NCBI GenBank assembly: GCA_913009755.1
Contig: CAJVWU010000004.1
Span: 1 to 64,000, forward strand
DNA from: an uncultured Bacteroidia bacterium
GTDB lineage: Bacteria > Bacteroidota > Bacteroidia > Bacteroidales > F082
Length of the DNA: 64,000 nt
Reading direction: 5' to 3'
Made by a program: the position numbers and the translations under genes. Numbering within the stretch: position 1 is the first letter of the stretch; each line of letters starts with the position of its first letter. This document shows positions 1-64,000 of this stretch, piece by piece. The notes below the pieces were generated by a model, which worked only from the letters and a program-made list of their open reading frames with translations, did not search any database and was not told the DNA's origin.

Positions 1-197
1 TTTTATCACCGTTAGTTTATTTAACAGCACTAAAATAGGTGATGAGATTTACCGGTCAAATACTGTGTAAAGAACTTTTGCACAGTTATTTGCCGGTTTT
101 GTTAATAACTATCTTGCGGATTTAAGGATTAAATAAAATAAATACTACTTCCGGTCACAAAATAGCATGTATTTTCGACTTATAAACAGACATCACT

Positions 198-683
198 TTG
201 AACTCATTCAACAAAATATATAATGACAACTACCTGTTGCTTTACAGGATTGCCTGCAAAATGGTGAATGATACTGATTTAGCATCTGACATAGTTCAGG
301 AAATATTTATTTATCTGCATGAAAAATTACAAAAAGGACTTGAGGTTGATCATTTGCGTAGCTGGTTAAGCAAAGCCGTTTACAACCGTTGCATTGATAA
401 TCTGCGAAAACCCGGGCGATATGTAGGTCTCGAAAAAACAGAAAAATATTTTGCTGAAGAAAACCCGATGGAAAAACAGGAAGCGGCCTTAGCTGTCAGA
501 AAGGCACTTGATAAACTAAAACACAATGAAAAAATGCTGGCCGTCCTTTACAGCGAAGGTTTTTCGTACAAGGAGATGGCAGGTATAACAGGGATAAAGT
601 TTAGTTCGATAGGAAGCACTTTGTCGAGAACATTAATAAAACTGAAAAAGGAATTAACAATACAAGGATATGAACTGCATTAG
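198..683 (+). CDS. ECF-type RNA polymerase sigma factor
   Basis: A 161-residue sigma-70 family factor of the extracytoplasmic-function type, which would direct RNA polymerase to a small stress or envelope regulon. Region 2 covers about residues 5-75, with the typical DLASDIVQEIF stretch and the HLRSWLSKAVYNRCID helix. Region 4 covers about 95-155, with a helix-turn-helix around GFSYKEMAGITG. The start is TTG at 198; the first in-frame ATG (residue 22) would remove part of region 2, so TTG is preferred. The stop overlaps the next gene by 14 bases, which suggests coupled translation with its anti-sigma factor. The target promoters cannot be read from the sequence. Confidence 0.9.
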   Translation: MNSFNKIYNDNYLLLYRIACKMVNDTDLASDIVQEIFIYLHEKLQKGLEVDHLRSWLSKAVYNRCIDNLRKPGRYVGLEKTEKYFAEENPMEKQEAALAVRKALDKLKHNEKMLAVLYSEGFSYKEMAGITGIKFSSIGSTLSRTLIKLKKELTIQGYELH

Positions 684-1128
684 CGATGAATTAATTCAAA
701 AGTACGTTGACGGTGAAGTACCTGAAGATGAAACCGTTTTGATCCGGAGGCACCTTAACGTTTGCAAATCATGTGCTGACAGGGTTGAAGCCCGCATAAA
801 AACATCGGAAAACATGAAGTCTGCGATAAACTCAATTGTAGATGACATCATTGAAATTCCGGCATTTGAACCCGGCGAAAAGATTACTGAGAAACCTTCA
901 TTGATAAGGAAACCGGTATTGATAATAGCTACCCTGGCTGCTGCCGCCTTCCTTGTTCTGTTCATCATTGTTTTCAGAAACGGGAAAAAAACACGAACAG
1001 ATGGACAGATATCATCTTTCGGCATATCCAATTACGAATTTGATGCAAACCAGCCGATATCCAGGCAGCCTTTAATAATCCATGTTGCCGGCCCCGACGG
1101 TAAGAAAGTTGACTATATCATTGAATAA
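670..1128 (+). CDS. Anti-sigma factor with zinc-binding N-terminus and one membrane segment
   Basis: A 152-residue protein. Its N-terminal cytoplasmic domain carries HLNVCKSC, the H-x3-C-x2-C signature of zinc anti-sigma domains that bind and silence ECF sigma factors. A hydrophobic segment at about residues 84-102 predicts one membrane crossing, leaving a short exported C-terminal tail of about 50 residues. The gene overlaps the sigma-factor gene by 14 bases, the usual arrangement for a sigma/anti-sigma pair. Which signal releases the sigma factor is not visible. The family assignment is firm from the motif and the context. Confidence 0.85.
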   Translation: MNCISDELIQKYVDGEVPEDETVLIRRHLNVCKSCADRVEARIKTSENMKSAINSIVDDIIEIPAFEPGEKITEKPSLIRKPVLIIATLAAAAFLVLFIIVFRNGKKTRTDGQISSFGISNYEFDANQPISRQPLIIHVAGPDGKKVDYIIE

Positions 1129-1163
1129 ACAGAAAGACCTTTACAATTATTAAAAATACAATC

Positions 1164-2438
1164 ATGAAAAAATTAATCCTTGCAGCAGTCTTTGCTCTTA
1201 TTGCGGCATCGGCATCACCCCAAAAGCTGATTGACATTTATAACAAAGGCACTGTAAAACTGGTTCCCGACGCGGAATATGGCCAGACTAACAACTGGAA
1301 TACGGTATTCAACAGTTATTACGACACGATTTACGGTGCTCCGATGGGCGATCGTAAATCACTGATCATGTTACCGGACGGCTCTGTACTGGTAAACAAC
1401 AGGTACCGGAACTTTTATTCAAAGTTTGCTCCCGACGGTAAGTTTGAAAAAGAATTCGGCATAACAAATAATGGCAGGAGGTTTCAGAAAACAGAGGGCA
1501 TTGCCGGCGTCCTGAACGGTAAAATACTTTATTCTGACCTTGACAATATGGGCAATATGGTTTGCTCCGACCTTGACGGAAACTATATTAAGACTTTGAA
1601 ACTCGATTATATGACCCGCCAGATGATACCGCTTTCTAACAATAAAATAGCAGTTGTGGGCTGGGTAATCTGGAGTGACAGATTTCGTGATTTCGTTGCC
1701 ATCGTTGATTACATAACGAACAGGCAAAAAGTAATCTGGGACCATTTTACCGACAGGTGCAAAGAAGCGGAACATTGTAAACTTTTTAACTATCAGTATA
1801 ATTTCGAAGACCACGGGAATGTTTCTTATTCAACGATGCCGTACATAAATAACCTGGGGATGAGTTTGCCACCCAAAATAGCATGGCTGGGCGACAAACT
1901 GGTAGTTGCAATCCCGGCGACCGGTGAAATACTGGTATTTGACAGTGATGGAAACCAAATTTCAAAAGATAAAATAGACTGGGCTGTTAACGAAATTTCC
2001 GTGGAAGAACAAAAAAAAATCCAGCAAAAAGCTATTGACAAGTTCAAAAATATGGGGGAAACAAGATTTGCCGGGTGGGCTTCTCCTGAAGAAAACAGAA
2101 GGGCAAGGGAAACCCTTATCAGCGAGATGGAAGCGGACCTTGGGAAAATTTCGGAACCGATACAAATCCCCTATTTTTCAACCGTATTGCAGGACTCGGA
2201 TAATAATTTATTGTTCTTCGAATTTCCAAAAGAAGAAAACAGCAATAAGTTCAATGTCTGGGTTTATGGGAATGAAGGAAGTTTCGTGGGCCACAGCAGT
2301 TTTGTCTGCGACGATTATACATTGCAGATCACCCCTTCCAAAATGGTTTTTTATAACGGATACATTTACGGGCTCCAGCTAAAAAAGAATGTAAATGGTG
2401 TACCGCTGAGCCTTGTCAGATATAAGTTAACCAATTAA
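1164..2438 (+). CDS. Secreted beta-propeller-like protein of unknown function
   Basis: A 424-residue protein with an N-terminal signal peptide (MKKLILAAVFALIAASA). The body repeats short D-G turns followed by beta-rich stretches (LPDGSVLVNN, DLDGNYIKTL, DSDGNQIS), as in six-bladed propeller proteins of Bacteroidota. No catalytic motif is evident. It begins 35 bases after the anti-sigma gene and probably belongs to the same transcript, so it may be a periplasmic partner or a regulon member of that sigma factor. That role is inference from position only. Confidence 0.6.
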   Translation: MKKLILAAVFALIAASASPQKLIDIYNKGTVKLVPDAEYGQTNNWNTVFNSYYDTIYGAPMGDRKSLIMLPDGSVLVNNRYRNFYSKFAPDGKFEKEFGITNNGRRFQKTEGIAGVLNGKILYSDLDNMGNMVCSDLDGNYIKTLKLDYMTRQMIPLSNNKIAVVGWVIWSDRFRDFVAIVDYITNRQKVIWDHFTDRCKEAEHCKLFNYQYNFEDHGNVSYSTMPYINNLGMSLPPKIAWLGDKLVVAIPATGEILVFDSDGNQISKDKIDWAVNEISVEEQKKIQQKAIDKFKNMGETRFAGWASPEENRRARETLISEMEADLGKISEPIQIPYFSTVLQDSDNNLLFFEFPKEENSNKFNVWVYGNEGSFVGHSSFVCDDYTLQITPSKMVFYNGYIYGLQLKKNVNGVPLSLVRYKLTN

Positions 2439-2549
2439 ATAATAAGCGGAAACAAGTTAACAGACGATCAGGCTTTATCATTACCCGGTTGGTTAAAGTA
2501 AGTTAACGGCTAAAGCCGGTTTCATCTTTTATTGTAAATCCTTTTCTCA

Positions 2550-2963
2550 TCATAACTTACAATTGGCACACACCCCCTGCACCACCATGTTCACACTGTC
2601 CAGCGAAAAATCTTTAGGCAGTATAATGGCCGGAACGGGGATTTCGTGCAGGCAATAGGTTTTGTTACATTTTGTGCAATGGAAATGGACGTGAAGGTCT
2701 TCAACGGAGCAGGAACATTTTTCGAGGCACAATGCATATTTTACCGGGCCTGATCCGTCGTCAATGCTGTGGATGAGCTTTCGTTTTTCAAAAGTTTTTA
2801 GTGTCCTGTATAGGGTGGCCCGGTCGGCTTTCTCAAATTTCTGTTCCAGTTCGGGCAGGCTGATGGCAGTTTTTTCTTCGGTGAGCACCTTCAGCACCAG
2901 TTCCCGCATGGCGGTGGGTTTTATGTTTCTTTTGATAAGCTGCTGCTCGTTTTTTGGTGCCAT
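2550..2963 (-). CDS. Fur-family transcriptional repressor
   Basis: A 137-residue Fur/Zur-type metalloregulator when started at the ATG at 2963; an in-frame start further upstream would add 11 unconserved residues. The N-terminal winged helix includes LPELEQKFEKADRATLYRTL, the recognition-helix region typical of Fur. The C-terminal dimerisation domain has HVHFHCTKCNKTYCL and ends CANCKL, two C-x2-C pairs for a structural zinc. It lies 42 bases downstream of the oxidoreductase FAD-subunit gene on the same strand, so it may be co-transcribed. Whether it senses iron, zinc or peroxide cannot be decided from sequence alone. Confidence 0.88.
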   Translation of the reverse strand: MAPKNEQQLIKRNIKPTAMRELVLKVLTEEKTAISLPELEQKFEKADRATLYRTLKTFEKRKLIHSIDDGSGPVKYALCLEKCSCSVEDLHVHFHCTKCNKTYCLHEIPVPAIILPKDFSLDSVNMVVQGVCANCKL

Positions 2964-3005
2964 TCCGTTTAAAGATTTTATGAAGTAAAAGTTCAAAATT
3001 AAGCA

Positions 3006-4064
3006 TTAATGTATTCTGTCCGGTAATGCCCAGTCTATCACATTTTCAGGCGGTTTTCCAAGCGACAGTATCGCACGCTTTATAATGGTTTTAAAAACGG
3101 GTATTTTGTAGCCATTTTTTGAAAGGGGCACGGCAATTTGCATGGCTGCCTCACCGGCAGCAGTTGCAGTAGTTTCATTGATCGTTTTCCCGGTGATGGC
3201 GTCAATGGCGGCTTTGGAAATGAAAGGTACCGGTGCCGCAGCCCCCAGAACGACATTTGCCGTTTTGCATTTTTCCCCTGAAAGCCCGGCAACAACTGCA
3301 ACTTCGGCCATGGGCCAGTCCTGCGATCTGCGGCTGCCCATTTTGATATAATAACTAACTGTGTGGGTTTTCGGTTCGGGAAGAATGACAGCCGTGATCA
3401 ATTCAGCGGGTTTCAGTATCGTCTCCCTTGTCCTGTCCACGCTTGGCAGGACAAAAAATTCCTTCATCGGAACAAGTTTGATCTTCCCGTTTTTATCTGT
3501 GATCTCAACGATGGCATCAAATGCTGTTAACGCAATAGCTAACGAAGAAGAATGTATGCTGACGCAATACCCGTAACTCATGATGGCATGGTTTTCATTT
3601 TCACCCACATGGGCAAAGCAGGTGGAAGATCCTTTACGGAAACAAACGAGTTCTTTCGACCTGAAATACCAACAGTGGGTTCGTTGTACCAGGTTTCCTG
3701 CCAGGGTGGCCATATTTCTGATAGGTGGTGTCGCTGCATGTGACGCTGCCTGATGCAATGCCAGATAATTCTTTTTGATCTGCGGGTTAGCGGTTATTCC
3801 GGCAAGGGTAACATTGGCTCCCAGTCTTAACCCCTTTTCTTTATTATATGAAACCTCATCCATTCCGGGAATGTTCCGGATGCTCACCAGTTTTGCAGGT
3901 TTCGACAAGCCCTCTTTCATCAGATCCAGCAGATCGATCCCGGAGGCTTTAAACACGGCTGCTTCAGGATCAGCATCCGGCTGTATCGTTTCGGAAACAG
4001 TGGAGTTGGCTTCTCTTTGCGCTTCTACTTTGGAAGTGGCCTCGTACCAGCTAAATTTATTCAT
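3006..4064 (-). CDS. Aldehyde oxidoreductase FAD-binding subunit (PaoB/YagS-like)
   Basis: A 352-residue FAD subunit of the xanthine oxidase family. It passes electrons from the molybdenum and iron-sulfur subunits through FAD. Residues of about 90-125 contain HAATPPIRNMATLAGNLVQR, the FAD-binding stretch. The following loop has three cysteines (CWYFRSKELVC, then C nine residues on), matching the cysteine-rich insertion that carries an extra [4Fe-4S] cluster in PaoB-type subunits. The CO-dehydrogenase flavoprotein C-terminal domain covers about 220-345. It is the third gene of the minus-strand operon, separated from the large subunit by 118 bases that contain a perfect 9-bp hairpin. Confidence 0.88.
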   Translation of the reverse strand: MNKFSWYEATSKVEAQREANSTVSETIQPDADPEAAVFKASGIDLLDLMKEGLSKPAKLVSIRNIPGMDEVSYNKEKGLRLGANVTLAGITANPQIKKNYLALHQAASHAATPPIRNMATLAGNLVQRTHCWYFRSKELVCFRKGSSTCFAHVGENENHAIMSYGYCVSIHSSSLAIALTAFDAIVEITDKNGKIKLVPMKEFFVLPSVDRTRETILKPAELITAVILPEPKTHTVSYYIKMGSRRSQDWPMAEVAVVAGLSGEKCKTANVVLGAAAPVPFISKAAIDAITGKTINETTATAAGEAAMQIAVPLSKNGYKIPVFKTIIKRAILSLGKPPENVIDWALPDRIH

Positions 4065-4102
4065 TGTTCTATTGTTATATGGCTTGTTTATAAGTTGAAT
4101 GC

Positions 4103-4122
4103 CCCGGCCATAAATGGCCGGG
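4103..4122. repeat. Perfect hairpin between oxidoreductase subunit genes
   Basis: A 9-bp inverted repeat (CCCGGCCAT, two-base loop, ATGGCCGGG) sits in the 118-base gap between the large-subunit and FAD-subunit genes. No T-run follows it on either strand, so it does not look like an intrinsic terminator. It could protect or process the operon mRNA, or tune the amount of the third subunit; this is inference. Confidence 0.5.
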
Positions 4123-4182
4123 TAACTGATTGTCCAAATTTCTATTTCTTCGTTTAACAGGTCTCATCTAAAAAAGTTTTAA

Positions 4183-6522
4183 TCAAATTTTCCCCAACGC
4201 AGCCAATATCCGCGCAGGGGTGATGGGTATTTCGGTCATCCGCACCCCGATGGCATTGTAAACGGCATTGGCAACGGCAGCAGCCGTGGCAATATTCGCG
4301 GGCTCACCGATACCGGTGGCATCGGTGGACGACCGGGCACCGTATTCTTCAATCAGCTCGATCTGAATTTCAGGAACTTCAAAAGAAAAAGGCATTTTGT
4401 ACTGATCGAGATTGGGATTCATCTGGTGACCGGTATTTTTATCCATCACCCTGTCTTCGTATAAAGCATAAGCGATGCCCATAATAACTCCGCCGTTGAT
4501 CTGGCTTTCGATCTGGCTGATATTGATGGGCCTTCCGCAGCTGTGCACAGCCATTATCCTGTCCACTTTCACAAATCCCGTTTCCGTATCTACCGACACT
4601 TCTGCAAACTGCACGGCCCCCAGTTCTTCATAGCCGACTGTGCCGATCATAAACCCGCCATAATCGTCCGATCGGCTTGCAGTCTCAGTGATCTGCTCCA
4701 CACGGAGTTTGCCAGCCAGGTTTTTAAATGAGATTTTTTTGGATCTATCCGATTTTGAAATAAACCAACTGTTCTCAACCACAATATTCTCCGCTTTAGT
4801 ATCCAGTTCACCGGCAGCGAGATCAATCAGTTTCGTTTTAACTTTATGTGCTGCATTTCTGGCCGGAGGTGTGATAGAACCAGTTACTACGCTGCCGCCT
4901 GATGGGGGTCCGATGGGGAATAAAGTATCGCCGATCAGTACCGTAATATCTGCGGATTTAAGGCCAAGCTCTTCGGCCACAACCTGTGCCAGCACCGTTT
5001 TTGTTCCCGTACCGATATCCTGTACGGCCGACCTGACTTCCACAGCTCCATCCTGCATCACCCTGACCTCCACAGTTGAGTCAAGATTGACGAACCTCGG
5101 CCAGTGTGCCTGTGCCACGCCGATGCCTTTTTTTACCGGCCCCGGGTCGCTTCCCGCTTTTTTGGGTTTTTTCCAATTCATCAATTGGGTACCGCGTTCC
5201 CTTTGCACTTTACGGATTGTACTTTTGTCAATCTTTTCACGCAATTGAAGCGGATCCACATCCAGTCTTTCAGCCAGTTCATCAATGAGTTGTTCCAGGG
5301 CAAAAGCTCCTTGTACATTGCCCGGTGCCCGGAATGCAGCTCCCGGCCCTGCATTGGTAAACACATCATACTGGTCCATTTTAAAATTTGGACATTCGTA
5401 CATGGCCTGTGCAATGTTGCCCACACCGGATCCCAGTCCGACACCTGCCGTGCCGTAGGAAAGCAGTTTCAGGGCGGTCAGTGTACCGTCTTTTTTGGCT
5501 CCCACTTTCATAAGTTGGAGGGAATTAGGGCGGTTCCCTGCCGAAACATGTTCTTCCTTGCGGTCAAGCATCAATTTAACCGGCCTTCCTGACTGTTTGG
5601 AAAGATGACCGGCCATCACACCAAAATTTCCCAGCGTATGCTTGGCACCAAATCCTCCCCCGATAAATTCAGAAATAACACGCACTTTACTTTTGGGAAG
5701 GTCAAAAGTTTTGGCAAAATCATTCCGTGTGCCTTTAGTGGACTGTGTTGAGGCATAAATTGTTACATTGCCCCGGTTGTAATCAACAACCACACCGTGA
5801 GTTTCCAGTGGGCAATGGGTTTGAACCTGTGTACGGTAGGTTCTTTCAATAATAACATCTGCTTCCGCAAATCCTTTTTTCAGGTTACCCCTCGGCCCGC
5901 CATAAAAACTTTTCGTTGCCGGCCCCCTGACATTGCCTCTTGATTTCAGCCCCTCTTCAATATCCTCGCCGCCGGAGGAAGTTTCCTGATTAACGTTGGT
6001 TTGATAAACCAACGGTGCTTCTGGTTTACGGGCATCATCCATATCCACCACAAATTCCAGTGGTTCATATTCAACCCTGATCAAATTAACGGCTTCTTCA
6101 GCAATATCCATACTTATTGCAGCCACACCCACAATAGGTTGTCCGGCATATTTTACTTCCGGATACCCGGATTTTTTGTTATTTTCTTTGGGATTGGCCC
6201 CTTCAATCATTTCTTTAAAAATATGGATGGCAAAAACACCCGGATGCGCTTTGGCAGCCGAAACATCTATTGATTTAATCCTTGCATGGGGGATATCAGC
6301 GCGGAACATCTTGCCATAAAGCATACCGGGGAGATAGACATCGGCGGTGAAAACAGCCGTTCCGGTTACTTTTGCCAATGCATCTGTACGCTTCACCCTT
6401 TTACCGATCACTTTCAATTTGCTGTTCACCGGTAATGCGGGCGGTTCGGCATTTGGAATCTCACGTACAATTTCTGTCAGGTTGTAATCAGGAATGCCGT
6501 AAGGCAATTTTACTTTTTTCAT
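4183..6522 (-). CDS. Aldehyde oxidoreductase molybdenum-binding subunit (PaoC/YagR-like)
   Basis: A 779-residue catalytic subunit of the xanthine oxidase family that would oxidise aldehydes or related compounds at a molybdopterin centre. The N-terminal a/b hammerhead domain is at about residues 45-150 (AKVTGTAVFTADV). Cofactor-binding motifs are GGGFGAKH and AFRAPGNVQGAFALEQ. Near the C-terminus ATGIGEPANIATAAA holds the Glu that serves as general base in this family. There is no own signal peptide; in known PaoABC enzymes the Tat signal of the small subunit exports the complex. The stop lies 118 bases before the FAD-subunit start and the start 11 bases after the small subunit. Confidence 0.9.
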   Translation of the reverse strand: MKKVKLPYGIPDYNLTEIVREIPNAEPPALPVNSKLKVIGKRVKRTDALAKVTGTAVFTADVYLPGMLYGKMFRADIPHARIKSIDVSAAKAHPGVFAIHIFKEMIEGANPKENNKKSGYPEVKYAGQPIVGVAAISMDIAEEAVNLIRVEYEPLEFVVDMDDARKPEAPLVYQTNVNQETSSGGEDIEEGLKSRGNVRGPATKSFYGGPRGNLKKGFAEADVIIERTYRTQVQTHCPLETHGVVVDYNRGNVTIYASTQSTKGTRNDFAKTFDLPKSKVRVISEFIGGGFGAKHTLGNFGVMAGHLSKQSGRPVKLMLDRKEEHVSAGNRPNSLQLMKVGAKKDGTLTALKLLSYGTAGVGLGSGVGNIAQAMYECPNFKMDQYDVFTNAGPGAAFRAPGNVQGAFALEQLIDELAERLDVDPLQLREKIDKSTIRKVQRERGTQLMNWKKPKKAGSDPGPVKKGIGVAQAHWPRFVNLDSTVEVRVMQDGAVEVRSAVQDIGTGTKTVLAQVVAEELGLKSADITVLIGDTLFPIGPPSGGSVVTGSITPPARNAAHKVKTKLIDLAAGELDTKAENIVVENSWFISKSDRSKKISFKNLAGKLRVEQITETASRSDDYGGFMIGTVGYEELGAVQFAEVSVDTETGFVKVDRIMAVHSCGRPINISQIESQINGGVIMGIAYALYEDRVMDKNTGHQMNPNLDQYKMPFSFEVPEIQIELIEEYGARSSTDATGIGEPANIATAAAVANAVYNAIGVRMTEIPITPARILAALGKI

Positions 6523-6533
6523 AATTCAAATGT

Positions 6534-7163
6534 TTACATTTTACGGGCTGCATCAAGAATAGCATCAAATACTTTCGGATGGGTTCCGCAACGGCAAAAA
6601 TTGCCGCTCAGCGCAACTTTTACATCTTTTTCCGTAGGAGATGGGTTATGTTCAAGCAAATGAGTTGCCGTCATGATCATTCCCGAAGTACAGAAGCCGC
6701 ATTGTGTGGCATCATGTTCCATAAAGGCCTCCTGAACCGGATTTAACCGGTCGTCTTTTGCAAGGCCTTCAATGGTGGTTACTTCCTTGTCACCCACTTC
6801 AACAGCCAGGGTCATGCAAGACAATACGGGTATGCCATCAATCCAGACTGTACAGGCAGAGCATGCACCGCGGTTGCATCCCACTTTGACACCTGTAAGC
6901 TGAAGTTCTTTACGTAAAGCGTCGGCAAGTGTTGTCCGGGGCTCAATGCTCAACTGCCTGACATGACCGTTCACTTTTATTTTGATATTTACAGCGTCAG
7001 GGCCAAGTGTCTTGTCTTTTTCTTCAGTCTGTGCCTGTAACTTTAAAACACCCGATCCGGCGAGTACCGTTCCGGCAGCAGTTATTCCTGCGCCTTTCAG
7101 GAATCCCCGGCGGGAGATACGGCCGGTTTTTTCTGTTTTTGGTTTTTTTCTTTTATATTTCAT
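6534..7163 (-). CDS. Aldehyde oxidoreductase [2Fe-2S] subunit with Tat signal (PaoA/YagT-like)
   Basis: A 209-residue iron-sulfur subunit from the ATG at 7163; an in-frame TTG four codons upstream is less likely. Residues of about 14-45 form a twin-arginine signal (SRRGFLKGAG then a hydrophobic run), which places the enzyme in the periplasm. The plant-type [2Fe-2S] domain has CNRGACSACTVWIDG and a later Cys. The all-helical second cluster domain has QCGFCTSGMI and CRCGTHP. It is the first gene of the operon. No PaoD-like maturation chaperone is seen nearby, so cofactor insertion must rely on a gene elsewhere. Confidence 0.92.
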   Translation of the reverse strand: MKYKRKKPKTEKTGRISRRGFLKGAGITAAGTVLAGSGVLKLQAQTEEKDKTLGPDAVNIKIKVNGHVRQLSIEPRTTLADALRKELQLTGVKVGCNRGACSACTVWIDGIPVLSCMTLAVEVGDKEVTTIEGLAKDDRLNPVQEAFMEHDATQCGFCTSGMIMTATHLLEHNPSPTEKDVKVALSGNFCRCGTHPKVFDAILDAARKM

Positions 7164-7267
7164 GGTTTTTCTCAATCTTGGATTTTCTTCCGGTGTGAAC
7201 AGTTTGTATTTTGTTTGATGAATATTGTTCTCAGGAATGCTATTCAGATAAAAAATTATTACCCGAA

Positions 7268-7275
7268 CAAAGTTA
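7268..7275 (-). promoter_or_regulatory. Putative -7 element of the oxidoreductase operon
   Basis: TAACTTTG on the minus strand matches the Bacteroidota -7 consensus TAnnTTTG. It lies about 105 bases upstream of the first start codon at 7163. No clear -33 TTTG is seen at the expected distance, so the call is modest. Confidence 0.4.
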
Positions 7276-7518
7276 CTAAAAACCCGGAAGCAGCTAATCT
7301 GAAATGAATTTTTCCGGAAAATCCGGAGGAGGAGTTCTACAGGGCATACGTCACAAACAACCCAATGTACTCATATTCAGCCATATCCGAGTTGTTTTAT
7401 TTTTACGCGGTAAGGGAACGTATTTTCTTTACCCAACCTGCTTTTTTTAAAATTTAATTAATTGTTAATTCACTATTCGACAGTTATTTTTTATAATCAA
7501 AAAAAGTGCAACAAATAC

Positions 7519-7549
7519 TTGATAAAATTATTACAATAGTCTAATTTTG
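7519..7549 (+). promoter_or_regulatory. Putative promoter of the SusC/SusD operon
   Basis: TTG at 7519-7521 and TAATTTTG at 7542-7549 are separated by 20 bases, matching the Bacteroidota -33/-7 arrangement. The predicted start of transcription at about 7556 leaves a leader of roughly 110 bases before the SusC start codon. Confidence 0.55.
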
Positions 7550-7664
7550 GAGTGTTTTAGGTTTTGATGTCAGGCTCTCTTGGTCAGGAGAACAATGTGA
7601 AAAGAAGTAGCCGGAAATTATTTAGGAAAAGAGAAAATATTTTTTATTTAAAATAGATGCGGTC

Positions 7665-10600
7665 ATGAAACACATCTCCATTTGGGTTACAATTATGGGT
7701 ATCCTTTTGTTTAGCCATCAAGCATTTTCACAATCTTTTTCCGGACTAATCACTGATAAAAACAAAGTAACTTTACCGGGGATTTCCATTTATGTGAAAG
7801 GAACAACCATTGGCACGATTACTGATTTAGACGGACATTATACCCTTCAAATAAAGAAGGGGGATGTCACGGGTGATTCTTTAACACTGGTTTTTTCATT
7901 TGTCGGTTATAAATCCCAGGAATATAAATTCCCGGTTGATCCCAATGCTAAAATAACAAAAGATATTGTTATGAGTGAGGAAATAAAAACCCTTAAAGAG
8001 CTTGTTGTTATCGGGTATGGTGTGCAAAAGGCAAGCAATGTTACCGGGGCGATATCCACCATCAAGATGAACGATATTAGCAATATGCCTGTCGCGCGAT
8101 TAGACCAGGCACTGGCAGGTCAGGCGGCGGGGGTGCAGGTTAATGAAACCACAGGACAGCCGGGTGAAAGTGTAAAAGTTAGGATCAGGGGGATTGGCAC
8201 CATTAACAACAACGACCCGCTTTACATTATTGATGGTGTCCCCACCAAAGATGTTTCCGATATCCTCAATACTGACAATATTGAGTCCATTACTATTTTG
8301 AAGGATGCAGCTTCCACAGCAATTTATGGAGCGCGTGCAGGAAACGGTGTGATCATTATTACAACAAAAAAAGGGGTGAACGAGAAATCACGGATCAGTT
8401 ATAATGGATACGTTGGCATCCAAACCCATGGTCATCTCACTCCCATGACGAACACCGATGAATACATTGATATTTTTAACCAGGCTGCCGCCAACGATGA
8501 CAGGAAACCCATTCCTGCCGGCATTTATCCTCAACTGGCCAACACCAACTGGTTAAATGAGATATTTCAACCGGCTGTAATGACAAGCCATCAGCTAACT
8601 TTCTCGGGAGGTTCAAAGAAGTCAAATTACCTTATCAGCGGAGGTTACCTGGATCAGAAAGGGATTGTTTTGAACTCGGGATATAAGAAAATAAACTTCA
8701 AAATAAATCTTTCCAGTAAATTATCTGATAAAGTTGAAATCGGGACCAATCTCATTGGTGTGTATAGCGCCCAGCATATTGTAGGTGGTTCGGGTGATGG
8801 TTACGGTGGGAACGGGGGCAGTGTTGTACGTTATGCATTTTTCCGCACACCCCCTTTGCCTGTTTACAATAAAGACGGCTCATATATGGACTTGCCTAAT
8901 TTTGAGGGTTATTCGCGGCCTGACCTGAACACATGGTTTGGCGATGGATATAACCCTGTCGGGTTTGCCATGAAATACGATTGGGTGGCTAAAACCTACA
9001 GGATATTTGGAAATATGTACCTGAAATGGGAGATCATCCCGGGATTAACTTTCAAAACAAATTTTGGAATTGATTTAAGCATCCTTGATGAAAAACGTTT
9101 TAACGAAAATTGGGGAACTGACAACAGGATAAACAATCCAAGCTCACTTAGTAAAGGAATGGGAACTGATTTTACCTGGAACTGGACAAACACGCTGACT
9201 TACAAAAAAACAATTAAAGAAAAACACAACCTTACCGTATTGGCAGGAACCGAAGCACTTCAAAACGATAACCATCAGCAATGGGGGAGTGACCGGGACT
9301 TCCCTGATCAATCATCCTATTTGAGATATCTTGGGAACGGGCTTACCCTGAACAAAGGCGCTAACGAAACCGAAACCGGCTGGTCATTACTTTCCGCATT
9401 TGGCAGGATCAACTACAATTATGACAGACGCTATTTGATTGAAGCCGTAATCAGGGGGGACGGTTCATCACGTTTTTCAAAAGATCACCGCTGGGGTGTT
9501 TTTTATTCGGGCTCGGTGGGGTGGAACATCAATAATGAAAAATTCCTCAAGAACGCCGACTGGCTTAGCCAACTTAAACTCAGGTTCAGTGTCGGACAAT
9601 CCGGCAATCAGGAAATCGGGCTTTATAATTACCTGTCTGTCATATCGCCGGGTTATAACTATCCTTTCGGCGGAGTGGTATATAATGGTTCTGTGGTTTC
9701 AACCCTGGGAAACATTAATACTACATGGGAAACAACAACAACTTATGATATAGGGCTGGACATGGCCTTTCTTAATGACCAGTTAACTGTGATTACAGAC
9801 TATTACTGGAGACATACAACAAATATGCTGGTTCCTGTACCCCTTCCCCCAAGTGGTGGCGATGCCACCCCTCCTTTTGTCAATGCAGGAGAGGTGTTAA
9901 ACCAGGGATTTGAAGCAGAACTTTCCTGGCGGGAAGACAAACCAAAATTCAAATATGAGATCAGCGGCAATTTTACCATACTGAAAAATGAAGTGAAAAA
10001 ATTAGGTGGTGGCCGTCCGATCGCTGCCGGAAGAGTTGACAATGGCACTTTTGCTACCCTTACTGAGGAAGGCTATCCCATCGGCTCGTTTTATATGTAT
10101 GAAATGGATGGTATTTTCCAGAACGAACTGGATATTTTTACGAGTCCTTACCAGGGGCCTGGCATAAAGCCCGGGGATGTAAAGTTCAAAGATCAAAACG
10201 GTGATAATATCATTGACCAAAATGACAAGGTACACGTGGGAAGCCCAATACCTAAAATAATGTATGGGCTGACTTTTAATTGCACCTGGAAAAATTTAGA
10301 CTTCTCGCTCTTCTTCCAGGGGGTTTATGGCAATTCAATTTATATGCAGATAAACCAGGACATTGAAGGCTTTTACCGTGGGTTTAATGTAACCAAAAGG
10401 TTCTATGACCATCACTGGACCGGTGAGGGGTCAACCAATGAATATCCGCGGGCATCGTGGATTGGAGCTACCAACAACAAAATTGCATCCACCCGTTTTC
10501 TGGAACCCGGTTCTTTTCTGCGAATCAAAAATGTATCGTTGGGATATAAAATTCCTTTTAAGGAAACATCATGGGTCCAGGGGCTTAGGGTTTATATTTC

Positions 10601-10772
10601 CGTTCAAAACGCTTATACGTTTACACAATATCCGGGACTTGATCCTGAAATGTATAACAGTGATAACCTGAAAGGTGAAAATGTCAAAAATCCTGACCTT
10701 GCGTCTGGTATTGACTGGGGAACTTACCCAATTCCAAGAATTTATACGTTAGGTGTCAATTTTAATTTTTAA
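7665..10772 (+). CDS. SusC/RagA-family TonB-linked outer-membrane transporter
   Basis: A 1035-residue TonB-dependent porin that imports oligosaccharides together with a SusD partner. It has a signal peptide (about 1-22), a carboxypeptidase-regulatory-like beta domain (about 25-110), then the SusC signature at about 120-240: GYGVQKASNVTGAIS, the plug motif VRIRGIGTINNNDPLYIIDG and LKDAASTAIYGARAGNGVI. The rest is a 22-stranded barrel ending in the aromatic C-terminus GVNFNF. The length is typical of the family. The SusD gene starts 18 bases after its stop. Neighbouring GH130 and toroid enzymes suggest a mannose-containing or related oligosaccharide substrate, but the substrate is not proven. 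Confidence 0.95.
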   Translation: MKHISIWVTIMGILLFSHQAFSQSFSGLITDKNKVTLPGISIYVKGTTIGTITDLDGHYTLQIKKGDVTGDSLTLVFSFVGYKSQEYKFPVDPNAKITKDIVMSEEIKTLKELVVIGYGVQKASNVTGAISTIKMNDISNMPVARLDQALAGQAAGVQVNETTGQPGESVKVRIRGIGTINNNDPLYIIDGVPTKDVSDILNTDNIESITILKDAASTAIYGARAGNGVIIITTKKGVNEKSRISYNGYVGIQTHGHLTPMTNTDEYIDIFNQAAANDDRKPIPAGIYPQLANTNWLNEIFQPAVMTSHQLTFSGGSKKSNYLISGGYLDQKGIVLNSGYKKINFKINLSSKLSDKVEIGTNLIGVYSAQHIVGGSGDGYGGNGGSVVRYAFFRTPPLPVYNKDGSYMDLPNFEGYSRPDLNTWFGDGYNPVGFAMKYDWVAKTYRIFGNMYLKWEIIPGLTFKTNFGIDLSILDEKRFNENWGTDNRINNPSSLSKGMGTDFTWNWTNTLTYKKTIKEKHNLTVLAGTEALQNDNHQQWGSDRDFPDQSSYLRYLGNGLTLNKGANETETGWSLLSAFGRINYNYDRRYLIEAVIRGDGSSRFSKDHRWGVFYSGSVGWNINNEKFLKNADWLSQLKLRFSVGQSGNQEIGLYNYLSVISPGYNYPFGGVVYNGSVVSTLGNINTTWETTTTYDIGLDMAFLNDQLTVITDYYWRHTTNMLVPVPLPPSGGDATPPFVNAGEVLNQGFEAELSWREDKPKFKYEISGNFTILKNEVKKLGGGRPIAAGRVDNGTFATLTEEGYPIGSFYMYEMDGIFQNELDIFTSPYQGPGIKPGDVKFKDQNGDNIIDQNDKVHVGSPIPKIMYGLTFNCTWKNLDFSLFFQGVYGNSIYMQINQDIEGFYRGFNVTKRFYDHHWTGEGSTNEYPRASWIGATNNKIASTRFLEPGSFLRIKNVSLGYKIPFKETSWVQGLRVYISVQNAYTFTQYPGLDPEMYNSDNLKGENVKNPDLASGIDWGTYPIPRIYTLGVNFNF

Positions 10773-10790
10773 TTTAGAAAGTCATAGAAG

Positions 10791-12287
10791 ATGAAAGCTA
10801 CTTTTAAAATATTTATCCTGCTATTGATTGTTTTCAGTATAACAAACACAGGATGCAAAAAGTTTCTCGATGAAGAATTACTTGGAAACCAATCTGATGC
10901 CCAGTTTTATCAGTCCGCAAGTGATGCCGAGTTGGCTTTAGCTGGTATTTACAATGCACTTTCGTTTGCGGATGCCAATAACCGCATCTGGGTATTCGGG
11001 GATGTGGCTTCCGATGATGCGGCCAAAGGCGGCATTCCCGGTGACCAGGCCGATATCGGACGAATCGATGATTTTGATATTACGACCACAAACGGAAACA
11101 TAGAAAATGTCTGGGATGTTGACTATGAAGGTATCTCGCGTGCCAACTGGCTATTGGACAGAATTGGTGGTATCAACATGAATCAACAGCGAAAAGACGA
11201 AATCATCGGCGAAGCCAAATTTCTCAGGGCATATTTTTATTACTGGTTAGCCAATATTTTCGGTGATATCCCCGTTCATACCAAGGTCCCAACACCATCA
11301 GAAATGCAAAAAGCTGCAACTCCTTATCAGGAAGTTTATTCCGAAGTCATTATTCCCGACCTTGAGGATGCGGTATCGAAATTACCGGAAACTGCTGATC
11401 CCGGGCGGGCCACTAAATATTCGGCATTGGGACTACTGGCAAAATGTTACCTGTTTATGAAAAACTGGCCGGAAGCAGAAAATGCAGCCAATCAGATTAT
11501 AAAATCAGGATTATACCGTTTGGACCCACTCTATCGTAATAATTTTGAGCAGGCTGCCAAAGATAATCCCGAAATCATTTTTTCCATTCAACATTTACCT
11601 GATCAGAATCCCTGGCTGGGGAATCGGTTGAACCAATGGTTCGCACCCAGGGCAAATAACGGTTATGGTTTTGACGCCCCAACACAGAACTTCGTAGATG
11701 AATTTGAAATGACGGCAGATAGTGTGGTTGACCCCCGGCTTGATTATACAATCGGAAGGCAGGGCCATATTTGGTATGATTCTGTTATGTTCGATCCATC
11801 ATGGTCCCCCACCGGTTATCTGAACAGAAAATATATTCAGCCGCTTTCGGAAGTGCCGGTTGAAAGCAAAGCCGACGGCGAACTGAACTATCAGTTTATG
11901 AGATATTCGGAAGTATTGCTGATCATGGCGGAAGCACTTAATGAACAGGGAAAACCGGGAGAAGCGGTAAATTATGTTAACAAGGTAAGAACCCGTGCAA
12001 GGGAATCGTATAAGAATGACCCCAAGTTACCGGGATATCCGAATATTCCTGACGGCCTGCTTCCGGATATACAGGATAACGGGCAGGCGGACGTGGGGAA
12101 TGCCATCAGGCACGAGAGGCGGGTTGAACTCGGTTTTGAATTTCACAGGTATTTCGATATCATAAGATATGGACCTGATTATGCCAATAAGGCTTTTAAG
12201 GACAAACCGAATTTTAATTATAAAACGAATAAATTTATGCCAATACCACAAGCCGAACTAAATACTAATTTCGAGCTTGGGCATTAA
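10791..12287 (+). CDS. SusD/RagB-family surface glycan-binding lipoprotein
   Basis: A 498-residue lipoprotein that forms the lid of the SusC transporter and captures glycans at the cell surface. The lipoprotein signal ends at the Cys in NTGCKKFLDEELLG, and the FLDEE start of the mature protein is typical of SusD. Helical TPR-like regions include GEAKFLRAYFYYWLANIFGDIPV, which is the best conserved SusD block. The C-terminal portion has RHERRVELGFEFHRYFDIIRYG, another diagnostic block. It follows the SusC gene by 18 bases in the same operon. Confidence 0.95.
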   Translation: MKATFKIFILLLIVFSITNTGCKKFLDEELLGNQSDAQFYQSASDAELALAGIYNALSFADANNRIWVFGDVASDDAAKGGIPGDQADIGRIDDFDITTTNGNIENVWDVDYEGISRANWLLDRIGGINMNQQRKDEIIGEAKFLRAYFYYWLANIFGDIPVHTKVPTPSEMQKAATPYQEVYSEVIIPDLEDAVSKLPETADPGRATKYSALGLLAKCYLFMKNWPEAENAANQIIKSGLYRLDPLYRNNFEQAAKDNPEIIFSIQHLPDQNPWLGNRLNQWFAPRANNGYGFDAPTQNFVDEFEMTADSVVDPRLDYTIGRQGHIWYDSVMFDPSWSPTGYLNRKYIQPLSEVPVESKADGELNYQFMRYSEVLLIMAEALNEQGKPGEAVNYVNKVRTRARESYKNDPKLPGYPNIPDGLLPDIQDNGQADVGNAIRHERRVELGFEFHRYFDIIRYGPDYANKAFKDKPNFNYKTNKFMPIPQAELNTNFELGH

Positions 12288-12344
12288 GAAATTAATAAAT
12301 CTTTATTAATAAATCAATCTATGTTAAATTAAAATAAAAAAATT

Positions 12345-13409
12345 ATGAAGAAATCACAAATTTGGTTTATGGCAATGCTTATCCCATTAACAATGGGACT
12401 AGTATTTAGCGGGTGTAAAAAGGACAAGACAACAGAATGTCCAACCGTAGATTACACACAGCTTGATACAACAATTTCACAAGCACAACAACTGCATGAC
12501 AATGCAGTGGAAGGCACCCTGCCGGGGCAATACGTTGAGGGGGCTAAAGCTGATTATCAAACGGCTATTGATCTTGCCAAAGATGTACGCAGCAAAGATT
12601 GTGTGACACAACAAGAACTTGATGCAGCAAAAGTATCCCTGGATGCCGCCACTCAGACTTTTGAATCACAAAAGATTACTGATGTTGATCCTGGTGCACT
12701 TATAGCGCATTGGTTGTTTAACGGAGACGCTACGGATGCCACCGGTAATGGAAACGATGGTACACCCACTGCAGGCCACGCGTTCTGGGGAGCCGGACCT
12801 GCCCCGCAACTGACTACTGACAGGTTTGGTAATGCCAACAGTTGCTATCATTTTGATAAAGGCAGCGATATCGTTGTTCCTTATTCCACCGCTTTGAATC
12901 CTTCGGAAATTTCCATTAGCCTGTGGATCAAAATGGAAGAACAACCCAACAACGATTATATTATCTCGCTTGACCGCTGGAATGGATGGAAACTCAACCT
13001 TCAGACTTCAGATTTTCTGTTTTTTACAGTTAAGGCAATTACGCCAGACGGTGATACATCTTATTATGACCGTGATAGTAATCCAACGTCAATTGATTCA
13101 CTTAAATGGACACATGTTGTTGTCACATTTAAGGATGGGTCTATGAATTTCTATGTTAACGGCGATCTGGTTAAAGCATGGACTGATACGCCAGGAACAC
13201 CGATAGCTGTTGATAATATCCCCCTGTCAATCGGATCAGACCTCCCAACTGATGTTTATACAACAGAAGAGGGCAGCCCGTTTTACGTGAACTGGGGCGG
13301 ATACTTTAAGGGCGATATTGATGATATCCGTTTCTATAACACATCACTCACCGGGCCACAGGTTAAAGCGCTTTACGATTACGAAAAAGACAATTTTATT
13401 ACCGAATAG
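12345..13409 (+). CDS. FIVAR/LamG-domain surface lipoprotein
   Basis: A 354-residue lipoprotein; the signal ends at FSGCKKDK. Residues of about 35-110 are helical and resemble a FIVAR sugar-binding module (pattern of LDTTISQAQQL and ELDAAKVSLDAATQTF). Residues of about 115-350 form a LamG/concanavalin-like jelly roll: LIAHWLFNGDATDATGNGNDG at its start, ISISLWIKM, WTHVVVTFKDG and GDIDDIRFYN at its end. It lies 57 bases after the SusD gene, in the position of a SusE/SusF-like glycan-binding protein. A strong terminator follows it. Binding specificity is unknown. Confidence 0.8.
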   Translation: MKKSQIWFMAMLIPLTMGLVFSGCKKDKTTECPTVDYTQLDTTISQAQQLHDNAVEGTLPGQYVEGAKADYQTAIDLAKDVRSKDCVTQQELDAAKVSLDAATQTFESQKITDVDPGALIAHWLFNGDATDATGNGNDGTPTAGHAFWGAGPAPQLTTDRFGNANSCYHFDKGSDIVVPYSTALNPSEISISLWIKMEEQPNNDYIISLDRWNGWKLNLQTSDFLFFTVKAITPDGDTSYYDRDSNPTSIDSLKWTHVVVTFKDGSMNFYVNGDLVKAWTDTPGTPIAVDNIPLSIGSDLPTDVYTTEEGSPFYVNWGGYFKGDIDDIRFYNTSLTGPQVKALYDYEKDNFITE

Positions 13410-13430
13410 TGATTCGTGAGTTAATTTTTT

Positions 13431-13462
13431 AAAGCCCCTGCTGTCAGCAGGGGCTTTTTTTA
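13431..13462 (+). terminator. Intrinsic terminator of the SusC operon
   Basis: AAAGCCCCTGCTG pairs with CAGCAGGGGCTTT around a short loop and is followed by a run of seven T. It lies 22 bases past the LamG lipoprotein stop. It marks the end of the SusC-SusD-LamG transcript before the sugar-binding protein gene. Confidence 0.9.
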
Positions 13463-13498
13463 TTAAATTTACAAAGCCGAAAAAAAAAGCTGAAAAAC

Positions 13499-14776
13499 AT
13501 GAAGCGTCAGATTATTTTCATCGTATTCGTTATCTTGATTACCAGTTCCTGTAATTCTTCAAAAGACCACAAACATCTTTTATTCTGGTCATCAAACAAT
13601 GAACAGGAAATTACCTTTACGGAAAACCTGGTTGACAAATGGAACCATGATCATCCGGAAAAATATATTCATTTTCAGCCCATTCCTGCAGGTCAATCCA
13701 GTGAAGAGATCATTTTGGCTTCTGTTGTTGGTAAAACTACTCCTGACATTTATGCCAATATGTGGCAAGGCAGTGTAGAGATGTATGCAAAAGCAGGGGT
13801 GCTGGTCCGCCTGGATACCCTTAATGGATTTTTGGATTTTATCAATAAACGTTGCTCAAAAAAAGTAATTGATGAGATCACTTCTTCTGACGGACATATT
13901 TACCAGGTGCCATGGAAAGTAAACCCGATCATTACTCTTTACAACAAGGGGATATTCAAAGCCGTGGGCATTGATTCAGTCCCGGTAACTTATTCACAGT
14001 ATCTTGAAGCAGGCAGTAAAATTCAACACAGGGACAAAAATGGCTATGTGGACCGGTGGGTTGGGTACACAACCGTAAAAGTCATCTGGTACGAACGGCT
14101 TTTTAATTTTTATGCTATGTATATTGCTGCGACAAACGGGGCACCGCTGATCAAAGACAACAAAGCAGCCTTCAACAATAAATATGCGGTTGGTGTGTTT
14201 CGGTTCCTTCAGGAACTTTACAATAAAAACTACTTTTCAAGGCAGAGGATGTCGGCAAGCCAGGATCCTTTTATTATACAAAGTGTAGCAACCTTGTTTA
14301 CCGGCCCCTGGCAGGTACCTTATCTCAACAAATTCAAACCCGACTCCCTGAAATATGGTTTTTATTCCATGCTTGTCCCTGATGATCACGAAGGGCCGGT
14401 TTATACTTACGGCGACCCGAAAAATATCGTGATCTTTAACACTTGTAAAGATCCTCAAACCGCCTGGGATTTCATCAGTACAATGATCAACAAACCAGGC
14501 GACCTGGATTTACTGGAAATAACTGACCAGTTTCCACGAAGAAAAAACCTCAGCACCGACCCTTTCTTTTCTGATTTTTTTGCTACGAACCCCAAACTTC
14601 AAATTTTTGCCAAACAGGTAGATTATATCAAAGGGGTTGACAATCATGAATTGATTGTTGAGGTGTTTGATATCATATCACAGGAGTATGAATCCTGTGT
14701 TGTTTATAACCGGAAAACACCCGAGAAAGCTATTGCCGATGCCGAAAAGGCTGTGAATATCCTGCTTGCAAAGTAA
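13499..14776 (+). CDS. ABC transporter sugar-binding lipoprotein (family 1)
   Basis: A 425-residue extracellular solute-binding protein of the MalE/UgpB type. The lipoprotein signal ends at ITSSCNSSKDH, so it is anchored to a membrane. The mature protein begins HLLFWSSNNEQE, the usual first strand of these proteins, and continues with GKTTPDIYANMWQGSVEMYA and DGHIYQVPWKVNPIITLYNK, both typical of the family. The permeases and ATPase lie on the opposite strand, converging on this gene, so the importer is split between two transcripts. Such MalEFGK-type importers are uncommon in Bacteroidota, which normally pair SusCD with MFS permeases. Confidence 0.88.
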   Translation: MKRQIIFIVFVILITSSCNSSKDHKHLLFWSSNNEQEITFTENLVDKWNHDHPEKYIHFQPIPAGQSSEEIILASVVGKTTPDIYANMWQGSVEMYAKAGVLVRLDTLNGFLDFINKRCSKKVIDEITSSDGHIYQVPWKVNPIITLYNKGIFKAVGIDSVPVTYSQYLEAGSKIQHRDKNGYVDRWVGYTTVKVIWYERLFNFYAMYIAATNGAPLIKDNKAAFNNKYAVGVFRFLQELYNKNYFSRQRMSASQDPFIIQSVATLFTGPWQVPYLNKFKPDSLKYGFYSMLVPDDHEGPVYTYGDPKNIVIFNTCKDPQTAWDFISTMINKPGDLDLLEITDQFPRRKNLSTDPFFSDFFATNPKLQIFAKQVDYIKGVDNHELIVEVFDIISQEYESCVVYNRKTPEKAIADAEKAVNILLAK

Positions 14777-14790
14777 TAAGAACATACACG

Positions 14791-14812
14791 CCCGGATGCC
14801 TGGAAATCCGGG
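14791..14812. terminator. Hairpin between convergent importer genes
   Basis: CCCGGAT and ATCCGGG form a 7-bp stem with an 8-base loop, followed on the plus strand by ATTTTAAAT. It lies between the stops of the sugar-binding protein gene and the ATPase gene and could serve as a terminator, though the T-run is short. Confidence 0.5.
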
Positions 14813-14835
14813 ATTTTAAATACCAGATAGCCGTT

Positions 14836-15939
14836 TTAAAAAATTACCGCCTTTGTATCAGGATCAAAAAATAAAATTTTGTCCAGGTTGAAATACAAAT
14901 TGATTGACGAATTAACATGAACCTCTGCCTCCGCTGAAAAACGGGCGATGAGCTGATTATTGGCTAATTTTAAATAAACTATTATTTCGTTTCCCATTCT
15001 TTCTATTGCTTCCACCATGATTTGATGTTTAAGGAAAGCTTTAGCTGTCGAAGCAGGTTTTGATTTTATATTTTCCGGACGTATTCCTATCACAACCGGT
15101 TGTTCAATATAGTTATGGATATTTTTGTTTTTTACATTAGTGAGGTCAATTTTTAATCCGGAATCTTCGTGATAAAACCATAAGGAATTGTCTTTAACAA
15201 TGATACCATTTATTAAATTAATAGGTGGCGAGCCGATAAAACCGGCGACAAAAATATTTTGTGGCTCATTGTATAATTTCATAGGCGTGCCAATCTGCAT
15301 GATCTTTCCATCATGTAACACCACAATCCTGTCACCCAGCGTCATGGCTTCCGTTTGGTCATGGGTAACATAAACCATGGTGACATTTAATTTATGGTGA
15401 AGTTTTTGCAATTCCACCCGCATGGCCACCCTGAGTTTGGCATCAAGATTACTCAGCGGTTCATCGAAAAGGAAAACTTTGGGGTTTCTGACAATTGCCC
15501 TGCCAATGGCCACCCTTTGCCGCTGCCCGCCTGACATGGCGCCGGGCTTTCGGTCAAGCAGATCGGTAATCTCCAGAATCTCTGCCGCACGCCTGACCTG
15601 CTTATCAATTTCTTTTTTTGGGACTTTCTTGATCTTCAGGCCAAATGCCATATTTTTATAAACTGTCATGTGCGGGTATAACGCATAGTTTTGAAAAACC
15701 ATGGCTATGTCACGGTCTTTGGGCTGAAGGTCGTTTACCCGTTTATTATCAATGTACAGGTCACCGTCTGTAATCTCTTCCAACCCGGCAATCATTCTTA
15801 AAATAGTAGTTTTTCCACAACCTGACGGCCCGACCAAAACCAGGAATTCCGTGTCGTGGACATCAAAAGAAATATCCTTGAGGGTCATGGTTTTCCCACC
15901 GTAGCTTTTGGAAATATTTTTTAATTTTACTTCAGCCAT
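14836..15939 (-). CDS. Sugar ABC transporter ATP-binding protein (MsmK/UgpC/MalK-type)
   Basis: A 367-residue ATPase that powers the sugar importer. It has Walker [10 protein letters not shown], the Q-loop region [21 protein letters not shown], the signature [14 protein letters not shown] and Walker [13 protein letters not shown]. The C-terminal 120 residues form the TOBE/regulatory domain found in MalK-like proteins (VIGIRPENI). It is the last gene of the minus-strand operon, 20 bases after the GH130 gene. ATPases of this type may serve several importers, but here it is linked to its own permeases. Confidence 0.93.
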
Positions 15940-15959
15940 GTTTTATTCATTTTAATATT

Positions 15960-17090
15960 CTAACCTTCAATACCAAAAACCTTTTTCGAAATATGGGTTA
16001 TCCGGCATGCCAAATCAATTTCGCCGGAAGCCATAATAAAATGATCACCGGCATCAACGATCCCGGTGGTAAAAACCACATTATCCATATAAACGGATCC
16101 AGCCAGGTTTTCTGTCAGTAAAGGATTGGCTTCAAGTAATGGCGTTTTATCTTCAATCCGGATAATTTCGGTCGGATCATCTTTGTTTAGCAAAGCCCAA
16201 TACGTCCTGTATTTTCCGATTTTTTCACTTGTTTCCACAGCATGATACAACATCAGCCATCCCTGGTTGGTCAATATTGGAGGAGTGCCGCCACCAATAC
16301 GGTCGGTTTTCATATTTCCTTTTTTAGGTCGAATAAAAGGATGATCGGTTGGTTTCCAATGATACAGATCAGGTGATTCAGCCAAATTAATCGCCGGGCC
16401 GGGAAGAAATCCCGAATCTTTTCCGGTCGGGAAATACAAAGACCCCAATGGACGGGTCAGCGCAAAATATCTACCACCTGCCTTTCCTTCGAACAACAAC
16501 ATATCTTTGTTTTGATGATCGAGGATTATGCCCTTAAAACTATAATTCAGGCCATTATCACTGGAAAAAAGAGAAGTGGCATGACGCTCTGAACTGACTG
16601 TGCAGGTGGTCATATAATACTTTCCGTCAATCTGTGATATCCGTGCATCTTCAATTCCGTATTCCTGGCTCGTCCGGTTGGGTGAAATGATCTTATCGTA
16701 ATGAATTTTGATGATCTTTAACCCGTCAGCAGACAATTCAACCGGGAGCAGCCATGAAAGGGAGGTCAGCCCCAAAAGTGGTGAAGGCAGATCGTATTTG
16801 ATCAGGAAACTCCTCGGATCATCCGTATTCACATCCTCCAGCGGATAACTATCCAGCTTGTATCCCTCAACGCTCCAGCGGATGGTGTGGATATTGCCAT
16901 TGAACACCGGTTCCTTCAACGCCTCTGCAACACGTACCATCATGAGCAAATTGCCATCGGGCAGACGGGTAAACCCCGGATTGAACGCCCCCAGAACATA
17001 AGTTTCTACCTGAATATCCTTTCGTAATGGGGAATAATCCAGATCAATATCCTTCGGTTTAAAAATCAATATGTCAGGTTCAAATTTCAT
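15960..17090 (-). CDS. GH130-family beta-mannoside phosphorylase-like protein
   Basis: A 376-residue five-bladed propeller of the GH130 type. This family phosphorolyses or hydrolyses beta-mannosides. YGIEDARISQIDGKYYMTTC contains the G-x-E-D-x-R motif of the active-site blade; IGGGTPPILTNQGWLMLYHAV is another conserved block. No signal peptide is present, so it acts in the cytoplasm on imported sugars. Its start overlaps the stop of the small upstream gene by four bases (ATGA), showing translational coupling. It is complete, with its own last blade (DNVVFTTGIVDAGDHF), which matters for interpreting the neighbour. Confidence 0.85.
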   Translation of the reverse strand: MKFEPDILIFKPKDIDLDYSPLRKDIQVETYVLGAFNPGFTRLPDGNLLMMVRVAEALKEPVFNGNIHTIRWSVEGYKLDSYPLEDVNTDDPRSFLIKYDLPSPLLGLTSLSWLLPVELSADGLKIIKIHYDKIISPNRTSQEYGIEDARISQIDGKYYMTTCTVSSERHATSLFSSDNGLNYSFKGIILDHQNKDMLLFEGKAGGRYFALTRPLGSLYFPTGKDSGFLPGPAINLAESPDLYHWKPTDHPFIRPKKGNMKTDRIGGGTPPILTNQGWLMLYHAVETSEKIGKYRTYWALLNKDDPTEIIRIEDKTPLLEANPLLTENLAGSVYMDNVVFTTGIVDAGDHFIMASGEIDLACRITHISKKVFGIEG

Positions 17091-17323
17091 CTTTCAAACA
17101 TTTTATATCCGGGAAGTCCTGTTAACGGATCCGGCGGAGATTGATAAATAAGTTCAGCAAGAACATCTTCATGTGAAAAAGCCACATTCATTACCGTGTT
17201 ATCCCCGCAGTAAGAAATAACAATTGTCCCGTCTTTTTTTCGCAGGGCACCACAGGTAAACACCACCGGCTTATTCAGCGACACATGACAGACTTGATTA
17301 TGGATGAAAATATCTTTTTTCAT
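17087..17323 (-). CDS. Stand-alone C-terminal blade of a GH130-like protein
   Basis: A 78-residue product with no signal peptide. The stretch VVFTCGALRKKDGTIVISY followed by CGDNTVMNVAFSHEDVLAEL matches the last blade of GH130 enzymes and aligns with the end of the full GH130 protein encoded next to it. The other four blades are absent. It overlaps the genes on both sides by four bases (ATGA each), so it is placed like a working gene. It may be a relic of a lost second GH130 gene, or a small subunit that completes a blade. Its function is unknown. Confidence 0.65.
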   Translation of the reverse strand: MKKDIFIHNQVCHVSLNKPVVFTCGALRKKDGTIVISYCGDNTVMNVAFSHEDVLAELIYQSPPDPLTGLPGYKMFER

Positions 17324-18603
17324 TCTTCTGCAATTTTGTTGAACACCTGCAAAGACAGCAGGGCCTCAATTGTGGATTCTGCACCCGAATTTTTGTTCAC
17401 GTTGGTTTTGGAAACTATTCCGTCATAACATCTCCCGGTTTTCGGATCATACATCTGTTGATTTGCGGGATTATTCCCCCGGAACCACCCTGCAATTTTT
17501 TCAGCCAGCTCTAAATATTTTTCCTTTCCGGTAACATGATATGCCTCCGCACACGCCCAGATCATGGGACGGAAACCATACGCAATTTGAGGAAACTGAT
17601 GCTTTTCGATCAGTTCATATTTCCCACTTGTTTTTTTTAAACTGAAATTAGCAGGAAATTTTTCTTCTATCAGATAAGGATAAAAATTATCTATTTCCAG
17701 CAAGGCACTTTCAATATAATCAGACCTGTTAAGCAATTGCCCGGTTTTCAGCATGGCATACGCCTGCGAGTTTCCATAAGCGTGCCACCTGTTTTTCCAG
17801 CTCATAAAGGCACAGTAAGGAAAACTGGCAGCATTTCCTTTTTGTGTCACCATCAGGCCGTCAGCCAACTTTTCCAGAACCTGGAGTACACGTTCATCTT
17901 GTTTAATATTCTTGTAATAAGCTTCCAGTCCAAGCATCAATACAGAGGACTGATCACCGGCAGTACCTGATGGCAGCCAGGTTGGGACTATCATTCCCTT
18001 AACGGTTTCTTTGATTTCCGGCTTGTTCAGTAAAAGCTTAAAAACATTGTCAGCCAACCGCTCGCAAGCTACACTTACTTTCCCTTTTTCGTCCGGGTTA
18101 CTGTCCTCGTAATTTGCCAAAGCCCAGAATGCCCGCCATGACCACCAGTTGGGTTCCGCAACCGATGTTCTGTAAGTTTTATTGATGCTCAGATCGGGCC
18201 ATAAGAAGTTATAAAAATAGCCGTTGTCTGCCTGCATATAAAGAAGAAAACGGGCCATATAGTCATATTTGGTCAATAATGATTTATTGTTACTGAAACG
18301 GATATCATCAATCATCATGGCTCTTGCAACATCATCCACACATGTAAAACCTTCATCAGGCTCTATAGCAAAATCATAATCAGGATATTCGCTGTAAATA
18401 TGGACAATCCCGCCATGCAAATTACCTGGCAGGTCAACCACTTCGTAAAGATATAAAAAGTGTTTAAGATTGAGCTCGGGAATTCCAAAGCGGCTCTCTT
18501 GTATATGGTTACAAGAAAACAGTAGCAAAAAGACACTTAATGCCAAACCCGTATATTTCTTTCCATTCAATTTGACAGGTATTTTATGTGCTTGCATTTT
18601 CAT
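17320..18603 (-). CDS. Alpha/alpha-toroid glycosidase-like lipoprotein
   Basis: A 427-residue lipoprotein; the signal ends at LLLFSCNHIQ. The body is rich in paired helices and aromatic residues in the manner of six-hairpin glycosidases: EGFTCVDDVARAMMI, FLLYMQADNGYFYNFLW, WWSWRAFWALANYE and QIAYGFRPMIWACAEAY. The DD in CVDDVARA is a plausible active-site feature but I cannot name the family. It lies between the permease gene (3-base gap) and the GH130 piece (4-base overlap), so it is a structural part of the importer operon and probably trims the substrate outside the inner membrane. Confidence 0.7.
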   Translation of the reverse strand: MKMQAHKIPVKLNGKKYTGLALSVFLLLFSCNHIQESRFGIPELNLKHFLYLYEVVDLPGNLHGGIVHIYSEYPDYDFAIEPDEGFTCVDDVARAMMIDDIRFSNNKSLLTKYDYMARFLLYMQADNGYFYNFLWPDLSINKTYRTSVAEPNWWSWRAFWALANYEDSNPDEKGKVSVACERLADNVFKLLLNKPEIKETVKGMIVPTWLPSGTAGDQSSVLMLGLEAYYKNIKQDERVLQVLEKLADGLMVTQKGNAASFPYCAFMSWKNRWHAYGNSQAYAMLKTGQLLNRSDYIESALLEIDNFYPYLIEEKFPANFSLKKTSGKYELIEKHQFPQIAYGFRPMIWACAEAYHVTGKEKYLELAEKIAGWFRGNNPANQQMYDPKTGRCYDGIVSKTNVNKNSGAESTIEALLSLQVFNKIAEE

Positions 18604-18606
18604 CGT

Positions 18607-19425
18607 TCAATCTTTCATACCGGTTGAAGCCATGCTTTGGATAAAATACTTCTGGAAGATCAGGTAAGCGATAATGATGGGAGCCCCGAGGAAAACCGCT
18701 GCCGCCAGTTTTACGCCAAGCTGCGACTCTGCCCTTCCCCCGACTGAAAAAAGAGTGACCAACTGTGGTAAAGTCATCAGTTGTTGATCATGAATCACAA
18801 TCAATGGCCAAAGCACCTCATTCCATGAACCCATAAACACCAGAATTGCAACCGTGATAATTGTTGGTTTCATATTGGGCCACAGTATCCTGAAAATAAT
18901 ACGCAATTCACCGCATCCGTCAATTCTGGCAGCATCTATCAGAGCTTGTGGCATTCCCTTGAAAGCCTGCCGGAACATTAATATTCCAAACGTATTAATC
19001 ATGAATGGGACTGTCAGGCTCAGATAGGTATCAGTCCATCCCAGTTTCACCATCAGGATATAATTTGGAATCAATGTTATCTGAAATGGCAGCGACATGG
19101 TAAAAATGATGATAAAAAAAATGAGGTTCCTTATTTTAAATTTCATTCGCGACAAAGCATAGCCCACCATCGTACAAAAAACCAACGAAAAGCCTGTGTT
19201 GATGGTTGATACAAACATGCTGTTAAACAATGCGCGCCAAATGGGTATTTTGGAGATCATCATTTGATAATTCCCGAATGTTATCTTTGAAGGGAACAAT
19301 ATCAGATTTCCAATGTCCTGCTCGGGTGATAACGATGCCATGATCATCCAGATGAATGGATAAATGAAACTCAATGCTGCAATCGTCAGGAACAAATAAA
19401 CCAGTATTTTTTTTATCAGATTCAT
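18607..19425 (-). CDS. Sugar ABC transporter permease (MalG-type)
   Basis: A 272-residue inner-membrane permease started at the ATG at 19425, eight bases past the upstream permease stop; an in-frame upstream start would overlap that gene. Six hydrophobic segments are apparent. The EAA loop that contacts the ATPase is ALIDAARIDGCGELRIIFRI followed by LWP. It pairs with the MalF-type protein to form the channel for the oligosaccharide bound by the lipoprotein encoded at 13.5-14.8 kb. Confidence 0.92.
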   Translation of the reverse strand: MNLIKKILVYLFLTIAALSFIYPFIWMIMASLSPEQDIGNLILFPSKITFGNYQMMISKIPIWRALFNSMFVSTINTGFSLVFCTMVGYALSRMKFKIRNLIFFIIIFTMSLPFQITLIPNYILMVKLGWTDTYLSLTVPFMINTFGILMFRQAFKGMPQALIDAARIDGCGELRIIFRILWPNMKPTIITVAILVFMGSWNEVLWPLIVIHDQQLMTLPQLVTLFSVGGRAESQLGVKLAAAVFLGAPIIIAYLIFQKYFIQSMASTGMKD

Positions 19426-19432
19426 CAAATAG

Positions 19433-20296
19433 TTATATGTCTTGTTCCACAAATTTTTGCTGGAGGATAACAACCAGCATTACCATAATGGCAAAGAAAA
19501 CCCCGAGCGTAGCTGAATAACCCATACGGTAATACTCAAAAGCCTGCTTATAGATATACAAAACGGCAGACAATGTACTGTTCAATGGCCCTCCTCCGGT
19601 CAAAATATAAGGTTCAATGAAGAGTGAAAACCCACCTATTGTTGAAAGAACGACCACTATAAAAATGGTTGGGTTGATCATCGGTACGGTAATATTTATA
19701 AACTTCTGCCAGTGACTGGCTCCCTCAAGGTCAGCAGCTTCGTAATACTGTTTGGGTACAGTTTGCAAACCTACCAGAAATAAAATCACATAAAGCCCCA
19801 CGTTTTTCCATGTTGCCATGACGGCAATAGAAACCATTGCAATTCTTGGGTCAATCAGCCAGCCCACTTTTCCCAATCCAATGGCGACAAGCATACGGTT
19901 CAACACGCCGGTTTCGTATCCCAGCAATTGCTGCCAAAGAATGGTAACCACCACACCCGAAATGACAAACGGCATAAAAAAGGCTGCCCTGAAAAATCCG
20001 CGCATAAAAATTTTCTGGTTTAAAACCTCGGCCAGCACCAGGGCAACAATTATTTGAAGCGGGATATGGATGATAAGGAACTTAAATGTATTGAGAATGG
20101 TTTTCCAGAAAAGACGGTCATTTAAAAGATGTACCCAGTTCCCAAAGCCAATCCATTCCATCCGGCCGATGATGTTCCATTTAAAAAACGTCAGGATCAG
20201 CGAAAATATAACCGGAAAAGCGATAAAAGCCATGAAAAAGATCAGGTAGGGTGAGACCATGATGTAAGGCAACAAATTCTTTTTCCTTTTGCTCAT
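19433..20296 (-). CDS. Sugar ABC transporter permease (MalF-type)
   Basis: A 287-residue permease with about six membrane segments. The EAA loop is QYYEAADLEGASHWQKFINI followed by TVPMINP, the standard ATPase-coupling motif of CUT1 sugar importers. It lacks the large periplasmic P2 domain of E. coli MalF, as do most sugar permeases of this group. It is the first recognised gene of the minus-strand operon. Its ATG overlaps the stop of a possible 37-codon ORF immediately upstream. Confidence 0.92.
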   Translation of the reverse strand: MSKRKKNLLPYIMVSPYLIFFMAFIAFPVIFSLILTFFKWNIIGRMEWIGFGNWVHLLNDRLFWKTILNTFKFLIIHIPLQIIVALVLAEVLNQKIFMRGFFRAAFFMPFVISGVVVTILWQQLLGYETGVLNRMLVAIGLGKVGWLIDPRIAMVSIAVMATWKNVGLYVILFLVGLQTVPKQYYEAADLEGASHWQKFINITVPMINPTIFIVVVLSTIGGFSLFIEPYILTGGGPLNSTLSAVLYIYKQAFEYYRMGYSATLGVFFAIMVMLVVILQQKFVEQDI

Positions 20297-20406
20297 GATT
20301 TTACGGCTTTAGTATCGGCACTTTCAAAAAAAGCATCCATTGAAAAACGGGGAAATCCTCCCGAAACCATTACGCCTGTCCGAAATTTCTGGAAGGAAGA
20401 TTTCAT
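20293..20406 (-). CDS. Possible 37-residue upstream ORF coupled to the permease gene
   Basis: An ATG at 20406 opens a 37-codon frame whose TGA overlaps the ATG of the MalF-type gene (ATGA). The product (MKSSFQKFRTGVMVSGGF at its start) has no recognised domain. The same four-base overlap joins several genes of this operon, which favours real translation. It might be a leader peptide that sets translation of the permease, or chance. Confidence 0.3.
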   Translation of the reverse strand: MKSSFQKFRTGVMVSGGFPRFSMDAFFESADTKAVKS

Positions 20407-20549
20407 AATTTGCCTGTTAAATCTTTAGTGTGCTCGGGAAACCTGCCAAATTTATGAAAAATGTCAAATCTTCAGATTGGTTATAAAATAAATCTTCAGA
20501 CTATTTCATTTTTTTTGACTATATTTTCACAAGTTCCTTTCTCTTTTGG

Positions 20550-20557
20550 TAAATTTG
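20550..20557 (+). promoter_or_regulatory. Putative -7 element of the secreted toroid/LamG gene
   Basis: TAAATTTG matches the Bacteroidota -7 consensus. Transcription would begin near 20564, only about 14 bases before the ATG at 20578. This supports that ATG over an in-frame one at 20461, which would lie upstream of the transcript. Confidence 0.45.
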
Positions 20558-20577
20558 GAGAAATAATTACCAACACC

Positions 20578-23500
20578 ATGAAATGCCGGTTAATTTTCTT
20601 GTCCCTTTTCATTTTCAGTGGTTCATTCGCCCAGCAAATAGCTATTCCACGTGTAGATATGATGCCTGACAAACCTCAACCGTATGAAATGAGAAACTGG
20701 AAACAGGTGACAAAAAATTATGACAGCCTGGTTTTTAACCTTACTGCCTCAGGGCAATACCTTCCGTTAGCCTCCGTAGTTGAGAATACGATTAATTACC
20801 CTGACCATCCTGCTTTGGCTATACAGTCTTATGTAGGAACAAACAGCCCGCCGGGCATGGAAGCAATAAATATAATCCCTGCTGTTGTGGGAGCAACACT
20901 TGTAGGTATTGATAAATCAAATCAAAACGGAATAAACTGGCCATTGTATTGTGAAGAGTATTTTAACAGGAGGCCGGCTGAAAACGTTTATCTCAACAGC
21001 CCTGTAGCTTCATCGGGTCATGACTGGTGGTACGAGACGATGCCCAATGTCTTTTTTTACCAACTCAATTATTTTTATCCACACATCGGTGATTTTGATT
21101 ACCAGGTGACTACAATAGCCGACCGTTGGCTTGAAGCCGTAATGGCCATGGGAGGGTCTGCTACCCCATGGAATGTACCTTACATGAACTATCGTGCTTT
21201 TAAACTTTCTACGATGACACCCAGTGAAAGCGGCGTAAAAGAGCCGGAAGCAGCAGGCGCCATCGGCTGGATATTATATCAGGCCTACATGATCACCGGG
21301 GAAAAGAAATACAGGATCGGTGCCGAACTTTGCCTGAATTTTTTGAACAACCGGAATGAAAATCCTTCCTATGAAATACAGCTTCCTTACGGGGTTTACA
21401 CGGCTGCCAGGATGAATGCCGAAGAAGGGGCTGATTTCAATATCGGGAAAATGATGAACTGGTGTTTTAATAAGGGAAATATACGTGGATGGGGAGTGAT
21501 TGTGGGTGACTGGAATGGGGTGGACATGGATGGCCTGATCGGAGAAGTAAATGAACCGGATCCCGATTATGTGTTCAACATGAACAGCCTGGAACAGGTG
21601 GGTGCCCTGGTGCCTGCTGTCAGATATGATGACCGGTTTGCCACGGCAATTGCAAAATGGGTGTTGAATACAGCCAATGCCTCGCGGTTTTATTTTTCGC
21701 ATTTCCTTCCGGATGATATGGAAGACAATGCAGACTGGACATCAGAATATGATACGCTTTCGGTGATTGCCTACGAATCGCTCCGCCAAAAAACTGCAGG
21801 CCCTTACGGTACGGGTGATGCCATGGACGGCGGCTGGGCACAAACGAACCTCGGGCTTTACGGGTCATCCCATGTGGGCATTCTCGGTAGTATTGTTAAA
21901 AAAACAAGTATTGAGGGTATTTTACAACTCGACCTGCTGGCTACCGACTATTATGCCGGTGATGCCTATCCAACTTATCTTTATTTCAATCCTTATCAGG
22001 AAAGCAAACAGGTAACGTTGAATTTGCCTGATGGCAACTTTGATATCTATGATGCGCTGACCAATGAAAAAATCCTTATAAACGGATCAGGCAATGTACA
22101 GCTTGATATTACCGCAAAATCATCGGTCATGGCCGTGATTATCCCGGCAAACAGTGAAATAACCGTCACTTTCAATAAAGCAAGTGTAAACAATGTGGTC
22201 ATAGATTACAATGCCGGACAAAATGTTTCAAATTTTCCGCCGAGAATTAAAGCGTTGGCTACTAAAGATACTATTGTGGTAATAAATAAAAACGTAACTT
22301 TTTATTGCACGGCTGAAGACCGGGAAAGCACTGACCTTACCTATGACTGGACAGTGGACAGCGAAACTGTTGAGGGCGGAGACACGCTGGTATGGCCGAC
22401 ACCGGCCGACACCGGAACAGTAACTGTGATCTGCAAGGTTACCGATGAAGGAGGGTTGACAGATGCGGATACTTTATTGATCAGAGTCGTTGAAAAAATA
22501 AATTATCCACCGGTAATTGAAAGTATCGAAGCTGAAGATCAGATACTTGCGCCGGGCAGTTCAACCACGGTAATTTGTTTCGCCACCGATCCCAACGAGG
22601 ACAAGATGACGTATCAATGGTCAGTTTCGCAGGGACAAATTACAGGTTCGGGAAACCAGATCACATTCACCGCTCCGGATAAAACAACAGAAGTTTACCT
22701 TAGTTGTACAGTAACCGATACGGATAATGCATCGGATATTGACAGTATCTTCATCCTGGTAAGGGATACTGATGCAGGTCAGACAGGAGAACTGGTTTTA
22801 CATTATGAATTTGACGGGAATACAAATGATTTGAGCGGAAATGGAAATGACGGTAATGTTTACAACTGCACCTATGTCAAAGATATGTTCGGGCTCAATA
22901 ATAAAGCCATCTCATTTAATGCTTCAACCGGTAAAGTTACGGTCCCGAACAATGAAGGATTGAACTTTCAGGAAGGACTGACGGTTTCGTACTGGATTCA
23001 GGTCAACCAGTATTATGATCATGAATCCTATCCTGTTTCCCATGGTAACTGGACAACCCGGTGGAAAACTTCCCTGACCGACAAGCATCTTCGTTTTACA
23101 ATCAACGGAAGCAACGGGATCATAGATGTGGATTCAAAAACCGAACTTAAAACAGGCAAATGGTATTATATAACCGGAGTGTTTAACGGTACGGATTGCC
23201 TTGTTTTTATTGACGGAAAACTGGAAGGGTATAAACCTTTTGACGGGTTGATCAATCAAACAAACTATGATCTGGTTTTGGGTCAGGACTTACCTGATGA
23301 ACAAGGATTTAACTTTAATGGAGTAATGGATAAATTACGAATCTACAATTATGGAATATCTTACGGGAAAGTGAAAGAGATATATGAATCGGAAATATCA
23401 TCGGTTGACGATCATTCATTTTCCACAGGGATTGTAAATCTTTATCCCAATCCGGCCACAAATAAGTTACAGCTTGAGATGGTTAATACCCCATCGGGTA

Positions 23501-23682
23501 AGATTAAAGTTACCCTTAGCGATATTTCAGGCAAAGCGCTTTGGAAATATGAAAGTAATGGTGTGCCTGCCAGACTATTTCATTTGAATATATCGTTGAA
23601 AAATTATAAGCCCGGAATGTATTTTATCTCAGTTACTGACGGAAAAAAAATATTTATCAGGAAAATAATCAAAAGAGAATAG
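20578..23682 (+). CDS. Secreted alpha/alpha-toroid, Ig-like and LamG protein with T9SS sorting domain
   Basis: A 1034-residue secreted protein with signal peptide MKCRLIFLSLFIFSGSFAQ. Residues of about 20-540 form a helix-rich region (GHDWWYETMPNVFFYQLNYF, EAAGAIGWILYQAYMITGEK) resembling an alpha/alpha-toroid glycoside hydrolase or lyase of unassigned family. Two Ig/PKD-like modules follow at about 545-735 (YDWTVDSETV, YQWSVSQG), then a LamG jelly roll at about 745-920 (LVLHYEFDGNTNDLSGNGNDG). The last 85 residues (NLYPNPATNKLQLEM to IFIRKIIKRE) are a T9SS type A sorting domain. It is divergent from the importer operon and probably supplies surface enzyme or binding activity for the same glycan. 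Confidence 0.75.
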   Translation: MKCRLIFLSLFIFSGSFAQQIAIPRVDMMPDKPQPYEMRNWKQVTKNYDSLVFNLTASGQYLPLASVVENTINYPDHPALAIQSYVGTNSPPGMEAINIIPAVVGATLVGIDKSNQNGINWPLYCEEYFNRRPAENVYLNSPVASSGHDWWYETMPNVFFYQLNYFYPHIGDFDYQVTTIADRWLEAVMAMGGSATPWNVPYMNYRAFKLSTMTPSESGVKEPEAAGAIGWILYQAYMITGEKKYRIGAELCLNFLNNRNENPSYEIQLPYGVYTAARMNAEEGADFNIGKMMNWCFNKGNIRGWGVIVGDWNGVDMDGLIGEVNEPDPDYVFNMNSLEQVGALVPAVRYDDRFATAIAKWVLNTANASRFYFSHFLPDDMEDNADWTSEYDTLSVIAYESLRQKTAGPYGTGDAMDGGWAQTNLGLYGSSHVGILGSIVKKTSIEGILQLDLLATDYYAGDAYPTYLYFNPYQESKQVTLNLPDGNFDIYDALTNEKILINGSGNVQLDITAKSSVMAVIIPANSEITVTFNKASVNNVVIDYNAGQNVSNFPPRIKALATKDTIVVINKNVTFYCTAEDRESTDLTYDWTVDSETVEGGDTLVWPTPADTGTVTVICKVTDEGGLTDADTLLIRVVEKINYPPVIESIEAEDQILAPGSSTTVICFATDPNEDKMTYQWSVSQGQITGSGNQITFTAPDKTTEVYLSCTVTDTDNASDIDSIFILVRDTDAGQTGELVLHYEFDGNTNDLSGNGNDGNVYNCTYVKDMFGLNNKAISFNASTGKVTVPNNEGLNFQEGLTVSYWIQVNQYYDHESYPVSHGNWTTRWKTSLTDKHLRFTINGSNGIIDVDSKTELKTGKWYYITGVFNGTDCLVFIDGKLEGYKPFDGLINQTNYDLVLGQDLPDEQGFNFNGVMDKLRIYNYGISYGKVKEIYESEISSVDDHSFSTGIVNLYPNPATNKLQLEMVNTPSGKIKVTLSDISGKALWKYESNGVPARLFHLNISLKNYKPGMYFISVTDGKKIFIRKIIKRE

Positions 23683-23876
23683 GGAGATTAGTTATTCAAT
23701 CTCACCGCAACTTTTTCCCTGTTCCTACCCTTTTTATTGAGCATGGTTTTCCAGGATTGCATAGCCTGAATGATTTAGCTGATTTTTAACAGGCTTAAAA
23801 TAAACACACCAAAAGTCCGTTTGAAATAATTTGATAAACAATGACAATTTTGATTCATAAACCTAAACGAAATACC

Positions 23877-24422
23877 ATGATGAAAGCATTTGCAATGACA
23901 ATTTTGATCTTTTTCATTTTCAACATTTCGCAAACAGTTACAGGACAGGTTTCCAAATCAGATTATTCGGTTGACATTGCCAAAGCGGAACAAACCCGGA
24001 AAGAATTTCTGAAAACCGACCCCGGCCTTCAGCATTTCTTTGATAACTCTTATGGCTATGCCATTTTTCCGAATATCGGCAAAGGAGGTTTGATCGTGGG
24101 GGGAGCTCACGGCAAAGGTATCGTTTTCAAGAAAGGGGAACCGGTTGGGGCAACTGAAATGACCCAGGTGAGCATAGGAGGGCAAATCGGGGGTAAATCC
24201 TATGCGGAAATTATCTTTTTTAAAAGTAAGGCCGAATATGAAGTGTTTATAACCGGCCGTTATGAAGTAGCGGTTACCCTTTCGGCAGTGGCGCTTGATT
24301 ATGGGGTTTCCAACGACATGGCATACAGCAACGGAGTAGTCATCGTAACCAAAGACAATGGCGGCCTGATGGCTGAAGCGACGGTGGGCGGTCAAAAGTT
24401 TTCCTATCATCCGTTTGAATAA
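23877..24422 (+). CDS. SYLF-domain (YSC84-like) secreted protein
   Basis: A 181-residue protein starting at ATG 23877, directly before a signal peptide (MKAFAMTILIFFIFNISQTV); an upstream in-frame ATG at 23841 would put a charged extension before the signal. The rest matches the SYLF lipid-binding domain: DNSYGYAIFPNIGKGGLIVG, GGAHGKGIVF and GLMAEATVGGQKFSY. Related proteins bind phosphoinositides in eukaryotes; the bacterial role is not settled. It stands alone between two T9SS-related genes. Confidence 0.8.
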   Translation: MMKAFAMTILIFFIFNISQTVTGQVSKSDYSVDIAKAEQTRKEFLKTDPGLQHFFDNSYGYAIFPNIGKGGLIVGGAHGKGIVFKKGEPVGATEMTQVSIGGQIGGKSYAEIIFFKSKAEYEVFITGRYEVAVTLSAVALDYGVSNDMAYSNGVVIVTKDNGGLMAEATVGGQKFSYHPFE

Positions 24423-24559
24423 ACCATATCCAGGAAACAAAAAACCCTTATTCCTGTCCAGTGCCTTTTCAATTGCACTTAGCTTTTTAACAACAAATGC
24501 TAAATAGCTGAAAACTTAACAGTTGTTTAACAAAATTTATTCACATTTATTTTATCCTG

Positions 24560-24593
24560 TTTGGCGATTAATTGCCCGCACATATTATTTTTG
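24560..24593 (+). promoter_or_regulatory. Putative promoter of the SprE/PorW gene
   Basis: TTTG at 24560-24563 and TATTTTTG at 24586-24593 are 22 bases apart, slightly wider than usual. The predicted leader is about 50 bases long. Confidence 0.4.
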
Positions 24594-24652
24594 TCCCCGG
24601 TTTTGTAATAAATTCGATTAAATTCAGTTAATAAGAAAAATCACAATCTTAG

Positions 24653-27325
24653 GTGCCTAAAAAGTTATACATTATCCTGATTGCCTTTTCCGGCTTGTTG
24701 CTTTTATTGGGCATTAGTGCTTGTTCAACCAAAAAAAACACCTGGACACGGCGGGCTTATCACTCGGTTACCTGTCATTATAATGTTTACTGGAACGGCG
24801 AACAAAGCCTGAAAGAAGCTGAAAACACATTAAAAGCCAGTACAAAAGATAATTACAATCAGGTGTTGCGGGTTTACAACTACGGTACCAAAAAAGAGGC
24901 CCGGGGCTTGTATCCCAAACTGGACCGTACCATAAAAAAGGCCTCCATTGGCATCCAGAAGCATTCCATGTATTTTGGTGGTACCGAAAGGATAAAATGG
25001 GTCAGGTACAGCTATCTGATGATGGGCCAGGCGCATTTTTTTAAACAGGATTACATCAGTGCCCGGCGGGTTTTTGATTATGTGGCCAAACAATATGAGG
25101 ATGACCCGGTACATTATGACGGATACCTGTGGCTTGCCAAAACATACATTCAGTCTGAACGTTATGCCAAAGCCGAGGCAGCCCTTAATTTCCTGCAAAG
25201 CCGGCTTGATGAAAAAAACTTCCCCTACCATGTAAAACGTGACCTGCCCATGGTTTTGGCTGACTTTTATATTGCCGATGAAAAATACGACCTGGCTTAT
25301 GGATTTCTGGAAAGGGGCCTTGAACTGGGTAACAAGCGTGAGGTTAATATCAGGGCCAATTATATCCTGGGGCAGATCAACCAGCTTGACGGCGATCTGG
25401 CACTGGCATCCACCTATTACAAAAAGGTCATTAAAATGAATCCTGACTACATCATGGATTTTGAAGCACGGATCAACCTGGCCCGTTCTTATGATGAAGG
25501 TACGGGCGACAGTAAAAACATCAACAAAGTCCTGTTGAAGATGGTGAAGGATTTTCAATACAATGAATTTCTTGACCAAATATACTATGCCCTTGCCGGG
25601 GTTGCCATGAAAGACCATGATGCTGAAAAAGCCATTGGGTACTACAAACTGTCGGTAAGTTCAAGCAAAAGTGATGATTACCAAAAATCCACTTCATCGC
25701 TTACCCTGGCCGACCTGTATTTTGACAGGGGAAACTATACTGATGCTCAGGCTTATTATGATACTGCTGCTTCAGTTTTGCCTAAGGACTATCCCAATTA
25801 CAAGGCCATTAAGAACAAGGCGGCTGTTTTATCCGAGTTGCTCACCCATGTTCAGACCATCCGGGTACAGGACAGCTTGCAACGATTGGCGCACATGGAT
25901 TCAACCCGGTTGTATGCAGTGATAGACGGTATTATTGAAAACTATAAAAAGGAAAAAGAAAAAAAGGCACAGGAAGTTGAGGAAGTCATGTCGCAAGAAG
26001 GGGTTCAGTTTGTGAGTGTAGGTGGTGGAAAACCCGCACAATCGCTGGGCGGGAAATGGTATTTTTACAATGCACAGGCCAAAAGCATGGGCCGCTCGGC
26101 ATTTATCCAAAAATGGGGAAACCGGAAGCTGGAAGATTATTGGTTTATTACCGACAAACGGGGATTAATGCAGGGTACGCAGGAAAATCAGCAGCTTGAA
26201 AATGAAACCGTTTCCAACAACGATACTGTCCGGGGGAGTAAGCAGCATCCCACTAATCCTGAAACGCGTCAATATTACATGTCAGATATCCCTTCAACAC
26301 CCGAAGCCATACAGGCATCCGACAGCCTGATCATAAAGGCTTATAATAAACTGGGGTTTTTGTACCTCGAAGAGTTGAACGATACGGCAAATGCCCTGGA
26401 TACCTATCTGACATTCCAGTCAAAATATCCTGACAATAAATACCGTCTTGAATCGTGGTACGCCTTGTATAAAATTTATAGCGAACAAAAAAATAAAGAA
26501 AAGGCGGATTATTACAAGGGGCTTATCGTTGGCAATTATCCCGATAGTGATTATGCCCATGTTATACTCGACCCCGATTATTATACAAAACTTGGCCAGG
26601 CCAAAAACGAAACGGCAAAACTATATGAACGTACTTACAACGCCTTTCAGCGGGAACAATATTACCGTGTGATTACTTATGCCAACCGCGCTAATGAACA
26701 ATTTGGTGAAGACACGACCCTGATGCCGAAGTTTTTGTATTTGCGCGCCATCTCACTTGGAAAAGTAAATGTGCCCGACACGTTGTACGCTGCGCTTGAC
26801 CAACTGATTACCAGATACCCCAAAAGCGGGGTTACCCCTATGGCCCAGTCGGTTTTGCGGATGCTTCAACTGGAATACGGATTGGGCATTAGCGACGAGC
26901 AAAAAAAAGCGTTGGAAGAGGAAGCGAATAAAAAAGAAGAAGTTTCACCTTTTAAATATGACCCGAAAGCAAAGCATCTTTTTATGCTGATCGTCAATTC
27001 GGGGAATGTAAAGATCAATCCGCTCAAAGTACGGATATCCGATTTTAAGAAAAAATATTTCCGGCTGCAAAGGTTGAATATCAAGAGCCTGATGCTGGAC
27101 AACCAAAGAACCCTGATCACCATTGGTAATTTTCAGGATAAGGCGGCGGCAGATGATTTTTACATGGCCTTTAAAAATGATAAATACGTCCTCTCCGGAC
27201 TGACTTCGGATGAATATCAGATATTCGCTATCTCCATCAACAATTACCCTGTTTTTTACCGTGAGAAAAATGTAAAGTTATATGAAGCGTTTTTTAATGA
27301 ATATTATGGTAACTTTGAAAAGTGA
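24653..27325 (+). CDS. porW: T9SS-associated TPR lipoprotein SprE/PorW
   Basis: An 890-residue lipoprotein of the SprE/PorW family, needed for Type IX secretion (and gliding in flavobacteria). The signal ends at LGISACSTKKNTW, and the mature start continues with RRAYHSVTCHYNVYWNGEQS, a hallmark of the family. TPR repeats run through about residues 110-400 and 545-750 (ISARRVFDYVAKQY, LALASTYYKKVIKMNPDY). A charged segment near 420-450 (KKEKEKKAQEVEEVMSQEG) probably forms a coiled coil. The C-terminus has a SPOR-like strand-helix region (LITIGNFQDKAAADDF). Translation starts at GTG. In known systems it links the secretion machine to peptidoglycan and PorD/E. Confidence 0.85.
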   Translation: MPKKLYIILIAFSGLLLLLGISACSTKKNTWTRRAYHSVTCHYNVYWNGEQSLKEAENTLKASTKDNYNQVLRVYNYGTKKEARGLYPKLDRTIKKASIGIQKHSMYFGGTERIKWVRYSYLMMGQAHFFKQDYISARRVFDYVAKQYEDDPVHYDGYLWLAKTYIQSERYAKAEAALNFLQSRLDEKNFPYHVKRDLPMVLADFYIADEKYDLAYGFLERGLELGNKREVNIRANYILGQINQLDGDLALASTYYKKVIKMNPDYIMDFEARINLARSYDEGTGDSKNINKVLLKMVKDFQYNEFLDQIYYALAGVAMKDHDAEKAIGYYKLSVSSSKSDDYQKSTSSLTLADLYFDRGNYTDAQAYYDTAASVLPKDYPNYKAIKNKAAVLSELLTHVQTIRVQDSLQRLAHMDSTRLYAVIDGIIENYKKEKEKKAQEVEEVMSQEGVQFVSVGGGKPAQSLGGKWYFYNAQAKSMGRSAFIQKWGNRKLEDYWFITDKRGLMQGTQENQQLENETVSNNDTVRGSKQHPTNPETRQYYMSDIPSTPEAIQASDSLIIKAYNKLGFLYLEELNDTANALDTYLTFQSKYPDNKYRLESWYALYKIYSEQKNKEKADYYKGLIVGNYPDSDYAHVILDPDYYTKLGQAKNETAKLYERTYNAFQREQYYRVITYANRANEQFGEDTTLMPKFLYLRAISLGKVNVPDTLYAALDQLITRYPKSGVTPMAQSVLRMLQLEYGLGISDEQKKALEEEANKKEEVSPFKYDPKAKHLFMLIVNSGNVKINPLKVRISDFKKKYFRLQRLNIKSLMLDNQRTLITIGNFQDKAAADDFYMAFKNDKYVLSGLTSDEYQIFAISINNYPVFYREKNVKLYEAFFNEYYGNFEK

Positions 27326-27371
27326 TTTTTAAGTAAATAAAATTGATTTAAATATTATACCATTGAAAAAG

Positions 27372-27770
27372 ATGAAAAACGGAAACGGAGAACCCGTTGC
27401 AAGGAATATCATTGCACAGGGGACAACCATTCAGGGTGATATCATTTCCTCAGGCGACCTGAGAATTGAAGGATCCCTCAACGGAACCATTAAAGTAAAA
27501 GGTAAAGTTGTGGTTGGTGAAACCGGAAATGTTGAAGGACAGGTTCATTGTCAGAGTGCTGACATTTCGGGCAATGCAAAAATAAAGCTGGATGCTTCCG
27601 AACTGACCACATTACGGGCCACATCAAAGTTTACGGGAGATATCAACACCAAAAAGATATCCATCGAACCCGGTGCCATATTTTCAGGGACCTGTCAGAT
27701 GGGCTCATCCGAATCGGCGGCCATGTCCCAACACCTTAAGACTGATGTTAAAACAAAAATCCTTAAATAA
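27372..27770 (+). CDS. Bactofilin-family cytoskeletal protein
   Basis: A 132-residue polymer-forming protein from ATG 27372; TTG three codons upstream is an alternative. The beta-helix core is clear: IIAQGTTIQGDIISSGDLRI then EGSLNGTIKVKGKVVVGETG and NVEGQVHCQSADISGNAKI, with the regular glycine and short-strand spacing of bactofilins. Bactofilins form filaments that shape cells or place envelope machinery. It overlaps the AtpZ gene by 26 bases, in the order SprE-bactofilin-AtpZ seen in other Bacteroidota. Confidence 0.9.
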   Translation: MKNGNGEPVARNIIAQGTTIQGDIISSGDLRIEGSLNGTIKVKGKVVVGETGNVEGQVHCQSADISGNAKIKLDASELTTLRATSKFTGDINTKKISIEPGAIFSGTCQMGSSESAAMSQHLKTDVKTKILK

Positions 27771-27999
27771 TAACAACGAACAAAAAAAGAAGGACAGCCC
27801 GCTCAGGTTTTACGCCAAATATTCGTCTTTGGGATTTCAGATGCTGGCGATTATACTTGTTGGGGCTTTTGGAGGGCAGGCGCTGGACAAATGGCTCGAC
27901 TGGGGGTTTCCTGTGTTTACCCTCGTTTTTACAATACTGGCCGTAGTGATGTCAGTTATTTACGGTATCCGCGAATTTTTCCGACAGGACAAAAGATAA
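27745..27999 (+). CDS. AtpZ/AtpI-family ATP synthase assembly protein
   Basis: An 84-residue protein from ATG 27745, overlapping the bactofilin stop region; an earlier in-frame ATG at 27673 would add unconserved residues that read over bactofilin codons. After a charged start come two membrane segments: SSLGFQMLAIILVGAFGGQA, then a short loop KWLDWGFP, then VFTLVFTILAVVMSVIYGI. This is the AtpZ/AtpI pattern of proteins that assist c-ring assembly or Mg uptake for ATP synthase. The core ATP synthase genes are not in this window. Confidence 0.8.
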   Translation: MLKQKSLNNNNEQKKKDSPLRFYAKYSSLGFQMLAIILVGAFGGQALDKWLDWGFPVFTLVFTILAVVMSVIYGIREFFRQDKR

Positions 28000-28006
28000 C
28001 CCATTG

Positions 28007-28384
28007 ATGAAAAACAATTTTAACCGGTTTGCCCTTAGGTTTACTTTATACGTCGCTCTTATCCTGTTGATAAGTCTCGCGGTTTACTATTGGATGCCTA
28101 ATATTAAGATCAATGCGGGCTTTGTTTACATTTTATTGTTTCTTTATGCAATCACATTGGGGAGTTTCTATTATTTCAACAAATCCTTTTCTGACAGGGT
28201 AAGCCGTTCAGCCAACATTTATATGCTGGGAACCTTTTTAAAACTGATCATCTATTCGGTTATTATTGTTATTTATGCCTGGCTGTATCGCCAAAGTGCC
28301 GTTTCTTTTATAATCACCTTTTTTATGTATTATCTGCTGCTTACCGTTTATGAAGTGGTGGCATTGTTAAGAAATACAGGCTGA
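28007..28384 (+). CDS. Four-helix membrane protein, AtpI-like
   Basis: A 125-residue membrane protein with four hydrophobic segments (about 10-27, 35-53, 68-88 and 95-118). It starts at ATG 28007, eight bases past the AtpZ stop. It resembles the ATP synthase I-type protein usually found directly before atpB in Bacteroidota. No catalytic motif is seen. A 6-bp stem followed by a long T-run at 28376-28413 ends the transcript here instead of leading into ATP synthase genes. Confidence 0.65.
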   Translation: MKNNFNRFALRFTLYVALILLISLAVYYWMPNIKINAGFVYILLFLYAITLGSFYYFNKSFSDRVSRSANIYMLGTFLKLIIYSVIIVIYAWLYRQSAVSFIITFFMYYLLLTVYEVVALLRNTG

Positions 28385-28413
28385 CAAACAAGCAAACGGC
28401 CTGTTTTTTTTTG
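28376..28413 (+). terminator. Probable terminator after the AtpI-like gene
   Basis: ACAGGC pairs with GCCTGT across a 17-base loop and is followed by at least eight T. The stem is short and overlaps the stop codon, so confidence is moderate. Confidence 0.5.
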
Positions 28414-28602
28414 TTGTTACGGATTTAACATTTCAATTTATATCTATTCAAAATTATTTTTAAAAACAGGCATTCAGGTATTTATCCATGTTCCCGTAAG
28501 GCTTTTTATCAAAAAAACAATACTTTTTGGTTTCATTACTTTTTTATATTTAATAAATTTCTATTTTTAAGCTCTTTTTTTAGATAGATTTTACATTTTT
28601 AC

Positions 28603-29064
28603 ATGCTTTACAAAGGGTCATACGAAGATTTAATCTATATCCTTATTGGGGTATTATGGGTTGCGTATTATATATATAAAGGTGTAAATAAAAATAAAAC
28701 ACGCCAGACGGTTTCGGGGAAACAATCCGGAAAACCACGGGCTAAAAACTTTTTTGAGACCTTTCTGGATGAAATTGCAACTCAGGATGAAAAACCAATG
28801 GAATATGCCCCACAGGACATAGAAACAAAAACCGTAGCTGAGAAACGCGACGAAAACAGGGGGGATAAAAATTTTTCTTATGATGATTATTATGAAGAAA
28901 GCAACTTTCAGGAAGGAAAAGAAGTCTATAAATCTGATACAAATGTTAAGGAAGCACGCGTTGAGGAAGTAGAAACCGTTAGAAAACCCAAACAGAAAAA
29001 AATGCAGATTGATATACGGAAGGCTGTGATCTATTCGGAAATATTGAATCCGCGTTATTTCTGA
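28603..29064 (+). CDS. Conserved membrane-anchored protein of unknown function
   Basis: A 153-residue protein with one N-terminal membrane segment (about 8-25, DLIYILIGVLWVAYYIYKG). It continues with a highly charged, probably disordered middle rich in Asp, Glu and Lys, and ends with IDIRKAVIYSEILNPRYF. That C-terminal block is conserved in small Bacteroidota proteins of this layout, although I know no function for them. The AT-rich sequence before it (TACATTTT just upstream of the ATG) suggests its own promoter with a very short leader. Confidence 0.65.
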   Translation: MLYKGSYEDLIYILIGVLWVAYYIYKGVNKNKTRQTVSGKQSGKPRAKNFFETFLDEIATQDEKPMEYAPQDIETKTVAEKRDENRGDKNFSYDDYYEESNFQEGKEVYKSDTNVKEARVEEVETVRKPKQKKMQIDIRKAVIYSEILNPRYF

Positions 29065-29175
29065 GTAAAATGAGGTTGTTAATAAAATTTTGAAAAGCGA
29101 AACTTATTATTATATAATTTTAGCCTTTTTAACCGACGATAATAAAGCAGGATTTTTGAAAATAAAATTGCAGGT

Positions 29176-32100
29176 ATGATAAAAAATTTACTCTTGATTC
29201 TTGGTATTATTCTTTTTGCCGGGATGTACACGTTTGCCCAGGAAGCTGTACTGCAGGGTAAAATCATTGACAAAAAGACAAAAGAACCCATTTCGTTTGC
29301 CAATATTGTGGTGGAAAACAGAGGTTCACAAGTAGGGGGGACATCCTCCGACTTTGACGGAAAATATGTGATCAAGCCATTGCCCCCGGGGAAGTTTGAT
29401 GTAAAAGCAACTTTCGTAGGTTACAAAACCATACTTATTAAGGGGGTTACAATTCCTGCCGACAGGATCCGTTTTTTGAACATTGAGTTGGAACCTACGG
29501 CTGAAACCCTCAAAACTGTTGAGATAATTGATTATAAGGTTCCCCTTATTGACAAGGATAATACAGTCAGCGGGGCTTCGGTTACTGCCGAGCAAATTGC
29601 CAAAATGCCACAGCGCAATGCCAATGCAGTGGCTACTACTGTGGGTGGTGTTTTTTCCCTGGATGGTGAGCGTGGCAGTATTCGTGGTGCACGTAGTGAT
29701 GCAACGGCCTATTTTATTGACGGTGTCCGTGTTATTGGTACTTCAGCAGTGCCTCAATCGGCTATTGAACAAGTTGATGTCATCCTGGGGGGGGTGCCTG
29801 CACGGTATGGTGACGCCACATCGGGGGTCATCAACGTAACCACCAAAGGCCCTGCCCGCCGGTTTAATGCAGGCATCGAGTTGGAAACTTCTCAGTTTCT
29901 TGATGCTTACGGTTACAAGCGTGGAGGATTTAACGTAATGGGGCCGATCATCAGGAGTAAAGACCGTTCAAAACCTTCCCTTTTCGGTTTTTTCCTTGCC
30001 GGTGACTTTATCTGGAGACAGGACGGAAGGCCTTCGGCCATAGGTTATTATACCACAACCGAAGATGCACTGAAATATATTGAACAAAACCCGCTTCGCC
30101 CATCCGGTGTTGGTGAAGGTACTTTCCTCAATGCTGAATATTTGCGTTCGGATGACCTCCGTCATGTGAAAACCTCAATGAATACAGCACGAAACAGTAT
30201 TAACCTGGTAGGCAAACTCGATATCCGTACCAGCCAAACCATGAACCTTACTTTCGGGGGCAGTTATTATTATTACAAGGGGAATAATTTTAGTTATAAC
30301 GCTACCCTGGCTAATTATAATAAAAACAGCAGATCCACAAACACAAATTACCGGATTTATGCTAAGTTCTCTCAGCGTTTCCCGGGTTCTGAAAATAAAT
30401 CAGTGTTTAAAAACTTCTTCTATTCCATCCAGGCCGACTATTCAAAAAACAAAGGGCAGAACGGAGATCCCAATCACATGGATAATTTGTTCAATTATGG
30501 TTATCTCGGAAAATATACAACGTACAAAACACCGACATTTGAATTGGGTTCCGATACGGTTAACGGCCATTATTATAATGATGTGTGGGTGCTTAACTCT
30601 TGGGACTTCGATACCTTGATTGATTGGTCACCCAGGGACATTAACCCATTGGTTGCTCAATATACCAACTCGTATTATGATATCTATGCCGGCCAGCCCG
30701 ATGGGCATTATCGCAACATGGATGAAATTTCTTTGGGTGGCGGATTGCTCAATGGGGATAACCCCCTGTCAATTTATTCGTTATATCAGTCTCCCGGGAC
30801 CAATCAGTCGGGTTATTCCAAATACGATAATAATCAATATTCCATCAGGCTTGATGCCTCGCTTGATATTAAAGACCATGCCATCAAACTGGGGTTTCAA
30901 TACGAACAAAGGGTCAGCAGTTTTATTGTTTATGGTCCAAGCAATAATTATCTCCCAACCGGACTTTGGACGCTCATGCGCGGGCTGACAAACTTTCACA
31001 TTCGTCAGTTGGATAAAGATAACCCTGTTGCGGTTGCTTATGACGGACAGGTGGATACAATCCTTTATTACAGAAAATATGACCAGGCCTCTCAAAGATA
31101 TTTTGATGTCAGTTTACGCAAAGCACTTGGTTTACCTGTTGACGGGCTCGATTTTATCCTTACGGATTCTTATGACCCGGATAACAATACAATGGAGTAT
31201 TATGATAAATTCGGAACCATGCATACGGCAGACCTTAATCAGGGTCTGCAGATCAATATGTTTTCACCGGATGAGTTGTGGAATGACGGCTTTAGCTATA
31301 TTAATTATTCAGGGTTTAATTATACGGGAGAAAAACTGAAGACGCAACCTGCATTTACCGACTTTTTTAATGAAAAAGACGAAAATGGAATGGCCACCCG
31401 GCCGATCGGCGCATTCAGGCCTATTTATATGGCCGGATATCTTCAGGATCAATTTGCATTTAAAGACCTTATATTTAATATAGGTGTACGTGTTGACCGT
31501 TACGATGCCAACCAGTCGGTGCTTGCCGACCCGTTTGTCCTTTATCCGGCATATACCGTTGGGGAAGTAAGTGATCTGGGGGGCAAACCCGTTTCAGTTC
31601 CCTCAAACATAGGTAACGATTATGTGGTTTATGTAAACCGGGTTGACGATCCTTCATTTATTACCGGTTATCGTGACGGATTTATCTGGTACAATGCCGA
31701 CGGGATTGAAGTATTTGACCCCAGTGTTTTGGATGTCGGTAACGGGATTTCCCCGCTGTTGAAAGACCCGTCACAGGACAGGGTAAGTGCCGGATCGTTT
31801 AAGGATTATGAACCCCAGATAAACATTATGCCCAGGATATCGTTTTCATTCCCCATCTCGGACGAAGCCCTGTTTTTTGCACATTATGATGTACTGACAC
31901 AACGCCCGACTTCCAATTCATATACCAGCCCGGCTACATGGTACTATTTTGATAACATATCAACAAGAATCAATAACCCCTCATTAAAACCGACCAAGAC
32001 CATTGACTATGAAGTAGGTTTCACACAAAAAATATCCAATGCGTCATCTGTTACTTTTACCACTTTCTACAAAGAAATGCGGAATATGATCCAGGTCTAT

Positions 32101-32898
32101 CGTTTCAACGGGGCTTATCCCAAGGATTATACTTCATACAACAACATTGACTTTGGTACCGTAAAGGGTTTAACGGCAGGATACGACTTGCGGCGTACGA
32201 AAAATGTAAGTCTCAGGGCCTATTATACCTTACAATTTGCCGATGCTACCGGGGCATCCCCTACCACTGCCGCCTCACTGATCAATGCCGGCTTGCCAAA
32301 CCTCCGCTCAACTTTCCCGCTTCCGTGGGACAGAAGACATCAATTCAACCTCTCGCTGGATTATGCCTGGTCTTCAGGGAAAAAATATAACGGGCCAAGA
32401 ACAAATCGAAAAAACGGGAAAAAACCCATTGACTGGCTGAGCAATACAGGATTTTCTGTCACCATGACCGGTGGGTCGGGTGTGCCTTACAGCGCCTCGC
32501 GTAACGTGGTATCCCCGCTTTCCGGTGGAGGCTACCTCCTCTCGGGGACAATCAGTGGAAACAGGCTTCCCTGGCAATTTAAACTGGATGCCAGGGTTTA
32601 TAAAGACATCTATTTCAGGATGGGTAAAGCAAAAGAAGGGGAAGATGTAAATCAGGGCTATATAAATGTTTATTTTCAATTTATTAACCTGTTGAATACC
32701 AGAAATGTAATTAATGTATATCCTTATACAGGCAACCCCAATGATGATGGCTATTTATCAGCACCTGAATGGCAACGACAGATTAACAACCAACTTGATC
32801 CCCAGTCGTTCAGGGAAATGTATAGTTTGTATGTAAACAGGCCGATGAATTACAGCACACCCATACAGATCAGGTTTGGTTTGATCTTTAACTTTTAA
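29176..32898 (+). CDS. TonB-dependent receptor with carboxypeptidase-like N-domain
   Basis: A 1240-residue outer-membrane receptor. It has a signal peptide (about 1-21), a carboxypeptidase-regulatory beta domain (about 24-110, LQGKIIDKKTKEPISFANIV), and a plug domain with RGARSDATAYFIDGVRV and VDVILGGVPARYGDATSGVI. A long beta-barrel ends in IRFGLIFNF with the C-terminal aromatic residue needed for barrel insertion. It does not carry SusC-specific signatures and no SusD follows. Instead, a large T9SS cargo gene and a PorV/PorQ-family gene follow with gaps of 55 and 41 bases, which suggests a joint secretion or surface-assembly role. Confidence 0.9.
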   Translation: MIKNLLLILGIILFAGMYTFAQEAVLQGKIIDKKTKEPISFANIVVENRGSQVGGTSSDFDGKYVIKPLPPGKFDVKATFVGYKTILIKGVTIPADRIRFLNIELEPTAETLKTVEIIDYKVPLIDKDNTVSGASVTAEQIAKMPQRNANAVATTVGGVFSLDGERGSIRGARSDATAYFIDGVRVIGTSAVPQSAIEQVDVILGGVPARYGDATSGVINVTTKGPARRFNAGIELETSQFLDAYGYKRGGFNVMGPIIRSKDRSKPSLFGFFLAGDFIWRQDGRPSAIGYYTTTEDALKYIEQNPLRPSGVGEGTFLNAEYLRSDDLRHVKTSMNTARNSINLVGKLDIRTSQTMNLTFGGSYYYYKGNNFSYNATLANYNKNSRSTNTNYRIYAKFSQRFPGSENKSVFKNFFYSIQADYSKNKGQNGDPNHMDNLFNYGYLGKYTTYKTPTFELGSDTVNGHYYNDVWVLNSWDFDTLIDWSPRDINPLVAQYTNSYYDIYAGQPDGHYRNMDEISLGGGLLNGDNPLSIYSLYQSPGTNQSGYSKYDNNQYSIRLDASLDIKDHAIKLGFQYEQRVSSFIVYGPSNNYLPTGLWTLMRGLTNFHIRQLDKDNPVAVAYDGQVDTILYYRKYDQASQRYFDVSLRKALGLPVDGLDFILTDSYDPDNNTMEYYDKFGTMHTADLNQGLQINMFSPDELWNDGFSYINYSGFNYTGEKLKTQPAFTDFFNEKDENGMATRPIGAFRPIYMAGYLQDQFAFKDLIFNIGVRVDRYDANQSVLADPFVLYPAYTVGEVSDLGGKPVSVPSNIGNDYVVYVNRVDDPSFITGYRDGFIWYNADGIEVFDPSVLDVGNGISPLLKDPSQDRVSAGSFKDYEPQINIMPRISFSFPISDEALFFAHYDVLTQRPTSNSYTSPATWYYFDNISTRINNPSLKPTKTIDYEVGFTQKISNASSVTFTTFYKEMRNMIQVYRFNGAYPKDYTSYNNIDFGTVKGLTAGYDLRRTKNVSLRAYYTLQFADATGASPTTAASLINAGLPNLRSTFPLPWDRRHQFNLSLDYAWSSGKKYNGPRTNRKNGKKPIDWLSNTGFSVTMTGGSGVPYSASRNVVSPLSGGGYLLSGTISGNRLPWQFKLDARVYKDIYFRMGKAKEGEDVNQGYINVYFQFINLLNTRNVINVYPYTGNPNDDGYLSAPEWQRQINNQLDPQSFREMYSLYVNRPMNYSTPIQIRFGLIFNF

Positions 32899-32953
32899 TG
32901 TAGCAGGTTGAAAAGGAGAATTATAACTAGAAAAGTAAAAAAATAGCGTTAAG

Positions 32954-35900
32954 ATGAATATTACACGTATAACATTGATTATTTGTATTTCGGCGCTGGT
33001 CTGGAACCAGGCATTTTCAGAAGAATACAAATATGACAGCGGAAAAAAGAGCAGCAGGAACCTGAAACAAACAACAGCAGGGTGTCCACCTTCCTCCGGT
33101 TACGACTGGCTTGACATCAATAATGTCAGGGCAAGGATTAATACCGGAGGGGATATGTGGTGGGACCTGCCTGGCGGAACAGGAGCAAAATATTATATCC
33201 CGAAAGCCGGAACAGCCACTTCCATGTTTTCCGGTGCGTTATGGATCGGCGGGCTCGACATCAATAACCAGTTAAAACTTGCCGCTCAACGTTACCGGCA
33301 GGTGGGTATTGACTATTGGACAGGCCCGTTAACAGTGGATGGAACTGCGGCCGTTGGAGAGGAAACCTGTGCAGAGTACGACCGTTTCTTTAAGATAACA
33401 CGCGCACAGGTTGATGAATTTCTTTCACATACTGATCCTGAGACCGGACTATTTGTTCCCAGTGAAGATTATACCATTCCCAATGCCATTTTAAACTGGC
33501 CTGCTCACGGTGATGTTACTAAAGACCAAAGCTATTACTTAGCTCCATTTTATGATAATAATGGTGATGGCGAATATGATCCGCAAATGGGAGATTATCC
33601 TTATTATGATATCTCAAATGCTTTGTGTCATACTAAACTTCCCACCATGGAAGAAGAGTTGGAAGGTGATGTCAAAGGAAGTGTCCTTGCTGACCAGGTG
33701 ATCAAGGGCGACCAGACATTGTGGTGGGTTTTTAATGATAAGGGAAATATCCATACTGAAACCAATGGTGCTGCTATTGGTTTGGAAATCAGGGCGCAGG
33801 CTTTTGCCTTTGCAACCAATGATGTGATCAACAACATGACTTTTTATAGTTATGAAATCATCAACCGTTCAACTTTTGAATTGACACAAACATTTTTCAG
33901 CCCCTGGGTTGATACCGACCTGGGATATGCCTGGGACGATTTTGTGGGGTGTGATGTTGGCCGTGGCCTTGGCTATTGCTACAATGGTAAAGATATTGAC
34001 GGGAACGGTGAGATCGAAGCTTATGGAGCTCATCCGCCTGCCGTAGGGGTTGACTTTTTTCAGGGGCCATATATGGATCCGGACGGGTTGGATAATCCAA
34101 AATGGAAGATAGTTATTGACCCTGCAACGGGTGATACTACATTAGAACAGCTCTGTGACGTTAGTATCAACGGAGTAAATTTTCAAAATGGCATTGTTGA
34201 TGATGAACGTTTTGGAATGAGGAGGTTTATCTATCATAACAACAGCGGTGGACCTCTGGGTGACCCCCAGATTGCCCCGCAGTATTATAATTATCTGCGT
34301 AGTATCTGGAAAGACGGGACAAAGATGTTATATGGCGGCACAGGCCACTATTCCGGTGCGGGAACAGTCGGCCCTGCCTGCGATTTCATGTTCCCCGGCG
34401 ATACGGACCCCTGTAACTGGGGTACTCATGGCCAGCCACCAAACGGCGGGTTCAATACCAATGGGTTTTACTGGACTGAGGAAACCGGCAATAACGGTTC
34501 ACCCAACCCTCCGGGCGACCGGCGGTTTATGCAATCGGCAGGCCCGTTTACATTGAAATCAGGCGCCGTAAACTACATCACGGTTGGTATTCCCTGGGCC
34601 AGAACTACGACAGGCAAAGCCTGGGCTTCCGTGGAATTGTTGCGGGTAGTGGATGATAAATGCCAGACTTTATTTGATAATTGTTTTAAAGTAATTGACG
34701 GCCCGACGGCCCCTGATCTGACAATACAGGAACTGGATCAAAGGCTGATATTTTATATTTCCAATTCACCTGTTTCAAATAATTACAAAGAGAAATATGC
34801 CGAATACGATCCCAATATTCTTCAACCGTTACCGGGCAGTAAGCCTCCTGTAAGAAGCGATTCAATTTATCGTTTTGAAGGGTATCAGATTTTCCAGTTG
34901 GCATCCGAAGATGTGAGTGTTGAAAGTTTACATAATGCTGACAAAGCCAGGTTGGTTGCCCAGTTTGACGTAAAAAACGGAATTACCCGGTTAATAAATT
35001 ACAACTATGATGAATCCCTTGGTTTTGTTGTGCCGGTGGTTGAAGTCAACGGACAGGATAACGGTATTTCACATTCTTTTGAAATCACACAAGATGCTTT
35101 TGCAACCGGTGACTCAAGGCTTGTAAATAATAAAGACTATTATTATCTGGCCCTGGCTTACGCTTATAATGATTATCTTGATTTTGGCCTGAACTGGCCA
35201 AATTCGTCCGGGCAAACCCATCCTTATCTGTCGGGCAGAAAAAATATAGGCGATCGTACGAGAAATGGAAAACCATATATGGCCATGCCCCACAAAACCG
35301 TCAACGGAACGATACTTAATTCCGATTATGGTGCCCGCCCGCAGGTAACCCGTATTGCCGGCTTTGGTAACGGAGGTTTAAATGTTGACCTGACCCCGGA
35401 AACACTTGAAGAAATCATGTCGAAACCGCCGGCAGGTCCCGATAATCTTTTTGGCAGCCCCAACTACCCCATTGCCTATAATCCCGTTTATCAAATTAAT
35501 GCCGGGCCACTCAATGCAAAAGTGATTGACCCTGTTACTGTCGTTAATGGAAACTATATATGGTGGATGGATACCTTGTTTCCACAAAAAATTTATAATT
35601 TAACCAATAAACCTGAAGTAAGCGGAGATTCCACAAGTAAGATGTCAGGTTATTGGTATCTTGTAAATAAGGAAACAAATAAAGGTGAAAAAAGTGATAC
35701 GACCATTATATGGGGAAATGAACAAATCTTTTTAGATGAAGGTTTTGCAATTGAAGCTGTCCAGCCGTTCTTTTCCGGGCCTATCCCTTATGGAACAGTG
35801 CCTGTAAGCCAAAACGGAAACACCGTACAAAAAACCATTCATGGTGTTTTTGCCCCCAACAATGGAGTCATTGAATCTGCCCTGAAATTTGCCGACAGTT

Positions 35901-37357
35901 CACACCGGTGGTTAAGTGGTATTGAAGATGTAGATTTGCCGGGCTTCCCACTCGATTGGATCCGGTCGGGGACCCACCAGGAAGGCGGACAGGCAGGAGA
36001 GGGTGATGCCAGTAATGATGACTGGAAAATGTCTTCTACCCCGGCTAATCCCTGGGATCCCGCCGAAGCTTTTGAAAAACTGATTAATGGAACTTGGGCT
36101 CCTTACTGTATGACATCTTATGGAGTAAATGTTCCGGCCCTTACCGTGAAAACCCAAAGTGAAGTTGGCCCTGCATTGAACAGCGATTCAAAGCTTGATT
36201 CCAAATTAGGGGAAATCCATAGTGTTGATATTGTTTTCACACCGGATAAATCAAAATGGACACGATCGCCCGTACTAGAAATGGGTTTTGACGATGCATT
36301 ATCTGAAGGCCATGTCCATAAATTTGAGTTACGTGCTTCACCTTCCATTGATAAAGATGGAAAATTTGCCGAAATTGGTTCCGGACCCAGTGAAAATGAA
36401 GGAGATCCAAATTACATCAGCGACCACGGTATGGGATGGTTTCCGGGTTATGCCATTGATATCGAAACAGGGGAAAGACTGAACATTATGTATGGGGAAG
36501 ATTCGTACCTTGTAGGTCAAAATGGACGCGACATGCAGTTTAACCCCCCGAAAAGGCGTTTTATCCCGAATGTTAATGATCCACTCCTGACCCAACTTGC
36601 CGACCCGAATATCTTCCAGGGCTCACTGGGAAACATGATCCCGGTAATGGGTGGAAAACATTATGTCTATATCATGGGGCATAAAAGTGAAGAGTTGTCC
36701 ATGCTTGGCATTAAATTTACAATGCCTGCTTACGATGCAGGACGTTATGCAATGACCGTGCTCGATACGATATATGACAATTTAAAATATATTATTACGG
36801 CAAGTCAGTTCTTTGCAACCACTATGTATGTGGGAATGCCCATGGGTGTGGAAAATGAAGACTGGTTGGCCAATGAGGCTACTATTCGGATTAGAATATC
36901 CGTTCCTTATCAACGTGGATATTCTGCTGTTCCGCTTGATACGGTTTATGCGGGTATGGATGTCAATAATTTTTACCCCATGTACGACTTTTCCATGGAG
37001 GGTCTTCAGTCGGAGTATAATAACCCGCAGAAGTTTGCCAGTGATCTTGATGAGATCAGGGTGGTCCCCAACCCGTATTATGCTTATTCGACTTATGAAA
37101 GCAATCCATTGGAGAACCTGGTTAAGATCACCAACCTGCCCCAAAAATGTACGATAACCATTTATACTATAAGTGGCTTGAAGATCAGGCAGTTTAAGAA
37201 AGACTCACCCAATACGACTTTAAGTTGGGATTTGAAAAACTATGCGACTGTCCCCATTTCGGGTGGAGTATATTATTTACATATAAAAACAGATCAGGGA
37301 GAAAAAATCCTGAAGTTTTTTGCTGTGATGAGAGTCCCTGACTTTAACACGTTTTAA
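32954..37357 (+). CDS. Very large secreted T9SS cargo protein of unknown function
   Basis: A 1467-residue protein with an N-terminal signal peptide (about 1-22, ending near NQAFSEEYK). Near the mature start is NNVRARINTGGDMWWDLPGG, a block typical of large Bacteroidota cell-surface proteins. A calcium-loop-like DNNGDGEYDPQMGDYPYYD lies near residue 200. The last 95 residues (VVPNPYYAYSTYESNPLENL then VKITNLPQKCTITIYTISG and ISGGVYYLHIKTDQGEKILK) form a sorting domain of the T9SS type. Between them I recognise no enzyme motif. It sits between a TonB-dependent receptor and a PorV/PorQ-like protein, probably in one operon. Confidence 0.75.
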   Translation: MNITRITLIICISALVWNQAFSEEYKYDSGKKSSRNLKQTTAGCPPSSGYDWLDINNVRARINTGGDMWWDLPGGTGAKYYIPKAGTATSMFSGALWIGGLDINNQLKLAAQRYRQVGIDYWTGPLTVDGTAAVGEETCAEYDRFFKITRAQVDEFLSHTDPETGLFVPSEDYTIPNAILNWPAHGDVTKDQSYYLAPFYDNNGDGEYDPQMGDYPYYDISNALCHTKLPTMEEELEGDVKGSVLADQVIKGDQTLWWVFNDKGNIHTETNGAAIGLEIRAQAFAFATNDVINNMTFYSYEIINRSTFELTQTFFSPWVDTDLGYAWDDFVGCDVGRGLGYCYNGKDIDGNGEIEAYGAHPPAVGVDFFQGPYMDPDGLDNPKWKIVIDPATGDTTLEQLCDVSINGVNFQNGIVDDERFGMRRFIYHNNSGGPLGDPQIAPQYYNYLRSIWKDGTKMLYGGTGHYSGAGTVGPACDFMFPGDTDPCNWGTHGQPPNGGFNTNGFYWTEETGNNGSPNPPGDRRFMQSAGPFTLKSGAVNYITVGIPWARTTTGKAWASVELLRVVDDKCQTLFDNCFKVIDGPTAPDLTIQELDQRLIFYISNSPVSNNYKEKYAEYDPNILQPLPGSKPPVRSDSIYRFEGYQIFQLASEDVSVESLHNADKARLVAQFDVKNGITRLINYNYDESLGFVVPVVEVNGQDNGISHSFEITQDAFATGDSRLVNNKDYYYLALAYAYNDYLDFGLNWPNSSGQTHPYLSGRKNIGDRTRNGKPYMAMPHKTVNGTILNSDYGARPQVTRIAGFGNGGLNVDLTPETLEEIMSKPPAGPDNLFGSPNYPIAYNPVYQINAGPLNAKVIDPVTVVNGNYIWWMDTLFPQKIYNLTNKPEVSGDSTSKMSGYWYLVNKETNKGEKSDTTIIWGNEQIFLDEGFAIEAVQPFFSGPIPYGTVPVSQNGNTVQKTIHGVFAPNNGVIESALKFADSSHRWLSGIEDVDLPGFPLDWIRSGTHQEGGQAGEGDASNDDWKMSSTPANPWDPAEAFEKLINGTWAPYCMTSYGVNVPALTVKTQSEVGPALNSDSKLDSKLGEIHSVDIVFTPDKSKWTRSPVLEMGFDDALSEGHVHKFELRASPSIDKDGKFAEIGSGPSENEGDPNYISDHGMGWFPGYAIDIETGERLNIMYGEDSYLVGQNGRDMQFNPPKRRFIPNVNDPLLTQLADPNIFQGSLGNMIPVMGGKHYVYIMGHKSEELSMLGIKFTMPAYDAGRYAMTVLDTIYDNLKYIITASQFFATTMYVGMPMGVENEDWLANEATIRIRISVPYQRGYSAVPLDTVYAGMDVNNFYPMYDFSMEGLQSEYNNPQKFASDLDEIRVVPNPYYAYSTYESNPLENLVKITNLPQKCTITIYTISGLKIRQFKKDSPNTTLSWDLKNYATVPISGGVYYLHIKTDQGEKILKFFAVMRVPDFNTF

Positions 37358-37398
37358 ATTTATAATAGAGATAAAGAACGAGAAAAACCATACAGATT

Positions 37399-38460
37399 AT
37401 GAAATTTCTTTACAGAACATTGGTTGTTTTACTCATCGCGACCCTATTGATGCCCAACATCTCATTTGCCGGAAACAAAGACAGGCAAGGTCAGGCAGGA
37501 GGGGCTGAATTGATGATCAACCCCTGGCCGAGAAGTAGTGGATGGGGAAATGCAAATATGGCCAGCGTCAAAGGGATTGAGGCCCTTTGGGGAAATGTGG
37601 CCGGTGCGGCATTTACCAAAAGAACACAGTTGCAGTTTGCTTATACGGACTGGATGAAAGGTACAGGAACAAATATCATCGCTTTCGGGCTTACTCAAAA
37701 AGTAGGTGAAGCCGGTGCCCTGGGCTTGCAGGTTATGTCAATGAATTTTGGAGAAGTTGAAATAACCACTACCAATAGCCCGGATGGCGGAGTGGGTACT
37801 TACAAACCAAACCTGATGAATTTTTCCATCAGTTATTCCAAAGCCTTTTCAAATAGCATATACGCCGGGGTCCTGGTCAAACTTATTTCCGAATCAATTG
37901 CCGATATTAATGGTTTTGGTATTGCACTTGATATAGGGATTCAATATGTTACCGGGGAAAATGACCAGATGGCTTTTGGAATCGCTTTAAAAAATCTGGG
38001 CCCGAAAATGAGCTTCAGCGGCGATGGGCTGTCAATCAGGTCTTTATTGCCCGGGCAATCTACCCTTTTTACAACAGAACAGCGTTCGATGCCTTTCGAA
38101 TTACCGGCACAATTAAATATTGGTGCATCTTATGCCTTCCTGATGCCGGCAGAAAATAAGATTACCCTGGCCGGCAATTTTACATCCAACTCCTTTTCAA
38201 GAGACCAGTTTGTGCTTGGGTTGGAATATAGTTTTAAAGAGATATTTGTGATCAGGGCCGCCTACACTTATGAAAACGGTATGTGGGACGATATCTATAC
38301 GCCCCAGAATACAAATGTGAATAACGGGCTAAGTGCCGGTATCAGCCTGGCCTTGCCGTTGAACAAAGAAAAAGGTACCTATATTGGAATTGATTATGCC
38401 TTCAGGCAAACGGTAGTATTTAATAATAATCATACTTTAGGCTTAATATTTAATTTCTAA
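37399..38460 (+). CDS. PorV/PorQ-family outer-membrane protein
   Basis: A 353-residue outer-membrane barrel with a signal peptide (1-24, NISFAGNKD). The family start is visible as AGGAELMINPWPRSSGWGNA then NMASVKGIEALWGNVAGAAF. The barrel ends HTLGLIFNF. PorV proteins shuttle T9SS substrates to the attachment complex; PorQ proteins act similarly. Following a T9SS cargo gene by 41 bases, it is more likely a dedicated partner for that cargo than the main PorV. The assignment to PorV versus PorQ is not certain. Confidence 0.8.
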   Translation: MKFLYRTLVVLLIATLLMPNISFAGNKDRQGQAGGAELMINPWPRSSGWGNANMASVKGIEALWGNVAGAAFTKRTQLQFAYTDWMKGTGTNIIAFGLTQKVGEAGALGLQVMSMNFGEVEITTTNSPDGGVGTYKPNLMNFSISYSKAFSNSIYAGVLVKLISESIADINGFGIALDIGIQYVTGENDQMAFGIALKNLGPKMSFSGDGLSIRSLLPGQSTLFTTEQRSMPFELPAQLNIGASYAFLMPAENKITLAGNFTSNSFSRDQFVLGLEYSFKEIFVIRAAYTYENGMWDDIYTPQNTNVNNGLSAGISLALPLNKEKGTYIGIDYAFRQTVVFNNNHTLGLIFNF

Positions 38461-38471
38461 GAAACTTTTTA

Positions 38472-38502
38472 TTGCCTGAAAGGCATTAAGATATTATCTT
38501 TG
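38472..38502 (+). promoter_or_regulatory. Putative greA promoter
   Basis: TTG at 38472-38474 and TATCTTTG at 38495-38502 are 20 bases apart, a good match to the Bacteroidota consensus. Transcription would start near 38509, a few bases before the hairpin at 38513. Confidence 0.55.
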
Positions 38503-38512
38503 CAGCCTGAAA

Positions 38513-38542
38513 GGACCCTTAATACAGTTAGGGGTCTTTTTA
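38513..38542 (+). terminator. Hairpin and T-run between the PorV-like gene and greA
   Basis: GACCCTTAA pairs with TTAGGGGTC (one wobble pair) and is followed by TTTTTAT. By form it is an intrinsic terminator for the upstream operon. It lies just downstream of a promoter-like element, so it could also be a leader attenuator of greA. Confidence 0.7.
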
Positions 38543-38574
38543 TCTTATTTACTAAATGCAAAACATTTTAAATT

Positions 38575-39048
38575 ATGACTGAGTCAAGGTACTTTACTGA
38601 AGACGGATTGAGAAATTTACAAGAAGAACTTGATCAGCTTATCCGTTTTGAACGGCCTAAAATATCAAAGCAAATTGCTGAAGCAAGAGACAAAGGTGAT
38701 CTGTCGGAAAATGCTGAATATGATGCTGCTAAAGAAGCTCAGGGCTTACTCGAATTAAGAATATCTAAACTTCAGGAAAAGATTCATAATGCCAGGATCA
38801 TTGATGAATCAAAACTGGATAAATCAAAAGTACTGGTGTTGTCTACCGTTACCATAAAGAATTTAAAAAACGGCACCACCAATAAATATACTTTAGTCCC
38901 TGAAGAAGAATCCAACCTGAAAAGGGGTAAATTATCGGTTGAATCACCTATCGCGAAAGGCCTTTTAGGGAAAAAAGTCGGAGATAAAGTCGAAATAAAG
39001 GTCCCTGCCGGAACCATCCCCTTTGAAGTTGTTGACATCCAGTCTTAA
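38575..39048 (+). CDS. greA: Transcription elongation factor GreA
   Basis: A 157-residue GreA that rescues backtracked RNA polymerase by stimulating transcript cleavage. The N-terminal coiled coil (about 1-75) has GLRNLQEELDQLIRFERPKI and the acidic tip region ARDKGDLSENAEYDAAKEAQ, which carries the catalytic Asp and Glu. The C-terminal FKBP-like domain (about 80-157) has SPIAKGLLGKKVGDKVEIKV. Length and motifs are standard. The leader contains the hairpin described at 38513-38542. Confidence 0.97.
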   Translation: MTESRYFTEDGLRNLQEELDQLIRFERPKISKQIAEARDKGDLSENAEYDAAKEAQGLLELRISKLQEKIHNARIIDESKLDKSKVLVLSTVTIKNLKNGTTNKYTLVPEEESNLKRGKLSVESPIAKGLLGKKVGDKVEIKVPAGTIPFEVVDIQS

Positions 39049-39155
39049 TCCCTTAAAATCGGAAACCCTGTCAGGTACTGAGTTTTATTGAGAAAGCATT
39101 CCGGGTGATTTTTGTTTTTACAATTTTCTGTTCCGGTTTTCCATTATTTCCAATG

Positions 39156-39194
39156 ACCAATTATCCGGTAACCAATCATCCGGTAACCAATTTT
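39156..39194. repeat. 15-bp tandem repeat, about 2.6 copies
   Basis: ACCAATTATCCGGTA, ACCAATCATCCGGTA and a partial ACCAATTTT follow each other directly, between greA and the HIT gene. The copies differ at one position. No function is evident. Confidence 0.75.
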
Positions 39195-39227
39195 AACAAT
39201 AAAATAATTTTACTGTATTAAATTTTA

Positions 39228-39235
39228 TAATTTTG
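39228..39235 (+). promoter_or_regulatory. Putative -7 element of the HIT-family gene
   Basis: TAATTTTG lies 23 bases before the ATG. No good -33 match is seen at the usual distance. Confidence 0.4.
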
Positions 39236-39258
39236 GGATAAACCAAAAAGAAAAAATT

Positions 39259-39669
39259 ATGGCTACTGTTTTCACGAAAATTATCAACGGCGAAATCCCC
39301 TGCTATAAAATTGCCGAATCAAAAGAATGTTTTGCTTTTCTTGATATTAACCCGCTGGCTAAGGGTCATGCACTGGTGATCCCTAAAAAAGAAACAGATT
39401 ACATTTATGATCTGGATGATGAACTTTACCTGATTTTATTTGACTTTGCTAAAAAGGTGGGAAAAGCCATCGAGTCGGTTATTCCGTGCAAACGAATCGG
39501 AATGATCGTGTTTGGACTGGATGTTCCCCATGCCCATATCCATTTAATCCCTATCAATAAGCAATCGGAAATGAGTTTTGCCAGTCCGAGGGTGAAATTA
39601 AACCGGGAAGAATTTACAGCAATTGCCGGCAAGATTGTCAATGCTTTTAGTGAAATGAATCCCGGCTGA
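39259..39669 (+). CDS. HIT-family nucleotide hydrolase
   Basis: A 136-residue histidine-triad protein. Members cleave AMP-linked substrates such as adenosine phosphoramidates. The start IFTKIINGEIPCYKI-type block (here VFTKIINGEIPCYKIAES) and the triad HAHIHLIPI (H-x-H-x-H) are both present. Length and motif order match the bacterial HinT-like group. It is a single gene convergent with purF. Confidence 0.92.
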   Translation: MATVFTKIINGEIPCYKIAESKECFAFLDINPLAKGHALVIPKKETDYIYDLDDELYLILFDFAKKVGKAIESVIPCKRIGMIVFGLDVPHAHIHLIPINKQSEMSFASPRVKLNREEFTAIAGKIVNAFSEMNPG

Positions 39670-39692
39670 TAAAAATCCGAAAAGGGGAAAAA

Positions 39693-41594
39693 TCAATAAG
39701 CACGTGTATTCCGTCCTTCAATATAGTTGATGAATGATTGGTTTACCACCTTGTTTCCTCCGGGGGTAGGATAGTCGCCCGTGAAATACCAGTCGCCTGT
39801 ATGGTGCGGAATGGCTGCATGCAGATGCTCAATATTCTGGTAAATGACTTTTACACAGGCCTGAATATCCTGGCCGGTTACCAGGGCAGCAATTTTATCG
39901 GAAATCTGGTCGGCAGTAAAAGGTATGTATATTCCCTTAACATAATTCACAATTTCCTCTTTCGGCAGATTTTCCTGTGCTTTTGACTTCATGTAAACTT
40001 CGTTGATGATATGTTCCTGCTGCGTTTCTTTCAACAATAGGATGGCTGCTTTAAACGCAATAAAGTCATTCAGCCGGGCCATGTCAATGCCATAACAATC
40101 GGGATATCTGATTTGCGGCGCAGAGGAAGCGACGACAATCTTTTTAGGGCCTAAACGGTCGAGCATACGGATGATACTTTCCTTCAGGGTAGTCCCCCTC
40201 ACAATGCTGTCGTCAATTACAACCAGTGTGTCAATGCCCCGCCTGATCACGCCATAAGTAACATCATAAACGTGGGCAACCAGGTCGTTGCGCTGATTAT
40301 CAGCCGTGATGAAAGTCCGTAACTTTACATCTTTAACAGCGATGGTTTCAATTCTCGGTTTAACCGAGAACATCATTTCCAGTTTTTCCCGGTTTATGGC
40401 CGGCCCTTCTTTTAAAATTTCTTCGGATATCCGGTTTGTCCGGAAATCGTTTATCATTTCAACAAGCCCGCTAAAAGCAACCGAAGCCGTGTTGGGGATA
40501 TATGAAAAAACCGTGTTCTCAAGGTCAAAATCAATTTCTTCCAGAATTTTCTGTCCCAAAAACCAACCCAGTTTTTTGCGCTCGCGGTAGATGTCTTTGT
40601 CTGAACCCCTTGAAAAATAAATTCGCTCGAATGAACAGGATTTTTTAGGAAGGGGATCAATAAACCGGTCAAAGCTTACCTTCCCGTTTTTCCTGATGAT
40701 CATGGCGTGGCCCGGAGGAAGTTCTTTCACTTCATCAAACTGCAGATTAAAAGTTGTTTGAATGACCGGCCTTTCCGAAGCAGCCACCACCACTTCATCA
40801 TCACAATAATAAAAAGCTGGCCGTATGCCTGCCGGGTCGCGCATTACAAACGAATCACCGTGGCCGAGCAGCCCGCCGATAACATAACCGCCATCCCATC
40901 GTTTGGCCGATTCCTTTAAGATATTAAGGACATCCAGTTGGTTGATGATATGTTGTGTTGTCTCAAATTTTGAAAATCCTTTCTCTTTGAATTGCCGGTA
41001 AACCCGTTCATTTTCTTCATCCAGGAAATGCCCGATTTTTTCAATTACGGTAACCGTATCGGAAGTTTCAACAGGGTATTGTCCCAGGTCAACCAGCGTT
41101 TGGAACAGTTCGATATTGTTGGTCATATTAAAATTACCGGCCAGCACCAGGCTGCGCGTTTTCCAGTTGTTTGCCCTGATCATGGGGTGCAGGTTCGACT
41201 TTTGGTTTCCCCCGTAAGTTCCATAACGCAGATGGCCAAGGAACAGTTCGCCGGTAAATTCTACGCGGGCTTTTAGCCAGTTTACATCGTTCAGCCGTTT
41301 GGGATTATCCTGAACCGCTTCATTAATTTTGTGGTAAACTTTGTTGAAAATGTCCTGAATGGGGGCATTTGCATTCGACCGTATCCGGCTGATGTATTTA
41401 TTCCCGGGAGGAAGGTCAAATTTTACTTCTGCAATACCGGCCCCGTCCTGTCCGCGGTTGTGCTGCTTCTGTAACAGTAAATGCAATTTCCGGATGCCAT
41501 AAAGGGATGTTCCGTATTTGGCAAGATAATATTCAAGGGGCTTTAAAAGCCGGATCAGTGCTACACCACACTCATGATTAATTTGGTCGCTCAT
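39693..41594 (-). CDS. purF: Amidophosphoribosyltransferase
   Basis: A 633-residue enzyme for the first committed step of purine synthesis: PRPP plus glutamine to phosphoribosylamine. The glutaminase domain begins after a nine-residue leader, with the nucleophile in HECGVALIRL, so a short propeptide must be removed to free the Cys. The phosphoribosyltransferase domain has the PRPP loop TLVVIDDSIVRGTTLKESI. It is longer than the E. coli enzyme (about 505 residues); the longer form is usual in Bacteroidota. It is divergent from the acetyltransferase gene. Confidence 0.9.
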   Translation of the reverse strand: MSDQINHECGVALIRLLKPLEYYLAKYGTSLYGIRKLHLLLQKQHNRGQDGAGIAEVKFDLPPGNKYISRIRSNANAPIQDIFNKVYHKINEAVQDNPKRLNDVNWLKARVEFTGELFLGHLRYGTYGGNQKSNLHPMIRANNWKTRSLVLAGNFNMTNNIELFQTLVDLGQYPVETSDTVTVIEKIGHFLDEENERVYRQFKEKGFSKFETTQHIINQLDVLNILKESAKRWDGGYVIGGLLGHGDSFVMRDPAGIRPAFYYCDDEVVVAASERPVIQTTFNLQFDEVKELPPGHAMIIRKNGKVSFDRFIDPLPKKSCSFERIYFSRGSDKDIYRERKKLGWFLGQKILEEIDFDLENTVFSYIPNTASVAFSGLVEMINDFRTNRISEEILKEGPAINREKLEMMFSVKPRIETIAVKDVKLRTFITADNQRNDLVAHVYDVTYGVIRRGIDTLVVIDDSIVRGTTLKESIIRMLDRLGPKKIVVASSAPQIRYPDCYGIDMARLNDFIAFKAAILLLKETQQEHIINEVYMKSKAQENLPKEEIVNYVKGIYIPFTADQISDKIAALVTGQDIQACVKVIYQNIEHLHAAIPHHTGDWYFTGDYPTPGGNKVVNQSFINYIEGRNTRAY

Positions 41595-41611
41595 TGAACT
41601 GTCAGAATGTT

Positions 41612-41619
41612 TATTTTTG
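41612..41619 (+). promoter_or_regulatory. Putative -7 element of the acetyltransferase gene
   Basis: TATTTTTG lies 32 bases before the ATG at 41652. It supports that start, because an in-frame ATG at 41607 would fall upstream of the transcript. Confidence 0.4.
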
Positions 41620-41651
41620 TTCGCGATACCCGCACAAAAGTATTAAAAAAG

Positions 41652-42104
41652 ATGTTCCGAATACGATTAGCTATTGAAGCAGATACCCAGGCCATTATTG
41701 ATTTTCAAATGAAAATGGCGTTGGAAAGCGAGGACTTTCAGCTTAACCGTGAAACCTTGGCCAGTGGTGTGATTGCCGTTTTCAGGGATCCGCAAAAAGG
41801 TAAATATTTTGTTGCAGAACATGATGGTGAAGTCATCGCCTCCATGCTGCTGACGCCTGAATGGAGCGACTGGCGGAACCGGTGGGTTTTTTGGCTGCAA
41901 TCGGTTTATGTGCTGCCCGATTACAGAAAAAAGGGTGTTTTCAGGATGATGTACAGCCATGCAAAAAAACTGGTTGAAGAAGACAATGATTGCGCAGGCC
42001 TGCGGTTGTACGTGGATGTGGACAATAAAAATGCCCTGGCCGTTTACCGGGCACTGGGTATGAATGGAGATCATTATAAAGTATTTGAATGGATGAAAGG
42101 GTAG
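41652..42104 (+). CDS. GNAT-family N-acetyltransferase
   Basis: A 150-residue acetyltransferase from ATG 41652. The GNAT fold is supported by the N-terminal RLAIEADTQAIIDFQ, the central strand with SVYVLPDYRKKGVFRMMYSH (acetyl-CoA binding motif A, R-x2-G-like), and LRLYVDVDNKNALAVYRALG (motif B), where the asparagine and tyrosine are typical. The substrate cannot be inferred. It is transcribed divergently from purF. Confidence 0.87.
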   Translation: MFRIRLAIEADTQAIIDFQMKMALESEDFQLNRETLASGVIAVFRDPQKGKYFVAEHDGEVIASMLLTPEWSDWRNRWVFWLQSVYVLPDYRKKGVFRMMYSHAKKLVEEDNDCAGLRLYVDVDNKNALAVYRALGMNGDHYKVFEWMKG

Positions 42105-42333
42105 AAGGTTGGAGTAGAAGTTTGGGGTATAAGGTATATATGGGTTTAAGGAGTGCAAGAGTGTGCCGATGGCATGCCTGTGGCAGAAGGTTGGAAGGAA
42201 ATACATCTGTTTCTGAATTGGAAGATTCAGTTTTCTATCAATTGCCCCGTCCTTTAGGGCGGGGATGCAAATGATAGTATAATTAAAAATCAGCGAAAAA
42301 TAAGAATAAATAATTCAAGTAAATATAACAAAC
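42105..42333. repeat. Intergenic stretch with REP-like palindrome
   Basis: No convincing gene. At 42236-42276 is a long imperfect palindrome: inner arms CCCCGTCCT and AGGGCGGGG around a TT loop, outer arms TATCAATTGC and GCAAATGATA. A related palindrome lies at 47275-47306. Such paired GC-rich palindromes resemble REP elements spread by single-strand transposases. Confidence 0.55.
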
Positions 42334-43929
42334 ATGAAACAACTCATCTTATTCATAGCGATCATTATTTATCCGTTTACCGGATTTTCACAAACCGAAA
42401 CCCGGGCTGACCGGACAGGCGGTTTTCCGGATGCCTGTACCTCCATCACGGTTGGCAGGCTGGCCTCGGCAGATGGCTCGGTCATCACTTCACATACTGA
42501 CGACAGCCACCGGACAAGATCATGGATTGACATTGTCCCGGGCAAAAAACATAAACCGGGCGAAACGGTTCCCATGTATAAAAGGGTAAAGAACGATTCA
42601 CTCGCCATGCCGGCTTATGCCCACATCAAAATCGGTGAAATTCCACAGGTGGACAAAACTTACGGATACATCAACACGGCTTATCCAAGCCTGAACACCA
42701 AGCAACTGGGTATCGGCGAATCCACATTCGGTGGCCGGGAAGAACTGCAAAGCGACAGCGGCCTGATTGACTGCCAGCGGTTGTGCCGGTTGATGCTGGA
42801 AAGAAACACAACAGCACGTGATGCTATTCAAATGGCGGGTGAACTATTAAAAAAATACGGATGGAACGATTCCGGAGAAGCCCTGACCATTGCCGATAAA
42901 AATGAGGTCTGGCATTTCGAGGTCGTGGGACCCGGAAAAGGGAAAGTTGGTGCGGTCTGGGTGGCGCAACGTGTTCCTGATGACCATGTTGCCGTGAATG
43001 TGAATGCCAGTACTATCAAAGAAATTAATTTGCAAGACAAAGATCATTTCATGGCTTCCGGCAACATTTACCGGGTAGCCACCGATAATGGCTGGTGGAA
43101 CCCTGAAAAAGAAGAATTCAGGTTTTGCTATGCGTATGCCCCCGAAAGCCGGACTTCTTTTGCTGCCCGGAGGCGCGAGTGGCGCGTGTTCGACTTGCTT
43201 GCTCCCTCGCTTAAACTGGATCCAAATGCTGAGAATTTTCCTTTTTCCATCAAACCGGATACGTTGGTCACAATGGAAAAACTGATCTCTGTTTTCAAAG
43301 ATTATTATCAGGGCACACCTTTCGACATGCGTAAAACACTAACGGTTACCGATGAAAACGGCAAAACCGTAATTTCCCCACTGGCCAGTCCTTTTATGCC
43401 TTACGATGCCAACAAGCTTTTTAAAATCAACGGGGGGTGGGGCTGGCTTGGCGAACGAACCATTGCCCGCTGGTACACCATGTATGCCACCATCATCCAG
43501 TTGCGTAACTGGCTGCCGGATGAAATAGGAGGTGTGGAATGGCTCGCCATGGACAATGTGGCTTCCTCGGTTTATGTTCCGGTTTACGGGTCCGTTACGG
43601 ATATGCCCCATCAGTACAAAGTCCCCGGAAGGGTAAATGGTTTTACGATGGAATCGGCCTGGTGGATTTTCAACAGAACAGGAACTCTGGCAGCACACCG
43701 CTGGGGGGATATGCACAAAGATGTGGATGCTGTTTGGGAACCCATCCAGAAAAAGTTTATTAGAGAACTGCCTGCCATTGACAAAGCGGCACTGGACCTG
43801 TACAAAAAAGACCCTTCACTGGCTGTTCAGTTTCTAACGCAATATACCAATCAACAGGGAACTATGGTAATGGACCGTTGCATTAAACTGGGAAATGACC
43901 TTTGGACTAAATATGATGAAAAGTTTTAG
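42334..43929 (+). CDS. Secreted C69-family dipeptidase
   Basis: A 531-residue peptidase of the C69 (PepD-like) Ntn-hydrolase family, which cleaves dipeptides. A signal peptide (about 1-19, TGFSQ) targets it to the periplasm or beyond. The catalytic Cys is in FPDACTSITVGRLASADGSV, where family members begin after processing. Later blocks include LDIVPG-like WIDIVPGKKHKPGE and NEVWHFEVVGPGKGKVGAVW. It precedes an unknown lipoprotein gene by 23 bases and may be co-transcribed. Confidence 0.85.
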   Translation: MKQLILFIAIIIYPFTGFSQTETRADRTGGFPDACTSITVGRLASADGSVITSHTDDSHRTRSWIDIVPGKKHKPGETVPMYKRVKNDSLAMPAYAHIKIGEIPQVDKTYGYINTAYPSLNTKQLGIGESTFGGREELQSDSGLIDCQRLCRLMLERNTTARDAIQMAGELLKKYGWNDSGEALTIADKNEVWHFEVVGPGKGKVGAVWVAQRVPDDHVAVNVNASTIKEINLQDKDHFMASGNIYRVATDNGWWNPEKEEFRFCYAYAPESRTSFAARRREWRVFDLLAPSLKLDPNAENFPFSIKPDTLVTMEKLISVFKDYYQGTPFDMRKTLTVTDENGKTVISPLASPFMPYDANKLFKINGGWGWLGERTIARWYTMYATIIQLRNWLPDEIGGVEWLAMDNVASSVYVPVYGSVTDMPHQYKVPGRVNGFTMESAWWIFNRTGTLAAHRWGDMHKDVDAVWEPIQKKFIRELPAIDKAALDLYKKDPSLAVQFLTQYTNQQGTMVMDRCIKLGNDLWTKYDEKF

Positions 43930-43952
43930 TGAACCATTAATTTTTTTATCAG

Positions 43953-44720
43953 ATGAAACGGAAAAAATCAACCTTTGTCTTGTTTGCATTGATTGCCACA
44001 ATACTTTTGTTAAATGCTTGCATACCTGAGGTAAAAAACCGGGACTTTATCATTCCGAAAAACCATCCGGCCACAGCGCTGACCATCGGGTGGTATGTTC
44101 CGGTGGAGGTTATGACCGAAATTGTGGGGCCGGGTTTCAAACCCAAAGTGGTTCATGAAAATGACATGACTGCTGTCATGCTTTATATTGTAAAAAGTGA
44201 TGAACATGAAATGGACGGAACCAATTCGGGACCAATGAAGGCTGCACATCTGATCATTCCTGTCGAAACATCCGTCAGACTTTCAACGACGGATAAAATC
44301 AAAATTGATAATTTTATGGTTTGCCCGGTCACAATTGTTGACCAGGGCAAAAAACTGGGTGACAAATACAATGCTTTCGGATTCCCTACTTATTCGGGAG
44401 AAATTACATTAGAGGTAAAAAAATCAGGTGAAAAATACAATGTGGATGCCTCCATAAAAACGGTAAACGGGTTCATCGAAATCAAAGGAATGTTTGGTGA
44501 AAAAGGGGAAAAGCAAGAGTTGACCAGTGCCATTTTTACTCCTAAACAAGGATTTCACAGCTACTTGTATGGCAAAGAAACAATGTATCGCATAGAAAAC
44601 GGAAAAGGGAACCTGAAATTAGACGGGCAAAATATCATCTCTGCCATGCATCTTGACGGCCAACCTTACTTTTTAAGATTTGACCGGGACGTTTCATGGG
44701 CATTCGATTTTGTGAAGTAA
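43953..44720 (+). CDS. Lipoprotein of unknown function
   Basis: A 255-residue lipoprotein with the signal ending at LLLNACIPEVKN. The mature protein is beta-rich with WYVPVEVMTEIVGPGFKPKV and GPMKAAHLIIPVETSV. The overall pattern weakly recalls acetoacetate-decarboxylase-like beta-barrels, but I do not see the catalytic Lys context and do not assign that function. It follows the C69 dipeptidase gene by 23 bases. Confidence 0.6.
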   Translation: MKRKKSTFVLFALIATILLLNACIPEVKNRDFIIPKNHPATALTIGWYVPVEVMTEIVGPGFKPKVVHENDMTAVMLYIVKSDEHEMDGTNSGPMKAAHLIIPVETSVRLSTTDKIKIDNFMVCPVTIVDQGKKLGDKYNAFGFPTYSGEITLEVKKSGEKYNVDASIKTVNGFIEIKGMFGEKGEKQELTSAIFTPKQGFHSYLYGKETMYRIENGKGNLKLDGQNIISAMHLDGQPYFLRFDRDVSWAFDFVK

Positions 44721-44742
44721 ATGCTTGTATGGTATTTTTATG

Positions 44743-44768
44743 AGTTCCATCGGAACGAAATATTTCCA
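44743..44768. repeat. Small REP-like palindrome
   Basis: GAGTTCC-ATC-GGAACG and the following AAATATTT lie between two convergent genes. The core GAGTTCC-nnn-GGAACG also occurs, inverted, near 56355 next to the IS200-type remnant, where the middle is GTA. Confidence 0.4.
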
Positions 44769-44779
44769 GGGAATTGCAA

Positions 44780-45212
44780 CTATTTTCCGTTAAGGAACTC
44801 ACCGGTAGTCATTACTTTCCCGTAATATACTTCAATGGAGCCCAGTGTGGATGCCTGGACATCGGCCGCTTTCACCGTGTCGCCTTTGTAAACAATGTCG
44901 TGTGTAGCGCAGGCATCCCCGATAACAATAACGTCAAAGCCATAATCGGCTGCTGCGCGGGCTGTGGCTTCCACACACATCTGGGTCAGCATGCCACAGA
45001 TAATCACTTGCTTTATTTGATTTTTCCGGAGGTAATCCAATAACCCTGTTTCGCGAAAGCTGTTTGCATAATGTTTCGTGAAAACTTTTTCACCTTCCAT
45101 GGGAGCCACATTCCGGTTGATCAGCGCCCTTTTCTCAGTCGCTTTATCCTGTTGCTGTAGTTAATAACGGGATTAAGGCAAATAGAAGGAATGTAAGTTT
45201 TATTGTTTTCAT
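44780..45212 (-). pseudogene. Decayed isochorismatase-family hydrolase
   Basis: The readable C-terminal part (about 109 codons from 45109) has the isochorismatase blocks EGEKVFTKHYANSFRETG, IICGMLTQMCVEATARAA (catalytic Cys) and VIGDACATHD. The family normally has 180-200 residues with a catalytic Asp near the N-terminus. Here an ATG at 45212 starts a signal peptide (MKTIKLTFLLFALIPLLTTA) that stops after 22 codons, and the matching frame continues from about 45158 without the Asp-containing region. The best reading is an internal deletion plus frameshift. The start overlaps the stop of the zinc-ribbon gene. Confidence 0.7.
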
Positions 45213-45472
45213 TCTCCATGATAAGGTTCAGCTTCTAAACGTAAAATCCTTTCAAATTCTTCTTTTTTCAGTTTCTGTGTATTGCCGCATACCGGGCAAT
45301 AAAACAGGTATTCAATCTTTAAAGGAAAAACAGGCAGGAAAAACAACGTGACAAAATACCTTGTTTTTTCCAGCATCCAAAAAGTATCGTTGTTACAATG
45401 ATAACAATGCCTGGTTTTCAAAGTGATGAACTTTTCTTTCTTTTCAGGGCCTGCACCTGCAATAAAGATCAT
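45209..45472 (-). CDS. Small zinc-ribbon membrane protein
   Basis: An 87-residue protein with two C-x2-C knuckles: CYHCNN and CPVCGN. Between them lies a hydrophobic segment (YFVTLFFLPVFPLKIEYLFY), which may be a membrane hairpin. This is the layout of zinc-ribbon domain proteins common in Bacteroidota; function is unknown. Its TGA overlaps the ATG of the decayed isochorismatase gene, so the two were once co-translated. Confidence 0.75.
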   Translation of the reverse strand: MIFIAGAGPEKKEKFITLKTRHCYHCNNDTFWMLEKTRYFVTLFFLPVFPLKIEYLFYCPVCGNTQKLKKEEFERILRLEAEPYHGE

Positions 45473-45493
45473 TTTGAAGAATTTTCCCCAAAA

Positions 45494-46804
45494 TTAATCA
45501 ATATCGTTAAAAGCTGAATGATTCTCAAATATTGAATCCCATAACCGTTGGGCTTTACTGCCTGTTTGTAAAGCGAATTTCAGGTAAAGTTCTTCGTCCG
45601 TTGGTGGCATTTCTGCATTCCATGGGGCCGAATTTTCCAATAGACTAACCTGTGTTCCGTTTTTCAGAAAGAAGGTAACCTGCGACTTCAACTTAAAAGG
45701 AAATACTTTTGAGAATGATTCATCGGCAATAAGTGAGATTTTATCAATCAGTTTTTTAATTTTGTCATTTTGAAGGTTTAATTCCGTTACCTGCCGGGGA
45801 GTTACCTCATCAAACAACAAAGCACAGGCCAACGTGAAAGGCAAATGAAACTGAGCCTGCACAACGTTTTCAGGATATTTATGCTCGATCAGTTTAAGGG
45901 CTCGTTCAAAAACGCATATTTCAATGCGATCAATATTTTCAACCCGGACATTATGTTCTTTTTTAAGCTTTATGGCCAGGTATAAAGCAGTATGCAGCCA
46001 GCGGCAACAGGCATAAGGTTTGAAATAATTGGAATTGATCAGCCATTCACTTTGCTCATCAGCGAGTAATTTATTTTTGTCAAGGTCATTATAAGCGTCA
46101 ATAAAAAGATAAGGCCCCGAAAAACCTTTTTGTGCCAGTAAGGCGCTTTGCAAACCCGATTGCACTGCCCATGCCACCCCTTCTTTCGACATGGAACCCG
46201 TGCTCACATCTGTTGATCCCCCCTGCATTGCCGGTGATAAAACAAAAGCCAGGCTAAGGGCATGCATCAATTGTTCGATATTCAATTCGAGCAAACAAGC
46301 CGCTGTTGTTGCAGATGCAATGGCCCCCCATCTACCGGTGGCATAAGAATTTACTTTTCCGGAATATCTCGAATAACTAAAACGCGTACCTGCCTCGTAT
46401 CCAATGATCACGGCTTTTAATAGGTCAGCGTAAGGTTTTTTAAGTTTTTGCCCTAAGATCAATGCTACCGGAACCACAACACTGCCCGGGTGTCCAACGG
46501 CTTTCCGGTGACCCTCGTCAAAATCGGTTGAACTGACAGATAGTGCATTAAAAAAAACAGCGCCCGGTAAATTGGCGGTTTCCGAAGTCCCCCAAATTGA
46601 AAACGGCCCTTCACCGAAAAGTTCATTTTTTGTTTTCAAAGCCGATTGAAATGCAGGAGTATTTACCCCACTGTATGCAACGCCAACTGTGTCGCCAATC
46701 ATCCGTTTTGCCTGGTGAAAGGTGGAAGGATCAGACAATTTCCTGTTTTGCAGCAACCGGACAAACCGGTGCAGGAAATGGGCTTTTTTTGATAAAGAAT
46801 TCAT
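45494..46804 (-). CDS. MmgE/PrpD-family protein
   Basis: A 436-residue protein of the MmgE/PrpD family, which includes 2-methylcitrate dehydratase and related enzymes. Family blocks include AKRMIGDTVGVAYSG, DEGHRKAVGHPGSVVVPVAL, YSGKVNSYATGRWGAIASAT and GSTDVSTGSMSKEGVAWAVQ. No methylcitrate-cycle partner is nearby, so the substrate is uncertain. A strong hairpin with T-run precedes the gene at 46829-46861 in the same orientation. Confidence 0.85.
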   Translation of the reverse strand: MNSLSKKAHFLHRFVRLLQNRKLSDPSTFHQAKRMIGDTVGVAYSGVNTPAFQSALKTKNELFGEGPFSIWGTSETANLPGAVFFNALSVSSTDFDEGHRKAVGHPGSVVVPVALILGQKLKKPYADLLKAVIIGYEAGTRFSYSRYSGKVNSYATGRWGAIASATTAACLLELNIEQLMHALSLAFVLSPAMQGGSTDVSTGSMSKEGVAWAVQSGLQSALLAQKGFSGPYLFIDAYNDLDKNKLLADEQSEWLINSNYFKPYACCRWLHTALYLAIKLKKEHNVRVENIDRIEICVFERALKLIEHKYPENVVQAQFHLPFTLACALLFDEVTPRQVTELNLQNDKIKKLIDKISLIADESFSKVFPFKLKSQVTFFLKNGTQVSLLENSAPWNAEMPPTDEELYLKFALQTGSKAQRLWDSIFENHSAFNDID

Positions 46805-46828
46805 GCTTTAAAAGTACGATTTTCCAAC

Positions 46829-46861
46829 AAAAAAAGGCCTGCCGGAATTTTCCGGCAAGCC
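46829..46861 (-). terminator. Strong hairpin with T-run before the MmgE/PrpD gene
   Basis: On the minus strand GGCTTGCCGGAA pairs with TTCCGGCAGGCC (one mismatch) and is followed by seven T. It lies 25 bases before the MmgE/PrpD start codon. It either ends an unseen upstream transcript or sits in the leader; a weak -7-like TAGTTTTG lies 12 bases upstream, at 46880-46873. Confidence 0.8.
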
Positions 46862-47274
46862 CTGTCATAAACCAAAACTACCTACTACCGATATCGCCTT
46901 TCTTCAATAATTCGTTTCACACTCACTGCGTGGCTTTATTATAGCCTGTAACCCGGCAGGTAAAAGAAAGGTTTATAAGTTGAAGCATCCATTTCAGTTT
47001 GTTGTAAGATGTACCGGAATGAACCGGAACCTGATATTTTTGAAACAATCGGATAATAATGCGACTTCTGGTATAGCATGACTATTTTGTTAATCGTGTC
47101 TGGTAAATGTTAATACGGGAAAATAAAAAATAGGTTTCAGTTGAGTGTCAATTAATCATGATTCCACCGAATCTTTTATCCGAATAGATAACACCATTCT
47201 TTTCCGATTGAAAGATTGGCTTCCGAACAACATGAATTATTTTAAACACGGAATTCAACATTTGGCCTGATTAA

Positions 47275-47306
47275 ATTTTGCCGCATCCTTCAGGACGGGG
47301 CAAAAT
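47275..47306. repeat. GC-rich REP-like palindrome
   Basis: ATTTTGCCGCATCCT and AGGACGGGGCAAAAT form an imperfect inverted repeat with two mismatches and a two-base loop. It shares the CCCCGTCCT arm with the palindrome at 42236-42276. Confidence 0.5.
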
Positions 47307-47387
47307 GCCTATTCATTCAACCAAAACTTATGAATTAATCAGGTTAGCAATTGATAAAGTGTTCCGCGAAATCAGAGGACAAAATAA

Positions 47388-47422
47388 ATCTGCCTTTTTG
47401 AAATTTTCAAAAAGGCAGATTC
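47388..47422 (-). terminator. Terminator of the orphan LytTR-type promoter unit
   Basis: A perfect 16-bp inverted repeat (AATCTGCCTTTTTGAA, three-base loop, TTCAAAAAGGCAGATT). On the minus strand it is followed by TTATTTTG. The flanking sequence resembles the 3' end of the small gene at 47755-48000. Confidence 0.8.
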
Positions 47423-47538
47423 AGGATTGCATAAGATGAAAAGATGAGTGTTGTTAGTGAGTTAGTCCGTGAAAAATAAATATAGTTTATAGTTCGTTTT
47501 TGTTGTTTTTAGTTTGTCGTTCTTTTATAATTGAACTG
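47388..47538 (-). ncRNA. Candidate short RNA or gene relic behind a LytTR-type promoter
   Basis: A promoter-like element (TAAATTTG at 47546-47539) and a strong terminator (47422-47388) bracket about 150 bases on the minus strand with no ORF; the only ATG stops after three codons. The 3' half resembles the end of the small gene at 47755-48000, including an ACGGAC-stop matching its last two codons. It may be a small RNA, or a leader fused to a 3' end after deletion of the coding part. Confidence 0.45.
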
Positions 47539-47546
47539 CAAATTTA
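47539..47546 (-). promoter_or_regulatory. Putative -7 element at the orphan unit
   Basis: TAAATTTG on the minus strand. Its first base lies 41 bases from the nearest copy of the 21-bp-spaced direct repeat, almost the same geometry (42 bases) as in front of the adhesin gene. Confidence 0.5.
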
Positions 47547-47586
47547 TGATTACCATCTGTTTTCCAAAGAAAAAAATCAACGGATT

Positions 47587-47637
47587 GATAAGTGTGATTT
47601 TTTAACGGATAAGTGTTATATTTTATTGGATAAGTGT
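47587..47637 (-). promoter_or_regulatory. Triple direct repeat, predicted LytTR regulator binding sites (copy 2)
   Basis: Three identical words GATAAGTGT (plus strand) at 47587-47595, 47608-47616 and 47629-47637, at exactly 21-base steps. On the minus strand they read ACACTTATC. LytTR-type regulators such as AgrA bind 9-bp direct repeats with 12-13 bases between them, i.e. a 21-22 bp period. The same array occurs at 53548-53598. Confidence 0.7.
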
Positions 47638-47682
47638 AATCATTGGAATCCGGAGATTTGGAAGACGGTTATCCCGGGAAGA

Positions 47683-47723
47683 TAAAAAGCCCGCCCCTTT
47701 GGAATTTTTCAAAAGGACAGGCT
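47683..47723 (-). terminator. Terminator of the adhesin/small-protein operon
   Basis: On the minus strand AGCCTGTCCTTTTGAA pairs imperfectly with TTCCAAAGGGGCGGGCT and is followed by TTTTTATC. It lies 32 bases past the stop of the small membrane-tailed protein gene. Confidence 0.8.
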
Positions 47724-47754
47724 CGCATTGTATGTGAAAAATGAGTATCTTATA

Positions 47755-48000
47755 CTATAAGTCCGTGTCTTGCCCGGTTTTTTTCGCCAGGTCAACTACT
47801 TTTTTTCCTCCATACGCAGCCCCGAGGGTGAGCAATACAATAATTCCCCCGCTAATGGGCGCACCTCCGCCAACAGGCGGGTCACTTCCGGTGGGGCCGT
47901 TACCCGGATCCTGCGGGCTCATCATTTGTGCAAAAGAGAACGACGTTGCGAATACGAAAACAAGACTTATTATGATCTTTTTTAAATATTTGATTTTCAT
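47755..48000 (-). CDS. Small secreted protein with glycine-rich C-terminal membrane tail
   Basis: An 81-residue protein from ATG 48000; a longer in-frame start at 48093 would run back into the adhesin gene. It has a signal peptide (about 1-25, ending SFSFAQ), a Pro/Gly-rich linker (SPQDPGNGPTGSDPPVGGG), then APISGGIIVLLTLGAAYGG followed by KKVVDLAKK. The order P-I-x-G-G, hydrophobic segment, Lys cluster resembles the PID-CTERM-type sorting tails of small Bacteroidota proteins; this match is from memory and approximate. It starts 19 bases after the adhesin stop, so both are probably on one LytTR-controlled transcript. Confidence 0.65.
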   Translation of the reverse strand: MKIKYLKKIIISLVFVFATSFSFAQMMSPQDPGNGPTGSDPPVGGGAPISGGIIVLLTLGAAYGGKKVVDLAKKTGQDTDL

Positions 48001-48019
48001 GGTAATAGGATTTTTATGG

Positions 48020-51000
48020 TTATTTGACAAAAACTTTGGTTGTTGTAACACCGGATTCACAGGCCGTCCTGACGATGACAAATGCGTTATCAACGTTTAC
48101 AGAAATCCTGTTGAGTGTTGACGGATAAGCTGTTGTTTCCAAAACCGTCCGGCCAAACATGTCGTATATCCAGACTTCTTTCTTTTCTTTGGCAGCTTTT
48201 CCCTGGCTCCGGATATAGACCGCTCCGTCAAAAGCATAAACTTTGATGCCCAGATCATCTGCCTGGCCTTCAACACCGGTATATACCGGGTTAAAGTGCA
48301 GGACAAAACGAACAGGATCATCGTCAACGTAAGCTTCAAATTTATAGACCGGTTCATCAACAAGGTTTTGTACATTACCCGTTAAAAGGTCTTCCAGTAA
48401 CACCTCCGTTTCGGGCAGGTATTTCAGGTCGGCTTCAAGCTTTTGATCACCGTTTACTCCTGCTTTGTACCCTACCTTCACATCATAACCTTCTTTGGTT
48501 AACAAGGGCAAACCGTTAATGCTTAATTGCTCGCCATATTGCTCCGAATAAATCTGCGGGGCATCCCCTTCAAAAGCAAACATTTTACGGGTGTCGTAAG
48601 TATCAAATTCTTCCGATGCTTCCTCAATAAAGGCAATATTCATTTCATCGTAACCATTGTCCATTAACGCACGCAGGGACATGTGCATAGGCCCGTCGCC
48701 ATCTTCTGCCGCACTGTTTTTATAAAAACCTGTTGCAGAATGAACCCTTGCCGCCATAGGTATGGTAATGGAAGGTGCTGTACCGGTGGCCTGGATAAAG
48801 AACCCCTGTCCCATGGGGATAATACCGCCTGTAAGGCTTCCGGTTCCGGAAGATGTGTTCCAGTCAAGAAAAGTTCCACCGGTTCCGCTGTTTGGGTCCC
48901 AAACCCAGAAAGAAGTGGTTACATCGGTCAGGCTCCAAGTGCCTTCATCCAGATCAACGGGGCTGGCAAACGGGTTGCCGATGAGGTTATAACCCAGTGG
49001 TTCAGGGCCTGTATAACTTAACGGTGGCGTTGAAGAAGTGGTCAGGGTAACATTAGACCGTTGCAGGGCCCCGGTATAGTTTATGGTAACATTGTTGCTG
49101 GTTTCCACCCAGATTTCAAAACCCGCACCCGAAGGCATCGGATCAGTCAGAACATAAAGGTATGTCCTGGTGTTGTCCGGTTCGTTGTAATGCCGCAGCC
49201 AGACATCCGGGCTGTGGTTAAAATACAGGCTGTTCAGGGTTTGCCCCTGTGTTGATGCCGACACATCGTGCCATACGCCGCCGGTAACATAACGTTGAAC
49301 AGTTGCGTTGCCCGTAACGATTAGTAAACCATCGTTCAAGACAGAAGCATCACCCGTAGCATCCGAGGCAACAAGCAGGCTGCCAATGGTGGTTGCACTG
49401 CTCAGTGTGGGATAGTTTGTTAAACCCGTCGGGATGGTTACAGCCGTTCCTGAAGAAGGCAAACCGCCCGTCCAGTTCCCCGGTTTGTCCCAATCATGGT
49501 CCACCGAGCCGTTCCAGGTGGTAGCCGTAACCTGCTCAAGAACTTTGACATCATCTACATATAAATTCCATTCGTTCATATCACTATAACCGTGGAATCC
49601 AACATAGTAAGTACCGGTGGTTGCCGGGGTAAAAGTTTCCGAACCTGCCCACCAGCCAACAGTTACATTGTTATCATCAAAAATAGGGGTTCCCGACATG
49701 GATGCGGCATTGGCTGCATTTCCCCAGTCCACGGCCAGTTTCTCAGGATAACTATCACTGGCAGCAGTATAGGCAAAGGAAACTTCGTAAGTAACCCCAC
49801 CGGTTAATTGCAAACCCTGGGTAAAGAACCAGTCATTCATATTTAGCGATGTATTATAAGTAATCATCGCTGAATTGGGGGGGCTCACATATTCTGCAGT
49901 GGTTGTCTCCCAAACGATGTTATCCCCATTGACATCTTCCACGGTCATACAAGGCGGGAAAGCAGGAGCTGTCACCCCGTCAAAATTCTCAAAGTAGGGA
50001 ATCGAGGTTGTGCCACATACGGTAGTAAATGTACTGGGGCCGGTCCAGGTGCTTCCACAGCCTGCCTGTACATACCAGTCGTAGGTAGTACTTGCCGTTA
50101 ATCCACTAAGCGGGTAAGGATTTTGTGTTGTTCCGGTTATCATGGTTCCGCTACCCTGGGTAAATCCTGTTGGGCCCCACTCAATATTCCATGTTGATGC
50201 CGTACTGGTCCAGCCGAGGTCAGCCGAGGTGGTTGTAATGTTGCTTTCGGTTTGGGCTGTTGGGGCAGGACAGGCTACTGTTGTGGTAAATGTACTTGGC
50301 CCCGTCCATGTGCTCTGGTCACCACCGCAATCATCACGAACATACCAGTCATAAGTTGTCGTTGGCGATAATCCGGTCAGGGTATATGGATTGTTTGTTA
50401 TGCCTGTTACCATCGTTCCACTGCCCTGGGTAAAGCCGGTTGGCCCCCATTCAATGTCCCAGGTAGAAGAACCTCCGGTTGTCCAGCCCAGATCAGCCTG
50501 AAAACCTGAAATGTTGCTTTCGGTCTGGGCAGTGGGGGCGGGGCAGGATGGCATTTCCATTACGCTGACGTCATCAACCAATATATCGTTGTAATATTGG
50601 GTAGCTGCCGTTCCGGTAACAATAAACCGGAACTGAACATCACCTGTGATGGTATAGCCTGACAGATCAAAAAGGCCTTGTTGCCAGGAAGCATCATCTC
50701 CGGAATAGGTTAACAGATTGTTCCATGCCGCACCATCCCAGAAATCCACCGTCAGGGTGTTGTCATCTCCGGGGTTATTGGTGTTATTACTAAAAAAATA
50801 AAATTCAACTGCAGGGGTAGTTAATCCGCTCACATCCATATAAGGAGTAACCAGTGCGTTTTGCTGGATATCGCCTGAACCGTCAATCCAGGCATAATTT
50901 GTTCCTCCTCCGGGGGTATGGTCACCTGCCGCCGCCGCTCCATACCCGGCACCTGTGCTGAATAACCAGCTTTCGGCACCTGAATTGTCCCAACAGGTTG

Positions 51001-53411
51001 GTGTGGAAGAACTTGAAAAATCCTCTGAAAAAGGTGTGGAAAATGTGGCACAAGCCGTTGTAAAGGTACTTGGCCCTGTCCATGTACTAGAGGAACCGCC
51101 GCCGCAATCAGTCTGTACATACCAGTCGTAGGTTGTCGTTGGCGATAATCCGGTAAGCGAATAGGGGTTTGAACCCGTTCCGGTGATCATGGTTCCGCTG
51201 CCCTGTGTAAACCCGGTCGGGCCCCACTCAATGTTCCAGGTAGTTTCGCTTCCACCCGGTGTCCAGCCGAGGTCAGCCGAGGTGGCTGTAATGTTACTTT
51301 CGGTTTGGGCTGTGGGTGCGGGGCAGGATGGTGTTAGCTCACAGGCTAGATCATCAAATGTAATATACCAGGGACTTGAGGTAGCCACTACATGAATTCC
51401 CATGTAAGTAGGTGCCTGAAGTTGCCGGTGTAAAACTGCCCCGGTATTCAACATAGGTTGTATTGGTTGGACCGGAAACAGGGGTGCCTATTGCTGTGGT
51501 CATATCCCCTGATGTTTGCCCGGTTCCATATTTTGCTTCTACGGTTGTCCATCCTGAATTCCCATCGGTAACATACCAAAATGAGAAATCATAGGATGTT
51601 CCACCTGTAAGGTCAATAGGTGGTGAAAATAACCAGTCATCAGCACTATAATTTGTATAAATATAATTGGTGCCGGTCCTTGCATCCCTGTTATAAGTTT
51701 GGGGAGCATCAGCAGTAGCCCAGTCACCGTCTTCAGCCATACAATTGGGCACTATTCCCGCACCGACGGAAGGCATACCTTCAAACCCTTCATTCCAGGA
51801 GACTGAAACTGATGTACACGCCGTTGTAAACGTACTCGGCCCTGTCCAGGTGCTCTGGTCTCCTCCGCAATCGGCCTGCACATACCAGTCGTAGGTTGTG
51901 GCTGCTGTTAAGCCGGTAAGTGTGTATGGGTGGGAAGAAACAGCCTGTGTTGTGCCGCTGCCCTGTGTAAAACCTGTCGGGCCATATTCAATGTTCCATC
52001 CTGTTTCGCTTCCGCCGTTTGTCCAGTCAAGGTCAGCCGAAGTGGCTGTGATGTTGCTTTCGGCCTGGGCAGTGGGGGCGGGGCAGGAAGGCGGGGTACG
52101 TACCTGGAAATTGTCCACATAAAAATTGTAATCTTCAGTATCGTCAACAGAACCATCGCTTGCCCAGAATGCAAATTGAACCGGGTTTCCTGTATAAGCA
52201 CTGATATCCACAGTTGTATTATCACCTGTATTGGATGGTGTGTTGCCTGTATTCCAAGTCATCAGGTTGCTCCATGTTATACCGCCATCGGTTGTTACCA
52301 ACAATTGTACTTCATCATCCGACCCCATGTTGGAGGAACCCGTTCCCGAATATGTAGTAACAGCAACATCAAAATTTAATTCGAAACCGCCACCTGTAAG
52401 ATCAAAATTAGGTGTAATGAGCCAATCTTGGTGAGATGTGCTATAAAGGTTTATCCTTGCGCTTCCTGTTGTGCCATTATTGGCAAAGCCATCAGATGTC
52501 CACGCACTTATTCCTGATGTACCGGTTGGGCCGGTTACAGGTCCTGTGTTTTCATCCCAGCAATTGGGCAAGAAAGTTGTGAAGTCTTCAAGATAATCAG
52601 GTGTGTATGTTCCACAAGTCGTAGTAAAAGTACCCGGCCCTGTCCATGTACTCTGGTCACCGCCGCAATCTGCCTGTACATACCAGTCGTAAGTGGTAGC
52701 TGCCGTTAAACCGGTCAGCGAATATGGGTTTGAACCGGTTCCGGTAATCATGGTTCCGCTACCCTGGGTAAAGCCGGTGGGTCCCCACTCGATGTTCCAT
52801 GTAGTTGCTGTGCCGTTTTCTGTCCATCCGAGGTTAGCCGAGTTGGTTGTAATATTGGTTTCGGTTTGGGCGGAGGGGGCGGGGCAGGAAGGAACGTAAA
52901 GAGCAGGTCCTGATACATCGTCAACATATAAGTAATATTGATAATTACTGTAATAATGAATAGCAACGTACTTTGTGCCAACAGGCAAATCAGTTTTTGA
53001 GTATTGCTGCCATGTAGTAGATGCATCAGAAATTTCGGAACTCCATGTAAAATCAGTACTTACATCGGTTCCTGTTGATGACCAACCAACTTTGAAAACC
53101 TCAGATCCTGATGAATATCTTCTATACCAAAAAGTTATGGTCTGATCCCCACTTGTTGTAACAAGCTGTGGAGTAATAAGATATTCGTCATAACCGCTAC
53201 CGCATGAGGAAAAAGAACTGAAGCGGGCCGAATAGGTGCCACTATGGGCATAGGTACTGCTCTGGGTTATGTCGTTTGTTGGCGAGCAAGCTCCCTGGTC
53301 AATAGTCCAATCAGTTGGCGGCCAGGTTTCAAATCCTTCGCTTAATTGCCCAAATGCAAAACCACTAAATGCGAGGGCAAAAAGTAATAAAAGTAATTTT
53401 TTTCGTTTCAT
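48020..53411 (-). pseudogene. Giant modular T9SS adhesin interrupted by one frameshift
   Basis: Two overlapping frames (53411-51354 and 51454-48020) form one protein of about 1,795 residues, broken by one extra base near 51406: the text reads GTYLHG in the first frame and TYMGIH in the second, where G-T-Y-Y-M-G-I-H is expected, as in GTYYVGFH later in the same protein. Order: signal peptide (MKRKKLLLLLFALAFSGFAF), then five choice-of-anchor-J (MAM-like) modules alternating with five near-identical fibronectin III modules (CPAPTAQTESNIT to TWTGPSTFTTA), a C-terminal region of about 420 residues, and a T9SS-type sorting tail (VWIYDMFGRTVLET to TTTKVFVK). It is probably a cell-surface adhesin. 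A sequencing or assembly error could explain the break, in which case the gene is intact. Confidence 0.8.
51404..51410 (-). other. Site of the single-base frameshift in the adhesin
   Basis: Plus-strand GTAAGTA; removing one A (51406 or 51407) restores a continuous frame reading G-T-Y-Y-M-G-I-H. The run is only two bases long, so slippage in a long homopolymer is not the cause. Confidence 0.75.
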
Positions 53412-53498
53412 AAGACATAAAGATTAATTATTAATTAGATATCGGTTTATGGCAAAATTTGAATGTATTGCAGATATAGAAAAATGATTTTGTGGGGA

Positions 53499-53506
53499 TA
53501 AAGATA
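53499..53506 (-). promoter_or_regulatory. Putative -7 element of the adhesin operon
   Basis: TATCTTTA on the minus strand, one base off TAnnTTTG. It begins 42 bases from the proximal direct-repeat copy and lies about 90 bases upstream of the adhesin start codon. Confidence 0.45.
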
Positions 53507-53547
53507 ATACCAAATGTTAAGAAAATATTAATATATGTAGATGGATT

Positions 53548-53598
53548 GATAAGTGTAATGTTATGATGGATAAGTGTGTACATTTACAGGGTAAGTGT
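53548..53598 (-). promoter_or_regulatory. Triple direct repeat, predicted LytTR regulator binding sites (copy 1)
   Basis: GATAAGTGT at 53548-53556 and 53569-53577 and GGTAAGTGT at 53590-53598 (plus strand), at exactly 21-base steps. They lie 137-187 bases upstream of the adhesin start codon and just past the stop of the LytTR regulator gene. The arrangement matches direct-repeat sites of LytTR proteins. Confidence 0.75.
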
Positions 53599-53662
53599 AA
53601 AAATCAAAAACGGCCTTGTCGCTTTTTTCAATATTTTTTATCCTTAAAAAACAGGGTGAAGA

Positions 53663-54406
53663 CTAAAGTGAATTAAACTTTTCGAGCAACCGTTCTTTTT
53701 TCCGGCTGGAAACGGGTACTTTTTTACCATTGCTCATCAAAACGTAAGCGTTGCTTATTTTGTGAAACTTTTTCACTTCGTTCAGGTTGACCAGGTAAGA
53801 ATGGTGTACCCTGAAAAAATGATGATCTTTCAACAATTCATCGTATTCTTTCAGATGGTTGGAAACAGTGAGCTGTGAACCGTCTTTCAGGAAAAAGTGT
53901 GTGTAGCTTGAATCGGCCTCGCAATTGATGATGTCGGAAATATTGACCAGGTGTATTTCGTCAGCAGTTTTCAGCACGATTCTTTTTTGTTCCCTGTTGT
54001 CAATATTGTTCAATAAAGTTTCAAGGTTGACTTCCGTCTTTTTTCTACTGACAGCTTCTGCAGCTTTGTCAACTGCCAATGTAAGCTCTTCAACGCTGAA
54101 CGGTTTTAAAATATAATCAAACGCGCTGAATTTAATGGCTTTCAGTGCATATCCTTCGTGGGCCGTAACAAAAATAATCTGAAAATCAATGTTGAAAACA
54201 TGCCGTAAAATATCAAAAGCCGTGCCGTCAGAAAGTTCCACATCAATCAAAAGGATATCCGGGTGACCGTTGTAGATGGCATCAATACCGGTTTTAATAT
54301 TATGCCCGTTGGCAACAACTTTTATATCATGGCATAAACGGTTGATGATATTTGTTATGGCTTCCCGTGTTTTGGGCTCATCTTCTATGACCACCGCTTT
54401 CAGCAT
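53663..54406 (-). CDS. LytTR-family response regulator
   Basis: A 247-residue regulator from ATG 54406; an in-frame start eight codons upstream is less likely. The receiver domain (about 1-120) has the acidic pair in VVIEDEPKTR, the phospho-acceptor Asp55 in DILLIDVELSDG and the conserved Lys in YILKPFSVEEL. The LytTR DNA-binding domain (about 145-245) has VNISDIINCEADSSYTHFFL and HHFFRVHHSYLVNLNEVKKF. It follows the histidine kinase gene with a 44-base gap, forming a two-component pair. The direct repeats at 53548-53598 and 47587-47637 are its likely targets. Confidence 0.92.
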   Translation of the reverse strand: MLKAVVIEDEPKTREAITNIINRLCHDIKVVANGHNIKTGIDAIYNGHPDILLIDVELSDGTAFDILRHVFNIDFQIIFVTAHEGYALKAIKFSAFDYILKPFSVEELTLAVDKAAEAVSRKKTEVNLETLLNNIDNREQKRIVLKTADEIHLVNISDIINCEADSSYTHFFLKDGSQLTVSNHLKEYDELLKDHHFFRVHHSYLVNLNEVKKFHKISNAYVLMSNGKKVPVSSRKKERLLEKFNSL

Positions 54407-54450
54407 TTTTTTATTCTTGTTTAAATGCAAAAGTAATAAAAGCCAATTAT

Positions 54451-56274
54451 TTAATCCAGTTTCATTTTAAAGGTAACCCTTGTGCCTGCCGGTTCCCTGT
54501 TTTGATCATAAAGGTCTTCTATTTCCATACTTATTTTTTTCTTATATCTCCTGGCCATCAGATGAATGCGCTCTTTCGTGATTTCAGTGGCCAGTGACAG
54601 GTGTTTTTCGTCTTTGTTCAGTTTTTCCGCATTCTCCCTTCCGATACCATTATCCTCAATCATCACGGTCAGTTCATTGTTTTTTTCTTCAAAAAGGATT
54701 TTCAGAAATCCTTTTTTCGGGGCGGGGGCGAGGCCGTGAATGATTGCATTTTCGATAAACGGCTGGGCAAGCATGGGCGGAAAAAGTATTTCTTCGGGAT
54801 GCGCAACTTTTACTTCGAATGAATAATCGAACTTATCGCTAAACCGTAACTTTTCCAGTTTTACAAATTGTTGCAAGACCTCTATTTCTTTATCCAGTGT
54901 AATAAAACTTTTGTTTGTCTGCTGTAAAATACTCCGGATCAGTTTGGCAAAGTCAACCAGATATTCCGAGGCCTTTTCCACATTATTATCCAGCAAAAAG
55001 GTTTGAATGGACATCAGCGAATTAAACACAAAGTGGGGTGACGTCTGCGAGCGGAACAAGCGGGATTGTAACGTGATGACTTCCTGTTCTTTTTTATAAC
55101 GGTTTTTCAGGAAAATCAAAACGATGATAATGATTGTTAAAACAAAAATGGTGATCAGGGCAAAGGAAACCGTTCTTGCCCACGTAAGTTTCAACTCATT
55201 TAATTCACCCTGTTTTTTCAGCATTTTAATTTCATGTTCCCTTTTCTCCAGTTCGAAATTGGTTTCAAGCTGATGGATTTTTTTAATTTTTTTGAGGTTG
55301 ATGAGCTGATCCCTGATTTGGGCATATTTTCTAAAACACATTAAGGCATCTTTGTAATCGCCGGTTTGCTCGTACAATTTCGCCATATCATTGCAAATCT
55401 GCGATTGCATCTTTTTAATTTGATGTTGTTCTGACAACTTGTTGGCCTGCGTGTAATATTTTAAGGCTTCATCATAATTTGATTCACTATGATAAGCCAG
55501 CCCCAGGTAATAAAGTGCCGAAGCAATATCATTAGGGTCTTCTGTTTTTTTGAAAATCGTTAGTGCTTTTTCAAAAAAATCTTTTGCCTTTTCAATTTCC
55601 CCTTTTCTGAGATGGATCAGCCCAAGATTACTATAGATCATGCCCACATCCCTTTTGTCACCGATATTCTTATATATTTTCATGGCCAGGTCATAATAAT
55701 AATAGGCGCTGTCGTTATTGTTAAATACACCTCCATGTATAATGGCTATGTTGTTATAGGTTCCGGCTATACTCGTCTGCTCACCCCTTTCTTTTTTCAG
55801 TTTGAGCGCCTTAAAGTAATAATTAAGCGCTTTGTGGGGCATGTCCATTTCTTCGTAAACAATGCCTATGTTGTTCAATACACTTTCTTTCCCTTCCTTG
55901 TTATTAAGGTACTCATATATATTTAACGATTTTTGGTAATTATAAATTGACAGCGAATAATTTCCGATCATGTCATTGATGACACCGATATTCGAATACA
56001 TCTTGGCAATATACAGGCTGTCGTTTATGCTCCGGGCAATTTCGAGGGATTTTGAAAAATTCCCGAGGGCATCGGCATAATTTGCTTTCCGATATTGCAA
56101 TTTGCCGATCTGATTGAACAGCTTCATTTGTTTAGCCGGTTCCGCATCCACTGCCAGTTGTTTTAAGCTGTCAATATCACCTTGGGGAAATGCAGAAAAC
56201 AAAGGGAAAATAAAGAGTACGATAAAAATAACATGTTGAACTTTATTTTTAAAGAGATGTTTCGATTCATTCAT
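54451..56274 (-). CDS. TPR-containing LytS-like sensor histidine kinase
   Basis: A 607-residue kinase from ATG 56274. After an N-terminal signal or anchor (HVIFIVLFIFPLFSAFPQ) comes an exported region of TPR repeats (about 30-310, e.g. NYADALGNFSKSLEIARSIN, GEIEKAKDFFEKALTIFKKT) and a coiled coil (about 310-355). A single membrane segment follows at about 360-385 (VSFALITIFVLTIIIIVLIF). The cytoplasmic kinase core has the His in RSQTSPHFVFNSL and the ATP-binding blocks FIENAIIHGLAPAPKKG and VMIEDNGIGRENA. It belongs to the His_kinase/LytS class that pairs with LytTR regulators. The sensed signal is unknown. Confidence 0.9.
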   Translation of the reverse strand: MNESKHLFKNKVQHVIFIVLFIFPLFSAFPQGDIDSLKQLAVDAEPAKQMKLFNQIGKLQYRKANYADALGNFSKSLEIARSINDSLYIAKMYSNIGVINDMIGNYSLSIYNYQKSLNIYEYLNNKEGKESVLNNIGIVYEEMDMPHKALNYYFKALKLKKERGEQTSIAGTYNNIAIIHGGVFNNNDSAYYYYDLAMKIYKNIGDKRDVGMIYSNLGLIHLRKGEIEKAKDFFEKALTIFKKTEDPNDIASALYYLGLAYHSESNYDEALKYYTQANKLSEQHQIKKMQSQICNDMAKLYEQTGDYKDALMCFRKYAQIRDQLINLKKIKKIHQLETNFELEKREHEIKMLKKQGELNELKLTWARTVSFALITIFVLTIIIIVLIFLKNRYKKEQEVITLQSRLFRSQTSPHFVFNSLMSIQTFLLDNNVEKASEYLVDFAKLIRSILQQTNKSFITLDKEIEVLQQFVKLEKLRFSDKFDYSFEVKVAHPEEILFPPMLAQPFIENAIIHGLAPAPKKGFLKILFEEKNNELTVMIEDNGIGRENAEKLNKDEKHLSLATEITKERIHLMARRYKKKISMEIEDLYDQNREPAGTRVTFKMKLD

Positions 56275-56278
56275 AACG

Positions 56279-56286
56279 CAAAGATA
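56279..56286 (-). promoter_or_regulatory. Putative -7 element of the kinase gene
   Basis: TATCTTTG on the minus strand ends only five bases before the kinase ATG at 56274. If used, the mRNA would be leaderless or nearly so. Confidence 0.4.
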
Positions 56287-56339
56287 ATGAGTTGTTATTT
56301 CCAACATGTATTTTACTGATTTTTAGCCAACATGTTTTC

Positions 56340-56428
56340 GGAAGTCTAAAAAAATGCCGTTCCTACGGAACTCTTTGTTTAACTCATATTAGCCAGAGAC
56401 TTACGTCTCTGACTATAATATACCCTGC
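56340..56428. repeat. Cluster of REP-like palindromes
   Basis: Three short palindromes in a row: CCGTTCCTACGGAAC, AGAGACTTACGTCTCT and CTGCCTACGGCAG, each with a TACG-type centre. They adjoin the 3' end of the truncated IS200-type gene, as expected for REP elements mobilised by single-strand transposases. Confidence 0.6.
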
Positions 56429-56767
56429 CTACGGCAGTCCCTGGTTGGTGGATAGTGTCAATATTTTACGAGGGTTACTCTGGCAATTGAATTCATGTTT
56501 AAGGGAGTTTTTATTATTCAACCATCCTGATGAATTTGTTTTTATGGTTTGAATGAACTTTGAAGGGGCTACCATGGGTTTTAGCCGTACCAACATATGA
56601 CAGTGATCGGGCATGCCATTAATTCTGATTAACAACTGCTTTAGATTTTTCACAATGCCTGTAATATATTTGTAAAGTTCTTCTTCAAATTCTTCATTTA
56701 TAAGTGCTTCCCTGTATTTGGGTGAAAATACATAATGCATATAGATTTGAGAATAAGTGTTTGGCAT
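56429..56767 (-). pseudogene. Truncated IS200/REP-type (Y1) transposase
   Basis: A 112-codon frame that begins like IS200-family transposases (MPNTYSQIYMHYVFSPKYRE) and keeps the metal-binding H-x-H as PDHCHMLVRLKP. The family usually has about 150 residues. After KHEFNCQ, where FxWQ is expected, the frame runs into unrelated residues and ends without the catalytic Tyr helix. The C-terminal third is therefore lost and the enzyme should be inactive. Its 3' end meets the cluster of REP-like palindromes. Confidence 0.75.
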
Positions 56768-56811
56768 ATTTTTAATTTTTAAAACAATTTGGTTTTTACC
56801 CCCCCCAAAAT

Positions 56812-57831
56812 CTATATCTTACCCCCCAGGCACACATCCAGTCCTCGGGCTTTTGAAATCAACGAATGGTTGTGGGGGACAATCCTTAATTTATTGCCCA
56901 CTTTCGAGAGCGGGATGTCTTTGGTTTTTTCCCCTTTTTTAATCACCATTTTTCCATAATCCCCTTTGGCTATCAAATCCACCGCATAAGCGCCAAACCG
57001 GGATGCCAGTATGCGGTCCATGGGCGAAGGGCTTCCGCCGCGCTGGATATACCCCAATATGGTTTTGCGTGTTTCCAGCCCTGTGTTTTCTTCAATTTTT
57101 TCCGAAATGTAGGAAGCTGCCGAACGTTTCTTCGGGTGTTTGATACCTTCGGCCACCACGACAATGGAATAGGCTTTTTTCTTCCTGGCCCTTTCCATCA
57201 GGTAATTGCACACTGCATCAATATCATAATCCAGTTCGGGGATCAGGATGACATCACCGCCGCCGGCCATACCGGCATACAAAGTCAGCCAGCCGGCATC
57301 ATGTCCCATGATCTCGATGACCATGATCCGTTTATGGCTGTTGGCTGTGGAGTGCAGCCGGTCAATGGCATCGGTGCAAATACCCAGGGCCGAATCAAAA
57401 CCGAAAGTCTGGTCAGTCCCCCACACATCGTTGTCAATGGTTTTGGGAATGCCGATGATGTTCAGGCCCTCTTTGGCAAGACGGGTGGCCGTTTTCATAG
57501 TCCCGTTCCCGCCGATGCAAACCAGGCAGTCGAGCCCCAGCTCTTTATAATGTTCATTGATCAGCTTGGGTTTGTCAATACTCAATGGCCCTGTTTTTTT
57601 AAAAGGTTTTTCGCGCGATGTCCCCAGAATGGTACCGCCAAGCGTGAGTATGCCCGACAACATTTCTTCTTTCAAGGGAAAATAATCTTTATTGATCAGC
57701 CCCAGAAACCCATCGGCAATACCGATGACTTCCATTCCATATTTTACGATGGCGGTTTTGCCAACGCCCCTGATGGCTGCATTCAGCCCGGGGCAATCGC
57801 CGCCGGCAGTGAGGACACCTATTTTTTTCAT
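56812..57831 (-). CDS. 6-phosphofructokinase, mixed-signature type
   Basis: A 339-residue phosphofructokinase that makes fructose-1,6-bisphosphate. The start MKKIGVLTAGGDCPGLNAAI is standard. Two residues decide the phosphoryl donor: CIGGNGTMKTA keeps Gly at the position that is Asp in PPi enzymes, while GIPKTIDNDVWGTD has Lys where ATP enzymes have Gly. This mixture is known in a group of phosphofructokinases whose donor must be measured. Substrate residues such as MGHDAGWLTLYA are present. It is divergent from the symporter gene. Confidence 0.9.
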   Translation of the reverse strand: MKKIGVLTAGGDCPGLNAAIRGVGKTAIVKYGMEVIGIADGFLGLINKDYFPLKEEMLSGILTLGGTILGTSREKPFKKTGPLSIDKPKLINEHYKELGLDCLVCIGGNGTMKTATRLAKEGLNIIGIPKTIDNDVWGTDQTFGFDSALGICTDAIDRLHSTANSHKRIMVIEIMGHDAGWLTLYAGMAGGGDVILIPELDYDIDAVCNYLMERARKKKAYSIVVVAEGIKHPKKRSAASYISEKIEENTGLETRKTILGYIQRGGSPSPMDRILASRFGAYAVDLIAKGDYGKMVIKKGEKTKDIPLSKVGNKLRIVPHNHSLISKARGLDVCLGGKI

Positions 57832-57867
57832 AATTGCTGTTTTTTAAAAGTCACCGATTCAATTCAA

Positions 57868-57875
57868 CAAATTTA
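57868..57875 (-). promoter_or_regulatory. Putative -7 element of the phosphofructokinase gene
   Basis: TAAATTTG on the minus strand, 37 bases before the ATG at 57831. It lies three bases from the plus-strand element of the symporter gene. Confidence 0.4.
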
Positions 57876-57877
57876 TT

Positions 57878-57885
57878 TACTTTTG
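57878..57885 (+). promoter_or_regulatory. Putative -7 element of the symporter gene
   Basis: TACTTTTG on the plus strand, 54 bases before the ATG at 57939. No clear -33 element is visible. Confidence 0.35.
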
Positions 57886-57938
57886 AGTTATCCGGGTTTT
57901 TTTAATCAGGTTTCTTTTCGTAATATTGATTTTTATTT

Positions 57939-59246
57939 ATGAAAAAATTCAAAATCGCCTTTCACTGGCAAATTCTTATCGGGATGCTGGCGGGTGTGCT
58001 CTGGGGTTTGATTGCCGTAAATTACGGGTGGCTTCAGTTCACATCCTTCTACATCAAACCCTGGGGCACCATCTTTATCAACCTGCTCAAGCTGATTGCC
58101 ATGCCGCTTATTGTGGTTTCGCTGATCAACGGGGTGAGCAACCTGAAAGATGTTTCAAAGTTGTCAAGCATCGGGTTAAAAACCATTGGCCTGTATATTT
58201 TGACAACCGTCATTGCCATTTCCATTGGGCTGGCCATTGTTAACATAACAAAGCCGGGGAAAGTGTTTCCCGAAGACAAAGCCCGCGAATTTGAACAGCG
58301 TTATGCCGACCATGCGCAGGATAAACAAGCTTCCGCCGAAAGCCTGAAAAAAAAAACCCCCCTGAAATTTATTGTGGACCTGGTTCCCCAAAACCTGGTG
58401 GAGGCCATGAGCAACAATACACGCATGCTGCAGGTGATCTTTTTTTCCATTTTATTCGGCATTGCCATCGTGCTGCTTCCGGCAAAAAAGACAAAACCGG
58501 TCAAAAAACTATTTTACAGTTTAAACGAGGTGGTACTGAAAATGATAGATATCATCATGATGTCGGCGCCTTATGGTGTTTTTGCACTGATCGCTTCGTT
58601 GATTGTGGAAATAGCCGGTAAAAATCCCGGCGACACGCTTTCCCTTTTTGCCGCATTGGGCCTTTACGGGCTGACGGTAATTATCGGTTTGATCATCATG
58701 ATTTTTGTGGTTTATCCTTTGTTTTTAAGATTCTTTACAAAGATCAGGTATCCGAATTTTTTAAAGGCCATCACCCCTGTGCAGATGCTGGCGTTTTCAA
58801 CCAGTTCAAGTGCCGCCACCCTGCCTTTTACCATGGAAACAGCCGAAGAAAAACTGGGAATTGACAATGAAATAGCCAGCTTTGTACTGCCGTTGGGGGC
58901 CACCATCAACATGGACGGAACCAGTTTGTACCAAGCCGTGGCGGCGGTTTTTCTGGCACAGGTTTACGGGATGGACCTCGGTCTGAGCGGACAATTGACC
59001 ATTATCCTCACGGCCACACTGGCTTCCATTGGTTCGGCAGCGGTGCCCGGGGCAGGCATGGTCATGCTGATCATTGTCCTGACGGCAGTGGGCATTCCCA
59101 CCGAAGGCATTGCCCTGATCTTTGCCGTTGACCGGCCACTGGATATGTTGCGCACTGCCGTAAATGTGACGGGTGATATGACCGTTTCAGGCATTATTGC
59201 CACTTCCGAAAATCAGATAGACCTGGAAATTGCCAACAACGACTAA
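57939..59246 (+). CDS. Dicarboxylate/amino acid:cation symporter
   Basis: A 435-residue inner-membrane transporter of the DAACS (GltP/DctA/GltPh) family, which imports glutamate, aspartate or C4-dicarboxylates with Na or H. Eight membrane helices and two re-entrant hairpins are expected. The serine-rich hairpin 1 motif is FSTSSSAATLPFTMET, and helix 7 has the NMDGTSLYQAVAAVFLAQVY motif that binds cation and substrate. The third signature is VDRPLDMLRTAVNVTGD, with Asp and Asn. A long charged loop at about 110-140 separates helices 3 and 4. It is a single gene. Confidence 0.93.
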   Translation: MKKFKIAFHWQILIGMLAGVLWGLIAVNYGWLQFTSFYIKPWGTIFINLLKLIAMPLIVVSLINGVSNLKDVSKLSSIGLKTIGLYILTTVIAISIGLAIVNITKPGKVFPEDKAREFEQRYADHAQDKQASAESLKKKTPLKFIVDLVPQNLVEAMSNNTRMLQVIFFSILFGIAIVLLPAKKTKPVKKLFYSLNEVVLKMIDIIMMSAPYGVFALIASLIVEIAGKNPGDTLSLFAALGLYGLTVIIGLIIMIFVVYPLFLRFFTKIRYPNFLKAITPVQMLAFSTSSSAATLPFTMETAEEKLGIDNEIASFVLPLGATINMDGTSLYQAVAAVFLAQVYGMDLGLSGQLTIILTATLASIGSAAVPGAGMVMLIIVLTAVGIPTEGIALIFAVDRPLDMLRTAVNVTGDMTVSGIIATSENQIDLEIANND

Positions 59247-59262
59247 AAGTTTTGTAAATTTG
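59230..59262 (+). promoter_or_regulatory. Putative promoter of the Asp-box T9SS gene
   Basis: TTG at 59230-59232 and TAAATTTG at 59255-59262 are 22 bases apart. The pair overlaps the end of the symporter gene and would give a leader of about 130 bases. Confidence 0.35.
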
Positions 59263-59395
59263 CTACCTGTACCGGAAATGGCGGGTTGAGAAACCATCAT
59301 AATTCGCAACCATATACGAGAATATGAAAATGCTGATTCCTAATAAATTTATCTTGTTTTAGAATTAATCTTATAAAAACAAAAAATTAAATTGA

Positions 59396-60955
59396 ATGAA
59401 AATATTTTTAATAATACTTGTATTGTTAATAACATCCCGTGTTACTGCTCAGCAGTTTGAAAATGTGCAAATCGACTACGAACAAGACTGGGGGCTCAGC
59501 GAACCGTCAATTACCATGAATCCGGCCAATCCGAATGAACTGGTTGCCGGAGCCAACATAAACCATTATTATTATTCCATTGACGGCGGCTTCAACTGGA
59601 CAAAAGGCATACTGCATTCCCCCGTAAACGGTGTGTGGGGCGATCCATGCCTGATTACCGATACGGCCGGAATGTTTTATTATATCCACCTTTCAAATCC
59701 ACCAGATGGAAATTGGATTGACCGTATTGTCTGCCAGAAATTCGATATTGACAACAACCAATGGGTTGCCGATACCTATATGGGGCTGAACGGCACCAAG
59801 GCACAGGACAAAGCATGGGCTGTTGTTGACAGTGGCACCAACACCATTTACGTAACCTGGACACAATTTGACGAATACGGCACTGCCGATACTACCAAGT
59901 TCAGCAATATCCATTTCAGCAAATCAACCGATGGCGGGTTGACCTGGACAGATGCTTTAGGGATCAACCAATATTCGGGCGATTGTGTGGATAGCGACAA
60001 CACCACCGAAGGCGCAGTGCCTGCTGTTGGTCCCAACGGTGAGATTTATGTGGCCTGGGCCGTACACGATTCCATATTGTTCGACAGGTCTTTGGACGGC
60101 GGGCAAACCTGGCTGGATGATGATATTTTTGTAAGCAGCCAGCCCGGCGGATGGGATTATGATATTCCGGGTATCAACCGTTGCAACGGTTTGCCCATAA
60201 CCTGTTGCGATATTAGTAATTCACCTTACCAGGGAACCATTTATGTGAATTGGTCCGACCAGCGGAACGGAACGGATAACACTGACATCTGGATCAGCAA
60301 ATCAACCGACGGTGGCGACACCTGGTCGGAGGCCAAACGGGTGAATGATGATGACTCAAACAAACAACAGTTTTTTACCTGGATGACCCTGGACGGGATG
60401 AACGGTGATATTTACATTGTTTTTTACGACCGCAGGAATTATGATGACAAAAACACCGATGTTTATATGGCCCGTTCAACTAATGGCGGTGACACATTCG
60501 AAAATATCCTGATCAGTGAAACACCCTTTTTCCCAAGCAGTAGTGTTTTTTTTGGGGATTATACCAATATCACTGCCTTTGACGGACAGGTGAGGCCAAT
60601 TTGGGCCAGGGCCGATGAAACACAAATGTCAATCTGGACAGCTATCGTGGATATCTCGGTGGGCATGCCTGAACCTGATCTGAAACCGGTCAGCCAGATC
60701 ATCAATTATCCCAACCCTTTCAGGGAAACAACCTGGTTCAGCTTTAAACTGCTTAAACCATCACAGGTTAGCCTGAAAGTTTATGACCTCTTCGGAAGAA
60801 AGATCGTAACCATGATTGACAACCGGAATATGGAGCCCGGAAAATATGTTGAATCTTTTGATGCTGTGGCGTATAACCTGAAACCGGGTGTGTACTGGTT
60901 TGTGCTTGAAACCGGAAACACCACACAAAAAAGGAAGATGATACTCATTGAATAA
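59396..60955 (+). CDS. Secreted Asp-box (sialidase-like propeller) protein with T9SS sorting domain
   Basis: A 519-residue protein with a signal peptide (about 1-18, SRVTAQ). At least five Asp-box motifs are visible: SIDGGFNWTKG, STDGGLTWTDA, SLDGGQTWLDD, STDGGDTWSEA and STNGGDTFENI, the S-x-D-x-G-x-T-W pattern of six-bladed propellers found in sialidases and related proteins. The sialidase arginine triad is not evident, so sialidase activity should not be assumed. The last 85 residues (NYPNPFRETTWFSFKL to TQKRKMILIE) form a T9SS type A sorting domain. Confidence 0.85.
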   Translation: MKIFLIILVLLITSRVTAQQFENVQIDYEQDWGLSEPSITMNPANPNELVAGANINHYYYSIDGGFNWTKGILHSPVNGVWGDPCLITDTAGMFYYIHLSNPPDGNWIDRIVCQKFDIDNNQWVADTYMGLNGTKAQDKAWAVVDSGTNTIYVTWTQFDEYGTADTTKFSNIHFSKSTDGGLTWTDALGINQYSGDCVDSDNTTEGAVPAVGPNGEIYVAWAVHDSILFDRSLDGGQTWLDDDIFVSSQPGGWDYDIPGINRCNGLPITCCDISNSPYQGTIYVNWSDQRNGTDNTDIWISKSTDGGDTWSEAKRVNDDDSNKQQFFTWMTLDGMNGDIYIVFYDRRNYDDKNTDVYMARSTNGGDTFENILISETPFFPSSSVFFGDYTNITAFDGQVRPIWARADETQMSIWTAIVDISVGMPEPDLKPVSQIINYPNPFRETTWFSFKLLKPSQVSLKVYDLFGRKIVTMIDNRNMEPGKYVESFDAVAYNLKPGVYWFVLETGNTTQKRKMILIE

Positions 60956-60966
60956 AGAGGGTAATT

Positions 60967-60990
60967 TATATTCATTGGCAGATGAATATA
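60967..60990. repeat. AT-rich hairpin after the Asp-box gene
   Basis: TATATTCAT and ATGAATATA form a perfect 9-bp stem with a six-base loop, 11 bases past the stop. It lacks a T-run, so termination is uncertain. Confidence 0.4.
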
Positions 60991-61116
60991 TACAATATGA
61001 AAAGTACATCGCTGTATATTAACCTATATGAAATGTTAAAATCCGAAAGCAATGTTTGTTGAAAAATTTGTTTAATAAGTATCTTAACAACCGGGGTTAA
61101 GCTTTTTTTATTTTTC

Positions 61117-61124
61117 TACTTTTG
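61117..61124 (+). promoter_or_regulatory. Putative -7 element of the TetR-like gene
   Basis: TACTTTTG lies 25 bases before the ATG at 61150. The upstream stretch is T-rich and has no clear -33. Confidence 0.45.
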
Positions 61125-61149
61125 TCGCAAGCTAAAACAAGTTCATTGG

Positions 61150-61773
61150 ATGGACAACGAACTGGATATATTAATAGATTCTATCAGGGATATTGCCAAT
61201 AAAAAGGGCATTGAAGAAATATCACTGGCCAAACTGCATGCCAGTCCCGGTATCTCCAATGATTTGCTGGATAAGTATTTTGATTCTGATGAACGGCTTG
61301 TTGAGAAGATACTGGAGGATGAACGCCGTAAGTTTGAAGTCATCTTTGAAGACCATGATTTTGAGGGCTATAATGATGCCATTGATATCCTGTTTACCGT
61401 TGGCAGGGAAATGGCTGGCAAGTTTTATCATCTCAGCCCTTCGGTTACGCATGATTATGAAACCATGTATCCTGAAATATTTGAGCATCACATCGAAGAG
61501 CGTATTAACTTTATCTACAACAAAATTAAGATCAACTTACAGAAAGGGATCAGCGTGGGCATGTACCGCGATGATGTGAGCATTGAACTGGTCGCCCGGT
61601 TGTATATCCGCCGGCTGATTGATCTGCACAATGTTGAAAATTTCCCGCCTGAAAAATTCTCTTTCAATACCCTTTTTAACCAGATGTTCGAAAGCTTTGT
61701 CCAAAGCATTGCCACCGAAGAGGGAATAAAATATTTTGAAGAAAAGAAAAGGTCTTTAAATTTTGATGATTGA
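61150..61773 (+). CDS. TetR/AcrR-family-like transcriptional regulator
   Basis: A 207-residue, mostly helical protein. The first 50 residues follow the TetR pattern: an N-terminal helix (LIDSIRDIANKKGIEEISLA), then a helix-turn-helix (LAKLHASPGISNDLLDKYF) and the linker helix. The remaining 150 residues form a helical bundle that would bind a ligand and dimerise. The helix-turn-helix deviates somewhat from the family consensus, so confidence is moderate. No neighbouring efflux or metabolic operon points to its target. Confidence 0.7.
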   Translation: MDNELDILIDSIRDIANKKGIEEISLAKLHASPGISNDLLDKYFDSDERLVEKILEDERRKFEVIFEDHDFEGYNDAIDILFTVGREMAGKFYHLSPSVTHDYETMYPEIFEHHIEERINFIYNKIKINLQKGISVGMYRDDVSIELVARLYIRRLIDLHNVENFPPEKFSFNTLFNQMFESFVQSIATEEGIKYFEEKKRSLNFDD

Positions 61774-62076
61774 GAGTTTGGTGGTTTGACTTTAATGCCA
61801 CGAATGCACGAATATTCATTCATGGCTATCTGTTTAAGTTCCGTTTATGGTTTCAATTCCAATGGATTTAGCTACTTTTACTTCTGTCAGGTAAATTTCA
61901 TTCTGCATTATGGAATATGGAAAAAGTAAATCGGATTATTTGTTAATCATTTTTTATTTTTTATTCCTTGTTTCTTCCACCTACAGGGAACAAAGCTACC
62001 CACAAGAAGATCAATGCACCCCCCGCCATGTAACTCACGCCCCCATAACAATTCCTCACTCATCCCTCATCATTCC
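61774..62076. other. Intergenic region between convergent genes
   Basis: About 300 bases with no supported gene. Near 62050-62090 is a run of imperfect short repeats of the form TCCTCA/TCATCC, partly overlapping the 3' end of the next gene. Confidence 0.5.
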
Positions 62077-63357
62077 TCACCTCTTCACCATCTTCCTCAC
62101 CACCGAAACGGATTTGCCGTCAGTAAGCCTCACCAGGTAAAGCCCGGATGTTAACCTGGTAACAGGCATTGACAGGGTAGTCTGCCCTTTGTTGACATCA
62201 TATTGTTTGCTGATGAGAATTTGCCCGGTCAGGCTGATGATGTCTACTTTCAGGGCCGAATGGTTTTTGGCTGTAATGGTCAGCTTTAACTCATTTGTTG
62301 CGGGATTGACCATGCGCACTTCTTCAAGGTCACTGTTTTTCCATTCGTTAATCCCCAGGGTTTTGTCAACTTCCAGTTTCAGGGTAACGGGCAGGTGGTC
62401 CGAGTTGTCGTAAAGGGCAGAAAGCACATCCGATGGCACACTGGTATTGGTAGGGGGATCAATCAACGATTTGTTGAAATGTTTCCCGTCCTGCCCGACG
62501 GCATGATAGGTGCCCGGAACATATTTCACATTTTTTGTCCCGTTTTTAATGTGGTCTGAAATGAGGATAAAATCAAAACGGTCGTCCATGCCACCGGTTA
62601 CGGCACAGCCGTTTGATTCGGTATGTGTTGACTGGGTGTGAATGTTCCGGTACGTATAATTGTTGTGCCATGCCCCTGATTGTTCAATGGGGTCGTTAAA
62701 GCGGAGCGTGGGATTACTGTAATAAAGAAACTGCAAATAGGCCGGCTCTTCATCGGAATACAGGTTAAAATCACCCATCATCATATAATTGTTGTCGTCA
62801 TCATAATTGTTCAGGTAATTCATGGTATTTTGAGCCATCACCTTGCGTTTGTTTGAATTGGTCGTGCCACTACTGGCTTTCAGATGGGCCACCACACAGA
62901 TAACAAAAGCCGTATCGCCCTGCTTCAGATCGTTTGAGTAATAATAAAGTTTATAAACATCCACATCACGGATGTAGCTTTGGGCAATGGTATGGGAATG
63001 GAACCGGAGTTTTTCTGAATTGTAATAAAGCATGTTGACCAGGTATGAATCTGCCTCTGACAAAAAATCAGCTTTCCTGTAATAGCCCACACCGTCCGTG
63101 TTGAGTACTTTATCGAGCAGGTGCTGATGGATAGCAGGGGATTTACTCATCTCGTCGACCGTAAAAATATCGGGTTTTATATACCTGATGATCTTTTTCA
63201 GGTACTCGTCCTTGTTGTTGATGTTGTTGTTTGTGTTGGTGCAATAGGAAGTTATGTTGCCGTAATTGAGCAGGTTGTATTGCAGCACGGTGAGCGTGTC
63301 CTGGGCAAACAGTCCAAACGAAAGAAAAAGAAAAAATAACAGGCCGGATTTTCTCAT
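62077..63357 (-). CDS. Secreted endonuclease/exonuclease/phosphatase-fold protein with T9SS sorting domain
   Basis: A 426-residue protein from ATG 63357, followed by a signal peptide (MRKSGLLFFLFLSFGLFAQ). The catalytic fold is supported by LTVLQYNLLNYGN (Asn of the first motif), KPDIFTVDEMSK (the metal-binding Glu), MMMGDFNLYSDEEPAYLQFL (Asp and Asn) and NSDHLPVTLKLEV (the final Asp-His). The enzyme could be a nuclease or a phosphodiesterase. The last 85 residues (RMVNPATNELKLTITAKN-like, to SVVRKMVKR) form a T9SS sorting domain, so it is secreted to the surface or medium. The -7 element at 63380-63373 favours this start. Confidence 0.88.
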   Translation of the reverse strand: MRKSGLLFFLFLSFGLFAQDTLTVLQYNLLNYGNITSYCTNTNNNINNKDEYLKKIIRYIKPDIFTVDEMSKSPAIHQHLLDKVLNTDGVGYYRKADFLSEADSYLVNMLYYNSEKLRFHSHTIAQSYIRDVDVYKLYYYSNDLKQGDTAFVICVVAHLKASSGTTNSNKRKVMAQNTMNYLNNYDDDNNYMMMGDFNLYSDEEPAYLQFLYYSNPTLRFNDPIEQSGAWHNNYTYRNIHTQSTHTESNGCAVTGGMDDRFDFILISDHIKNGTKNVKYVPGTYHAVGQDGKHFNKSLIDPPTNTSVPSDVLSALYDNSDHLPVTLKLEVDKTLGINEWKNSDLEEVRMVNPATNELKLTITAKNHSALKVDIISLTGQILISKQYDVNKGQTTLSMPVTRLTSGLYLVRLTDGKSVSVVRKMVKR

Positions 63358-63372
63358 GGTTTTATTTTGGCA

Positions 63373-63402
63373 CAAAAGTAAGGAGATTATATGGAAAACA
63401 AA
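63373..63402 (-). promoter_or_regulatory. Putative promoter of the secreted nuclease-like gene
   Basis: On the minus strand TTTG (63402-63399) and TACTTTTG (63380-63373) are 18 bases apart, a good Bacteroidota-type match. The start codon follows 15 bases later. Confidence 0.5.
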
Positions 63403-63444
63403 GCAATTTCTATTTCGTGTTTCAGGTGATTATTCACGTACTCA

Positions 63445-63467
63445 TACATTTGTTTTTTGTAGTTTTG
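63445..63467 (+). promoter_or_regulatory. Two overlapping -7-like elements before the MtfA-like gene
   Basis: TACATTTG (63445-63452) and TAGTTTTG (63460-63467) both match TAnnTTTG on the plus strand. Either could start a transcript of the gene at 63534. Confidence 0.35.
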
Positions 63468-63533
63468 TTGAAAAGCTTTTTTTATTTTATTGAAAAAGTT
63501 CATTTTCATACCACATCACTTTTTATATTGAAT

Positions 63534-64000
63534 ATGGTTCAACAAATTATTTTCATCTTTGCTGTCGTCTTTGCCGTTCTGGCGTTTTATTTGGTTTATA
63601 AAGTAGTACTAAAACCAAACAAAGTAAACAAAAAAATTCTCAACGAACCTTTTCCTGGCAGTTGGAGAAAGATTCTACAGGACAGGGTCTTGTATTACCG
63701 GAACCTTCCCGGTGAAAGGAAAAAGGAATTTGAAGAGCGGGTAAAACGGTTTTTGGCTGAGAAGTCGGTAAAAGGGGTGGATACCGGGATTAACGACAAC
63801 GACAAGTTACTGGTGGCGGCAAGCGCCGTCATCCCGGTATTTAATTTCCCTTATTTCAAATACCCCAATGTGAGGGAAGTGCTGCTTTATCCGGGTTCAT
63901 TTGATAAAAAATTTCAAACCAATGATACTGTCGGGCAAAGGAACATCCTGGGAATGGTTGGTGACGGTTTTATGAATGGTGTTGTGGTGCTTTCAAAACC
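63534..64000 (+). CDS. MtfA-like (M90) zinc peptidase, N-terminal part
   Basis: The first 155 codons of a gene cut by the window end. An N-terminal membrane segment (IIFIFAVVFAVLAFYLVYKV) is followed by the family block PFPGSWRKILQDRVLYYRNL and LLVAASAVIPVFNFPYFKYP, which are typical of MtfA-type proteins with an added N-terminal anchor. The H-E-x-x-H zinc site lies beyond the window, so activity cannot be judged. E. coli MtfA acts on the Mlc glucose regulator system; a similar role here is not shown. Confidence 0.75.
   Translation, partial: MVQQIIFIFAVVFAVLAFYLVYKVVLKPNKVNKKILNEPFPGSWRKILQDRVLYYRNLPGERKKEFEERVKRFLAEKSVKGVDTGINDNDKLLVAASAVIPVFNFPYFKYPNVREVLLYPGSFDKKFQTNDTVGQRNILGMVGDGFMNGVVVLSK

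Follow-up and report, generated by a model that had tools for sequence, protein, structure and literature searches.

Within the window (the whole stretch of 64,000 nucleotides that was analysed), a short unit made up of a LytTR-type box array, a promoter, an ORF-free stretch and a terminator is likely to encode a small RNA belonging to the LytTR two-component system next to it, in an arrangement like that of fasBCA-fasX in Streptococcus. It is not a stray promoter. This assignment is drawn from sequence comparisons within the window, across the genome of the host, an uncultured Bacteroidales bacterium (4.05 Mb; G000 below), and among its relatives. In the mechanism that we propose, the TPR kinase would activate the LytTR regulator, which would then bind directly to three in-phase boxes and activate a promoter of the sigma-ABfr type. 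The resulting monocistronic RNA of about 150 nt would end at a hairpin and most likely act in trans, pairing with mRNAs through its single-stranded body. The regulator is read as an activator because of the position of the boxes.

Read along the minus strand, the locus runs from the TPR histidine kinase gene through the LytTR regulator gene, array 1, the adhesin gene, a PID-CTERM-like gene and a terminator to array 2 and its promoter; beyond these lie about 110 nt free of ORFs, the terminator of the unit, a gap of about 580 nt and then an MmgE/PrpD gene. The features are as follows:

54451-56307, minus strand: TPR sensor histidine kinase gene, the regulator's partner (Pfam TPR and His_kinase)
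53663-54430, minus strand: LytTR response regulator gene, the presumed controller (Pfam Response_reg and LytTR)
53547-53598, minus strand: array 1, the same three boxes as in array 2, 5' of the adhesin gene, with the -7 element TATCTTTA at the same distance
48020-53411, minus strand: gene for an fn3/MAM adhesin-like secreted protein, read as two overlapping ORFs
47755-48000, minus strand: gene for a small PID-CTERM-like protein at the end of the adhesin operon (PID_CTERM 20.0 bits, under the cut-off of 26)
47681-47778, minus strand: 3' end of the adhesin operon with its terminator, the best non-self match of the unit's RNA model genome-wide
47724-47687, minus strand: adhesin operon terminator
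47637-47629, 47616-47608 and 47595-47587, minus strand: array 2, in which the ACACTTATC box occurs three times with a period of exactly 21 bp; presumed binding sites of the LytTR regulator for the unit
47539-47568, minus strand: sigma-ABfr-type promoter, with -33 TTTG at 47568-47565, an 18-nt spacer and -7 TAAATTTG at 47546-47539; predicted start near 47535
47381-47535, minus strand: predicted noncoding transcript of about 150 nt, a putative small RNA (no shared ORF, unstructured body, conservation)
47423-47385, minus strand: terminator hairpin of the unit, with perfect 17-nt arms at 47421-47405 and 47403-47387

The kinase is remotely similar to FimS, scoring 136.8 bits where the cut-off is 600, and a single-sequence structure model of the regulator had a mean pLDDT of 50, too poor for use. 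LytTR systems with TPR kinases recur beside genes for secreted proteins in these Bacteroidales genomes. The two adhesin ORFs (51354-53411 and 48020-51454) are separated by one frameshift near 51390-51420 on the minus strand, outside any homopolymer, which is either an assembly error or a true mutation. Small PID-CTERM-like genes directly 3' of giant secreted-protein genes recur throughout the genus, with several pairs per genome (L141 8467, L143 12550, L144 1885, L146 6997 and 15164, L147 9437), and the two proteins of such a pair may be partners. Between its PID-CTERM gene and its unit, a related genome, G001, has the truncated start of a gene, with a sequence resembling a signal peptide (L048 7429-7545).

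LytTR proteins recognize direct repeats of about 9 bp, mostly 12 bp apart (PMC6193735), and the exact 21-bp steps of array 2 agree with this spacing. When the whole host genome was searched for the three-box pattern with up to three mismatches, three places were returned: array 2 with none, array 1 at 53598 with one and a low-complexity AT repeat with three. Only two real arrays are thus present in the genome, both at this locus, array 1 being that of the adhesin promoter by the LytTR regulator gene. A matrix combining boxes and -7 element gave scores of 52.9 for array 2 and 49.4 for array 1, the best score in 30 Markov copies of the window being 14.7; having been trained partly on these arrays, the matrix illustrates rather than tests, and the genome-wide pattern count is the better check. 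The position of the array relative to the promoter is fixed: in all eight arrays, taken from five genomes (two each from G000, G001 and G013, one each from G002 and G003), a -7 element of the form TAnnTTTG or TAnnTTTA lies 48-50 nt after the start of box 3, which by the -7 spacing puts box 3 near -58. Array 2 is conserved in G001 and G002 and degenerate in G003. Under a strict self-similarity filter, the genus showed no further 21-bp array at its LytTR or PID-CTERM loci, nor was there one in the inspected stretches of other weak DNA matches in the family (L118-L122). The geometry that array 2 has in common with the adhesin promoter, together with adjacency to the regulator gene in two species, lends support to LytTR control of the unit, which an earlier note on this DNA had proposed; binding of the regulator to the boxes we infer from linkage, geometry and co-occurrence with regulator orthologues.

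Judged by the published Bacteroidota consensus (PMC7366714), the unit has a full promoter (TTTG-18-TAAATTTG), whereas the adhesin promoter has only a TAnnTTTA -7 element at the expected place. The transcript body of about 110 nt is unstructured, G-poor and A-rich on its 5' side, and contains no conserved ORF, the sense ORFs of at least five codons in G000, G001 and G002 being tiny and species-specific. The earlier note was accurate in describing a triple array on the minus strand, in which we count no mismatches, a transcript start near 47535 and the lack of a usable ORF. Its perfect 16-bp terminator at 47422-47388 is indeed a perfect hairpin, with arms that are slightly longer (17 nt); in G000 the U tract (UUUAUUUU) is broken. 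With a promoter and a terminator of its own and no conserved ORF, the unit has the make-up of a small-RNA gene. A search of Rfam gave no match at the gathering threshold and, at E values up to 1, unrelated matches only.

A DNA search of 61 genomes (the host's own and 60 relatives) located the whole unit in two genomes of the same genus, G002 at 74% identity and G001 at 73%, and an RNA model built from the three units, run on 173 genomes of the family, detected it in none but these. Between G001 and G002, 99 of 112 positions of the transcript body are identical (88%), compared with 44% of the fourfold sites in the regulator gene (Fisher p = 1e-10). The excess over the rest of the intergenic region, which is 76% identical, is smaller (p = 0.005), in part owing to another conserved element there. 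The G000 body, with a 5-nt insertion, is 63-65% identical to the other two; this exceeds the identity at the fourfold sites of MmgE (p = 4e-6 and 2e-4), but measured against the regulator's fourfold sites there is no significant excess (p about 0.2). Evidence for selection on the body thus comes mainly from the G001-G002 pair. The terminator hairpin offers evidence separate from body identity: all 14 of its pairs are formed in all three species, four of them having changed on both sides in a compensatory manner, and sliding the columns by 1-3 left at most 67% paired. Presence of the whole unit in three species of one genus and, diverged, in a fourth, together with these stem changes, argues for the small-RNA reading that the earlier note had raised, and answers its suggestion that the same promoter-terminator unit be sought in related genomes.

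The fourth species, G003, has a regulator that is 64% identical; 51 nt behind its gene come boxes, then a -7 element and then a terminator, as in the other units. Its predicted transcript, at about 195 nt, is longer and diverged; a convergent transporter gene lies beyond, and no co-directional gene comes next. The RNA model matches G003 over its full length exactly at the place of the unit (E = 0.27, 137 kb searched), and a local alignment of the G003 and G001 transcripts scores above all 500 shuffles, which lends support, weak on its own, to homology of this unit with the others. The order in G002 is regulator gene, unit, MmgE, with the unit immediately after the regulator gene; neither the adhesin gene nor the PID-CTERM gene is present at the locus, although paralogues of the small PID-CTERM-like protein occur elsewhere. 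G002 has thus kept kinase, regulator and unit there but no adhesin operon. Two of the four species therefore have the unit next to the regulator gene; in G000 and G001 the two are separated by the adhesin operon. A pattern search of G002 and G003, both incomplete drafts, detected no other array, which makes the unit the only recognizable target array of the two-component system in two species. This, and the absence of the adhesin from the G002 locus, argue against a decoy and against a role limited to the neighbouring adhesin.

The suggestion that the RNA tunes the adhesin is accordingly unsupported, and the pairing with the adhesin leader that the earlier note proposed looking for is without significance (z = +0.2 in G000 and -1.5 in G001). 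When the body was tested for pairing with the starts of local genes, the results in G000, G001 and G002 stayed at chance level and showed nothing consistent. In six genomes of the genus, exact 13-mer complements of the conserved ACTAAAAACA stretch numbered one or two per genome, the same as in the control.

How the unit arose bears on the first of the alternatives. In a search of the whole host genome, the best non-self match of the RNA model falls at 47778-47681 (E = 0.025, or 0.00085 in a 137-kb search), where the adhesin operon has its 3' end, close upstream of array 2. Outside the terminator, the similarity between the two is significant in G000 (0 of 500 shuffles) and not significant in G001 or G002 (p 0.18 and 0.30); similarity between the adhesin leaders and the transcript is likewise not significant. 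Since the 3' half of the G000 unit resembles the adhesin-operon 3' UTR, the unit may have arisen as a copy of the operon with an internal deletion, or the ends may have exchanged sequence in the G000 lineage. The resemblance would also fit a decaying remnant of an adhesin-type operon, in which array and leader became joined to 3' UTR and terminator after gene loss and have no present function; paralogous adhesin/PID-CTERM pairs have been gained and lost within the genus, and conservation between G000 and the others is moderate. We nevertheless think a remnant unlikely, as the G001 and G002 bodies are 88% identical at saturated synonymous divergence, the hairpin has changed in a compensatory way, boxes and promoter are intact in three species, and G002 has retained the unit without the adhesin.

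The earlier note had also offered a decoy operator, whose boxes titrate the regulator while the transcript is incidental. Three near-perfect boxes, equal in strength to those of the adhesin promoter, and a regulator with very few sites would suit such a role, but a full promoter, a conserved transcript and a terminator would be superfluous in a decoy, yet all of them are conserved, and in G002 and G003 there is no other recognizable site to buffer; a pure decoy is thus very improbable. Little more can be said for a leader with an attenuating terminator that would serve the downstream MmgE/PrpD operon by read-through, to which we attach a similarly small probability: MmgE is the next co-directional gene in G000, G001 and G002, but about 400-580 nt and a second conserved terminator intervene, MmgE seems to own a -7 element (TACTTTTA) beside its start, and no co-directional gene follows the unit in G003. 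Least credible of all is a very short peptide gene or leader peptide, for which G001 has a seven-codon ORF (ATG to TAA) at the predicted transcript start that is absent from G000 and G002, there being no sense ORF common to the species and a 5-nt insertion in the G000 body.

Two elements upstream of MmgE/PrpD deserve separate mention. At 46827-46945 (minus strand), directly upstream of that gene, is a second conserved noncoding element, with GAAAGGCGATATCGGTARTAGGTAGTTTTGGTTTATGACAGG and a strong terminator at 46863-46834; it is 85% identical in G002 and 81% in G001, belongs to no Rfam family and is a candidate for a second small RNA or an attenuator. At 46804-46818 (minus strand), a -7-like element, TACTTTTA, immediately precedes the start codon of MmgE/PrpD and is conserved in G001 (TACCTTTA) and G002 (TACTTTTA); its abutting the start codon suggests a nearly leaderless MmgE mRNA.

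If the unit is, as we favour, the small-RNA gene of its two-component system, FasBCA-FasX of Streptococcus appears to be the closest known design. In both, one or more kinases and a regulator are followed in the same locus by a separately transcribed small-RNA gene with regulator repeats upstream of the RNA promoter: FasX has its own transcript within the fasBCAX locus, FasA has been proposed to bind the repeats, and adhesins are among the targets of FasX (PMC12675982). An RNA gene directly behind its own regulator gene is what is seen in G002 and G003. The streptococcal system differs in belonging to the Firmicutes and in having two repeats and a sigma-70-type promoter, as against three boxes and a sigma-ABfr-type promoter here; the likeness is one of function and design, sequence homology being neither expected nor found in Rfam. 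A more adventurous version, which we regard as doubtful, holds that this is the Bacteroidota counterpart of fasBCA-fasX, and that the ancestral LytTR target, in some species the only recognizable one, is a small-RNA gene built from an internally deleted adhesin operon (array, leader, 3' UTR and terminator), whose RNA would carry the 3' end of the operon and may be a sponge or mimic.

Other systems share parts of the design. In Staphylococcus, the LytTR regulator AgrA activates the regulatory RNA RNAIII from direct repeats, the promoter-proximal one lying near -60 (PMC4227749), close to the position of box 3 in the unit; unlike the unit, RNAIII is long and structured, encodes delta-haemolysin and belongs to a quorum sensing system with divergent promoters. 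VirR of Clostridium perfringens, a two-component response regulator of protein genes and of the regulatory VR-RNA, also acts through direct-repeat boxes fixed in position and helical phase relative to the promoter (PMC2838878). In contrast to the array described here, VirR has two boxes, of unrelated sequence. To our knowledge, VR-RNA is not encoded beside virSR. Within the Bacteroidota, GibS of Bacteroides thetaiotaomicron is likewise intergenic and about 145 nt in length; a long portion on its 5' side is single-stranded and a terminator forms its 3' end, but it lies at an unrelated locus and targets metabolic genes, and LytTR is not mentioned in its description (PMC7366714). Rfp18 of Flavobacterium psychrophilum resembles the unit in being a genus-conserved small RNA of the Bacteroidota, with metalloproteases and a secreted adhesin among its predicted targets; it differs in being strongly structured, and no LytTR system is mentioned (PMC9723704).

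LytTR-driven small RNAs beside their own system are already known, and regulatory small RNAs of this general kind have been described from streptococci, staphylococci and clostridia. We found no description of a LytTR array or a LytTR-controlled small RNA from the Bacteroidota in the open-access literature, and it is probable that the unit is a regulatory RNA of this known kind in a phylum for which no described case was found there. This suggests that the Firmicutes design, from LytTR regulator to small RNA, is present in a second phylum. The locus provides one specific RNA as a test object and a concrete definition of a regulon: three boxes spaced by 21 bp and a -7 element that begins 48-50 nt downstream of the first base of box 3.

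The arrays of other genera in the family (L079, L080, L081-L083) lie close to protein genes. At L081 6980-7063, L082 722 and L083 7085, ACACTTAC...CCGAC boxes recur in tandem every 21 bp, with elements resembling TATTTTTG or TAATTTTG after them; these are probably further LytTR-type arrays. At L080 7452 (minus strand), three ACCACTTAT boxes at 21-bp steps have a TACTTTTA element at the distance given by the rule, upstream of genes that include one for an ABC transporter-like protein.

Follow-up and report, generated by a model that had tools for sequence, protein, structure and literature searches.

Three-site repeat arrays beside a Bacteroidales LytTR regulator are very probably LytTR operators, with adhesin genes and a putative small RNA as candidate outputs

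Two arrays of three 9-bp words at 21-bp steps bracket an adhesin operon beside the gene for a LytTR response regulator in a 64,000-nucleotide stretch of an uncultured Bacteroidia genome (hereafter, the window). Both are very probably LytTR operators, of a known kind whose copy number is unusual but not without precedent. We consider it probable that they are the operators of the adjacent regulator, giving it both a protein (adhesin) and an RNA output. The less expected part of the result is that array 2 appears to front a good Bacteroidota promoter followed by a putative noncoding RNA of ~150 nt.

Results

Two arrays of a shared word

Array 1 (53548-53598) consists of GATAAGTGT, GATAAGTGT and GGTAAGTGT, and array 2 (47587-47637) of GATAAGTGT three times, all as exact matches in the window with a step of exactly 21. 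The neighboring genes are encoded on the minus strand, where each array shows ACACTTAT(C) in three copies with a period of 21 bp. As 9-bp words, this gives ACACTTACC, ACACTTATC and ACACTTATC for array 1, upstream of the adhesin operon, and ACACTTATC throughout for array 2, upstream of the putative small RNA. The words in both arrays are separated by 12-bp spacers, as in LytTR sites, which are usually pairs of 9-bp direct repeats 10-13 bp apart. An earlier, sequence-only reading of this DNA had described the two arrays as identical, which is correct for the words but not for the spacers, as these are not shared.

The array pattern was absent from 100 dinucleotide shuffles of the window, and the window itself held no further match at up to three mismatches. 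A genome-wide search for more word triples at 21-bp steps, as that reading had proposed, produced no convincing third array in the 4.05-Mb genome and no other pair or triple of comparable quality, the next-best triple being an AT-rich chance match.

Gene neighborhood

The order along the minus strand is phosphofructokinase, TPR histidine kinase, LytTR regulator, array 1, fn3/MAM adhesin, small protein, terminator, array 2, and MmgE/PrpD, with ~780 bp between array 2 and MmgE/PrpD that lack a convincing gene. The sensor histidine kinase (54451-56307) combines TPR repeats with a His_kinase domain (PF06580) and is the partner of the regulator (53663-54406). The latter, the putative binder of the arrays, comprises a receiver and a LytTR domain (Pfam Response_reg, 6.5e-16; LytTR, 5.6e-20), and its gene ends 65 bases from array 1, exactly as first reported. 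The adhesin, an fn3/MAM-like secreted protein, is encoded in two overlapping open reading frames (48020-53411) with a frameshift near 51,400. This frameshift region (51354-51454) may reflect an assembly error or be real; the comparable adhesin of a related genome (G001) is a single open reading frame of 1949 amino acids.

The last gene of the adhesin operon (47755-48000, minus strand) encodes a small secreted or transmembrane protein that is kept in two relatives (G001 and G043), and the operon is closed by an intrinsic-terminator-like hairpin recognized in the sequence (47684-47724, minus strand). Counting the window, the small protein was observed 3' of the adhesin in three species (window 47755-48000; L058 12772-13014; L023 7121-7375). 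It carries a Gly-Pro-rich stretch of the DPPxGGGAPI type and a C-terminal transmembrane segment, together with a weak PID-CTERM match that is below the cut-off.

The two arrays bracket the adhesin operon, and only array 1 is oriented toward it, array 2 being directed the other way. We rejected a role for array 2 in serving the adhesins on the basis of this orientation. The initial view that the arrays lie upstream of adhesin genes held for array 1, but array 2 faces a conserved noncoding block.

Promoter elements and helical phasing

The sequence-only reading had placed TAnnTTT-type -7 elements 41-42 bases downstream of the arrays on the minus strand, and both were found. That of array 1, TATCTTTA (53506-53499, minus strand), belongs to the putative adhesin promoter and lies 42 bases past the last CACTTAT. 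Its counterpart after array 2, TAAATTTG (47546-47539, minus strand), lies 41 bases past the last CACTTAT and forms part of a Bacteroidota-type promoter, TTTG-N18-TAAATTTG (47539-47568, minus strand). Array 2 and this promoter together give the combination of promoter and LytTR repeats expected of RNAs of the RNAIII or VR-RNA type.

Across 17 arrays, some of them closely related and not fully independent, the start of a TAnnTTT(G/A) box is 41-44 bp downstream of the last CACTTAT in 11 cases and 31-33 bp downstream in a further three. Shuffling gave a mean of 0.4 and a maximum of 4, versus the 11 real arrays with the first spacing and the 14 of 17 with either. The two distances differ by ~10 bp, or one helical turn, and the 14 arrays share the fixed helical phase upstream of a promoter that is expected of LytTR operators.

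Conservation in family genomes

A profile search with the regulator identified close orthologues in five family genomes. All five (G000, which is the window's genome, G017, G043, G001, and G009) have a CACTTAT-type triple with a 21-bp period beside the kinase-regulator pair. The period, whose comparison among relatives had been suggested at the outset, is kept in each of them, with the triple of G001 being degenerate and followed by a short terminated noncoding stretch. In G009, which belongs to another genus, the kinase-regulator pair is flanked by two adhesin genes, each preceded by an array of its own. In G043 (JAOZOO010000006), the adhesin operon lies between regulator and array 2, as in the window, and a decayed array 1 is kept with a -7 box at 42 bp; this array scores 15 bits, and random sequence (twenty single strands of 64 kb) reached at most 8.4 bits. 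G017 (JAADID010000041) lacks an adhesin at the locus; its array starts 37 bp after the regulator stop and is followed by the putative small RNA. The operator most tightly kept with the regulator seems to be the one fronting the conserved putative small RNA, with the intervening adhesin operon apparently optional among relatives.

It is quite unlikely that the regulator represses through the arrays or that their binder is another of the genome's LytTR proteins. A three-repeat LytTR repressor does exist in CoxC (PMC11347149), yet the CoxC sites overlap the -35 element, whereas the repeats here end ~42 bp upstream of the -7 box, which is an activator position. The genome carries seven LytTR domains and could supply another binder, but only the orthologues of this regulator have an array next door. 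We found no comparable repeats within 2-3 kb at the six LytTR paralogue loci of the window's genome or at several LytTR loci elsewhere.

Scans not anchored on LytTR genes

We also ran pattern scans that were not tied to LytTR genes, on 393 Bacteroidales and 395 Bacteroidia genomes; these gave simple repeats and eleven other arrays outside the window's genome. The sorting of matches into these two groups was a judgement call. Because these scans took the word of the window as their seed, the invariance of the core in the resulting matrix is partly circular. We set aside (TCACTTA)n simple repeats in six genomes (G217, G243, G370, G479, G569, and G845), as well as pair matches to the 9-bp pattern in G083, G009 (C26), G013, and G140 that were not near LytTR genes, the one in G140 being a repeat inside an open frame.

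Five of the eleven arrays (G276, G427, G411, G889, and G720) start ~0-30 bp past the end of a LytTR gene. The null expectation for an array within 1.5 kb of such a gene is ~0.6% (p = 0.0057), under which five of eleven has P ~3e-9. Linkage to LytTR genes is also seen for all five family orthologues. The word might still be attributed to chance or to simple-repeat origin rather than to a regulator site, and the same search did return (TCACTTA)n repeats in other genomes, but here the spacers are unique sequence, no shuffle reproduced the arrays, and position, phasing, and LytTR adjacency are conserved. We regard this explanation as highly improbable. Comparative evidence strongly supports reading the arrays as LytTR operators of a three-site form upstream of a promoter. 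The core idea of the sequence-only reading, an extended LytTR operator in that position, is backed by adjacency, phasing, and family conservation.

What lies 3' of the arrays varies, with large secreted proteins in G411 and G889 and a gene for a GG-leader peptide in G276. The G276 locus (L088 8155-8900) consists of a LytTR-domain-only gene, a triple array, and the short GG-leader peptide gene, a layout suggestive of a bacteriocin-like peptide under LytTR control in Bacteroidales. In G427, the LytTR gene is followed by the array, a promoter, a ~150-nt noncoding stretch with a terminator-like hairpin, and then lysS. In two genomes of one distant genus (G648 and G576), an array and its -7 box are accompanied by a terminated hairpin RNA or leader of similar kind, and no LytTR gene is nearby. 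For G648 and most arrays of its genus, there is none within 1.5 kb, which counts against the operator reading, although a LytTR gene may lie elsewhere in these genomes. The triple arrays at these loci (L106 in G648 and L112 in G576) precede a similar hairpin, its stem having a GGGGAGAG loop and a U-run, which is possibly another small RNA or leader family associated with LytTR arrays.

A conserved noncoding block after array 2

Array 2 is followed by TAnnTTTG at 41 bp in the window and in two species of the same genus, G017 and G043, and in all three species a block of ~150 nt ending in a hairpin and a T-run follows this promoter. In the window, we annotate the block as a putative small noncoding RNA (47380-47532, minus strand) whose start is placed from the promoter and whose terminator hairpin (47385-47423, minus strand) is supported by covariance. 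Identity over the aligned block is 78% between G017 and G043 and ~55% between the window and either. The sequence from array to terminator is kept in the three species, and that beyond it decays until further conserved blocks before PrpD.

The RNA model has five base pairs changed on both sides, four of which are within the terminator hairpin, including C-G to U-A three times; this family rests on three sequences, with covariation mostly in the terminator and a 5' part that is unstructured and A/C-rich. A covariance model of the block matched strongly only at the three loci (E 1e-26 to 1e-36). We attributed weak matches in other genera (E 0.015-0.1) to chance; those inspected fell in unrelated, largely coding sequence. 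There was no open reading frame of at least 12 codons in the first 150 nt in any of the three species, and on this basis we rejected an encoded short peptide. Searching Rfam yielded only sub-threshold chance matches, with no homology to RNAIII, VR-RNA, or another family. Predicted pairing of the small RNA with five neighboring gene starts (adhesin, regulator, kinase, PrpD, and small protein) was no better than with shuffled sequence.

Even if the arrays are LytTR operators, the 150-nt block could serve the MmgE/PrpD gene downstream as an attenuator-containing 5' leader, which we consider unlikely. Each of the three species does have PrpD downstream on the same strand, with a second conserved terminator-like hairpin directly before its start codon. 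However, ~580 bp of mostly poorly conserved sequence separate the first terminator from PrpD in the window, the separate conserved block before PrpD suggests a promoter or leader of its own, and the gene downstream in G427 is lysS, which has its own TATATTTG box. We also observed that the region just before the PrpD start (46829-46905, minus strand) contains a 38-bp stretch (GGCGATATCGGTA.TAGGTAGTTTTGGTTTATGACAGG) and then a strong terminator-like hairpin. The stretch is near-invariant in the three species and single-copy in the genome, and the region may represent a second small RNA or an attenuator.

The 3' end of the adhesin operon with its terminator (47671-47793, minus strand) weakly resembles the 3' end of the small RNA (model E = 0.005), and a shared origin is possible. 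This similarity, along with the GGATTGATAAGTGT that the two arrays have in common, would fit array 2 and its short transcript being functionless remains of a deleted second adhesin operon, the promoter having fused to the 3' end. We assign this scenario little probability, as the block is kept with compensatory terminator changes and promoter boxes in two other species, one of which has no adhesins at the locus.

Discussion

Our preferred interpretation remains that the adjacent regulator uses both arrays as operators. Under this model, the regulator in its phosphorylated form would occupy the three CACTTAT-type words, which would fall on the same side of the helix at a spacing of two turns (21 bp). 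It would then recruit the housekeeping RNA polymerase to the -7 box ~42 bp (or ~32 bp) downstream, activating rather than repressing. The fn3 adhesin operon would be turned on from array 1 and the ~150-nt noncoding RNA, which ends in a terminator, from array 2, so that the kinase-regulator pair may have a protein output, the adhesins, that is optional among relatives and an RNA output, presumably transcribed and active, that is conserved.

The individual elements have known counterparts. The word was originally likened to an AgrA site, and its resemblance to LytTR words stands, but the closest published word is the ACCACTTAT of BrsR and related LytTR regulatory systems (LRS), also with 12-bp spacers (PMC6193735), rather than that of AgrA. 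The BrsR site is ACCACTTAT-12 bp-ACCGCTTAT, with many relatives tabulated (PMC6193735), and the CACTTAT core is identical in ACCACTTAT and the Treponema word GCCACTTAT. As here, the LRS of Streptococcus mutans BrsR/HdrR have 9-bp repeats, 12-bp spacers, a 21-bp period, and the CACTTAT core upstream of a promoter, but they have two copies, ~10 bp from the -35, and belong to autoregulatory pairs of a LytTR protein and a membrane inhibitor (PMC6193735). The regulator here differs in carrying a receiver domain and pairing with a His_kinase protein, unlike the LRS combination of a LytTR protein with a transmembrane inhibitor and no kinase. LRS-like operons of Bacteroides have a different, 11-bp word (PMC6193735).

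Three-repeat LytTR operators have experimental precedent, that of CoxC being proven and that of RcoM1 described (PMC11347149), meaning the three-site form proposed at first has comparative support but is not a novelty. Those operators likewise have three direct repeats at two-turn intervals, all of which are needed for CoxC, although the word is TTNNNGCN, the regulators are CO-sensing one-component proteins of Proteobacteria, and the CoxC repressor overlaps the -35 (PMC11347149). The kinase recalls FimS/FimR of Porphyromonas gingivalis, in which a TPR-containing sensor kinase controls surface adhesins (fimbriae) in Bacteroidales (PMC11053733), but its match to the FimS model (E 7e-40) reaches 136.8 bits against a curated cut-off of 600 bits.

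The proposed wiring of protein and RNA outputs would resemble that of AgrA and RNAIII or of VirR and VR-RNA, two cases in Firmicutes in which a LytTR regulator is known to drive a regulatory RNA. In Staphylococcus aureus, AgrA acts through upstream direct repeats on the regulatory RNA next to it as well as on other promoters, but RNAIII has no sequence relation to the RNA here and also encodes delta-hemolysin, the promoters are divergent, and AgrA works in quorum sensing and binds two repeats (PMC4227749). In Clostridium perfringens, VirR drives secreted-protein genes and a regulatory RNA through CCAnTT-N15-CCAGTT, also with a 21-bp period, but with two boxes and with a 386-nt VR-RNA located elsewhere in the genome (PMC4963840). 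In the literature outside subscription papers, we found no Bacteroidota LytTR operator of this form and no small RNA driven by one. An array, promoter, and short terminated noncoding stretch also follow the LytTR gene in G427 and, less closely, in G001. We are evenly divided on whether this represents a Bacteroidota counterpart of AgrA-RNAIII and VirR-VR-RNA, in which a small RNA right after the regulator, under a three-site 21-bp operator, arose in at least two families and adhesin operons were inserted as an optional output.

LytTR regulators are a common but poorly understood class in Bacteroidota. If correct, our interpretation would tie one such system to surface adhesion and provide a genome-searchable code (three CACTTAT words at 21 bp with a -7 box ~42 or ~32 bp downstream) for the targets of these regulators. 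It would also suggest that passing LytTR signals on via a neighboring small RNA is a design that recurs in different phyla.
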